From Flavobacteriales bacterium (GTDB taxonomy: Bacteria > Bacteroidota > Bacteroidia > Flavobacteriales_D > Sanyastnellaceae), in assembly GCA_027491215.1 (NCBI GenBank), contig JAIXWP010000058.1, positions 1 to 35,867 of the forward strand: a stretch of DNA of 35,867 bases, read 5' to 3'. Below are positions 1-35,867 of this stretch, piece by piece. The notes beneath the pieces are model-generated. The model saw nothing but the letters and a program-made list of their open reading frames with translations. It had not been told where the DNA came from and did no database searches. Every line of letters starts with the position of its first letter. Position 1 is the first letter of the stretch. A program made the translations under genes and the position numbers.

Positions 1-20
1 ATAAGACTAAAAGTAAAAAA

Positions 21-91
21 GCACGCATGTAGTGATTTTTGATGCCAAGATAGACCTTAATCTTGACCAAAAATCACAGCATGAATCGTGC
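21..91 (-). repeat. long imperfect inverted repeat, possible second terminator or structured RNA
   Basis: Two arms of about 31 nt (21-51 and 60-91) are inverted copies around an 8-nt loop (52-59). Paired blocks are GCACG/CGTGC (21-25 with 87-91), CATG (26-29 with 80-83), a perfect 10-bp block GTGATTTTTG (32-41 with 68-77), and CAAGAT/ATCTTG (46-51 with 60-65). Read on the minus strand the hairpin is followed by six T (complement of A at 15-20), so it could be a second, unusually long terminator behind the mks operon. It could equally be a structured RNA or a REP-like palindrome. The structure is seen directly; its role is inferred. Confidence 0.6.
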
Positions 92-98
92 TAGAAAA

Positions 99-121
99 AA
101 AGCCTTCACAAGGAAGGCTTT
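99..121 (-). terminator. intrinsic terminator of the mksF-mksE operon
   Basis: A 9-bp perfect stem (99-107 with 113-121, core AGCCTTC/GAAGGCT) has a 5-nt loop. On the minus strand it is followed by a T stretch (complement of A at 95-98). It lies about 35 nt beyond the mksE stop codon, so it probably ends that transcription unit. Confidence 0.8.
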
Positions 122-156
122 CATCATATTTTTTATAAAAAAAAAAAAAACAAGTA

Positions 157-690
157 TTATGCTGTTGCGGCTTCTCCAGACATGCGTTTTAGCGCTAGTT
201 CTTTTGCGAAATCAACAAATACTTTATAAGCTTGGGTGAAGACAAAACGATCCTCAAAGTTCTTATTAACGATATTTCTACGAGCCATACCATTAATCAA
301 GGTACGACGGCCATCAGGATCCTTCAAGGCTTTATTGCTTTCAATCAAATCAATGAAAGAGCTGTTGTCAAAATAACGATCAATCTCTTCAGTAGTAAAT
401 TCATTGAACTCAAGTGCTTCAAGGAAATTTCTTCCGTCTTTGTCGAGTTCGTAGCTTAGAATAGCAATAAAAATACTCACGTCACGAGAGAAGTTTTCAC
501 TTGTCTCTTTGCTTAGCAAGTAAGCATATTCAGTTTTGAAAACGAGATCTAAGTCGAAAGAAACTTTGAAGAATTCTGCAAAGAATTTTTCATTTTCTTT
601 TAATGAATTAAAATGTTCTTCATTGCTAAGAATGAATTTACCATTCATTAATTCTTCGACAATTTGTCTATGGTTAGTTGGATACACCAT
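157..690 (-). CDS. mksE: MksE/MukE-like condensin subunit
   Basis: Encodes a 177-residue soluble acidic protein that I assign to the MukE/MksE (JetB) family. In that family a small winged-helix protein binds the kleisin subunit and controls the SMC ATPase. The assignment rests on overall sequence character (an N-terminal stretch like HRQIVEELMNGKFI, typical of the family) and on its place 2 bp after the kleisin gene mksF, with the SMC gene close by. E. coli MukE is about 230 residues, so this is a compact version. The ATG at 688-690 follows the mksF stop directly, implying translational coupling. No jetD-like nuclease gene follows; two terminator-like hairpins come next. Identity of the complex is well supported, but whether it acts in chromosome segregation or plasmid defence cannot be told from sequence. 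Confidence 0.85.
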   Translation of the reverse strand: MVYPTNHRQIVEELMNGKFILSNEEHFNSLKENEKFFAEFFKVSFDLDLVFKTEYAYLLSKETSENFSRDVSIFIAILSYELDKDGRNFLEALEFNEFTTEEIDRYFDNSSFIDLIESNKALKDPDGRRTLINGMARRNIVNKNFEDRFVFTQAYKVFVDFAKELALKRMSGEAATA

Positions 691-692
691 GA

Positions 693-1889
693 TTATAACT
701 TAATTGATGGTTCAATTTTTAATTTAGGAACAGAAAGGTGAGAGGTAGTGGTTTTGATATCTACGCGCTCATTCTTTTTAGGAAAATCAATTTGAAGTGA
801 TTCATCAAATAGAAGTCCTGTCAATGCAAAGAATTTTTCTGTTTCAATATGTTCGAAATCTTGCTGGAGGGTGGCATAGCACCAACCGAAGAAGTCATTA
901 ACTGGTAATTGACTTTGAAGTTTATTCATGAAAACTTCTCTATCAAAAATCCACTTATCAAAGTCTGCATCTGTTTCTTCGTACATCACCACTTCCGCTT
1001 GAGAGAATTGTTCGAAGAACTCTCTCACTTTGTAAAGCATGTCTTTAGCGTAAGGCATGTTTCTACTTCCTTTGAGAAGAGGTGGAGTATCCATTTTATA
1101 TGGATTTCTTAAGAACTCAATCCATCCAGTGAGAATGAGTGATTCCGTGCGGATGCGCTCAAGTAGTGGAAGAAGTTCGTTTGTCAAAATCTTTGATTGA
1201 CGAAGCAAGTCGGTGTTAGTTTGAATCAATTGAATATACAATTTTTCAAACTCCGAACGATTTGTTTCATCACCAAAATCTAATCTTCTTCTGTTGGCGT
1301 ATTCACTGATCTCCATCAATTTATTTGCAACAGATTCCGAGTGATTGACATCGAGGATTTTGTTAAGTGGAAGAATATAATAGTCAATCCAAAAAGAAGC
1401 CTTATGTACTTTTTCTCGATAATCTACGCGGTCGATGTTTGATTTAAGATCTCTTGTTTCAGCAAGCAAGCGAAAAGCGTTTCTTTCTACAAGATCTACG
1501 AATTCACGAATCTGATGCGAAAGGTTTTTGATACGCTCTTGTAGGATATCTCTATCTTGTTGCTCGTACTTTCTGATTTTCAAGAATAGATCTCCAATTG
1601 ATCCTTTGTATTTCTCGATCGTTTCTGGAAGAAGCGGTTTGAATTCGAAAAGTAGGAACTCCATCAATCTGAAATACACGTCGCGCATTTCGTAATCAGA
1701 ACCAATTGAACGAATAACGCGGTATTCGCGCAGTCGCGCATTCATGGTGTGTCCATGACGGCTGCAAATCATATCATACACCTCACGTGTAATGATACCA
1801 TCGGTGCTTTGGTACTCAAACAAGTCTCTGATCACATCGAAGTACGTGTGAACAAAGCTTAGGATGGTCCGTGGTTCTGCCTTTATCAT
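693..1889 (-). CDS. mksF: MksF/MukF-like kleisin subunit of condensin
   Basis: Encodes a 398-residue, mostly helical, charged protein that fits the kleisin subunit (MksF/MukF/JetA). This subunit bridges the SMC heads and recruits MksE. The first ~110 residues look like a winged-helix region (DGIITREVYDMICSRHGH around residue 31), followed by long amphipathic helices and a C-terminal part that would bind the SMC cap. Length is close to the 440 residues of E. coli MukF. It sits 15 bp after a 41-codon ORF and 2 bp before mksE, and the three are probably one transcript from a promoter at 2061-2091. Assignment comes from family character plus operon context rather than a short catalytic motif. Confidence 0.82.
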   Translation of the reverse strand: MIKAEPRTILSFVHTYFDVIRDLFEYQSTDGIITREVYDMICSRHGHTMNARLREYRVIRSIGSDYEMRDVYFRLMEFLLFEFKPLLPETIEKYKGSIGDLFLKIRKYEQQDRDILQERIKNLSHQIREFVDLVERNAFRLLAETRDLKSNIDRVDYREKVHKASFWIDYYILPLNKILDVNHSESVANKLMEISEYANRRRLDFGDETNRSEFEKLYIQLIQTNTDLLRQSKILTNELLPLLERIRTESLILTGWIEFLRNPYKMDTPPLLKGSRNMPYAKDMLYKVREFFEQFSQAEVVMYEETDADFDKWIFDREVFMNKLQSQLPVNDFFGWCYATLQQDFEHIETEKFFALTGLLFDESLQIDFPKKNERVDIKTTTSHLSVPKLKIEPSIKL

Positions 1890-1904
1890 TCTAATCGAAT
1901 TAGA

Positions 1905-2030
1905 TTATTCTTCTATCAAGTTGTATTTCACTTTTACCTCTGGTAATTCTGCTTCAGAAGTAGTGATATATTTTTTATAAATATCATTGCGTTCTGCAAT
2001 GACCAAGTCATTCATCTCTAGGGTGTTCAT
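1905..2030 (-). CDS. 41-codon small ORF leading the mksF-mksE operon
   Basis: Reading the minus strand, ATG at 2028-2030 opens a 41-codon frame ending with TAA at 1905-1907, 15 bp before mksF. The product begins MNTLEMNDLVIAERNDIYKK and ends VKVKYNLIEE; it is acidic, with no signal peptide or membrane segment. It lies about 27 nt downstream of the expected start site of a good promoter (2061-2091), which supports translation. The frame stays open a further 18 codons upstream without an ATG. I do not recognise a family. It may be a small condensin-associated protein, a leader peptide, or a remnant of a larger gene broken when ygiD entered the locus. Confidence 0.5.
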   Translation of the reverse strand: MNTLEMNDLVIAERNDIYKKYITTSEAELPEVKVKYNLIEE

Positions 2031-2060
2031 GTAGTAGTTAATACGGGTTATCCAAACACA

Positions 2061-2091
2061 CAAATCTATCGTTTGGTCGCTGGTTTAACAA
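2061..2091 (-). promoter_or_regulatory. promoter of the small ORF-mksF-mksE operon
   Basis: On the minus strand, TAGATTTG (complement of 2061-2068) matches the Bacteroidota -7 consensus TAnnTTTG. A TTG (complement of 2089-2091) lies 20 nt upstream as the -33 element. The -33 element is embedded in the inverted repeat AACAA-N3-TTGTT (2087-2099). The mksB promoter has the same arrangement. Confidence 0.65.
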
Positions 2092-2108
2092 CACTTGTTG
2101 ATGAATTG
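2087..2108 (-). promoter_or_regulatory. operator-like element shared with the mksB promoter (copy 1)
   Basis: The perfect inverted repeat AACAA-CAC-TTGTT (2087-2099) is followed by ATGAATTG (2101-2108). It aligns without gaps to 5863-5884 upstream of mksB, with 18 of 22 positions identical. Both copies have the same orientation and overlap the -33 element. I infer a binding site for a common regulator, or a conserved promoter module. Confidence 0.55.
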
Positions 2109-2131
2109 AGGATAACTCCAAAACATGATTT

Positions 2132-2147
2132 CTTGACCTAGGTCAAG
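2132..2147 (+). promoter_or_regulatory. 16-bp perfect palindrome upstream of ygiD
   Basis: CTTGACCTAGGTCAAG is a perfect 16-bp palindrome that ends 49 bp before the ygiD start codon. It lies upstream of a CATCTTTG sequence (2169-2176) resembling a -7 box. This size and symmetry suit a dimeric helix-turn-helix regulator. No regulator gene is adjacent, so the trans factor is unknown. Confidence 0.5.
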
Positions 2148-2196
2148 GCGAATCTTGAATTTATACCACATCTTTGTTTAGCAAAGGATTAGTTCT

Positions 2197-3075
2197 ATGA
2201 AAAGAAAGGATTTCGTCAAGTTATTAACGTTAATTCCTGTTGCAGGAGTCGCTATGAAATTAACAGATTTAGAAGCCATGGCTGCGCCAATGGCAACAAC
2301 GCCATTGATGCCTGTTATCTTCTTTGGACATGGCAGTCCAATGAATGCAATTGAGCAAAATGAGTTCACTTTGAAATGGCAAGAGCTTGCTAAAAATATT
2401 CCGCGCCCCAATGCGATTCTTTGCATCAGCGCTCACTGGGAAACACCGGGAACTTTTGTTACCGCAATGGATAAGCCTCAGACCATTCACGATTTCGGCG
2501 GATTTCCTCAAGCACTTTTTGATGTGCAATATCCTGCACCAGGATCGTCGTCATTAGTTGCTGACACGAAGGAAGTGCTCAAGCCAGTTTTGGTAGGTGA
2601 TGATTTGCAATGGGGATTGGATCATGGATGTTGGAGTGTTTTAAAACACCTCTATCCTGCAGCGGATGTGCCTGTCGTTCAGTTGAGCTTAGACTATCGC
2701 AAAAATGAGCAGTATCACTACGACCTTGCAAAACAACTTTTCGAATTGAGAAAGAAAGGATTTTTGATTGTTGGTTCGGGAAATATGGTGCACAACCTCG
2801 GCATGCTCAACTGGGGTAATATGAATAGTGCCTATGATTGGGCAATTGAGGCCAATGAAAAATTCAAAACCATCATTCAAACAAAAGATCATCAAGCATT
2901 GATGAACTATAAGTCGCTTGGAACAGCTTTCAAAAATTCTATTCCTACGCCAGAGCACTTCTGGCCATTACTCTACATCTTGGCATTGCAGGATAAAAAA
3001 GAAGAAGCGCAGTTCTTCAATGATAAAACGTTGATGGGTTCGATATCCATGACGGGAGTGATGTTTAAGTCGTAA
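2197..3075 (+). CDS. ygiD: YgiD/DODA-family extradiol dioxygenase with N-terminal extension
   Basis: Encodes a 292-residue class III extradiol ring-cleavage dioxygenase of the 4,5-DOPA dioxygenase (LigB) superfamily. Conserved histidine motifs are visible: GHGSP (H45), SAHWET (H80), IHDFGGFP (H98), LDHGCWSVL (H143), NMVHN (H199) and PEHFWPLL (H254). In E. coli YgiD the first, second and a late histidine bind the metal. The N-terminal ~30 residues (MKRKDFVKLL, a hydrophobic stretch, then Ala-rich) are an extension relative to E. coli YgiD and resemble a Tat-like or Sec-like leader, though only KR rather than RR is present. AAAGGA at 2183-2188 is a good ribosome binding site for this ATG. The gene stands alone and head-on within the mks locus. 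Substrate unknown. Confidence 0.88.
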   Translation: MKRKDFVKLLTLIPVAGVAMKLTDLEAMAAPMATTPLMPVIFFGHGSPMNAIEQNEFTLKWQELAKNIPRPNAILCISAHWETPGTFVTAMDKPQTIHDFGGFPQALFDVQYPAPGSSSLVADTKEVLKPVLVGDDLQWGLDHGCWSVLKHLYPAADVPVVQLSLDYRKNEQYHYDLAKQLFELRKKGFLIVGSGNMVHNLGMLNWGNMNSAYDWAIEANEKFKTIIQTKDHQALMNYKSLGTAFKNSIPTPEHFWPLLYILALQDKKEEAQFFNDKTLMGSISMTGVMFKS

Positions 3076-3094
3076 TATTTTTTTATAGAAAATA

Positions 3095-3124
3095 AAAAAG
3101 GCTGTCAATGTTGACAGCCTTTTT
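3095..3124. terminator. bidirectional terminator between ygiD and mksB
   Basis: AAAAAGGCTGTCAA (3095-3108) pairs perfectly with TTGACAGCCTTTTT (3111-3124). A-runs and T-runs on the two sides allow termination in both directions. It sits between the convergent 3' ends of ygiD (stop at 3075) and mksB (stop at 3141). Confidence 0.9.
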
Positions 3125-3140
3125 ATTATTCATTTTGCGA

Positions 3141-5795
3141 TTACAGATTCGTGAGTTCTTCTCTGCGTACCGCGTGTTGTTTGTCGTTAAGATTAATCTT
3201 GCCCTTGCTTCTAAAGATGAAGTAGTACTTGCTAAATCCATCGTATGGCTGAGGAGCTGCGAAGATTGGAATAAAGTGGTGCTCTTTACAGAACTGAACC
3301 AACTGTGGTCTGTTGTGCTCGTCAATTGTACCAATCTCATCGATGAACAATGCAATTCTATTCTCTTCGCTGCTGATCGCAAGACGGTTGATGATAGACA
3401 TTACAATTACCAAACGAATCATTCTATCTGTACCATCTGATTCCACTTGCTCTTTCAAGTCAACGCGCTTCACTGTGCCTTTCACATTCAAGTGAAGTTC
3501 GATGTCAAACAAGTCTGTGAAATCAACGGACTTTCCGCTGTCAAGATATTGGTTAAGAATCTTGAGGTCTTCTCCTGATTCAAATTCAAATGCTAGCTGA
3601 GAAGAAAGATTTTCAATCGATGCGATGCGCTCTAATTCATAAAGCACTTTCTTATTATCTACCAATTCGATTTTCAATGACTCGATGTTCGAAATGCGAG
3701 TTCTAGCAAGGCTTTCGTTGAATCTGTTGTAAACGAATGTTTTGAATTCTTCGTAGCGTTTTCTCAAGTTGTATGCAGGGTTTGCAAACTGTGTTGAGAT
3801 ACTACCAAGAAGTCCTTCGATACTTCTTTCTTTATCGTTGATACATGCGATTTCATCTTCGATGAATTTGATGAACTCCGTTTCGTCAGCGATGGCAGAG
3901 TTTGTTTTGAATCTCAATTGATCGAATGATCGATCTTTTGATGCTTTCAAGGTTTCTCTGTCTACGTTAGCAAGGCGAATCTTCGCATAGATTTCATCGA
4001 GTGATTCAGTGGTTTCATACTCCGTTGGAGTGATACCGAACATTTCGATTTCTTGTTTGCGCTTTTTCAACTCAATGATACGCTCTTCATTTTTGCGAGT
4101 ATCCTCGCGAAGGGTATCAAGCAATGTAGATTTCTCTGCGATTTCTTTCTTGAGTTTTTTCAAATCATCTTCCAGACGATCGCGCTCGTTTTTCATCGCG
4201 CGAAGCTCTGTTCCAAGCTCACCAACCGTTTCTTCTAGCTGTGGCTTTGTGTCAATTTTCTTGAGCTTATCTTTTACTACATCAATATCAGAAAGCACTT
4301 TCTCAAGTTCCTTTCTTGTTTTATCGATATGAAGAGATACTGCCCAAAGTTTTTCGAGTTCAGTTTTTTCTTTTTTCAGTTCAGCAAGCTCATCTTTCAA
4401 TGCTTTTACTGAAGGCACATCGCGAAGCTCAAACTTCTTTGGAAGTTCAATTTCTCCATCAAAGATTTTAAGCGTAGTTCCTGCTTTGGTCACTTTCTTT
4501 TTCACCAACTTGTCTGGCATTGCAGCGAAGTCAGGGGAGAAGATGGTGTTGAGGATTTTACGCGTATCGTCTTTATCAGTGATGTGCTGAATCAACTGAT
4601 TATCGTAGTTCTTGATTTGAGCTTCGAGCTTATTACATTCACCATCCAATTTAGAAAGCTTGCCTTCTAATTGTTTACCGTTGAGGTTTTGATTCTCAAC
4701 CATGGTGATTCTAACTTCCGTTTCTCTACGCTTCGCGTCCAGATTGAGAAGTGATTCTTGAAGGAATTTCTTGTCTTCATAGCTATTGATAAGATCGAGC
4801 TGGGTTTGAAGCGCGATAAATTCTTTCTCGCGAATTTCAATTTCTGTTTCTTTCTTACCAATCTCACGGTTCAATTCTTCTTGACGAGGCTTGAACTTCT
4901 CATTGACAACTACAAGCGTAGTTTGATAGGTCTTTTCTTTTTCAAGTCTTGAACTATCTAGCTCATTGATGACGCCTTGATATTGTTTTTCAAAAGCATA
5001 AACCAGATCACTAACGATGCGGTTTTTTGCTTTATATAAATTCACTACTTCACGGAATTCTTCGAAGTCTTTTTGGATTGACTTAATCACACGAATCTCG
5101 TCATTGATACGCACGAGATCGTTTATGTCCTTTTTATTTTTCTGAGAAAAATTAATTCCTTCGTTCTCTCTGTTATCTGCGATAATGAGCGATTCTTTCA
5201 ATGATTTATTCGTGATCAATTTTGAATTGATCAAGTAGCGATAAATCTTTGAGAAGTTATTGCTCAATCCGTCGGTACGCACGTTGTCTTCCAACCAGAT
5301 TACCGCTTCATTGCGGCGTCCACGTTGGTAAACCGTGTTGAAGACTTCTGACTTACTCTTGAAAAGATAAAGCTCAACGGCTTCTTTTTCAAGTTTCTCT
5401 TGAACTTCTTCCCAACGGCGAATACGTTGCTGCTGACCATCTTTTTTAAAGAAATAGTCATGGTTGTATTCACCAGTGATACGATAGTATTCCAATTCAC
5501 CTTCGCTATCACGTTTAACCATGATGCAGTAGTTCGAACCTTTTTTGATTTCGAATACGATATAGCTTTGGTTGTGTGTAGGGAAGTAGTGGTGGATGGT
5601 TTCCTTATCACCTCGGCGTTGACCAGAGAATGACATTTTGCTACCATCTACAACGAATAGGAAGTTGAGCGTATAAATAAGCGTCGATTTTCCGACGTTG
5701 TTTGGACCAACAAGTTGAATTGAGTCACAATCGTCAAGGCGCATTTCTGCGTTGACGTATGTGCTCGTGTTAATTCCAATGATGCGTGTGATCAT
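3141..5795 (-). CDS. mksB: MksB/MukB-like SMC ATPase of condensin, short form
   Basis: Encodes an 884-residue SMC-type ATPase. The N-terminal head has a Walker A motif GPNNVGKST (residues 30-38). Two long coiled-coil stretches (about 225-415 and 455-600, rich in E, K, L) flank a short hinge-like segment (about 420-455). The C-terminal head has a signature-like SDGT (786-789) and Walker B IALFIDEIGTID (814-825, catalytic D819/E820). This order matches MukB/MksB/JetC. At 884 residues it is far shorter than E. coli MukB (about 1,480), so the arms should be short. It has its own promoter (5837-5867) and shares a promoter element with the mksF-mksE unit 3.8 kb away, which argues that the separated genes still make one complex. 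Confidence 0.9.
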   Translation of the reverse strand: MITRIIGINTSTYVNAEMRLDDCDSIQLVGPNNVGKSTLIYTLNFLFVVDGSKMSFSGQRRGDKETIHHYFPTHNQSYIVFEIKKGSNYCIMVKRDSEGELEYYRITGEYNHDYFFKKDGQQQRIRRWEEVQEKLEKEAVELYLFKSKSEVFNTVYQRGRRNEAVIWLEDNVRTDGLSNNFSKIYRYLINSKLITNKSLKESLIIADNRENEGINFSQKNKKDINDLVRINDEIRVIKSIQKDFEEFREVVNLYKAKNRIVSDLVYAFEKQYQGVINELDSSRLEKEKTYQTTLVVVNEKFKPRQEELNREIGKKETEIEIREKEFIALQTQLDLINSYEDKKFLQESLLNLDAKRRETEVRITMVENQNLNGKQLEGKLSKLDGECNKLEAQIKNYDNQLIQHITDKDDTRKILNTIFSPDFAAMPDKLVKKKVTKAGTTLKIFDGEIELPKKFELRDVPSVKALKDELAELKKEKTELEKLWAVSLHIDKTRKELEKVLSDIDVVKDKLKKIDTKPQLEETVGELGTELRAMKNERDRLEDDLKKLKKEIAEKSTLLDTLREDTRKNEERIIELKKRKQEIEMFGITPTEYETTESLDEIYAKIRLANVDRETLKASKDRSFDQLRFKTNSAIADETEFIKFIEDEIACINDKERSIEGLLGSISTQFANPAYNLRKRYEEFKTFVYNRFNESLARTRISNIESLKIELVDNKKVLYELERIASIENLSSQLAFEFESGEDLKILNQYLDSGKSVDFTDLFDIELHLNVKGTVKRVDLKEQVESDGTDRMIRLVIVMSIINRLAISSEENRIALFIDEIGTIDEHNRPQLVQFCKEHHFIPIFAAPQPYDGFSKYYFIFRSKGKINLNDKQHAVRREELTNL

Positions 5796-5836
5796 GGTAA
5801 AATTCGTTTAGGTAATTCTAAAAAAGCGATAACACA

Positions 5837-5867
5837 CAAAGCTAACCCCCATTAATGAGGTCAACAA
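5837..5867 (-). promoter_or_regulatory. mksB promoter
   Basis: On the minus strand, TAGCTTTG (complement of 5837-5844) matches TAnnTTTG. TTG (complement of 5865-5867) lies 20 nt upstream, within AACAA-GCG-TTGTT. Spacing and layout equal those of the promoter at 2061-2091. The predicted leader is roughly 40 nt. Confidence 0.65.
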
Positions 5868-5884
5868 GCGTTGTTAATGAATTG
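5863..5884 (-). promoter_or_regulatory. operator-like element shared with the mksF promoter (copy 2)
   Basis: The perfect inverted repeat AACAA-GCG-TTGTT (5863-5875) is followed by ATGAATTG (5877-5884). Of 22 positions, 18 match the copy at 2087-2108, with all differences in the spacer or the base after the repeat. It overlaps the -33 element of mksB. Confidence 0.55.
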
Positions 5885-5902
5885 GTGAAAACTAGTGGAA
5901 GC

Positions 5903-6856
5903 TCAGCTTTTGCTGGTCACTCGCTTTGCTGCGGCAATGATATCTTTCACTCCAAGGCCATATTTTTCCATCAATTGGTCTGGAGTTCCGCTTTCCCCGA
6001 AGCTATCATTCACACCCACGAATTCAATTTTCGTTGGGTGGTATTTTGCTAGGGTCTGAGCGATGATACTTCCCAGTCCGCCCGTGATTTGGTGTTCTTC
6101 TGCCGTTACTACCGCGCCAGTCTTCTTAGCGCTGTTCACTACAGCCTCCACATCAAGCGGCTTGATTGTATGGATGTTGATTAGATCAACGGTGATGCCT
6201 TCAGCTTCAAGAGCTTTAGCGGCCTCAACAGCCTTCCAAACCATGTGGCCTGTCGCGAAGATGGAAACATGATTTCCGCTGTGAATATGCCAAGCTTTTC
6301 CGATTTCAAATTTCTGATCAGGCGCAGTAAATGTGGCTACTTTAGGTCTTCCAAAGCGCAAGTAAACCGGACCGTGATGTTCCGCAATAGCAATCGTAGC
6401 GGCTTTAGTTTGATTAAAGTCGCAAGGATTAATCACTGTCATGTTTGGCAACATAGACATCATTCCGATGTCTTCAAGAATTTGGTGCGTAGCGCCATCT
6501 TCTCCGAGTGTAAGTCCGGCGTGAGAAGCGCAGATCTTTACGTTCTTGTCGCTATAAGCGATACTCTGGCGGATTTGATCGTAAACACGACCAGTAGAGA
6601 AATTGGCAAATGTTCCAGTGAAGGGAATATAACCACCGATGGTCATACCAGCAGCGAGTCCCATCATATTTGCTTCTGCAATTCCGACTTGGTAGAAACG
6701 TTCTGGAAAATCTTTTTTGAAAGCATCCATCTTTAAAGATCCAATCAAATCTGCACAAAGTGCTACCACTTTTGGATTTGATTTTCCTAATTCATGAAGT
6801 CCTTCTCCGAAACCTGAACGAGTATCGTTTGAACCGTGTATTGTGAAATCTAACAT
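5903..6856 (-). CDS. transketolase, C-terminal subunit
   Basis: Encodes 317 residues corresponding to the pyrimidine-binding and C-terminal domains of transketolase. With the N-terminal subunit it should form one thiamine diphosphate enzyme of the non-oxidative pentose phosphate pathway. The glutamate that activates the cofactor is in [13 protein letters not shown] (E61). Other family motifs are [35 protein letters not shown] and VYLRFGRPK. Split transketolases are common in archaea, Firmicutes and Bacteroidota. It lies 34 bp downstream of the N-terminal subunit gene, probably on the same transcript. I see no terminator between it and mksB. Confidence 0.93.
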
Positions 6857-6890
6857 GTTATTCTAAAATAAAAAGGTGAATGATGAAGGA

Positions 6891-7736
6891 TTAATAGTCG
6901 CCAAGCGTTTCTTCTAGTTGACCAAGGGCATTTGCAAGCTCAGCGTCATTTGGCGCTACGCCGTGCCATTTGTGCGTTCCCTCCATGAAGTCAACGCCTT
7001 TACCCATTGAAGTGGTCATAAGAATCATTACAGGCTTTCCTTTTCCTGTCATGCTCTTCGCCTTTGCCAAGCCGTCTACGACAGCCTGCATATCATTTCC
7101 TTCCATTTCCATTACATCCCAGCCAAATGCTTCCCATTTCATTCTGAGATTGCCCAAGTTCATTACCTTTTCTGTAGGACCATCGATTTGCTGGCCATTT
7201 ACGTCGATTGCAGAAATGATATTGTCTATCTTGTGGTGGGCAGCGTACATAGCAGCTTCCCAAATTTGACCTTCTTGCAATTCACCATCTCCGTGGAGTG
7301 TATAAACGAGGGATGGGTCATTGTTGAGTTTCTTAGCCTGTGCGGCACCCAATGCTACTGACAGACCTTGACCAAGACTACCGCTAGCCACTCTGATGCC
7401 TGGAAGGCCTTCATGTGTTGTTGGGTGTCCTTGAAGACGAGAGTCTAATTTTCTGAATGTCGCTAATTCAGCAACAGGAAAGAATCCCTTTCTTGAAAGC
7501 ACACTGTACCAAACTGGGGAAATGTGACCATTGCTTAGGAAGAACAAGTCTTCGTTGACACCGTCCATCGACCATTGGTCTGCTTTAACATTCATAGCGT
7601 TGAAATACAAGGCCACGATGTAATCGGTGCAGCCAAGGCTTCCGCCTGGGTGCCCACTATTTACGGCATGAACCATTCTTACAATATCACGTCTCACTTG
7701 AGATGCGATCTTTTGTAATTCTGCAGTAGTGCTCAT
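6891..7736 (-). CDS. transketolase, N-terminal subunit
   Basis: Encodes 281 residues forming the diphosphate-binding domain of transketolase. Visible motifs are SGHPGGSLG (27-35), GHPTTH (103-108), the thiamine diphosphate motif GDGELQEGQIWEA (149-161), and DVNGQQIDG (178-186), which closes the Mg/diphosphate site. It needs the downstream C-terminal subunit for a complete active site. It has its own promoter (TAnnTTTG at 7765-7772, minus strand). The ATG at 7734-7736 gives the usual start just before an amphipathic helix (ELQKIASQVRRDIVRMVH). Divergent from a lipoprotein gene. Confidence 0.93.
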   Translation of the reverse strand: MSTTAELQKIASQVRRDIVRMVHAVNSGHPGGSLGCTDYIVALYFNAMNVKADQWSMDGVNEDLFFLSNGHISPVWYSVLSRKGFFPVAELATFRKLDSRLQGHPTTHEGLPGIRVASGSLGQGLSVALGAAQAKKLNNDPSLVYTLHGDGELQEGQIWEAAMYAAHHKIDNIISAIDVNGQQIDGPTEKVMNLGNLRMKWEAFGWDVMEMEGNDMQAVVDGLAKAKSMTGKGKPVMILMTTSMGKGVDFMEGTHKWHGVAPNDAELANALGQLEETLGDY

Positions 7737-7764
7737 TTGGGGAATTAATATTGAATTTGGTGCG

Positions 7765-7772
7765 CAAATGTA
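7765..7772 (-). promoter_or_regulatory. -7 box of the transketolase operon
   Basis: TACATTTG on the minus strand is a full match to TAnnTTTG, 28 nt before the transketolase N-subunit ATG. I found no well-spaced TTG upstream. Confidence 0.5.
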
Positions 7773-7856
7773 CCCTTTTCAAATGGGCTAATAGGGCAGT
7801 GTTGGAATCTTGTGGAAATCTCAAATCAAGTTGGATTCTTTTTCGTATCTTTCACT

Positions 7857-8324
7857 ATGCTAAAGAAAATCCTCCCTTTCATCGCAGTGCTTGTTCTCAT
7901 TGGATGTAAGTCCAATAAGCCTGTTTCTCAGGTAGAGCCAGTTAACATGGATATGCCTAATCTCACTGAAGTAAAAGGGTATAAGTTGCTTTTCGAGCCA
8001 GCATTGATTTTCAATGCCATGCCATTGGCTAATGAAAATAATGAGCAATACATCATTCTTAAGCTCACGGAAATAGAAGGAAAGAATATTCAATTCGCCT
8101 TCGGACTCCAAAATGTAATCCTAGTTCATGGCGGACAGAGCGATACTTTAAAAATATCGGAGATTCATGATTTCGGCCTCGAGAGTCCAATTATTGAGGG
8201 CGTAGTTCGTGGATTAAAAGTTCCTACAACATTAGATGTCGTGATTTTGGAGTTCGCGGAGTTCAATTCTGGTACGGTCCACAAAGTGTCTTACAAGAAT
8301 GTGCGCACATTTACAGCGTACTAG
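7857..8324 (+). CDS. small lipoprotein of unknown function
   Basis: Encodes about 155 residues from the ATG at 7857. The start gives a standard lipoprotein signal, MLKKILPFIAVLVLIGCKSN, with the lipobox cysteine at residue 17, so the mature protein is probably lipid-anchored in an outer or inner membrane. A GTG 45 bp upstream is in frame but would put 15 residues before the signal. A TATCTTTC sequence (7846-7853) 3 nt before the ATG resembles a -7 box, suggesting a leaderless message. The mature part looks beta-rich, with no motif I recognise. It is a single-gene unit divergent from the transketolase operon. Confidence 0.75.
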   Translation: MLKKILPFIAVLVLIGCKSNKPVSQVEPVNMDMPNLTEVKGYKLLFEPALIFNAMPLANENNEQYIILKLTEIEGKNIQFAFGLQNVILVHGGQSDTLKISEIHDFGLESPIIEGVVRGLKVPTTLDVVILEFAEFNSGTVHKVSYKNVRTFTAY

Positions 8325-8373
8325 ACTGGATATATTTCTGTTTTTTTTTGAAAGTACTCATAGATGTTTTGGT

Positions 8374-8381
8374 TACATTCG
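8374..8381 (+). promoter_or_regulatory. candidate -7 box of the Thr/Pro-rich exported protein gene
   Basis: TACATTCG has one mismatch to TAnnTTTG and lies 15 nt before the ATG at 8397. TTTG at 8347-8350 is 23 nt upstream and could serve as the -33 element. Confidence 0.35.
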
Positions 8382-8396
8382 CTAAAACCAATTGCC

Positions 8397-9218
8397 ATGA
8401 AAACTAATCTACTTCGTCAAGCAATCTCAATTTGTGTTGTGTTTGCACTGATCTTCATTGGACTTGAGGCTAGTTCTCAAACGAAATCAACTCCAGTTTC
8501 TCCTAATAAATCAGCTGTTACAAAAGGTAAGACCAAGACACCGGCCCCAAAGCCAGCAACCATTACTGCTACCAAACCAGCAACGTCCAAAGCCCCATCA
8601 TCTAAAGTGACAGGTACCGCGAGCCCAAAAGCACCATCAAAGCCAACTCGCACCGCTACTCCGAGCAGTGATCAGCAAATATCAGTACCAACAGCTCCCG
8701 ATGCCCCAGTCCTGACGAACACTGGACCTGTATCTCCGCCTTCTTCGCAAGTTCCACAGACAATTATGCCATCGAAGGGGTCTATTTCAACCAATGTTAG
8801 AAATATCAATTACGGCTGCGCTCGATTTGAAAGCGATCTTCGTCTAATACCGATACAAACCAATCCATGGTATTGTCCAGAGGTGATTAATACCGATAGA
8901 CTTTCAAAAGATTTGGCATTCGTGAGCAATGCGAATTATACCGTTATCATAGAAAACCAAACAGCCGATCTCCTTTTTGTTTACTATTCCTATTATGATA
9001 CTGGCGAAACACCTTTAGGCAATGCCGCTTTCAATCTGGATGTCAATAATCCATACGGCGAAACGCTCGAGGCGAATTCAACCAAAACTTTTCCCATTAT
9101 TCGAGATACCTATAGTGTAGTGGTGTACCGCATCAAAGCAGATGGAACAGCGGAAGTCGTGGAGTCTCAAAGAGGCCGAAACCACACGGGTAATGTCTAT
9201 TTGACCATTCGAGATTAG
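8397..9218 (+). CDS. exported protein with Thr/Pro/Lys/Ala-rich linker and C-terminal beta domain
   Basis: Encodes about 273 residues from the ATG at 8397. A Sec signal (MKTNLLRQAISICVVFALIF, ending near ASSQ) is followed by about 100 residues of low complexity rich in T, P, K, A and S (repeats like KPATSKAPSS). The last ~140 residues form a compact-looking domain with two cysteines (in NYGCARF and PWYCPEV) that could form a disulfide, and several beta strands (NYTVIIENQTADLLFVYYSY). An upstream in-frame ATG at 8364 would precede the signal and overlaps the likely -7 box, so I prefer 8397. The linker suggests a cell-surface spacer. No family recognised. Confidence 0.7.
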   Translation: MKTNLLRQAISICVVFALIFIGLEASSQTKSTPVSPNKSAVTKGKTKTPAPKPATITATKPATSKAPSSKVTGTASPKAPSKPTRTATPSSDQQISVPTAPDAPVLTNTGPVSPPSSQVPQTIMPSKGSISTNVRNINYGCARFESDLRLIPIQTNPWYCPEVINTDRLSKDLAFVSNANYTVIIENQTADLLFVYYSYYDTGETPLGNAAFNLDVNNPYGETLEANSTKTFPIIRDTYSVVVYRIKADGTAEVVESQRGRNHTGNVYLTIRD

Positions 9219-9235
9219 ATTGGGCAGTAAAACAT

Positions 9236-9243
9236 TATCTTTG
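9236..9243 (+). promoter_or_regulatory. -7 box of ychF
   Basis: TATCTTTG is an exact match to TAnnTTTG, 19 nt before the ychF ATG. The ychF-DUF4440 pair, and possibly the rhomboid gene, would be transcribed from it. Confidence 0.55.
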
Positions 9244-9262
9244 CCGCCCGAAATAAAATGGT

Positions 9263-10363
9263 ATGGCACTGAAATGCGGAATTGTTGGTCTTCCCAACGT
9301 AGGAAAAAGCACCTTGTTCAACTGTCTTAGCAATGCTAAAGCACAAGCAGCTAATTTCCCTTTTTGTACAATTGAACCAAACGTCGGAACGATTACCGTT
9401 CCAGATGAACGTTTGAATGCACTTGCAGATCTTATCAATCCGCAACGTATTGTTCCAACTACCATCGAGATTGTTGACATCGCAGGTCTTGTAAAAGGCG
9501 CTAGCAAAGGTGAGGGTCTCGGAAATAAATTCCTCGCAAACATTCGCGAAACAGATGCAATCATTCACGTATTGCGTTGCTTCGATGATCCAAACGTGGT
9601 GCACGTTGATGGAAGCGTTGATCCGGTTAGAGATAAAGAAATTATTGATATCGAGCTTCAGTTGAAAGACCTTGAAGCTGTCGAAGCGAGAATCGCTAAA
9701 GTGCAGCGCGCTGCTAACAGCGGTGACTCAGCTGCAAAGAAAATTTATGATTACCTCATGCGCATCAAAACCGCATTGGAACAAGGTAAATCAGCACGTA
9801 CATGTCCGCCAGAAACAGAAGATGAAGAGAAGTTGAATGGTGAATTGCAATTGTTGACAGCAAAGCCAGTATTGTACTTGTGCAATGTGGAAGAAGCAAG
9901 TGTTGCAACGGGTAATCAGCACGTAGAGAAAGTGAGAGTTGCAGTGAAAGATGAGAATGCTGAAGTACTCGTAATTGGTGCTGCAATCGAATCTGATATC
10001 GCAGAACTTGAGACTTTTGAAGAGCGTCAAATGTTTTTGAGCGATCTAGGTCTTGATGAACCAGGGGTTTCAAAATTGATCAAAGCAGCTTATCGCTTGC
10101 TGAATCTTCAAACCTATTTCACGGCAGGTGAGAAAGAGGTTCGCGCTTGGACTATCCACAAAGGATATACAGCGCCTCAAGCTGCTGGTGTCATTCACAC
10201 TGATTTCGAAAAAGGATTTATCCGTGCTGAAGTAATTAAGTTCAATGACTTTATTAATTTCAAATCAGAAGCAGCCGTAAAAGACGCGGGAAAATTATCA
10301 GTTGAAGGAAAGGAGTATATCGTTCAAGATGGTGACGTAATGCACTTCCGCTTCAATGTATAA
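9263..10363 (+). CDS. ychF: redox-regulated ATPase YchF (OLA1 family)
   Basis: Encodes 366 residues, near the 363 of E. coli YchF. It is a TRAFAC-class P-loop NTPase that prefers ATP and binds ribosomes. The Walker A motif is GLPNVGKS (9-16), switch/G3 is DIAGLVKGASKGEGLGNKF, and the fourth motif is NxxE (in LCNVEEAS) in place of NKxD, the hallmark of ATP preference in this family. The C-terminal TGS domain is visible (FTAGEKEVRAWTIHKGYTAP to the end). The start MALKCGIVGLPNVGKS is typical. An ATG at 9258 is out of frame. The 3' end overlaps the next gene by 8 bp. Confidence 0.97.
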   Translation: MALKCGIVGLPNVGKSTLFNCLSNAKAQAANFPFCTIEPNVGTITVPDERLNALADLINPQRIVPTTIEIVDIAGLVKGASKGEGLGNKFLANIRETDAIIHVLRCFDDPNVVHVDGSVDPVRDKEIIDIELQLKDLEAVEARIAKVQRAANSGDSAAKKIYDYLMRIKTALEQGKSARTCPPETEDEEKLNGELQLLTAKPVLYLCNVEEASVATGNQHVEKVRVAVKDENAEVLVIGAAIESDIAELETFEERQMFLSDLGLDEPGVSKLIKAAYRLLNLQTYFTAGEKEVRAWTIHKGYTAPQAAGVIHTDFEKGFIRAEVIKFNDFINFKSEAAVKDAGKLSVEGKEYIVQDGDVMHFRFNV

Positions 10364-10811
10364 GCATTTCGCAATATCACTCTTTATTGCTGCAATGTTC
10401 ATCACGGCATGCAATAAGACAAAAGCACCGATCTTAGTTTCGGAGAGTCGAGATTTAGAAATCATCGATTCTATAATGAATACTCAACAAGAAGCATGGA
10501 ATAATGCTAGTCTTGAAGGATTCATGGAAGCTTATTGGAAGAGTGATTCGTTGATGTTTATTGGAAAAAGAGGCATCAATAACGGTTGGGAAAACACTCT
10601 TACGAACTATAAAAATTCTTATCCCGATGCGCTTACAATGGGTAAACTCAAGTTTACCAATAAGCACATGGATCGATTAGATTCAGCAAATGCTTTTGTT
10701 ATTGGGCAATGGGAACTTTTTAGAGCAACGGATACTCTTTCTGGACACTACTCGTTGGTGTGGAAAAAGCTAAATGGCCATTGGACCATTGTCGCTGACC
10801 ACTCGAGTTAA
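10356..10811 (+). CDS. SnoaL/DUF4440-like lipoprotein
   Basis: Encodes 151 residues. A lipoprotein signal ends in the lipobox FITAC (C19). The mature part has the NTF2-like fold pattern of DUF4440/SnoaL proteins: an N-terminal helix with AWNNASLEGFMEAYW, then SDSLMFIGKRG, and a final strand ending in SLVWKKLNGHWTIVADHSS, which is characteristic. Such proteins are often small-molecule binders or ketosteroid-isomerase-like, with no assigned reaction here. It starts inside the last codons of ychF (8-bp overlap), so translation is probably coupled. A rhomboid gene follows after 11 bp. Confidence 0.8.
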   Translation: MYKHFAISLFIAAMFITACNKTKAPILVSESRDLEIIDSIMNTQQEAWNNASLEGFMEAYWKSDSLMFIGKRGINNGWENTLTNYKNSYPDALTMGKLKFTNKHMDRLDSANAFVIGQWELFRATDTLSGHYSLVWKKLNGHWTIVADHSS

Positions 10812-10822
10812 TAGAAACTTTT

Positions 10823-11485
10823 ATGACAGAAATCGTTACCTACGTTATCATTGGTGTCACTGTATTAGTGTCTATCATGGCTTTCAATAATGCATCGCTC
10901 TATCAGCAGCTTATTTTCAATCCATATACCGTTAAGCATAGCAAGCAGTATTATCGAATTTTATCGCACACCTTACTGCATGCAGACTGGACGCATTTGG
11001 CGTTCAATATGTACACGTTTTATTCTTTTGGAACTTTCTTGGAAATCGTGTTTTCTAATCCAAATGTGTTTCAGCGTTTTTTCCCAGATCATCAATTTTG
11101 GGGAATCCAAGTGGGGTATCTCTATTTTATATTGCTTTATTTAGTAGGAGCAGTTGTTGCATCATTGCCAGCAATGCGCAAGCATAGCGACAATATTTCA
11201 TACAATGCAGTGGGGGCATCTGGCGCGGTCAGCGCTGTGATCATGGCGTTTATGATCATGTTTCCAACCTTAGAAATTCGGATGTTCTTCGCTATCCCAA
11301 TGCCAGCATATGTAGGAGCCTTAATATTCTTCGGGATCGAGCACTACTTGCAGAGAAGAGGCGGCACCAATGTGGCGCATGATGCACACATCTATGGAGC
11401 GCTGGGCGGAATAGTTTTCATTGCTATCATTCAGCCTTCTTTCATTGTAGAGTTTTTTACAAAAATTATCGCTTCTTGGATGTAG
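10823..11485 (+). CDS. rhomboid family intramembrane serine protease
   Basis: Encodes 220 residues with about six membrane segments. The catalytic dyad is visible: Ser133 in NAVGASGAVS and His189 in DAHIYGALGG. H58 and N62 (THLAFNMYTF) form the conserved oxyanion-region motif of loop and TM2. Size and motif order match the compact bacterial GlpG-like rhomboids. Its location 11 bp after the DUF4440-like lipoprotein gene suggests cotranscription. Substrate unknown. A second rhomboid gene is at 21520-22305. Confidence 0.93.
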   Translation: MTEIVTYVIIGVTVLVSIMAFNNASLYQQLIFNPYTVKHSKQYYRILSHTLLHADWTHLAFNMYTFYSFGTFLEIVFSNPNVFQRFFPDHQFWGIQVGYLYFILLYLVGAVVASLPAMRKHSDNISYNAVGASGAVSAVIMAFMIMFPTLEIRMFFAIPMPAYVGALIFFGIEHYLQRRGGTNVAHDAHIYGALGGIVFIAIIQPSFIVEFFTKIIASWM

Positions 11486-11523
11486 GCAATCAAGCCTAAA
11501 AAGCCTTTTAATTTCAGCAACAC

Positions 11524-11531
11524 TATATTTG
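11524..11531 (+). promoter_or_regulatory. -7 box of the DUF493-fmt operon, leaderless arrangement
   Basis: TATATTTG is an exact TAnnTTTG match with only 4 nt before the ATG at 11536, predicting transcription from at or very near the start codon. Confidence 0.6.
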
Positions 11532-11535
11532 CGCT

Positions 11536-11808
11536 ATGGATGAGGAACAGCTAAATAAATTGCGCGCACGATTGAACGAAGTCCACCGCTGGCCGAGTAA
11601 GTATATGTTCAAATTCGTAATGCCGAACGACGAGGAAAGGGTAACAAAACTCAAATTGATATTCGGTGAAAGCGCAGAGTTCAAAACAAGACTAAGTAGC
11701 AACGGAAATTATATCAGCGTTACCGTATATGAAATCATGCTCAGCGCTGATCATATTTTTGAAAGATACACCAATGCGGGAACTATTCCTGGTATTATTA
11801 GTTTATAA
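11536..11808 (+). CDS. DUF493 family protein (YbeD-like)
   Basis: Encodes 90 residues matching the DUF493/YbeD family, a small ferredoxin-like alpha/beta fold with a putative regulatory role. Recognisable parts are the N-terminal YMFKFVMPND strand and SSNGNYISVTVYEIMLSADHI followed by a short C-terminal helix and IPGIISL. First gene of a tight operon: the next gene begins 3 bp after its stop and fmt follows 2 bp after that. Function in this lineage is unknown. Confidence 0.82.
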   Translation: MDEEQLNKLRARLNEVHRWPSKYMFKFVMPNDEERVTKLKLIFGESAEFKTRLSSNGNYISVTVYEIMLSADHIFERYTNAGTIPGIISL

Positions 11809-11811
11809 GAT

Positions 11812-12183
11812 ATGAATGCTCTAGAAATATTTAAAAACGCTTTACTTTTTTCACTTCTACTTATTCTGGTGTATGTCCTGTACAAAAGAATGATTCGCGT
11901 GCTGAGCAAGGATAGAATTCAAGCAAAATACCCGAGCATTGGAAATTCGATTATCATGGAAAACGGCCATGGTATCATTCAAGTTTCTCTCAAGCAACAA
12001 AGCTATCTGATAGTTGAGGTATTCACTTCCGAGGGCAATCAAGTTTTTGTTGTCAACGAAGGGGATTACCCAATAGGCGATCACAAATTTTCTTTTGAAT
12101 TATCCAAACTTTCTTCAGGAAGATATTTTTATAAAGTGACTTCGCCACATCAGGAAAGTTCTCAATATTTCGACATCCACTAA
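11812..12183 (+). CDS. membrane-anchored protein with a T9SS-tail-like beta domain
   Basis: Encodes 123 residues. One hydrophobic segment near the N terminus (residues about 10-25, LLFSLLLILVYVLYKR) is followed by positive residues and a beta-rich domain. The end (FELSKLSSGRYFYKVTS, then QYFDIH) resembles the consensus of type A T9SS sorting domains and FlgD-like Ig domains (LxxGxYxxxxxx...). However, there is no cleavable signal peptide and no large passenger domain, so it is unlikely to be a secretion cargo. It sits between DUF493 and fmt with 3-bp and 2-bp gaps. Function not recognised. Confidence 0.68.
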   Translation: MNALEIFKNALLFSLLLILVYVLYKRMIRVLSKDRIQAKYPSIGNSIIMENGHGIIQVSLKQQSYLIVEVFTSEGNQVFVVNEGDYPIGDHKFSFELSKLSSGRYFYKVTSPHQESSQYFDIH

Positions 12184-12185
12184 GC

Positions 12186-13112
12186 ATGAAAAGTTTGCGA
12201 ATAGTTTTCATGGGTACACCAGAGTTTGCCGTGGAATCACTGAAAGCTTTGGTGAATTCTACGCATGAAATTGTTGGAGTTGTCACAGTAGCAGATAAGC
12301 CTGCAGGCAGAGGACAACAAATTCAACAATCAGCAGTAAAGCAATTCGCATCGGAAAAAGGCCTGCATATTATGCAACCTCTAAAACTCAAAGAGGAGAG
12401 TTTTGTAAATGAGTTAAGATCGCTAAACGCAGACTTGTTTGTGGTCGTAGCTTTTCGCATGCTTCCAGAAGTCGTTTGGAATATGCCTCCAATGGGCACC
12501 ATTAATTTGCATGGAAGTCTTCTTCCAAAATATCGCGGCGCCGCTCCCATCAATTGGGCGGTAATCAATGGTGAGACTGAAACAGGTGTTACCACTTTCT
12601 TCTTGCAACATGAAATCGACACAGGCCGTGTCATTAAAAGAGCTTTTATTCCAATTGGACCCAATGATACTGCGGGTGAACTACACGATAGCATGATGGT
12701 CATTGGAGCGCAAACATTGAAAGAAACAGTAGATCTTATTGCTTTGGAAAAAGCAGAAGCTGTTTCCCAAGAAATGCTAGTGTCTAATGGCGAGGAAATT
12801 TTACACGCTCCGAAAATTTTCAAAGAAGATTGTAAAATTGATTGGACCAAATCAGGCCAACAAATTCACAACTTCATTCGAGGACTTGCACCATATCCGT
12901 GCGCTTGGACCATGCTCGGAGAAAAGACTTGCAAAATCTATAAAGGCGAGTTCAAATCTGGAATGGCTTCTGATCCTGGGACATTTATTACTGATCATAA
13001 AGCTACACTTCGCATTGCATGCAGCGACGGTTGGTATAGCATCCACGAACTTCAGTACGAAGGAAAGAAAAGGATGGGGGTAGAGGAGTTTCTACGTGGT
13101 TGGAGAGTTTAG
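12186..13112 (+). CDS. fmt: methionyl-tRNA formyltransferase
   Basis: Encodes 308 residues that formylate initiator Met-tRNA using 10-formyl-tetrahydrofolate. The formyltransferase core has the signature NLHGSLLPKYRGAAPINWAV (107-126) with catalytic N107 and H109 and the aspartate D145 in HEIDTGRV. The N-terminal GTPEFAVESL and the C-terminal OB-like domain are present, and length matches E. coli Fmt (315). Last gene of the DUF493 operon. Its stop codon overlaps the stop of the convergent TonB-dependent receptor gene by 4 bp, with no terminator hairpin evident between them. Confidence 0.97.
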   Translation: MKSLRIVFMGTPEFAVESLKALVNSTHEIVGVVTVADKPAGRGQQIQQSAVKQFASEKGLHIMQPLKLKEESFVNELRSLNADLFVVVAFRMLPEVVWNMPPMGTINLHGSLLPKYRGAAPINWAVINGETETGVTTFFLQHEIDTGRVIKRAFIPIGPNDTAGELHDSMMVIGAQTLKETVDLIALEKAEAVSQEMLVSNGEEILHAPKIFKEDCKIDWTKSGQQIHNFIRGLAPYPCAWTMLGEKTCKIYKGEFKSGMASDPGTFITDHKATLRIACSDGWYSIHELQYEGKKRMGVEEFLRGWRV

Positions 13113-15685
13113 AATTCTAGGACAAATCTCAAATTGATTCGACGTCCTGTCAAATAGGTTGGAATCCCGTATTGTCTGCCATTCACATCTTCGATCCATT
13201 GATAATTGATGGTGTTGTTCACACCAAGTAAATTGAATACTTCAAGAGATATCAAACCCTTGTCAATGTTTCGGTTGAATGCATTGTTCTTCTTCTTTTT
13301 CAAGAAAAGATCTCTACTGAATCCAATGTCTGTTCTGAAGTATGATTTTGTGCGAAGAATGTCCTGATAACGATCTCTTGTTGGAGGACCATAAGGAACA
13401 CCTGTTCCAAAAAATAAGGTGAGCAATACTTTGTATTCTTTTTTTCGAGGCATTTCATCCAAGAAAAGAAGGGAGAAGCTAAAGCGTTGGTCGCTTGGTC
13501 TTGGAATGTACCCTGGTGTTTGAAGTAAGCTATCTACTCTTACAAGATCAGTAGTATATCCGGGGCGAATGGTGTCTCCTGCTGCGTTGAAGTACAGATA
13601 ATAAAAATCATTGCTAAGATCTTCTTCTGTTTTCAGGTAAGACATACGCACCCATGATTGCACACCATCAATGAATTCTCCATTGAGCATTAGATCTGCG
13701 CCGTAAGCATAACCTTTTGCTATGTTTTCAGCAAAGTAACGCTGACGTACATTCTCGAGCTCATAAGGAATGAGGTTGTCTAATTTTTTGTAGTAGACCT
13801 CAGCAATCATTTTGATCGGGCGATTCCATGCTTGGAAAACATAATCCGCACCGAGAATAAAGTGAATACTGCGCTGCGCGCGGATATCTGGGTTGACAGC
13901 ACCATCAAAACCTCTCATTTCACGATAGAATGGTGGTTGATAGTAATAACCTAGACTAGCGCTTAACACAATGTCTTTACGTACTGTGTCAAGATCCCCG
14001 TTTTTGTCTTTTCGTATTTGATTCCAAAATGGGGTGTAAGAAAACTTTGCTCTTGGGCTTACTACTAATTCATTGTTATAACTCCAATGATTCGCACGTA
14101 CACCTACAGTGGCACCGATGATGGCGTTTGAGTCATTTTTGAAAGTATAGTTGTCTTGAACAAAAGCGCTGGTTCTTGAAGAATTTACTTCATTGACCGC
14201 GCGAATGCGATCTTGAATCGCAATGCCTTGAATAGGACGTCCAGATGGATCTGTATAACCGATATTATCATTCGGACGAGGCGATGCATATCCTGCGCTA
14301 TCTGTAATGCTCCATTCATTCAGCTCGTCATAAATCTTTTCAATTTGTAAATCTGTCCCCCACTGCACGAAGTGATTGGTGCGATCGAAGTCTCTAAACC
14401 CTCTGTGGGTAAAGCTGAATACGCTTGCTTCAAGATCATTTCGAGCGTGGTCCAAGTAAGCCCCAACACCGCGGTTGGTCAATACTTCACCAAATTCATC
14501 ACTTCCTAAGTCTCTTTCTAATTCATCAAGACGATAAGCTCCTAGAATGTCGTAGTGTTCGCTTTCATACGTTTGGAAAGCACTCACGGTGAATCGAAGT
14601 TGAGATAGCTCGCTTGGATTATATCTCGTTGAAAATGCACCGAAGTATGTTTCAAACTGAGTCTCTTCCTGCCCTTCAAAGAACACTGTCAAACGCAATG
14701 CTTCATTGATTGTACCGACATCCGTTTCTCTTGTTCGAGGAATGAAGTTGTAGTTGTTTTTAGAATAATTACCTAAGAAGCTAAACTCCCAAGGCCCATA
14801 CTTTCCTTGCGGTCTGTAGGTCACATAGCTCTGAATATCTGTGTATCGAGGATCGTACTCTGCATCTACATCCAAAGAGTTGAGTAGGTATGTATTTCTC
14901 TTATAACGAATACCAGTATTATGTGTAAACTTTTGATTTTTGGAAATGCCTTGAACGGTAAGGTTTGCTCCTAACAAGCTCATCATAGTCTTCACTGCAA
15001 ATGAATCAGGACGCGCATATGTGATGTCGAGCACAGAGCTCATTTTGTCACCATACTTTGCATCAAATCCACCCGCACTGAAGTTGATACTCTCGACCAT
15101 ATCAGCATTCGGGAAGCTCAAGCCTTCTTGTTCTCCGCTGCGAACCAAGAACGGACGATACACTTGAATGTCGTTGACGTAAACAAGGTTTTCATCAAAA
15201 CTACCGCCACGCACGCTATAGCTCGAGCTCAATTCAGAAGAGAAGTTTACAGGGGCTTGCAATAAATAACCTTCAATACCTCCTTGCGGTGTAGGCAACG
15301 GGGTGGCTAGCTTGGGGTTAATGCGAATGATTGAAACAGGGCGACGGCGCTCTGTGATGACAACGGGCGCTTTTTCTTGGGTCGCATCGAAGGTCACAAC
15401 GATGATTTTGTCCTCATTTGAATCCACTCGAACCATCTTTTCTGAGGATGGAATACCGGGGAAATTAAGAACAAGGGTAATGTCTCTATTGGCTGGAATG
15501 CTAATCTTGAAGCCGCCTTCACTGTCTGAAAACACACGATTGTTTTGATTAGTCTTCTCGTAAATCAAAACGGAGGGTACTGGATTCTTATCTGGGTCTT
15601 GAACAAATCCAGAGATAGTTCCCGTTTGTGACCATAGTCCTAACGGGCAAAGAATGCACAATAAAATGAGGAGGCGGAAATTCAT
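13109..15685 (-). CDS. TonB-dependent receptor with N-terminal carboxypeptidase-like domain
   Basis: Encodes 858 residues of an outer membrane TonB-dependent transporter. A signal peptide (MNFRLLILLCILCPLGLWSQ) is followed by a carboxypeptidase regulatory-like beta domain (about 20-105, GTISGFVQDPDKNPVPSVLI). Next come the plug domain (about 130-230, with SYSVRGGSFDENLVYVNDI) and a 22-strand-type barrel to the C-terminal phenylalanine (NLRFVLEF). It is not followed by a SusD homologue, so it is not a classic glycan-uptake pair. The substrate could be a siderophore, metal, vitamin or peptide. A -7 box lies just upstream at 15694-15701. The 3' end overlaps fmt by 4 bp. Confidence 0.9.
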   Translation of the reverse strand: MNFRLLILLCILCPLGLWSQTGTISGFVQDPDKNPVPSVLIYEKTNQNNRVFSDSEGGFKISIPANRDITLVLNFPGIPSSEKMVRVDSNEDKIIVVTFDATQEKAPVVITERRRPVSIIRINPKLATPLPTPQGGIEGYLLQAPVNFSSELSSSYSVRGGSFDENLVYVNDIQVYRPFLVRSGEQEGLSFPNADMVESINFSAGGFDAKYGDKMSSVLDITYARPDSFAVKTMMSLLGANLTVQGISKNQKFTHNTGIRYKRNTYLLNSLDVDAEYDPRYTDIQSYVTYRPQGKYGPWEFSFLGNYSKNNYNFIPRTRETDVGTINEALRLTVFFEGQEETQFETYFGAFSTRYNPSELSQLRFTVSAFQTYESEHYDILGAYRLDELERDLGSDEFGEVLTNRGVGAYLDHARNDLEASVFSFTHRGFRDFDRTNHFVQWGTDLQIEKIYDELNEWSITDSAGYASPRPNDNIGYTDPSGRPIQGIAIQDRIRAVNEVNSSRTSAFVQDNYTFKNDSNAIIGATVGVRANHWSYNNELVVSPRAKFSYTPFWNQIRKDKNGDLDTVRKDIVLSASLGYYYQPPFYREMRGFDGAVNPDIRAQRSIHFILGADYVFQAWNRPIKMIAEVYYKKLDNLIPYELENVRQRYFAENIAKGYAYGADLMLNGEFIDGVQSWVRMSYLKTEEDLSNDFYYLYFNAAGDTIRPGYTTDLVRVDSLLQTPGYIPRPSDQRFSFSLLFLDEMPRKKEYKVLLTLFFGTGVPYGPPTRDRYQDILRTKSYFRTDIGFSRDLFLKKKKNNAFNRNIDKGLISLEVFNLLGVNNTINYQWIEDVNGRQYGIPTYLTGRRINLRFVLEF

Positions 15686-15693
15686 AAAGCAGT

Positions 15694-15701
15694 CAAAAAT
15701 A
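15694..15701 (-). promoter_or_regulatory. -7 box of the TonB-dependent receptor gene
   Basis: TATTTTTG on the minus strand fits TAnnTTTG exactly and lies 8 nt before the ATG (15683-15685), so the leader is very short. Confidence 0.5.
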
Positions 15702-15751
15702 CCCTACAACTGCTAAATGCGACGAAAATTTTATGACTTACTTAAAAAAGA

Positions 15752-16372
15752 TTACCTCTTTTTTCTTTTCATAGTCTTCATGAACTGAGACCATGCGGCT
15801 TGGCTGAGTAGATTTCCTCCAGATTTGAAGCCATTGTTATAACGGGCATCCAAAGTAGAAGTAGCGTTATCATACGCCGCGTCGCTAAAGTCGGCGAGGT
15901 CATCTGATAGGCTTGCGGAGTTGCCGCGGCGGAAAGCGTAGAAGTTATCCCCTGGAAGATCGAGCGCTAAAATTTCTTGACGGAGCTTATGCGGTGCAGG
16001 ATAAGGAAGAATGTACACAGTTGGAAGAGTACTCGTATCTGGTTCCATCAATTGCACCAATGAAAGAGCTGTTTCTTTTGTTTCTGCTGGAATTACAAAA
16101 GTGCTTTCTCGGAGTCCGATGCATCTAAAATGAAGAGTGTCACCAGCTAGTACTGGTAAGGTGAAGTATCCCGACAGGTCAGAAAATGTTCCGCGATAAT
16201 CTCTAGATCGATAAATACCCACAAACTGAGCGGGGTACAGTGAGTCTGAAGCGAGCACCACACCTGATACTTGCACCACCTTGGGTTGCTGAACAGGTGT
16301 GACAATAGGATTTTGTCCTAGCGCACAAATACTAGCAACAACAAGAATGAGGACGGAAAGAAAATACTTCAT
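15752..16372 (-). CDS. exported carboxypeptidase regulatory-like domain protein
   Basis: Encodes about 206 residues from the ATG at 16370-16372. A signal peptide (MKYFLSVLILVVASICALGQ) precedes a carboxypeptidase regulatory-like beta sandwich: VSGVVLASDSLYPAQFVGIY and FSDLSGYFTLPVLAGDTLHF are the typical first strands and the S-DLSGYF turn. The second half is poorly conserved and ends in a basic tail, MKTMKRKKR. Such stand-alone proteins are common in Bacteroidota, with no known biochemical role. Separated from the TonB receptor gene by about 65 bp and served by its own promoter (16379-16386). An in-frame TTG three codons upstream overlaps the -7 box and is rejected. Confidence 0.78.
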   Translation of the reverse strand: MKYFLSVLILVVASICALGQNPIVTPVQQPKVVQVSGVVLASDSLYPAQFVGIYRSRDYRGTFSDLSGYFTLPVLAGDTLHFRCIGLRESTFVIPAETKETALSLVQLMEPDTSTLPTVYILPYPAPHKLRQEILALDLPGDNFYAFRRGNSASLSDDLADFSDAAYDNATSTLDARYNNGFKSGGNLLSQAAWSQFMKTMKRKKR

Positions 16373-16378
16373 TTGCAA

Positions 16379-16386
16379 CAAATATA
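16379..16386 (-). promoter_or_regulatory. -7 box with adjoining inverted repeat, near-leaderless
   Basis: TATATTTG on the minus strand is an exact match, 6 nt before the ATG. Immediately upstream, GAGGTC (16387-16392) and GACCTC (16401-16406) form an inverted repeat with an 8-nt spacer, a possible operator between the -7 and -33 positions. Confidence 0.5.
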
Positions 16387-16494
16387 GAGGTCATTTAGAG
16401 GACCTCCGTAAATAGACGCTCGGTCTTTGTGTAAAGTTACCATTTTTTTAGAATTGATGTGCCCGAACACAGATGATTTTTGTAGGTTTATAGA

Positions 16495-16998
16495 ATGACA
16501 ATGATTTTGAGAATTATGACATTTAGATTTACAAAGAAGATTTCCCTGTTTCTTTTTCTCGCATTCGGACTTCAAGCATGTTCACAAAAGTCGTTTAAAG
16601 AGATGGCAGATGATATGGCTGGCGACCGAGCTCCAATTGTTCAATTATCTGACTTTGATAGCACCGCTGTAATCGTTGACACACGCGAAAGAGCGGAATA
16701 CGATGTATCACACATTCCAGGAGCGATTTGGGTGGGGGATGATGTTGCAAAAATGAATGGCATTTCAAAAGACAAAAAAATAATCGTGTATTGCAGCGTC
16801 GGTTACCGCAGTGGAAAGTACGTTGCGAAATTGCGTGAGCAAGGCTATACACAAGCCTACAATCTTTGGGGTGGAATATTCAATTGGGTGAATGTTGGTA
16901 AACAGGTGGAGGATTCAAAGGGACTGACCCAACGTGTGCACGGTTTCAGTAAGAAATGGGGAAAGTGGGTGAGCAAAGGAGTGGTGGTATATGAGTAA
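16495..16998 (+). CDS. rhodanese-like lipoprotein
   Basis: Encodes up to 167 residues. A lipoprotein signal ends at the lipobox GLQAC (C29 by this start). An ATG at 16516 would give a more standard 22-residue signal and is an equal candidate start. The mature part is a single rhodanese domain: VIVDTRERAEYDVSHIPGA (60-77) and the active-site loop CSVGYRSG (100-107) with catalytic Cys100, then GYTQAYNLWGGIFNW. It should carry sulfur as a persulfide outside the cytoplasm. The 3' end overlaps the TIGR04282 gene by 8 bp, the first of two overlaps in a three-gene operon. Confidence 0.9.
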   Translation: MTMILRIMTFRFTKKISLFLFLAFGLQACSQKSFKEMADDMAGDRAPIVQLSDFDSTAVIVDTRERAEYDVSHIPGAIWVGDDVAKMNGISKDKKIIVYCSVGYRSGKYVAKLREQGYTQAYNLWGGIFNWVNVGKQVEDSKGLTQRVHGFSKKWGKWVSKGVVVYE

Positions 16999-17584
16999 GA
17001 GAATTATTATCATGGCAAGACCGGCCGAACTCGGCAAGGTGAAAAGCAGATTAGCAGCAACACTCGGAGCAGAAAAAACACTTACCGTTTACAAGCATCT
17101 CCTGCAGCATACGATTTCCACAGCGGAAAAATCAGGACACTCAATCATCATTTGGTGGAGCGAACTCCCCAATGATTATTTAATTATTCCTCACAAATTG
17201 CAAATAGGCGAACTTCTCGGAGACCGCATGCATCAGGCTTTTGAATTTGAATTTAATTTAAATCAATCTGAGAAAGTGGTGATGATCGGCACCGATTGCC
17301 CAGATCTCACAACCACCATTCTTGAAGAAGCCTTTAATACATTGGAGGAAAACAATGTTGTGCTCGGACCTTCTGAAGACGGCGGATATTACCTCATTGG
17401 AATGAATGGATTCCATCCAGAATTACTCCAAGAAATAGAATGGAGCACTGAAAAAGTATTAGCACAAACAATTGAAAAGTGTAAGAAGTATAAAAAGACT
17501 TTCGCACTTTTACCCACATTAAATGATATCGATAACGAAGAGGATCTAAGAAGAAGTTCTCTTATTAAAACACTTGTATTATGA
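16991..17584 (+). CDS. TIGR04282 (DUF2064) family arsenosugar-type glycosyltransferase
   Basis: Encodes 197 residues of a nucleotide-diphospho-sugar transferase fold. Diagnostic motifs are ARPAELGKVKSRLAATLG (9-26), GTDCPDL (100-106, the metal-binding Asp region) and GPSEDGGYYLIG (126-137), followed by WST. Proteins of this family are named for association with arsenosugar biosynthesis genes but also occur without them, and no ArsM or radical-SAM ArsS is in this window. It overlaps the rhodanese gene by 8 bp and the PNP gene by 4 bp (ATGA), so the three are translationally coupled. Confidence 0.88.
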   Translation: MSKRIIIMARPAELGKVKSRLAATLGAEKTLTVYKHLLQHTISTAEKSGHSIIIWWSELPNDYLIIPHKLQIGELLGDRMHQAFEFEFNLNQSEKVVMIGTDCPDLTTTILEEAFNTLEENNVVLGPSEDGGYYLIGMNGFHPELLQEIEWSTEKVLAQTIEKCKKYKKTFALLPTLNDIDNEEDLRRSSLIKTLVL

Positions 17585-18396
17585 GCATGGAAGAATTAGA
17601 AGAAAGCGTTGAATGGTTAAAGTCTAAAGGAATTAACGCTCCGGAAGTTGGGATCATCTTGGGAACAGGATTAGATGGACTAGCAAAACAAATTAAAGTT
17701 GAAAAAGAATTTAATTATAGTGTCATTCCTCATTTTCCAATTTCAACAGTAGAGTTCCATTTTGGAAAATTAATCTATGGTGAATTAGGTGGAAAGAAAG
17801 TCCTAGCATGTCAGGGGCGTTTCCATTATTACGAAGGTTACACGATGCAGCAAGTGGTAATGCCTGTGCGTGTGATGAAGATGCTGGGCACCAAGTATGT
17901 CTTGCTTTCTAACGCTGCTGGCGCCATTAATTTATCTTATAAAAAAGGAGAATTAATGTTGCTTGATGATCACATCAACTTGCAGCCTGACAATCCTTTG
18001 ATCGGACAAAATCTCGACGATCTCGGACCTCGTTTCCCAGATATGAGTCAACCTTATTCGCCTTTTCTCAATGGTCACATTGAAAGAATTGCAGCGGAGA
18101 AAGGAGTGAAGATTAACAAAGGTGTATATGCTTCAGTACCTGGTCCAAACCTCGAGACACGCGCTGAATACCGCATGCTTGGCATCATGGGCGCGGATGC
18201 AGTTGGAATGAGCACTGTTCCTGAAGTCATAGCATGTAATCATATGTCATTACCATGTTGCTGTGTTTCTGTTCTGACCGATGAATGCGATCCTGACAAC
18301 CTAAAGCCAGCAAGCATTCAAGACATCATCGCAACTGCGAAGAAAGCAGAAGTGACATTGACGGAGATTTATGTTGAATTGATAAAGGCGATCTAG
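17581..18396 (+). CDS. purine nucleoside phosphorylase, trimeric PNP/MTAP type
   Basis: Encodes 271 residues that phosphorolyse purine nucleosides to base and ribose-1-phosphate. Family motifs are GIILGTGLDGLA (24-35), GRFHYYEGY (79-87), LLSNAAGAIN (108-117), VPGPNLETRAEYRML (186-200, with the base-binding Glu E192) and GADAVGMSTVPEV. The residue that contacts the base in TN of mammalian PNP (Asn243) is Asp here (T233-D234 in VLTDEC), as in MTAP. That predicts acceptance of 6-aminopurines such as adenosine-type substrates. Its operon partner is the TIGR04282 enzyme. Ends 5 bp before the convergent deacetylase gene. Confidence 0.93.
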   Translation: MSMEELEESVEWLKSKGINAPEVGIILGTGLDGLAKQIKVEKEFNYSVIPHFPISTVEFHFGKLIYGELGGKKVLACQGRFHYYEGYTMQQVVMPVRVMKMLGTKYVLLSNAAGAINLSYKKGELMLLDDHINLQPDNPLIGQNLDDLGPRFPDMSQPYSPFLNGHIERIAAEKGVKINKGVYASVPGPNLETRAEYRMLGIMGADAVGMSTVPEVIACNHMSLPCCCVSVLTDECDPDNLKPASIQDIIATAKKAEVTLTEIYVELIKAI

Positions 18397-18401
18397 CCTT
18401 T

Positions 18402-19307
18402 TCATTCTCCCCAAAACTCAAGGGCTAGACGAAACGTATTACAATGCGCTTCGACAATTATTTTAATATCCTCGCTGTAGCCGCCACCCATGGCGCAACA
18501 GACGGGGATATTGTATTTTTTACAAAAACTAAAGACTAGAGAATCGCGCTGTTTGCACGCCTCAAGACTCACACCTAGTCGCCCCAGTTTATCTGATGCC
18601 AGGATATCCACGCCGCACTGATAGAAGATAAATTGTGGTTGAAATGATGGGATGATTTCACTCAGATTTTTTTCAAGCAAATCGAGATATTCTGCATCTT
18701 GAATTTTATCAGGAAGCGGAATGTCGCGATCGCTTTTTTCTTTGTGTAAAGGGTAATTATGTTCGCCATGCATGGAGAAGGTAAATACCCGAGATTCGTT
18801 TTCAAATATTGATGCGGTTCCATTTCCTTGATGCACGTCACAATCAATAATCATAACACGCTGCACGAGATTTTTATCCAATAAATATTGAGCTGCAATG
18901 GCCATGTCATTGAGCAAGCAAAATCCTTCTCCGCGATCGCTGTATGCATGATGTGTTCCGCCCGCTACATTAAGTCCGCATCCATGTTCTAGAGCGTGCA
19001 ATGCCATATCTAAAGTGCCTTGCATAATGATCGCCTCGCGCTCTACGAGCTGCTCGCTCAAAGGAAATCCTGTTTTGCGAATTTCATTTTTATCAAGTGC
19101 GAGATGCTTCAATTTTTCCCAATAAGAAAAATCATGCACACGCAGAATATCTTCTTCACGCATCTTCGAAGGTGAATGCATCATTGATTCGTTGATGCTG
19201 CCTTCATAGATCAATTGTTCAGGAATCAATTCATACTTGAGCATCGGAAAGCGATGCCCTTCGGGCAAGGGATGACAGTAAATAGGAGCGTAGGCAATTT
19301 TTACCAT
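18402..19307 (-). CDS. histone deacetylase family (AcuC/HdaH-like) hydrolase
   Basis: Encodes about 301 residues from the ATG at 19305-19307 (MVKIAYAPIYCHPL). It is a zinc-dependent amidohydrolase of the arginase/deacetylase fold. Key residues are GGTHHA (H119/H120), DCDVHQGNGT (D155, D157, H159), FSMHGEHNYP, GVDILASD (D234, the third zinc ligand) and GGGYS (Y277). All catalytic residues are present. Substrate could be an acetylated protein, polyamine or small molecule. An upstream in-frame ATG would run past the divergent cation transporter promoter, so the shorter start is chosen. Divergent from the CDF gene by 54 bp. Confidence 0.9.
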   Translation of the reverse strand: MVKIAYAPIYCHPLPEGHRFPMLKYELIPEQLIYEGSINESMMHSPSKMREEDILRVHDFSYWEKLKHLALDKNEIRKTGFPLSEQLVEREAIIMQGTLDMALHALEHGCGLNVAGGTHHAYSDRGEGFCLLNDMAIAAQYLLDKNLVQRVMIIDCDVHQGNGTASIFENESRVFTFSMHGEHNYPLHKEKSDRDIPLPDKIQDAEYLDLLEKNLSEIIPSFQPQFIFYQCGVDILASDKLGRLGVSLEACKQRDSLVFSFCKKYNIPVCCAMGGGYSEDIKIIVEAHCNTFRLALEFWGE

Positions 19308-19323
19308 AAGAATAGACGACAAA

Positions 19324-19357
19324 TTTGGCGAGGTTTTGTTTACAAGCAATACTTTTG
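19324..19357 (+). promoter_or_regulatory. promoter of the cation efflux gene, leaderless arrangement
   Basis: TTTG (19324-19327), 22 nt, then TACTTTTG (19350-19357), which fits TAnnTTTG. The ATG begins only 4 nt later at 19362. The palindrome CAAATTTG (19320-19327) could also serve as a weak box for the divergent deacetylase gene. Confidence 0.6.
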
Positions 19358-19361
19358 CAAT

Positions 19362-20270
19362 ATGTCATCACCACTAAGTCCAACACCGCATCCCGCTGAT
19401 CAGGGAATCAAAGTGGTCAAACATGGAATGGGCTTCAATTTCGTATTGGCAATCATCAAAGGCACCGCAGGTTTTTTAGGCAATAGCTATGCTCTCGTTG
19501 CAGATGCCATCGAAAGTGCATCGGATGTATTGAGTTCGATGGTGGTGTGGATTGGTCTGCGCACTGCTGCGCGTCCGCCAGACGAAGACCATCCTTATGG
19601 TCACGGCAAAGCAGAGCCTGTAGCGGCAGTTATTGTGAGTCTTTTCTTGGTGGCTGCTTCCATCTTGATTGCTGTCGAAGCCATTCATAATATTCAGACT
19701 CCGCACCCGGTGCCTCAATCTTGGACCCTCTGGGTGATAGTGGCAGTGATTATCGGTAAAGAGGTGGTGTTTCGATATGTGATGTCCACTGCCACTGCTA
19801 TTGATAGCACCGCAGTAAAAGGCGAGGCACAACATCACAGAGCAGATGCTATTACATCTGTTGCTGCTTTTATTGGTATTGCTATCGCCCTATGGGGTGG
19901 CGAGGATTATGCAAGCGCAGACGACTGGGCAGCGCTTCTAGCGAGTTCTTTCGTTGCTTGGAATGCTTACAATGTTTTTCGCCCAGCTTTCAAAGAACTA
20001 ATGGACGAGGCTCAGCCTAAGGAATTGGTGGATGAGGTGGTTAGTATTGCGATGACTGTGAATGGGGTGGAGGCGATTGAGAAATGCTTTGTGAGAAAAA
20101 TGGGCTTCGATTATTTCGTAGACATACACGTAGAAGTGGACGGAATGCGCACCGTGACCGAAGGACACGATATCGCACATCGCGTGAAAGACGCCATTAT
20201 GGCAGCGAAGCCTGCGGTCTATGACGTACTTACGCACATCGAGCCCTATCCACATCACCACCAGTTATAA
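19362..20270 (+). CDS. cation diffusion facilitator family transporter
   Basis: Encodes 302 residues. This inner membrane metal/proton antiporter has about six transmembrane segments (residues ~25-195) and a cytoplasmic ferredoxin-like C-terminal domain (VVSIAMTVNGVEAIEKCFVR, DIHVEVDGMRTVTEGHDIAH). The transport site appears as E51-x3-D55 in TM2 (ADAIESASD) and H158-x3-D162 in TM5 (HHRADAITS). The loop motif DEDHPYGHGKAEP (74-86) is typical. Glu instead of His or Asp at the first position leaves metal specificity open (Zn, Fe, Co or Mn). The C terminus HHHQL may bind metal. The start is fixed by the promoter 4 nt upstream; a longer reading frame exists but overlaps that promoter. Confidence 0.92.
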   Translation: MSSPLSPTPHPADQGIKVVKHGMGFNFVLAIIKGTAGFLGNSYALVADAIESASDVLSSMVVWIGLRTAARPPDEDHPYGHGKAEPVAAVIVSLFLVAASILIAVEAIHNIQTPHPVPQSWTLWVIVAVIIGKEVVFRYVMSTATAIDSTAVKGEAQHHRADAITSVAAFIGIAIALWGGEDYASADDWAALLASSFVAWNAYNVFRPAFKELMDEAQPKELVDEVVSIAMTVNGVEAIEKCFVRKMGFDYFVDIHVEVDGMRTVTEGHDIAHRVKDAIMAAKPAVYDVLTHIEPYPHHHQL

Positions 20271-20328
20271 TATGTCGAGTGTTGAAAAGACGCCCGCCTT
20301 TTCATAGGAGATTCCACGGACTACCCAC

Positions 20329-20336
20329 TATATTTG
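20329..20336 (+). promoter_or_regulatory. -7 box of dnaN
   Basis: TATATTTG is an exact TAnnTTTG match, 21 nt before the dnaN ATG (20358). Confidence 0.55.
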
Positions 20337-20357
20337 CGCGCATTCAAAACCCGAACG

Positions 20358-21479
20358 ATGAAGTTTGTAGTAACAAGCACAGCCCTTCTTAAGCAATTGC
20401 AAATGCTTAGCGGAGTATTAAATTCCAGCAATACATTACCTATTCTGGATAATTTTCTTTTTGAAATAAAGGAAAACGAATTGACGCTTTCTGCTTCTGA
20501 TTTGGAAACATCTATGAGTACTCGTATGGTGATCCAATCAAAAGAAGAAGGAATGATCGCTATTCCAGCAAAACTTCTTTTGGATATCCTAAAGAGTTTG
20601 CCTGAACAGCCGCTCACTTTCAGCGTTGATCCAAAAACATACGGAATCGAAATCTCTAGCGACTACGGTAAGTACAAACTTACAGGTCAGAACGGAGATG
20701 AGTTCCCTAAGGCTCCGCAAATGGAAGGTACCAAGTCATTGGTGATCCAAAGCGATGCACTTGCACGTGCTATCAACAAAACCCTCTTCGCTACTGGTAA
20801 CGATGATATGCGTCCTGTGATGAGCGGTGTGTTCTTCGAAATTCACGAAGACAGCATCCGTTTCGTTGCTACTGATGCTCACAAACTCGTTCGCTACAGC
20901 CGCACAGATGTGGGTGGTGATAGCCCTGCTTCATTTATCGTCCCTAAGAAGCCATTGAACCTTTTGAAAGGCTCTATGGGTGCTGCTAAGACGGAAGTGA
21001 AAGTAGAATACAACGAAAACAACGCTCAATTCTCTTTTGAGAATGTAGTTCTTCTTTGCCGTTTGATCGAAGGAAAATATCCAAACTATGAAGCGGTTAT
21101 TCCAAAAGAAAACCCATTCAAGTTGACCATCGACCGTTTGGATCTATTGAGTTCTATCAAGCGTGTGAGCATCTTCGCTAACAAGACTACACACCAAGTG
21201 CGTCTTCGTATGGGCGGAAGCGAGTTGAACATTTCTGCTGAAGATTTGGATTTCGCTAACGAAGCTCAAGAGCGATTGACTTGCACATACGCAGGTGATG
21301 ATATGGAGATCGGTTTCAACTCTCGTTTCCTTCAGGAAATGTTGGGTAACTTGACATCAGAAAATGTAAATATCGAAATGAGCGCACCAAACCGCGCAGG
21401 TATCCTTACTCAAGTGGAGCCAGACGATATTTCTGAAGATATCTTAATGCTGGTAATGCCAGTTATGCTTAACTCTTAA
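20358..21479 (+). CDS. dnaN: DNA polymerase III beta subunit (sliding clamp)
   Basis: Encodes 373 residues, close to 366 in E. coli. The three-domain clamp is recognisable from MKFVVTSTALLKQLQMLSG at the start, NTLPILDNFLFEI, ATDAHKLVRYSR, GKYPNYEAVIP in the middle, and the C-terminal LMLVMPVMLNS corresponding to the E. coli YVVMPMRL-type end that lines the protein-binding pocket. In-frame codons upstream of 20358 overlap the -7 box and lack an ATG. dnaA and recF are not nearby; dnaN is often separate from dnaA in this phylum. A bidirectional terminator follows. Confidence 0.98.
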   Translation: MKFVVTSTALLKQLQMLSGVLNSSNTLPILDNFLFEIKENELTLSASDLETSMSTRMVIQSKEEGMIAIPAKLLLDILKSLPEQPLTFSVDPKTYGIEISSDYGKYKLTGQNGDEFPKAPQMEGTKSLVIQSDALARAINKTLFATGNDDMRPVMSGVFFEIHEDSIRFVATDAHKLVRYSRTDVGGDSPASFIVPKKPLNLLKGSMGAAKTEVKVEYNENNAQFSFENVVLLCRLIEGKYPNYEAVIPKENPFKLTIDRLDLLSSIKRVSIFANKTTHQVRLRMGGSELNISAEDLDFANEAQERLTCTYAGDDMEIGFNSRFLQEMLGNLTSENVNIEMSAPNRAGILTQVEPDDISEDILMLVMPVMLNS

Positions 21480-21506
21480 GAGTACAATTGTATTTAACCT
21501 TACTAC

Positions 21507-21539
21507 GAAAAGGGCTGTCTTATGAAGACGGCCCTTTTT
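21507..21539. terminator. bidirectional terminator between dnaN and the second rhomboid gene
   Basis: Stem AGGGCTGTCT (21511-21520) pairs with AGACGGCCCT (21526-21535), with one G-T wobble and a 5-nt loop. It is extended by A-run/T-run pairing on both sides. The stop codon of the convergent rhomboid gene (21520-21522) lies within the hairpin, so its last codons form the right arm. Confidence 0.88.
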
Positions 21540-22305
21540 GATTTTTATCCCATGTAGTGCTTTGTGTCCATTGCCAAGAAGAAGAAGGCTTATGTTTTTC
21601 AGAATCGTTGTGCGACTTATTTTCTGCCGAAATATTTTCAATACCTGCGGGAATCTCTTCGATGTTTTCTTCTTCATCAGGTTCTAATTCAAAAGCGAAT
21701 ACTTTACGCTGCGGTCCTTGTTTGCGATAAATTATAGCGGCAATAATTCCAGCTGCAAAGCCCGCCATATGCCCCTCCCATGAAATCTTGGGATCAATCG
21801 GGAAGAGATACCAAACCAACGAGCCGTAGTACATTGCAACCACAAGGGCAACTCTCATCATGATTGGATTACGGCGAATGAGTCCACTGAAAAAGAGAAA
21901 TGCAAACTCTCCATATAATATCATACTCGCTCCGATATGAATGGATGGGCGACCGATCAACCATAAGAGAATTCCCGAGCCAAGGAAAATGGTGAAGAAG
22001 GTCTTGATAGAAATACTGCGATAGAAATAGAATAGAAAGCTATTCAACACAAGGAAAGCTAGCGTATTATGCCAAATATGACTTAGGCTGCCGTGTAAAA
22101 AGTGCATGGTGAAAATGCCTATCAAACCTGACCATTCACGAGGAAACAAACCATACTGAGTAACATTATAGCCGAGGTATTCGTCCATGATAAAAAGCGA
22201 CCAACAAATCGCGAGGAAGAATACGGATACAAAAAACGCATCCAGAATTTTACTTCCGTCGCTGGTTTCCTTAGCGGAAATATTTGTTAAATCGTTTGTA
22301 CTCAT
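21520..22305 (-). CDS. rhomboid-like intramembrane protease with acidic C-terminal tail
   Basis: Encodes 261 residues with six predicted membrane segments (about 25-195). The rhomboid features are the amphipathic loop HFLHGSLSHIWHNTLAF, the serine in HIGASMILYG (S127) and the histidine in WEGHMAGFAAG (H179). The residue after the serine is Met rather than the usual Gly of GxSG, which may alter activity. A hydrophilic tail of ~60 residues (FELEPDEEENIEE onward, rich in E, S and N) follows. The gene ends inside a terminator hairpin shared with dnaN. Divergent from a small exported protein gene. Confidence 0.88.
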   Translation of the reverse strand: MSTNDLTNISAKETSDGSKILDAFFVSVFFLAICWSLFIMDEYLGYNVTQYGLFPREWSGLIGIFTMHFLHGSLSHIWHNTLAFLVLNSFLFYFYRSISIKTFFTIFLGSGILLWLIGRPSIHIGASMILYGEFAFLFFSGLIRRNPIMMRVALVVAMYYGSLVWYLFPIDPKISWEGHMAGFAAGIIAAIIYRKQGPQRKVFAFELEPDEEENIEEIPAGIENISAENKSHNDSEKHKPSSSWQWTQSTTWDKNQKGPSS

Positions 22306-22341
22306 ATAACATTTGATTAGCTTTAACCCACTAAAACTAAG

Positions 22342-22593
22342 GTGATGAAAAAAGGTCTATTTACTCTAGCTGCATCGATGGTCTTGACCATAGCCGCAGC
22401 TGCATCTCCAGATCCAACTAAAAAAGTTGACCAAAACGATCCTAAAAAACAAGAAGAGAAAAAGTCTTCTTTCGGTTTGACCGAAGGTTATTTTTCCATC
22501 TTCGATATTTTTAAGACCGTTGACAAGGTAGACACCCTTCGTGCAAATGTGCCGGCACCGCTTAACAAGAGAAGTGCCACGCCCAAGAAGTGA
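22342..22593 (+). CDS. small exported protein
   Basis: Encodes 83 residues (82 if the second ATG at 22345 is used). A signal peptide (MKKGLFTLAASMVLTIAAAA, cleavage near ASPDP) leaves a mature peptide of about 60 residues. It is rich in K, D and E and contains FGLTEGYFSIFDIFKTVDKVDTLR. A TAAGGTG-type ribosome site precedes it. The codon pattern, signal peptide and upstream spacing suggest a real gene. No family recognised. The next gene starts 29 bp after its stop, with its own promoter. Confidence 0.65.
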   Translation: MMKKGLFTLAASMVLTIAAAASPDPTKKVDQNDPKKQEEKKSSFGLTEGYFSIFDIFKTVDKVDTLRANVPAPLNKRSATPKK

Positions 22594-22610
22594 CAGAAAG
22601 GCATACCGCC

Positions 22611-22618
22611 TATATTTG
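22611..22618 (+). promoter_or_regulatory. -7 box of the nucleoside phosphorylase gene, leaderless arrangement
   Basis: TATATTTG is an exact TAnnTTTG match ending 4 nt before the ATG at 22623. Confidence 0.6.
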
Positions 22619-22622
22619 TCTG

Positions 22623-23513
22623 ATGCAGCCCATTGATTTAAATCACAACCAACCAATTCCCGAAACGGAATTAATTCTCCGCGCTGATGGTAGTCTTTAT
22701 CATCTCGGAGTTCTCCCACATCAAGTAGCGTCTAAGATTATCATTGTTGGTGATCCTGAACGTGTGCCTACTATTTCAGAATTATTCGATGAAGTAGAGT
22801 GCCGCATTCACAATCGTGAATTTGTGGTTCACACGGGCTCATACCAAGGCAAGCGATTTACAATTGTATCAAGCGGAATCGGAGTGGACAATATCGATAT
22901 CGTCATCAATGAACTCGATGCTGCTGTTAATGTGGACCTCTCAACAAGACTTCCGAAAAAGGAAATAACGAGTTTAGAAATTGTACGCATTGGAACAAGC
23001 GGCAGTATTCGTCCTGAAATCCCTGTGGGTAGCTTTGTGGCGAGCGTTAAGGCTTTCGCGTTGGACGGAGTGCCATATAGCTATCATATGCAACTCAGCG
23101 ATGATGAGGCTGGCCTCATTCAGCACCTCAAGTCTGAAATTCCCTATTTAAAAGACAATCATAGTCTATATGCTGTCGATGGTTCACAAGAGTTGTTGAA
23201 TCGCATCGCTTTCGATATGGTTCAGGGTATAACTGCCACCCAAAATGGATTCTATGGACCACAGGGTAGGAGCGTTCGACTTCAATCAAAGGTTGAACCT
23301 CTGTTGAAATCGTATGAAAACATCGTGTGGAAAGGAAATAAGGTGACCAATTTTGAAATGGAGTGTGCAGGCATCTATGCACTGGCTTCTTTATTGGGCC
23401 ACAGGGCTTTAACGGTGTGTGCGATCCTTGCAAATAGAGCTACAAAAGAATTTCACAAGAACCCGTCAACAAGTGTTGAAACCCTTATCAGGACTGTGTT
23501 AGAGCGATTTTGA
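22623..23513 (+). CDS. nucleoside phosphorylase (uridine phosphorylase-like)
   Basis: Encodes 296 residues of the hexameric nucleoside phosphorylase family (NP-I). Phosphate and ribose motifs are GDPERV (43-48) and RIGTSGSIR (122-130). TNFEMECAGIYALASLLGH carries the Met-Glu pair that binds ribose hydroxyls. TQNGFYGPQGR is in the region that, in uridine phosphorylases, contacts the pyrimidine through Gln and Arg, which favours uridine over purine substrates. The upstream in-frame start at 22590 would place 11 residues across the promoter and is rejected. A second, unrelated-fold phosphorylase (trimeric PNP) is at 17581-18396. Confidence 0.88.
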   Translation: MQPIDLNHNQPIPETELILRADGSLYHLGVLPHQVASKIIIVGDPERVPTISELFDEVECRIHNREFVVHTGSYQGKRFTIVSSGIGVDNIDIVINELDAAVNVDLSTRLPKKEITSLEIVRIGTSGSIRPEIPVGSFVASVKAFALDGVPYSYHMQLSDDEAGLIQHLKSEIPYLKDNHSLYAVDGSQELLNRIAFDMVQGITATQNGFYGPQGRSVRLQSKVEPLLKSYENIVWKGNKVTNFEMECAGIYALASLLGHRALTVCAILANRATKEFHKNPSTSVETLIRTVLERF

Positions 23514-23569
23514 AACCACTGATGTGGATAAGAGCAAATCACAGCCTCATTTAACGTGAATAGGTGGGG

Positions 23570-23577
23570 TACTTTTG
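23570..23577 (+). promoter_or_regulatory. -7 box of the SirB1-like gene
   Basis: TACTTTTG fits TAnnTTTG. The next ATG (23579) would lie at or before the expected start site, which favours the ATG at 23606 as the true start of the following gene. Confidence 0.5.
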
Positions 23578-23605
23578 GATGAAAGCTTTGTATAAAGTGA
23601 ATCCT

Positions 23606-24493
23606 ATGTACACCACAGAAGTGAATGCGTTGATCTCTCTTATAGAGGATCCAGATGAGATGATCTATCTTCAAGTTCGCAATGAACTGAAGATGTATGG
23701 TGAACAAATTATTCCTCACCTAGAATACTATTGGGAGTTGAATGATTTTGGTCCTTTATTTCAATCACGTTTAGAAGAGCTCATTTCTAGTATTCAGTAT
23801 GATTCAGTCTATCAGCGCCTAAAGGCATGGAAGACTTCAGAAGATCAGGATTTGTTGGAAGGCGCGCTCATCATCAATCGCTACGCCTACCCTGGTTCAG
23901 ATGAGGAAGAGCTCAGAAGAAAAATTTCTCGCATTCGTCAAGACATCTGGCTCGAGCTAAATGATAATCTGACTGCAGTTGAAGTGGTGAGAGTTTTCAA
24001 TCATATGCTTTTCAAGGTGCACGGTTTTGAAGGTGATCGTGATCATTATGATCAGCCTCAAAATAGTTTTTTAAGCGATCTTATTGGAACAAAAAGAGGA
24101 AATCCACTTTCGCTAAGTGTGCTCTACGCGCATCTTGCAAAGAGTTTGGATGTTCCGATCTACGGCGTCAATCTTCCAAGCCACTTTATCCTCTGCTATT
24201 TGGACTACGATCCAGAAATCAAGGAATGGGGTATCACTGAAGAGGACGCGGATGTACTTTTCTATGTAAATCCATTCAGCGAAGGCACGATGTTGATGAA
24301 GGAAGAGATTGATGAATTCCTTATCAATCAAGGCTTACCTCAAGAGGAACGCTTTTATCGTCCATGCAGCAATCAGGATATGATTAGCAGAATGCTCAAT
24401 AACCTCATCCACTCTTACATCTCTAGAAATGATGAAGAAAAGGTGAGCGAGCTGCGCACGCTACAAAGTATTCTATTGGAAAAAGAGGACTAA
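23606..24493 (+). CDS. SirB1/transglutaminase-like domain protein
   Basis: Encodes 295 residues from the ATG at 23606 (MYTTEVNALISLIEDPDE). In-frame starts at 23579 and 23564 (GTG) overlap the promoter. The N-terminal helical half (1-80) is followed by a SirB1/YchA-type transglutaminase-like core: GTKRGNPLSLSVLYAHLAKS (161-180), GVNLPSHFILCY (187-198) and VNPFSEGTML. The catalytic Cys of true transglutaminases is not apparent at the expected place, as is usual in SirB1 proteins, so a binding role is more likely than enzymatic. The C-terminal helices (MISRMLNNLIHSYIS) resemble a TPR. The stop overlaps the opposing small gene by 4 bp. Confidence 0.85.
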   Translation: MYTTEVNALISLIEDPDEMIYLQVRNELKMYGEQIIPHLEYYWELNDFGPLFQSRLEELISSIQYDSVYQRLKAWKTSEDQDLLEGALIINRYAYPGSDEEELRRKISRIRQDIWLELNDNLTAVEVVRVFNHMLFKVHGFEGDRDHYDQPQNSFLSDLIGTKRGNPLSLSVLYAHLAKSLDVPIYGVNLPSHFILCYLDYDPEIKEWGITEEDADVLFYVNPFSEGTMLMKEEIDEFLINQGLPQEERFYRPCSNQDMISRMLNNLIHSYISRNDEEKVSELRTLQSILLEKED

Positions 24494-24645
24494 GAACAGC
24501 CTTTTAGAATTCCGGAGCCAGCCCAGAAGATGGCTACCAACCATATTAATCCCTTGATTAAGAAGAAAAGAAAGCCAATAATCCCGAATTTTTTAAGGAT
24601 AGTTTTCCACTTGGGAACAGGATTAGGTTCGCTGTTTTCTTGCAT
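24490..24645 (-). CDS. small single-pass membrane protein
   Basis: Encodes about 51 residues from the ATG at 24643-24645. A short hydrophilic start (MQENSEPNPVPKWKTILKK) is followed by a long hydrophobic stretch (FGIIGFLFFLIKGLIWLVAI) and the end GSGILKGCS. It is preceded by CACATTTG (minus strand, 24653-24660), one mismatch from TAnnTTTG and 7 nt before the ATG. Small proteins of this character are widespread in Bacteroidota without known function. The stop overlaps the SirB1-like stop by 4 bp. An upstream in-frame ATG (24678) would add 11 residues across the promoter. Confidence 0.62.
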   Translation of the reverse strand: MQENSEPNPVPKWKTILKKFGIIGFLFFLIKGLIWLVAIFWAGSGILKGCS

Positions 24646-24704
24646 TGCGCTGCAAATGTGAAAAGATTCGCGCAACATTTTTCAAAACTTTTATTAAGAA
24701 TGAC

Positions 24705-24733
24705 GATTTCGCCCAATCTTTGGCGAATCTTTG
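24705..24733 (+). promoter_or_regulatory. inverted repeat overlapping the candidate accC promoter
   Basis: TTCGCC (24708-24713) and GGCGAA (24722-24727) form a perfect 6-bp inverted repeat with an 8-nt spacer. It is extended imperfectly by GAT/ATC on the outside. The right arm overlaps AATCTTTG (24726-24733), one mismatch from TAnnTTTG and 17 nt before the accC ATG. This could be an operator for a fatty-acid or biotin regulator; that is inference. Confidence 0.4.
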
Positions 24734-24750
24734 AATGATACATTGATTTT

Positions 24751-26232
24751 ATGAAGAAAATTCTTGTTGCCAATAGAGGTGAAATTGCATTGCGTGTTAT
24801 GCGCTCTGCAAAAGAGATGGGAATCGCTACTGTAGCGGTATTCAGCGAGGCGGATAGAAATGCTCCATTCGTTAAGTATGCGGATGAAGCTATTTGTATC
24901 GGGCCTGCACCAAGCAATCAGAGTTATCTCAAAGGCGATGTGATCATTGAAGTTTGCAAAAAGCTCGGAGTCGATGGCATTCACCCAGGATACGGATTCT
25001 TATCGGAGAATGCTGGTTTTGCGAGAAAAGTAAAAGAAGCTGGTCTCACTTTTATTGGTCCAAATCCGGAGAGTATTGAGGTGATGGGAAGTAAGCTTGC
25101 GGCAAAAGCGGCTGCACGCAAATACAATATCCCTATGGTGCCAGGAACAGAAGACGCGATTGCAGATCCTGAGCAAGCGAAGCGCGTGGCTACAGAAGTG
25201 GGACTTCCAATCCTCATCAAAGCAAGCGCTGGTGGCGGAGGAAAAGGGATGCGTATCGTAGAAAACATGGAGGAGCTGGAAGAGCAAATGAATCGCGCAA
25301 TCTCTGAAGCACAAAATGCATTCGGCGACGGTTCGGTTTTTATCGAACGCTACGTGGCAGGCCCTCGTCACATTGAAATACAAGTATTAGCAGATACACA
25401 TGGCAATATTGTTCATCTATTCGAACGTGAATGCAGCATTCAGCGCCGTCACCAAAAGGTAGTAGAAGAAGCTCCTTCTGCGGTGTTGACCCCAGAACTC
25501 AGAGCAGCGATGGGTGCAAGCGCAGTGGACGTGGCAAGAAGCTGCAACTATGTGGGGGCTGGAACAGTAGAGTTTTTAGTAGATGAAAATCTCAACTACT
25601 ATTTCTTGGAAATGAATACGCGTCTTCAAGTAGAACACCCGGTGACGGAAATGATCACTGGTGTGGATCTCGTAAAAGAGCAAATTAGAATTGCCCGTGG
25701 AGAGAGATTGAGCTTCGCTCAAGAAGATCTCAAGATTAACGGACACGCGTTGGAGATACGTGTATATGCGGAAGATCCTCTGAATAATTTCTTACCAGAT
25801 ATTGGAACGCTCCAAACCTATCAAAGACCTAGCGGACCTGGTGTGCGCGTGGATGATGGTTTCGAAGAGGGAATGTCTATTCCGATTTTCTATGACCCGA
25901 TGATTTCAAAGTTGATCACCCATGCAAAGAATCGCGATGAAGCGATTGCGCGCATGGTAAGAGCGATTGACGATTATAAAATCACAGGGGTTCAAACAAC
26001 ATTGAAGTTTTGTCGTTGGGCCATCCAGCAGGATGCTTTTACTTCAGGGAAATTTGACACACATTTTGTGAAACAATATTTTACCCCAGAAGTATTAAAA
26101 GAAGAAATGCCAAAGGAGGAAGTTGTTGCAGCATTGATGGCAGCAGCTCTTTTTGGAAAACAAAAAGCAACAGCGGTAATTTCACAACAACAGCCAAAGA
26201 ATTCTAACTGGAGAAGAGCGCGTTTGGATTAA
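24751..26232 (+). CDS. accC: biotin carboxylase subunit of acetyl-CoA (or acyl-CoA) carboxylase
   Basis: Encodes 493 residues that carboxylate biotin on a carrier protein using ATP and bicarbonate. The ATP-grasp fold is clear: MKKILVANRGEIALRVMRSA at the start, HPGYGFLSEN (78-87), the glycine-rich loop KASAGGGGKGMRIV (157-170), and the active-site block FLEMNTRLQVEHPVTEMITG. It is about 44 residues longer than E. coli AccC (449), with a C-terminal tail ending NSNWRRARLD. No biotin carrier (accB) or carboxyltransferase gene is adjacent, so its partner is elsewhere. It could serve acetyl- or propionyl-CoA carboxylase. Confidence 0.95.
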   Translation: MKKILVANRGEIALRVMRSAKEMGIATVAVFSEADRNAPFVKYADEAICIGPAPSNQSYLKGDVIIEVCKKLGVDGIHPGYGFLSENAGFARKVKEAGLTFIGPNPESIEVMGSKLAAKAAARKYNIPMVPGTEDAIADPEQAKRVATEVGLPILIKASAGGGGKGMRIVENMEELEEQMNRAISEAQNAFGDGSVFIERYVAGPRHIEIQVLADTHGNIVHLFERECSIQRRHQKVVEEAPSAVLTPELRAAMGASAVDVARSCNYVGAGTVEFLVDENLNYYFLEMNTRLQVEHPVTEMITGVDLVKEQIRIARGERLSFAQEDLKINGHALEIRVYAEDPLNNFLPDIGTLQTYQRPSGPGVRVDDGFEEGMSIPIFYDPMISKLITHAKNRDEAIARMVRAIDDYKITGVQTTLKFCRWAIQQDAFTSGKFDTHFVKQYFTPEVLKEEMPKEEVVAALMAAALFGKQKATAVISQQQPKNSNWRRARLD

Positions 26233-26270
26233 TGGCGAGATAGTTGTAAATTTCGGTGTGTGTTGAAGGA

Positions 26271-26948
26271 ATGAAAAAGAACAGAGCCATATCGAATTCA
26301 GCCATCGGGATTATTCTATCCCTGTTGCTCTATTTCCCTTCTACAAGCTCTGCCCAAGTCGTTCCGTCCTGCGACACGATTTACAACAGTTATTTTACGG
26401 CCATCTGGAAAATTACGGAAACCGATACGTTCGCCGTTGCCACCTTGGCTCCTGTAGTAATCGATAGCCAATGCACCAATCGCAAAAAGAAAAAGTCTGT
26501 TGATGCACTTCAAATAAAAGTGGCCAAGGTCTATCCCTACGCAAAAGCGGCGGGTGAAGTAATGAAACATTACGAAGAACTTTGCTTGAAGGTCAATGAC
26601 CCTAAGGCACAGAAGCAATTGCTCAATCAAGCGGAAGACGAAATGAAGAAGCAATTCGAAAAGGATCTTCGTGCTATGACAGTCAGTGAAGGAGTGCTTC
26701 TTATCAAATTAATCGACCGCGAAACGGGCTCTACTTCTTATGCGCTCGTTCAAGAATTAAAAGGGAAAATGTCTGCCTTCATGTGGCAAGGAGTTGCTCG
26801 ACTCTTCGGGCACAACCTAAAAGATGATTACGACCCGTATGGCGATGATGCAATGGTGGAAAACATCGTTCAGCGCATCGAAGACGGTTCAATCCCTGTT
26901 AAGCCGCGTCCGGTAGCTGTTTTCGGGACATCACAGCAGCCTCAATAA
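26271..26948 (+). CDS. DUF4294 family exported protein
   Basis: Encodes about 225 residues from the ATG at 26271, which is preceded by GAAGGA. A signal peptide (KNRAISNSAIGIILSLLLYF, ending SSAQ) is followed by the DUF4294 core: LQIKVAKVYPYAKAAGEVM, then a charged helix LNQAEDEMKKQFEKDLRAMT, and LIKLIDRETGSTSYALVQELKGKMSAFMWQGVARLFGHNLKDDYDPYG, which is the most conserved part in Bacteroidota. No biochemical function is known. Its 3' end overlaps the convergent sirtuin gene by 18 bp. Confidence 0.87.
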   Translation: MKKNRAISNSAIGIILSLLLYFPSTSSAQVVPSCDTIYNSYFTAIWKITETDTFAVATLAPVVIDSQCTNRKKKKSVDALQIKVAKVYPYAKAAGEVMKHYEELCLKVNDPKAQKQLLNQAEDEMKKQFEKDLRAMTVSEGVLLIKLIDRETGSTSYALVQELKGKMSAFMWQGVARLFGHNLKDDYDPYGDDAMVENIVQRIEDGSIPVKPRPVAVFGTSQQPQ

Positions 26949-27617
26949 TTTTTCTTTTACTACTTCCAAACCAGCGCTTGCTCCTTTAGCAATTACTTGG
27001 AGTTGACCTGAAATTCCTGCGGGAGTATTTGGATCAACAATGTATTGCGGAATGCCTGATGGCGTAGAATGTATGAGTCCCGCTGCTGGATAAACCTGAA
27101 GCGAAGTTCCAACAATCAAAAAGATATCTGCGGTCGCGCATAGCTCTGCAGCAGGTTGAATCATCGGCACCTCTTCTCCAAACCATACAATATGCGGTCT
27201 TAATTGTGATCCTATGGGACAATTGTCTCCCCAATTTAATTCGCTGCCGTTAATATCAATTACAATCGAAGAATCGCTGGTGCTGCGGGCTTTGGTGATT
27301 TCACCATGAAGGTGCATTACATTTTTGCTACCTGCACGCTCGTGCAAATTGTCGATGTTCTGTGTAATAATTTGCACATCAAAATGCTCTTCTAATTCAG
27401 CCAAGATTTCGTGTCCGCGATTAGGAGCAACTTCTAAAATTCGCTTTCTTCTTTGATTATAAAAATCAAGTACTAAATGTGGATTTTTCGCCCATCCTTC
27501 CGGTGAGGCAACATCGGTAATACGATGATTTTCCCATAAGCCATCGCTACCTCGAAATGTTGCAATTCCGCTCTCTGCGCTCATACCCGCGCCAGTCAAT
27601 ACTACAAGACGCATCAT
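26931..27617 (-). CDS. cobB: SIR2-family NAD-dependent deacylase (class III-like)
   Basis: Encodes 228 residues. Sirtuin motifs are GAGMSAESGIATFRGSDGLW (9-28), TQNIDNLHERAG (85-96), the catalytic histidine in HLHGE (H104), RPHIVWFGEEVP (140-151) and GTSLQVYPAAGL. Y53 and R56 in FYNQRR are the pair that binds acidic acyl groups in SIRT5 and E. coli CobB, predicting desuccinylase/demalonylase activity. The region that normally holds four zinc-binding cysteines (between residues 105 and 140) has only Cys133, so structural zinc is probably absent. The ATG overlaps the stop of the upstream exported-protein gene (ATGA, 4 bp), implying coupling. Confidence 0.9.
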   Translation of the reverse strand: MMRLVVLTGAGMSAESGIATFRGSDGLWENHRITDVASPEGWAKNPHLVLDFYNQRRKRILEVAPNRGHEILAELEEHFDVQIITQNIDNLHERAGSKNVMHLHGEITKARSTSDSSIVIDINGSELNWGDNCPIGSQLRPHIVWFGEEVPMIQPAAELCATADIFLIVGTSLQVYPAAGLIHSTPSGIPQYIVDPNTPAGISGQLQVIAKGASAGLEVVKEKLLRLL

Positions 27618-29308
27618 TTGAATTTGAATTGAGAATAGATTTTCAAATTATAACAATCAATGTCTTTTTCAAGTTCTTTGAGCAGAATATTCTCATTCAA
27701 TGGGACCAGCGAATTACCAGCTACTTCTTTGCTTTGAGCATGAATTAGTTTTCCATTGGAAACGATATAATGTGTCACTTCGGTAAAACCATCCTTGTCC
27801 AAATCAGTGAATAGGAGTGGACTCGAGAATGCCATCGTATTAGGACCTCCAGTCACTTTTGCCTCGTGTTCAAACAGATAATCAAAGGTGTAGGTGAATG
27901 GACTGAAATAGTAATTGGAGCTGCTAATATTTCTATAGGATTGAGACACGGGGTCAGGTACTTCCAATGTCGAAACGAGTGCTTGTTGGTCTAGTTTTTT
28001 ATAAATCTGATTCACCAATCCACTGCTGTATTCAGATTCTGGTAGGCAATACAAATCGGAGTTATTCATCATCAAATTATCATCAATCTGGGCATTCAAG
28101 TAAAGCACAAGAAAAGCGGACTTACTGATGTAAGGAAACACACTGTATTCCTCCCAGTTGTTAGATTTATCAGTTGAGAGTTTGAAATAATACTTCGATT
28201 CAACAGGAGAGTAGATGTACAGAAATCCTTCGTGATCAGAGCGCAATTCATACGTTCCTTGCAATAGTCTCTCCTCGGCTAAAGTCTTGGGAAGTTGCAA
28301 AGGCTGCAGACTCCAAATGCGGTCTTGCTTTGTCAGAAGCGCTACCATGGTTTTCATTTCTTCAGGATCTTGCGCATCAACATAAGTCACCTCGAAGTAA
28401 GTACTCGCCGGATTGAGCAACACGACATCTACCATGGACTGATTGGATGAAAGAATCGATGTTGCAAACTCTTCAATGAACTTGTTCCTCGCGTTTGGAA
28501 ACATAAATTCGAAAGTATAATAATCAATCGGCTGGGTAAACATGCCTCGAAATTGCCCCAAATCATCCATTGGATTTTTTTCAAAAATGAAGTTGGCGAT
28601 CTCATTCAAGCCAAACTCTCCACGTTCTAATTTCCCATAGTTATTGTAAAAAATACTATAACTAAAGCCGCTATCGTAGAGGTGTTGGAGTTGTTCGACG
28701 CTTTTTTGACTCTTGCCTAATTGTATTTGTTCGAGCTCGTTTAAAAAGTCTTTTTCACGAAGTGGGAGCCCTAATCGACGATCCATTTCACCTAGGGAAA
28801 TAAATGAAATGTGATTGATTATTTCTTTCAATTTCTCCAGATCCAATTGGTCTTGCGATTCACGAACTGCTTCCACGGTGATGAAGAATGCGCCAACAGT
28901 GGTTGAAGCAAACTCAATAAAATAGTCGGAGGCGCTGCCCTCATCACTGATTACTTGACTTCTAAACGAAACACCATAATATCCTTTGTAATCGAATTCA
29001 TCAAAGAGGGTGATATTTGGGTTGGTTAGTACTTGGTTATTTATTTCTTTTTTAAGCGTGTCAATATTTGCAGGGACGGTCATGAAGCTCGAGCGCACAT
29101 CATATTTTTTTCCGAGATAAGAAATCTGGTAGGGCATATCGGTGTAGCCCATCGCTGGGTCAGGACTGCTGAGGACTTGAAAGGACTTGTCGCTATTGTT
29201 GATGACCGTGATGGGCTCGAATAACAGTTCATTGCTCTGAGCAGAGCCTCTTTGAGGGGCGAGGCAAATCGTAAAGAGAGCAGTGAGAATAATTGAAAGT
29301 GCTTTCAT
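27614..29308 (-). CDS. large exported protein of unknown function
   Basis: Encodes about 564 residues from the ATG at 29306-29308, chosen because it opens a signal peptide (MKALSIILTALFTICLAPQR, ending GSAQ). A longer reading frame upstream runs into the divergent ccmB gene. The mature protein is mixed alpha/beta. One Ca-binding-like loop lies near the C terminus (DLDKDGFTE, as in FG-GAP or EF-hand loops). Two halves may be separate domains: residues ~25-260 with periodic aromatic strands, and a C-terminal part with SSNYYFSPFTYTFDYLF. I do not recognise a family. It shares a 4-bp overlap with the sirtuin gene downstream. Confidence 0.7.
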   Translation of the reverse strand: MKALSIILTALFTICLAPQRGSAQSNELLFEPITVINNSDKSFQVLSSPDPAMGYTDMPYQISYLGKKYDVRSSFMTVPANIDTLKKEINNQVLTNPNITLFDEFDYKGYYGVSFRSQVISDEGSASDYFIEFASTTVGAFFITVEAVRESQDQLDLEKLKEIINHISFISLGEMDRRLGLPLREKDFLNELEQIQLGKSQKSVEQLQHLYDSGFSYSIFYNNYGKLERGEFGLNEIANFIFEKNPMDDLGQFRGMFTQPIDYYTFEFMFPNARNKFIEEFATSILSSNQSMVDVVLLNPASTYFEVTYVDAQDPEEMKTMVALLTKQDRIWSLQPLQLPKTLAEERLLQGTYELRSDHEGFLYIYSPVESKYYFKLSTDKSNNWEEYSVFPYISKSAFLVLYLNAQIDDNLMMNNSDLYCLPESEYSSGLVNQIYKKLDQQALVSTLEVPDPVSQSYRNISSSNYYFSPFTYTFDYLFEHEAKVTGGPNTMAFSSPLLFTDLDKDGFTEVTHYIVSNGKLIHAQSKEVAGNSLVPLNENILLKELEKDIDCYNLKIYSQFKFK

Positions 29309-29340
29309 AGAATACAAACTTAACAAAGTAAAATCCATAT

Positions 29341-29348
29341 TACCTTCG
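29341..29348 (+). promoter_or_regulatory. candidate -7 box of the ccm operon, leaderless arrangement
   Basis: TACCTTCG has one mismatch to TAnnTTTG and ends 4 nt before the ccmB ATG (29353), the same spacing as at 11524, 19350 and 22611. Confidence 0.45.
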
Positions 29349-29352
29349 CGGC

Positions 29353-30015
29353 ATGTCAGCCTTTCGCGCATTGTGGAAAAAAGAACTCCTGCTGGAGTTT
29401 CGCCAAAAACACGCTTTGGCGGGGATTGCCATGTATGTGCTGGCCACTGTGTTTGTCTGTTATTTATCATTAGAAAGGATCGAAAGTGAACAAGTATGGG
29501 GCGGTTTGATGTGGATCACCGGTCTCTTCACCGCGTTCAACGCTATGCAGAAAACGTTCCAACAAGAGGGGGGAGGCACGCAGCTCTATCTTTATTCGCT
29601 GACCTCTCCACGTAAGATCATGTTGGCAAAGTCGCTCTACAATGCCCTGTTGGTAGCGGTTCTCAATGTCGTCAGCCTATTCTTTTTCTTGCTTTTCTTC
29701 GGAGATGAAATGCTTGGAAAGACTGATTTTTATCAACTTTTCTCAGGATTAATTCTAGGCAGCTCAGGACTAGGGATCACCCTCACATTCGTTTCTGGGC
29801 TTAGTTATAAGTCAGGCGCAGGCGTTGGATTGGTTGCTATTCTAGGCTTTCCCGTTATTATTCCACTACTCATTACCATTGTCAGATTTACCACAGGGGC
29901 AATGATCGGTCTCAGTTGGTTGGAAAATGGTTTAAATCTTCTGGTGTTATTGATCTTAAATGGGTCGGCTTTGCTTCTTTCCTTGCTTTTGTTCCCCTAC
30001 CTTTGGCGCGAATAA
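29353..30015 (+). CDS. ccmB: heme exporter membrane subunit CcmB
   Basis: Encodes 220 residues, equal to the usual CcmB length, with six membrane segments. It starts with the cytoplasmic helix WKKELLLEFRQKHAL. It is the permease half of the CcmAB ABC complex that releases holo-CcmE from CcmC. Recognisable segments are GGLMWITGLFTAFNAMQKTFQQE and GLILGSSGLGITLTFVSGLS. No ccmA ATPase gene is next to it. A 16-bp palindrome follows its stop codon directly, and ccmC starts 35 bp downstream. Confidence 0.88.
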   Translation: MSAFRALWKKELLLEFRQKHALAGIAMYVLATVFVCYLSLERIESEQVWGGLMWITGLFTAFNAMQKTFQQEGGGTQLYLYSLTSPRKIMLAKSLYNALLVAVLNVVSLFFFLLFFGDEMLGKTDFYQLFSGLILGSSGLGITLTFVSGLSYKSGAGVGLVAILGFPVIIPLLITIVRFTTGAMIGLSWLENGLNLLVLLILNGSALLLSLLLFPYLWRE

Positions 30016-30031
30016 TTCCGAAGCTTCGGAA
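30016..30031 (+). promoter_or_regulatory. 16-bp perfect palindrome between ccmB and ccmC
   Basis: TTCCGAAGCTTCGGAA is a perfect palindrome that begins at the first base after the ccmB stop. As RNA it can fold as a 6-bp stem with an AGCT loop. No T-run follows, so it is not a standard terminator. It may be an intercistronic stability or processing element, or an operator. Confidence 0.5.
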
Positions 30032-30050
30032 ACAAGGAAAATACGTATCA

Positions 30051-31124
30051 ATGAAGACATGGCTTAAGATCGTCTGTATAGCGCTTTTGGCGTACACCGT
30101 GATATCATCGTTGTGGCACCCTTTGGCCCCTGGAGGACTGACGGTGGATATCGAAAAAATCCAGCCCGGACCAAACACCTTTACTTTCACAGGATACAAT
30201 ACCCACTTCGTGGATGATAAAGCTTCGCTGCAAGTATTCGTGGCAAGTGGAAGCACTTACTTCTGCGCGAAGGTGGATGAGGTGATTGACAATAATCACG
30301 TTAAGGTCACTGCAATACTTCCAGATACGCTTCCTTCCAAGGACATCAGTTTTTATTCCAATACCAACACCGACGGAACGGTGTACATCCAAAAGCCCAT
30401 TGATTCGCGCTCATTCGCATTCGTCGATGGTTTTGTTTCATCGGTAGCATGCAGTCCAAAGGTGACCAACGATGAGCATCAAAATTTCGGTTATCCATTT
30501 CAAGTCATCATTTTCGAAAGCATCCGAAACCTCATGTGGCACGTGCCGATGTGGTTTACCATGTTTGCATTGATGTTGATTTCATTTATTCAGAGCATCA
30601 AAATCCTCAATCAAGCAGGCCGCGAGGCAAAGGCGGATGTGGCGATGGATTTTTCTAAAATAAAATTATTTGACACCAAAGCCGCATCCAGTGCGGGTAC
30701 TGGCTTAGTGTTTTGTATCCTTGGATTGATCACCGGTTCAATCTGGGCGCGCTTTACATGGGGCGACTGGTGGACCAACGACCCGCAGCTCAATGGAGCT
30801 ATGGTGGTATTCCTGATGTATGTAGCTTATTTCATCTTGCGAAATAGTGTTAATGATGAAGAAAAGAAGGCGCGTCTAGCAGCGATATTCAACATCTTCG
30901 CATTTATTTTGTTAGTCGTGTTATTGATGGTGATGCCGCGCTTTGCAGAAGGTTTACACCCAGGCAAAAGTGGCAATCCAGCGTTCTCTTCGTATGACCT
31001 AGACAGCTCGTTGAGAATGGTGTTTTACCCTGCATGTGCAGGATTTATCCTTCTAGGAATTTGGCTTTACAATTTGAATTTCAGAATAAAAAGATTAGAA
31101 CAAGAGAATGAAAACAATGATTAA
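30051..31124 (+). CDS. ccmC: heme transporter CcmC with inserted extracytoplasmic domain
   Basis: Encodes 357 residues from the ATG at 30051. CcmC loads heme onto CcmE. The tryptophan-rich heme-handling motif is TWGDWWTNDPQL (236-247), and the flanking heme ligands are H164 in HVPMW and H303 in GLHPGKSGNPAF. Six membrane segments are predicted. Between the first segment (about 5-23) and the HVPMW helix there are ~125 extra residues, beta-rich (GPNTFTFTGYNTHFVDDKAS), placed outside the membrane. E. coli CcmC has 245 residues and no such insertion. The 3' end overlaps ccmD by 17 bp. Confidence 0.93.
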   Translation: MKTWLKIVCIALLAYTVISSLWHPLAPGGLTVDIEKIQPGPNTFTFTGYNTHFVDDKASLQVFVASGSTYFCAKVDEVIDNNHVKVTAILPDTLPSKDISFYSNTNTDGTVYIQKPIDSRSFAFVDGFVSSVACSPKVTNDEHQNFGYPFQVIIFESIRNLMWHVPMWFTMFALMLISFIQSIKILNQAGREAKADVAMDFSKIKLFDTKAASSAGTGLVFCILGLITGSIWARFTWGDWWTNDPQLNGAMVVFLMYVAYFILRNSVNDEEKKARLAAIFNIFAFILLVVLLMVMPRFAEGLHPGKSGNPAFSSYDLDSSLRMVFYPACAGFILLGIWLYNLNFRIKRLEQENENND

Positions 31125-31317
31125 GAGGGGAGTGATGTTGGGTGTACTTACACTCGCTGCAATTCCTGCATTCGCGGAATCTTCGTTGGAAGAGTATTTT
31201 TATGCAAGTGGAAAAATCAAGGTAGTGATTGCCGTTGCTTCGATTGTACTCGCTGGACTCGTGGCTTATGTGATTATCCTCGACAAGAAGGTGAAGAATT
31301 TAGAAAAAAAGAAATAG
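31108..31317 (+). CDS. ccmD: CcmD-like small membrane protein
   Basis: Encodes 69 residues. An N-terminal hydrophobic segment (VMLGVLTLAAIPAFAESS) looks like a cleavable signal. A second membrane helix (VVIAVASIVLAGLVAYVIIL) is followed by a basic, coiled tail DKKVKNLEKKK. This is the topology of CcmD, which stabilises CcmC-CcmE during heme release. The assignment relies on position (overlapping ccmC by 17 bp, 1 bp before ccmE) and topology, because CcmD sequences are poorly conserved. Confidence 0.82.
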   Translation: MKTMIKRGVMLGVLTLAAIPAFAESSLEEYFYASGKIKVVIAVASIVLAGLVAYVIILDKKVKNLEKKK

Positions 31318-31318
31318 C

Positions 31319-31726
31319 ATGAAAAAGTCAAATATCGTTTTGCTTGTTCTCATCGCTGTGGTTTCGGCCATCTTGATTAGCGTGTATGTTGGAACTGTTC
31401 CAAACACCACCTTCGAAGGCGCTCGCAACGATGCAGGAAAGAATGTTCGAATTACTGGTGTAGTTGACAAAACGCTTCCAATCGAATACGATCCTTTGGC
31501 AGATGCCAACCTCACTAAATTTCATGTAGTGGATAGCGCAGGACATTCAGAAAAAGTTTTTCTTCATTATGAAAAAGGAAAGCCAGATGGACTTCAATTT
31601 TCTGAAAAAGTGACCTTGCTTGGAAACTACAATGAAAGCGGCGAGTTTCATGCAAATGACATTCAGATGAAATGTCCTAGCAAATACAACGATCAAAAAC
31701 ACTCACTCGAAACTGCGCAGCAGTAA
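31319..31726 (+). CDS. ccmE: heme chaperone CcmE, Cys (CxxxY) type
   Basis: Encodes 135 residues. A signal-anchor helix (IVLLVLIAVVSAILISVYVG) is followed by the OB-fold periplasmic domain (NVRITGVVDKT, KFHVVDSAGHSEKVFLHY, KVTLLGNYNESGEF). The heme-binding motif is C119-P-S-K-Y123 rather than the H-x3-Y of E. coli CcmE (His130/Tyr134). Cys-type CcmE proteins are known in some sulfate reducers and archaea. The tail is only ~12 residues long. It lies 1 bp after ccmD and 24 bp before ccmF. Confidence 0.92.
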   Translation: MKKSNIVLLVLIAVVSAILISVYVGTVPNTTFEGARNDAGKNVRITGVVDKTLPIEYDPLADANLTKFHVVDSAGHSEKVFLHYEKGKPDGLQFSEKVTLLGNYNESGEFHANDIQMKCPSKYNDQKHSLETAQQ

Positions 31727-31750
31727 GAGCAAGAATAGTACTTCTCCAAT

Positions 31751-34606
31751 ATGAATGAAATTCAGTACCTCAATGAGCATCCCATTCCTGGAATGCTCGG
31801 AAATTTCTTTGTGGTTCTCAGCTTTGTGTCTGCGATTTTCGCAACGGTAGCCTACTACCTTTCTACGCGTTCTACAGGCATTGAAGATGTTTGGAAAAAG
31901 CCCGCTCGTTGGGCTTTTTATGTACATGGTATCTCCGTTATCGGAGTAGTAGGTACATTGCTCTTCATGCTCACCAATCACTTGTATGAATACAAGTATG
32001 TGTGGGAACACTTGAACAATGAAATGCCGATGCAGTATGTCTTCTCATGTATGTGGGAAGGACAAGAAGGTAGCTTCTTGCTTTGGACCTTCTGGCATGT
32101 GATCCTTGGATTCTTTTTGATTAAATGGTCAAAAGATTGGGAGCCTTGGGTGATGGCGATTGTAGCGCTGGTGGAAGTGTTTCTTGCATCTATGTTGCTC
32201 GGAGTTTTCTTTGGTGAATTCCAATTTGGTAGCAATCCATTCATGCTAAATCGCGAAGCAGGAATGAACGTTGGATTGCCTTGGACCATGAACGAAGATT
32301 ATTTGTCTTTGCCTACGTTCCAAAATGGTCGCGGTCTGAATCCATTGCTTCAAAATTATTGGATGACCATTCACCCACCGACATTGTTCCTTGGTTTTGC
32401 ATCAACGCTTATTCCATTCGCATTTGCTATTGCTGGCTTGTGGAGAGGAGATAAATCAGGTTGGATCAAACCAGCTATTCCATGGGCATTTTTTGGTGTC
32501 ATGATTTTGGGTACCGGAATCTTGATGGGTGGTGCTTGGGCATACGAAGCATTGGGCTTTGGTGGCTTCTGGGCATGGGATCCTGTAGAAAATGCATCGC
32601 TCGTTCCGTGGCTCACATTGGTAGGCGCAGCACACTTGTTAGTGATCAATCAGCGCAAGCAAACATCTGTTTTCTCAGCGCTTATTTTAACCATCAGCAG
32701 TTTCATACTTGTATTGTATTCGACCTTCCTCACACGAAGCGGAGTGCTAGGGGATAGCAGCGTTCACTCATTTGTGGACAGCGGTATTCTCGCGCAATTA
32801 CTTGTGTATTTATTGTTCTTCACCGCTCTCAGCACTTGGTTGATGAATAGCAATAAAAAATGGAGAACAATCTATCTCGCGGTATGTAGCATTTTATTTT
32901 TATTGGGTCTAGCAAATCTTGCGACGTTACCAGACACGCCTCCTGTGGAAGGTGCATTGCCTGGAGCAGGTACATGGATTCCTACATTGACACTCATATT
33001 CATGGTGGTGTCATTGGTGACCGTGTACATCAGTTATAGAAAAGAATATCGTGTAGCCGCAGAACAAGAAGAAGCATTGTGGAGCCGCGAGTTCTGGATG
33101 TTTATTGGTTCATTAGTATTGACCCTTGCAGCCATTCACGTTACCGTTCAAACCAGTGTGAATGTTGGAAATATATTATTAGCACCATTTGAAGATACGT
33201 TCAAATCACTGCACGCAAGCACCGATTGGGGATGGGCGAAGCGCTTATCAGAACACAACTTTGCAGCACCTGCGGAGAAAGAGAGATTTGATACTTATCA
33301 CAGAATTCAAATTCCATTAGCATTCATTTTATTCTTGATTATCGCGATTGGGCAGTTCTTGAAATACAAGAGCACAGACATTAAGTATTTCTTGAAAAAA
33401 ATATCGTTGAGTTTAATCGCATCGTTTGTTTTGACTGTCATTCTCGGATTCTTTATTCAGTTCGAATCGAATTCAGGACCATTGTACGCGTTGATTTTCG
33501 CGACCTTCTTTGCTCTGATTTCAAATGCAGATTATGCCATTCGCATATTGAAAGGCAAGATGGATTTGATAGGTGCGAGCGTTGCCCATATTGGATTTGC
33601 ACTGTTGATCATCGGAGCAGTAATTAGCACTTCACAGTCCTTCTTTATTTCGGAAAATAAAAGAGGCAATGTGACCGAGTTGAGCGAAGACTTTGATAAC
33701 AGCGAAGACATGCTCATTTACAAAGGCGACACCTTGGTGATGGGCGAGTACTTTGTACATTTCAAAGACAAGTATAAGAGCGGCAATCGATTGTATTGCA
33801 CGATTGATTATTTGAAAAAATTACCGAAAGAGTACAAGGCTGGTCAATATGTAGAAGTGCAGGGAAGCACCTTCCGTTCATTGAAAGATCACACCGCATC
33901 AGAGAGTTTCTTGCGTGATTGGAGTCAAGATTCATTGTGGAAAGAAGTGACGCCAGCAGAGTTTGGAGAAGAAGAAGCACCTGAATGGGTGGCGGGAGTG
34001 CCAGGCGAAAAATTGTTTACGCTTGAGCCAACATTACTATTTGCAAAAGATCAAACCAGTCGTGAGCCGAGCATCAAGCACAGCTTGACCTCCGACTTGT
34101 ACACCTACATCAAGTACACCGATACAGAGATGAAAGGCGACTCAGCGGGATATCTCGAGCCGAAGGCAGGGATCGTTCCAATCGGCCAGCCCGTGCGACT
34201 TTCAGAGACAGTGACCATTCAGTTGGATAGCATGGTAGCGATTACAGACCTACCAGAAAATCTTCCGGATAATGTAAAATTGAAGCGTGCCTTTGGAGTG
34301 ATGACCGATGGTCAGAGCACAGAGCGCATCATCTTGGCGAGTGTGCAGATGGAAGATGGAACACCGTTGGTGTTTCCTGTAGAATCTCAGAAGTTCAAGA
34401 TGTTGCTTTCATTGAAAGAAACGAAAGATGGAGTAGAGTTGACCATGCAGCAGCATTCGAGCGGAGTGAAAGATATGCTTATCTTGTCTGCGGAAATATT
34501 TCCACAGATCAACGTGCTATGGTTGGGATGTTTGGTGATGGTGATAGGAACAACCATGGCGATTAGACACCGCATTCGTTTATCAAAAAATAAAGTCAAT
34601 GCTTAA
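31751..34606 (+). CDS. ccmF: cytochrome c heme lyase CcmF, extended
   Basis: Encodes 951 residues, compared with 647 in E. coli CcmF. Family motifs are WEGQEGSFLLW (102-112), NPLLQNYWMTIHPPTLFLG (H208), the WWD-type block FGGFWAWDPVENASLVPWL (270-288), H295 in TM, TRSGVLGDSSVHSF (H339) and SVAHIGFALLIIG (H613). These are equivalent to the four heme/periplasmic histidines of E. coli CcmF. After residue ~640 there is a large extracytoplasmic region (about 640-915, with beta-rich segments) and a last membrane helix (INVLWLGCLVMVIGTTMAIR). It carries out the final ligation of heme to CxxCH motifs. The 3' end overlaps the next gene by 8 bp. Confidence 0.96.
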   Translation: MNEIQYLNEHPIPGMLGNFFVVLSFVSAIFATVAYYLSTRSTGIEDVWKKPARWAFYVHGISVIGVVGTLLFMLTNHLYEYKYVWEHLNNEMPMQYVFSCMWEGQEGSFLLWTFWHVILGFFLIKWSKDWEPWVMAIVALVEVFLASMLLGVFFGEFQFGSNPFMLNREAGMNVGLPWTMNEDYLSLPTFQNGRGLNPLLQNYWMTIHPPTLFLGFASTLIPFAFAIAGLWRGDKSGWIKPAIPWAFFGVMILGTGILMGGAWAYEALGFGGFWAWDPVENASLVPWLTLVGAAHLLVINQRKQTSVFSALILTISSFILVLYSTFLTRSGVLGDSSVHSFVDSGILAQLLVYLLFFTALSTWLMNSNKKWRTIYLAVCSILFLLGLANLATLPDTPPVEGALPGAGTWIPTLTLIFMVVSLVTVYISYRKEYRVAAEQEEALWSREFWMFIGSLVLTLAAIHVTVQTSVNVGNILLAPFEDTFKSLHASTDWGWAKRLSEHNFAAPAEKERFDTYHRIQIPLAFILFLIIAIGQFLKYKSTDIKYFLKKISLSLIASFVLTVILGFFIQFESNSGPLYALIFATFFALISNADYAIRILKGKMDLIGASVAHIGFALLIIGAVISTSQSFFISENKRGNVTELSEDFDNSEDMLIYKGDTLVMGEYFVHFKDKYKSGNRLYCTIDYLKKLPKEYKAGQYVEVQGSTFRSLKDHTASESFLRDWSQDSLWKEVTPAEFGEEEAPEWVAGVPGEKLFTLEPTLLFAKDQTSREPSIKHSLTSDLYTYIKYTDTEMKGDSAGYLEPKAGIVPIGQPVRLSETVTIQLDSMVAITDLPENLPDNVKLKRAFGVMTDGQSTERIILASVQMEDGTPLVFPVESQKFKMLLSLKETKDGVELTMQQHSSGVKDMLILSAEIFPQINVLWLGCLVMVIGTTMAIRHRIRLSKNKVNA

Positions 34607-34991
34607 ATCACTTCTCTCCGTTATTGCCGGCGTTATCGCTGGAGTTGTCGTAATCTCCCTGGCCGAGGGCGTTATGGGCACCATTTATCCTTTTCCTGAG
34701 GGCACCGATATGAACAATATGGAGGCACTAAAGGCAGCCATTGCCTTGATGCCTGCTGGTGCGTTCCTTATGGTCATGGGAGGACATTTAATTGGATCAA
34801 TGGCATCAGGAATGGTGGCGTCGTTGATCATGAAAACATCCATCCGTCCGGCCTTGATATGCGGCGGGATTTTTACCGCCTTTGGATTGATTAATTTGAT
34901 AAGTATTGGAACACATCCGTGGTGGATGTGGACAGAGTTGGCATTGTATCTACCGATGGCATATTTGGGACACAAGATTGTGACCAAATAG
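34599..34991 (+). CDS. four-helix membrane protein
   Basis: Encodes 130 residues with about four transmembrane segments (roughly 5-25, 45-75, 80-100, 105-125). Glycine-rich helices include SVIAGVIAGVVVISLAEGV and GGHLIGSMASGMVASLIM, followed by TSIRPALICGGIFTAFGLI. It begins inside the end of ccmF (8-bp overlap), so it is probably cotranscribed, but nothing in the sequence shows a link to cytochrome maturation. I do not recognise a family. A convergent transporter gene ends 8 bp beyond its stop. Confidence 0.75.
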   Translation: MLKSLLSVIAGVIAGVVVISLAEGVMGTIYPFPEGTDMNNMEALKAAIALMPAGAFLMVMGGHLIGSMASGMVASLIMKTSIRPALICGGIFTAFGLINLISIGTHPWWMWTELALYLPMAYLGHKIVTK

Positions 34992-34999
34992 AAAACCGA

Positions 35000-35848
35000 T
35001 CAATCGTTCGGTTTGGTTTGTACGCGTGAGTTGAGAATCACCGATACGATGACCAGAATCATACCGAAAATACTGAGGAGCACCACCTTCTCATCGAAAA
35101 AGAAATATCCGAAAATAATAGCGAAGATCGCTCCGAAATAATTCCACGGGGCGATTTTGCTTGCTACATCACTGTGGAGCGCAAGCGTCATGAAATACTG
35201 CGCCAGGTGCGCGAATACCCCCATTACAAACATCCAAATCCATTCCGTGAGGGTTGGGGTTGTCCAATCGAACAGACACCAAATTCCAGTGATAGGAATC
35301 GCTACCATCGGATTGTAGAGCACGATCGTCATCGCGTGGTCAGTTCCCTTGCTTTTGATGATAGAATTGTAGGCAATGCCCGCAAAGAAAGCCGAGGTGA
35401 TTCCTACCAGCAGCCAAAACGTGCTCACGCGCGTATCGAATCCCTTGATGAGTACCGTGCCGATGAAGGCCATAAAAAAGAACAGCCATTGGATATGTCG
35501 CACCTTTTGGTTGTTGAGTTGCGTAGCGATCAGCACCGTGAAAACAGGCGAGAGATATTGGATCGTACTAGCGCTAGCGAGCGGCATATTCATCACAGTA
35601 GAGAAGAAGAGCAGCAGCGCAGTAAGACCCATCAGCCCACGCATGATCAGCCAAAACTTATTGTTCCCCCAAAAAGATATACCGTAATGTTTGACGAATG
35701 CTGCCGCGAAGATGAAAGAGACAATCGAGCGGAAGAGGATCAGTTCATGCACAGGAATATGCGGATGCATTTTCGCGATGACATTAACAATCGCAAAACA
35801 AAACACCGATCCGATCATTAGTATAATGCCACGCGATTCCTTACTCAT
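35000..35848 (-). CDS. EamA-family (DMT) transporter
   Basis: Encodes 282 residues with ten predicted membrane segments arranged as two EamA repeats. The first begins RGIILMIGSVFCFAIVNVIA, with HELILFRSIVSFIFA and LMGLTALLLFFSTVMNMPLA; the second ends AQYFMTLALHSDVASKIAPWNYFGAIFAIIFGYFFF. Proteins of this family export amino acids, nucleobases or other metabolites; the substrate is not evident. The ATG at 35846-35848 follows a -7 box by 5 nt. Complete within the window. Confidence 0.9.
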   Translation of the reverse strand: MSKESRGIILMIGSVFCFAIVNVIAKMHPHIPVHELILFRSIVSFIFAAAFVKHYGISFWGNNKFWLIMRGLMGLTALLLFFSTVMNMPLASASTIQYLSPVFTVLIATQLNNQKVRHIQWLFFFMAFIGTVLIKGFDTRVSTFWLLVGITSAFFAGIAYNSIIKSKGTDHAMTIVLYNPMVAIPITGIWCLFDWTTPTLTEWIWMFVMGVFAHLAQYFMTLALHSDVASKIAPWNYFGAIFAIIFGYFFFDEKVVLLSIFGMILVIVSVILNSRVQTKPND

Positions 35849-35853
35849 GCGGA

Positions 35854-35861
35854 CAAAGGTA
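35854..35861 (-). promoter_or_regulatory. -7 box of the EamA transporter gene, near-leaderless
   Basis: TACCTTTG on the minus strand is an exact TAnnTTTG match ending 5 nt before the ATG. The -33 region lies outside the window. Confidence 0.55.
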
Positions 35862-35867
35862 ATGAAG

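Follow-up and report, generated by a model that had tools for sequence, protein, structure and literature searches.

Why does a condensin locus that has been broken in two carry the same short element in front of both halves? In the window, i.e. the whole stretch of 35,867 nucleotides that was analysed, mksB is parted from mksF and mksE by a ygiD-like gene, and the first-pass annotation had proposed that the halves share one promoter/operator module bound by a dimeric regulator. In the features below, promoter positions are anchored on TAnnTTTG at -12 to -5, as in the available text of PMC9723704, and R1 denotes a profile made from the mksB promoters of 16 relatives, with the window copies left out.

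157..690, minus strand: mksE (PF21980 MksE, E=8.4e-20, over the cut-off)
693..1889, minus strand: mksF, kleisin-like, 398 aa (adjoins MksE; low-confidence fold search)
1905..2030, minus strand: sORF of 41 aa, 5' of mksF (ORF kept in relatives)
2055..2117, minus strand: P2, second module copy, 5' of sORF-mksF-mksE (R1, 31 bits, E=4.9e-7 genome-wide)
2061..2068, minus strand: P2 -7 box TAGATTTG (predicted start ~2056, 26 nt 5' of the sORF)
2087..2099, minus strand: P2 AACAA-N3-TTGTT (AACA and -33 TTG; from sequence)
2107..2115, minus strand: P2 distal box TTATCCTCA (from sequence)
2197..3075, plus strand: ygiD-like 4,5-DOPA-extradiol-dioxygenase gene, separating the two halves (NF007914, E=6.2e-91)
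3095..3124, both strands: intrinsic-terminator-like two-way hairpin in the mksB/ygiD gap (13-pair stem, T tails on both strands)
3141..5795, minus strand: mksB, SMC-like ATPase, 884 aa (Walker A GPNNVGKST, FIDEIGTID; named from its context with MksE)
5831..5893, minus strand: P1, promoter module of mksB (R1, 42.3 bits, E=1.5e-10 genome-wide)
5837..5844, minus strand: P1 -7 box TAGCTTTG (from sequence and alignment; predicted transcription start ~5832)
5863..5875, minus strand: P1 AACAA-N3-TTGTT (AACA and -33 CTTG; from sequence)
5883..5891, minus strand: P1 distal box TTTTCACCA, a TTWTCCNCA variant at ~-59 to -51 (from its letters and column conservation)
7765..7818, minus strand: transketolase promoter of the same architecture, a looser match (pattern search)

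Two copies of one module in the window

As the annotation had stated, the 22-bp copies at 2087-2108 and 5863-5884, both on the minus strand, are identical at 18 of 22 positions, reading CAATTCAT-C-AACAAGTGTTGTT and CAATTCAT-T-AACAACGCTTGTT, and in P1 and P2 alike TAnnTTTG lies 20 nt past TTG and 31 nt past the start of AACA. The likeness exceeds 22 bp: TAG[A/C]TTTGTGTGTT follows in both copies, with 33 of 52 bases identical overall. The whole module spans ~63 bp and comprises a TTWTCCNCA box, ATYAACA and CTTG, with exactly 31 nt from AACA to TAnnTTTG; the P1 distal box TTTTCACCA departs from the canonical TTWTCCNCA.

A TTG at -33 is a feature of primary-sigma promoters in Bacteroidota. Both copies have it, properly spaced, together with the TAnnTTTG -7 box, and from these features we infer that P1 and P2 act as promoters. 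The -7 box is the same as that mapped in Flavobacterium psychrophilum, as given in the available text of PMC9723704. Compared with such promoters, the module adds a fixed C-rich upstream element, the anchor of which is absent from most promoters examined.

Allowing up to three mismatches, a pattern search of the window found these two sites only, both exact; shuffled windows gave a mean of 0.19 matches, and 2 of 100 shuffles reached two. Throughout the 3.17-Mb genome the exact matches are again the two window copies, so the motif does not occur at many unrelated promoters, and three mismatches add 8 further places, compared with 6 for a reversed control pattern. Besides P1 and P2, R1 reported 7 sites in this genome up to E=10, all partial with E>=0.06, and no further full-length site (the R1 genome search scored 150 of 1612 first-look candidates). 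The annotation had not noticed the element at any other promoter of the window; this has to be qualified, because a looser relative, TTTCCACA-N7-AACA-N27-TACATTTG, stands at the transketolase promoter.

Identity of the mks genes

The product of mksB gives only weak P-loop matches in Pfam, all below the cut-off; GPNNxGKST and FIDE are invariant across 12 aligned proteins. MksF matches no Pfam family over the cut-off, and PDB sequence searches with MksB and MksF returned nothing informative. In a fold search, ranks 1-3 for MksF were the JetABCD core chain E and MukE-MukF, with a best E of 1.2e-3 from a poor model (pLDDT 58). With MksBEF/MksBEFG (Wadjet type I) the locus has in common an MksE family member, an SMC-like ATPase and, as a candidate only, a protein of kleisin type. 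It differs in carrying an extra ORF of 33-42 aa, in the split operon with a second promoter copy, and in gene order, which is mksB-sORF-mksF-mksE here and mksF-E-B-G in the available text of PMC10123090.

The extra ORF is found 5' of mksF in 23 of 23 genomes examined and stays with mksF in all three split genomes examined. Its pN is below pS, with pN/pS of 0.30, 0.23 and 0.46 in three groups. As to an MksG nuclease, which would belong to MksBEFG plasmid defence, the genes 3' of mksE vary among the loci listed, a further difference from the known operons.

Conservation in relatives

The conservation of the module upstream of mksB extends to 23 of 23 relatives tested. AACA-N27-TAnnTTT aligns in 25 of 25 upstream regions tested, i.e. 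those of the 23 relatives' mksB together with P1 and P2, and is followed by G in most of them and by A in genus g6. Three blocks are conserved: the distal TTWTCCNCA, ATYAACA, and CTT within the -33 element, which reads CTT[GT] in most relatives and is gone from the P2 of G027. The TCCNCA core is kept 15-20 nt upstream of -33. In twelve more distant relatives (~50% MksB identity) no module was found; one weak partial match lies away from the promoter.

Across 114 genomes of the family, a pattern for the upstream element gave 30 matches versus none for the reversed control; of these, 19 lay upstream of mksB, one of a detached mksF and 10 of the deoxynucleoside kinase gene, dNK. A looser full-architecture pattern, applied to 399 genomes of the order, gave 23 matches within the family against 2 for the control, distributed over mksB (18), detached mksF (3) and transketolase (2); outside the family there was no excess (7 versus 9). 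R1 reported 33 sites with E<=0.01 in 285 out-of-family genomes, about 10 times the nominal expectation (~3), and its E-values are therefore too optimistic for weak matches. Among the 20 of these 33 sites that were inspected, no downstream gene recurs, save for near-identical site pairs in related genomes; the same holds for 17 weak partial in-family matches, save for orthologous sites within g21. One out-of-family match (G119, E=0.008) stands 5' of an ORF that we take to be DNA polymerase III alpha.

Recurrence in split operons

mksB-sORF-mksF-mksE is contiguous in 20 relatives, and in none of the 20 does the module stand inside the mksB-mksF gap. Among four split genomes, it stands 5' of the detached mksF in all three that could be assayed, namely the window genome, G031 and G027; the copy of G027 is degenerate at -33 (E=0.014). 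Terminator-like hairpins 3' of mksB, judged by eye, are also present in G031, G026 and G027. In G039 the ygiD-like gene is not between mksB and mksF.

On the MksB tree the split labels need three changes, and the starred branches force at least two. For G031 and G027 this tree is also compatible with a single split, so that their detached copies may have a common origin, and the recurrence is counted over three detached copies only. Taken together, the conservation in relatives, the recovery of P1 and P2 by R1 and the recurrence in splits support the view that the two mks halves have one promoter module in common; before the detached half it is found in at least two lineages. The recurrence also suggests that the two condensin parts have to be switched on together.

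Other promoters with the same architecture

The module is not strictly locus-specific, because transketolase and dNK promoters share its architecture. Outside mks, the architecture was found at 10 dNK promoters of g21, 5 of g18 and 2 transketolase promoters. In 24 of 50 dNK promoters [AG]AC[AG] precedes TAnnTT by exactly 31 nt, with no other offset exceeding 4. The box is missing from 3 of 13 g21 dNK promoters examined and from the dNK promoter of the window genome, which has AACA at 31 nt. Only 4 of 66 other promoters examined have AACA or GACA at that distance, one of the four having been preselected by the model, and we therefore rejected AACA at 31 nt as a general promoter feature. The module is nearly mks-specific.

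Alternative explanations

The main rival to a bound factor is plain promoter duplication, in which P2 was kept since the detached genes needed some promoter, with no dedicated regulator and with the upstream element as a mere component of a strong primary-sigma promoter. The module makes a good TAnnTTTG promoter, the analysis identified no regulator, and in G031 the nearest match to the second copy is that genome's own first copy (49/63). The annotation had offered a duplicated promoter as the simpler option; it is compatible with our data and could explain the origin of the second copy. P2 of the window matches its own P1 at 40 of 63 positions and the P1 of G031, its best match elsewhere, at 43 of 63; because it is no nearer its own P1 than other promoters, recent duplication within the genome is not demonstrated. 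Against the rival, any promoter would have served, yet the same one is found in all three assayable splits, which suggests a reason for the retention of the second copy. The TCCNCA core, kept at its distance from -33, is not A/T-rich, the anchor is rare at other promoters, and dNK promoters of other genera carry this element too. We regard plain duplication as a realistic but rather unlikely account.

A dimeric regulator on AACAA-N3-TTGTT over the -33 element, as first proposed, seems very improbable. The repeat is perfect in P1 and P2, and in these two of 27 copies only; 3-4 of the 5 pairs match in four copies and 1-2 in 21. The arms seem to be conserved separately, as AACA and as the -33 CTTG. 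Since the symmetry is not conserved between orthologous promoters, we rejected the palindrome as an operator.

It is similarly hard to credit that TTWTCCNCA is a DnaA box through which the module links the initiation of replication with condensin and nucleotide genes. In eight of nine g3 genomes the mksB copy is TTTTCCACA, a consensus DnaA box, and dNK and mks are both replication-related. Most copies of other genera, however, have C or T at position 7, whereas DnaA boxes carry A there, and the window copies TTTTCACCA and TTATCCTCA fail TTWTNCACA, which the g3 copies fit. Counts show no enrichment of TTWTCCACA relative to its reverse (67 versus 60 in G000, 46 versus 81 in G046), and no cluster was seen near dnaA in the stretches read.

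Chance similarity, favoured by nothing except the shortness of the motif, is practically negligible and already refuted by R1 E-values obtained without training on the window, by conservation and exact spacing, and by the in-family excess over controls.

Proposed model and its meaning

We consider it fairly probable that a single conserved mks promoter was copied to the detached half and that its fixed upstream element is bound by a factor. Both elements would be copies of the promoter that serves the mks condensin operon in this family of Flavobacteriales. It would be of the primary-sigma type, with CTTG at ~-36 and TAnnTTTG at -12 to -5, and with two fixed blocks further upstream, TTWTCCNCA (~-59 to -51) and ATYAACA (~-46 to -40). 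In the ancestral arrangement a single copy would have driven mksB-sORF-mksF-mksE; in the window genome the ygiD-like gene and the terminator-like hairpin part mksB from the rest, and the second copy would drive sORF-mksF-mksE. Since the subunits of a condensin complex are needed together, selection presumably retained those breaks in which the detached half carried this promoter. Most likely the element from -59 to -40 is bound by a sequence-specific activator or co-regulator; with its C-rich core it is unlike an A/T-rich UP element. The putative factor would also act on the dNK promoter in related genera and probably on transketolase. Alternatively, the upstream element could have a passive role within a strong promoter.

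More speculatively, the two-part operator TTWTCCNCA...ATYAACA may define a regulon in this family that couples MksBEF to deoxynucleotide and pentose supply through dNK and transketolase, with the same promoter re-installed at every mks break under strong co-expression pressure and the 33-42 aa protein being an overlooked fourth subunit or regulator. This extension is possible, although we hold it only tentatively.

In operon-to-regulon transitions, a shared promoter or operator keeps the pieces of a split gene block under joint control. The detached halves here likewise keep a common control element; what differs is that both halves have the same promoter after each of two or three separate breaks of one operon. 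In the two Bacteroidetes studied in PMC10197239, no known condensin homologues were reported in the available text, and a literature search, mostly at the level of titles, returned no account of mks gene regulation in Bacteroidota.

The need for joint expression of subunits is a common explanation for operons, and to our knowledge direct evolutionary tests of this idea are few. With at least two breaks of one operon, and with the same promoter on the detached half in the three readable cases and inside none of the 20 intact operons, the mks breaks are a natural experiment on co-regulation as a constraint on operon break-up. They also provide a concrete element of ~26 bp as bait for a putative factor controlling an SMC complex in Bacteroidota.

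Gene layout and relatives

The mks genes of the window lie in two parts around a plus-strand gene, each part behind its own copy of a promoter module:

5831-5893, minus strand: P1, promoter module of mksB
5795-3141, minus strand: mksB, with Walker motifs
3095-3124: two-way terminator-like hairpin of 13 pairs, between mksB and ygiD
2197-3075, plus strand: ygiD-like dioxygenase gene (NCBIfam match), between mksB and the small ORF
2055-2117, minus strand: P2, second copy of the module, before the small ORF, mksF and mksE
2030-1905, minus strand: 41-codon ORF before mksF
1889-693, minus strand: mksF, named from its place beside MksE
690-157, minus strand: mksE (Pfam family match)

In a fold search with MksF, JetABCD and MukE-MukF chains rank 1-3, from a poor query model. 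With the two-way hairpin and the plus-strand ygiD intervening, a common transcript for mksB and mksF-mksE appears unlikely. No homologue of the ygiD-like dioxygenase within the family, same genus included, exceeds 59% identity to it. A homologue stands immediately upstream of mksB in two other genomes (G032 and G036), so the gene adjoins mks more than once, possibly through transfer. Between P2 and ygiD, a 16-bp perfect palindrome, CTTGACCTAGGTCAAG (2132-2147), is perhaps an operator of ygiD.

MksB relatives were drawn from 36 loci on named contigs, which with few exceptions are metagenome assemblies from Flavobacteriales or other Bacteroidota, and from 114 same-family genomes including the window's own, with MksB in 26 and MksF in 25. 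The operon mksB-small ORF-mksF-mksE is contiguous in 20 of these 25, among them G039, which belongs to the window's genus and shares 91% MksB identity with it. It is split in four (the window, G031, G026 and G027), the latter three having mksB followed by a terminator-like hairpin, identified by eye, and other genes; G033, cut at contig ends, appears contiguous. Because outgroup loci with a readable mksB-mksF junction are contiguous, except for a 782-nt gap in L041, the contiguous operon is probably ancestral. Mapping the split state onto the MksB tree takes three changes, and a minimum of two is required by its well-supported branches; G031 and the G026/G027 pair could derive from one event.

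The contiguous order differs from mksFEBG, the usual order according to PMC10123090, and PMC10197239 describes two gut Bacteroidetes as without known condensin homologues. Our literature search on how mks is regulated in Bacteroidota, on promoters of MksBEF and on small proteins belonging to the complex found nothing on this subject. GGACGC...GCGTCC hairpins in the mksB-mksF gaps of three loci of genus group g12 (L010, L013, L303) are apparently a dispersed palindromic repeat. Six mks loci on contigs titled Chryseobacterium gleum (L013, L014, L021, L022, L034, L042) group with other Flavobacteriales in the set, in different genus groups, and these titles may be wrong.

The small ORF

An ORF of 33-42 codons, its start codon chosen by hand, lies between mksB (or P2) and mksF in all 23 genomes examined of the 25 with MksF, and accompanies mksF in three split genomes (window, G031, G027). 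In the g3 and g6 loci read there is an overlap of 4 or 8 nt between this ORF and the start of mksF. Most copies end in a C-terminal motif like EEVKVKYNLIEE, which is only weakly kept in G027 and G082. Its pN is below pS within g3 (0.062 vs 0.204; 21 pairs), g12 (0.151 vs 0.653; 6 pairs) and g6 (0.316 vs 0.688; 1 pair). It has no Pfam match, and no comparable ORF occurs in the short mksB-mksF gaps of those outgroup loci that were read. An accessory subunit would be our guess for its product.

A conserved promoter module

The first-pass annotation had described one 22-bp element at both mks halves, with the inverted repeat AACAA-N3-TTGTT, as suggesting a dimer operator, a duplicated promoter being its simpler alternative. 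The two copies do lie at 2087-2108 and 5863-5884 and agree in 18 of 22 bases, and a search of the full genome (3.17 Mb) places the exact pattern at these two sites and nowhere beyond the window; at three mismatches, 8 further places compare with 6 for the reversed control. The agreement extends downstream, with TAG[AC]TTTGTGTGTT 31 nt after the AACA start in both, and 33 of 52 bases are identical in all. The operator reading itself is not supported among relatives: apart from the two window copies none is perfectly symmetric, and 21 of 27 copies have at most two of five complementary pairs; the partial complementarity between AACA and the -33 CTTG is coincidental.

What is conserved upstream of mks is AACA-N27-TAnnTTT, found in all 25 regions (mksB of 23 relatives, P1 and P2), a set that excludes L017, L035, L036, G026 (mksB start missing) and the outgroup of about 50% identity (12 loci). 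The conserved columns of 18 non-redundant copies read, in order, TT[AT]TCC[CT]CA, ATTCAT[TC]AACA, CTT[GT], TA[GC]nTTTG and GTT near the predicted start, the distance from the first box to AACA being one base shorter in g3. A DnaA-box reading of the first box was considered and is unsupported. R1, a covariance model that uses sequence alone and was built on 16 relatives, the window excluded, recovers P1 (E=1.5e-10) and P2 (E=4.9e-7) in the window's genome; the seven other sites reported, with 150 of 1612 first-look candidates scored, are all partial (best E=0.06). At the promoters of the 12 outgroup loci R1 finds no site.

The module occurs twice in three split operons

R1 finds a site before mksF in all three split genomes with that region assembled (window, G031 and G027; G026 is cut), and in none of the mksB-mksF gaps of the 20 contiguous operons (E up to 0.5; 39 sources, 518 kb). 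By our own arithmetic, uncorrected for kinship, the probability of this distribution is 1/1771. The second copy in G031 is nearest to its own first copy (49/63). Since P2 is nearer to the first copy of G031 (43/63) than to P1 (40/63), its origin by local duplication is at most plausible.

Occurrence at other genes

The upstream element, TTWTCCNCAN{3,4}ATNNACANNNCTT, matches 30 times across 29 of the family's 114 genomes, and its reversal not once. Of these sites 19 precede mksB, one precedes the detached mksF of G031, and 10 precede deoxynucleoside kinase genes of g21, one of the kinases being confirmed through Pfam and PDB matches. The full architecture, TWTCCNCAN{4,8}RACAN{27}TANNTTTG, gives 30 matches vs 11 for the control in 399 genomes of the order, and 23 vs 2 within the family. 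These 23 comprise 18 before mksB, three before detached mksF (window, G031, G027) and two before transketolase (window 7765-7818, minus strand, and G005), with no other non-mks match in the family. Outside it, 7 matches vs 9 for the control are no excess and reflect chance. Both strict patterns miss true copies: P1 (box TTTTCACCA) escapes both, P2 and its G027 counterpart the former, and g6 copies (TTTA) the latter.

For the kinase, we compared 50 upstream regions (30 best-scoring loci and 20 chosen genomes, of 110 with a kinase match; G082 is mostly masked and G024 short). In 24 of 50, [AG]AC[AG] precedes TAnnTT by exactly 31 nt, and any other offset reaches at most 4. Box and spacing are complete in 12 of 50 and the box is retained in three more; these 15 promoters represent 10/13 g21 and 5/5 g18 genomes in the set (including loci L135, L247 and L256). 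Among 66 other promoters of the loci examined, the 31-nt offset occurs in four (any other offset in at most 2): two transketolase, one other, and one site that we presume to be purH-like, which entered the 66 because R1 had chosen it. These counts indicate that promoters in general do not have the upstream element, yet it is common to mks and deoxynucleoside kinase, and perhaps to transketolase too.

Possible mechanism

Activators in contact with RNA polymerase commonly bind in the stretch from about -59 to -40. Taking TAnnTTTG as -12 to -5, the numbering in PMC9723704, the box spans roughly -59 to -51 and ATYAACA roughly -46 to -40. An A/T-tract UP element at this site seems unlikely because the core is C-rich. 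As the main rival, a strong but passive promoter could have been copied once the operon had broken. Given the activator-typical position and the C-rich core, we favour a putative sequence-specific factor, which would bind the upstream element.
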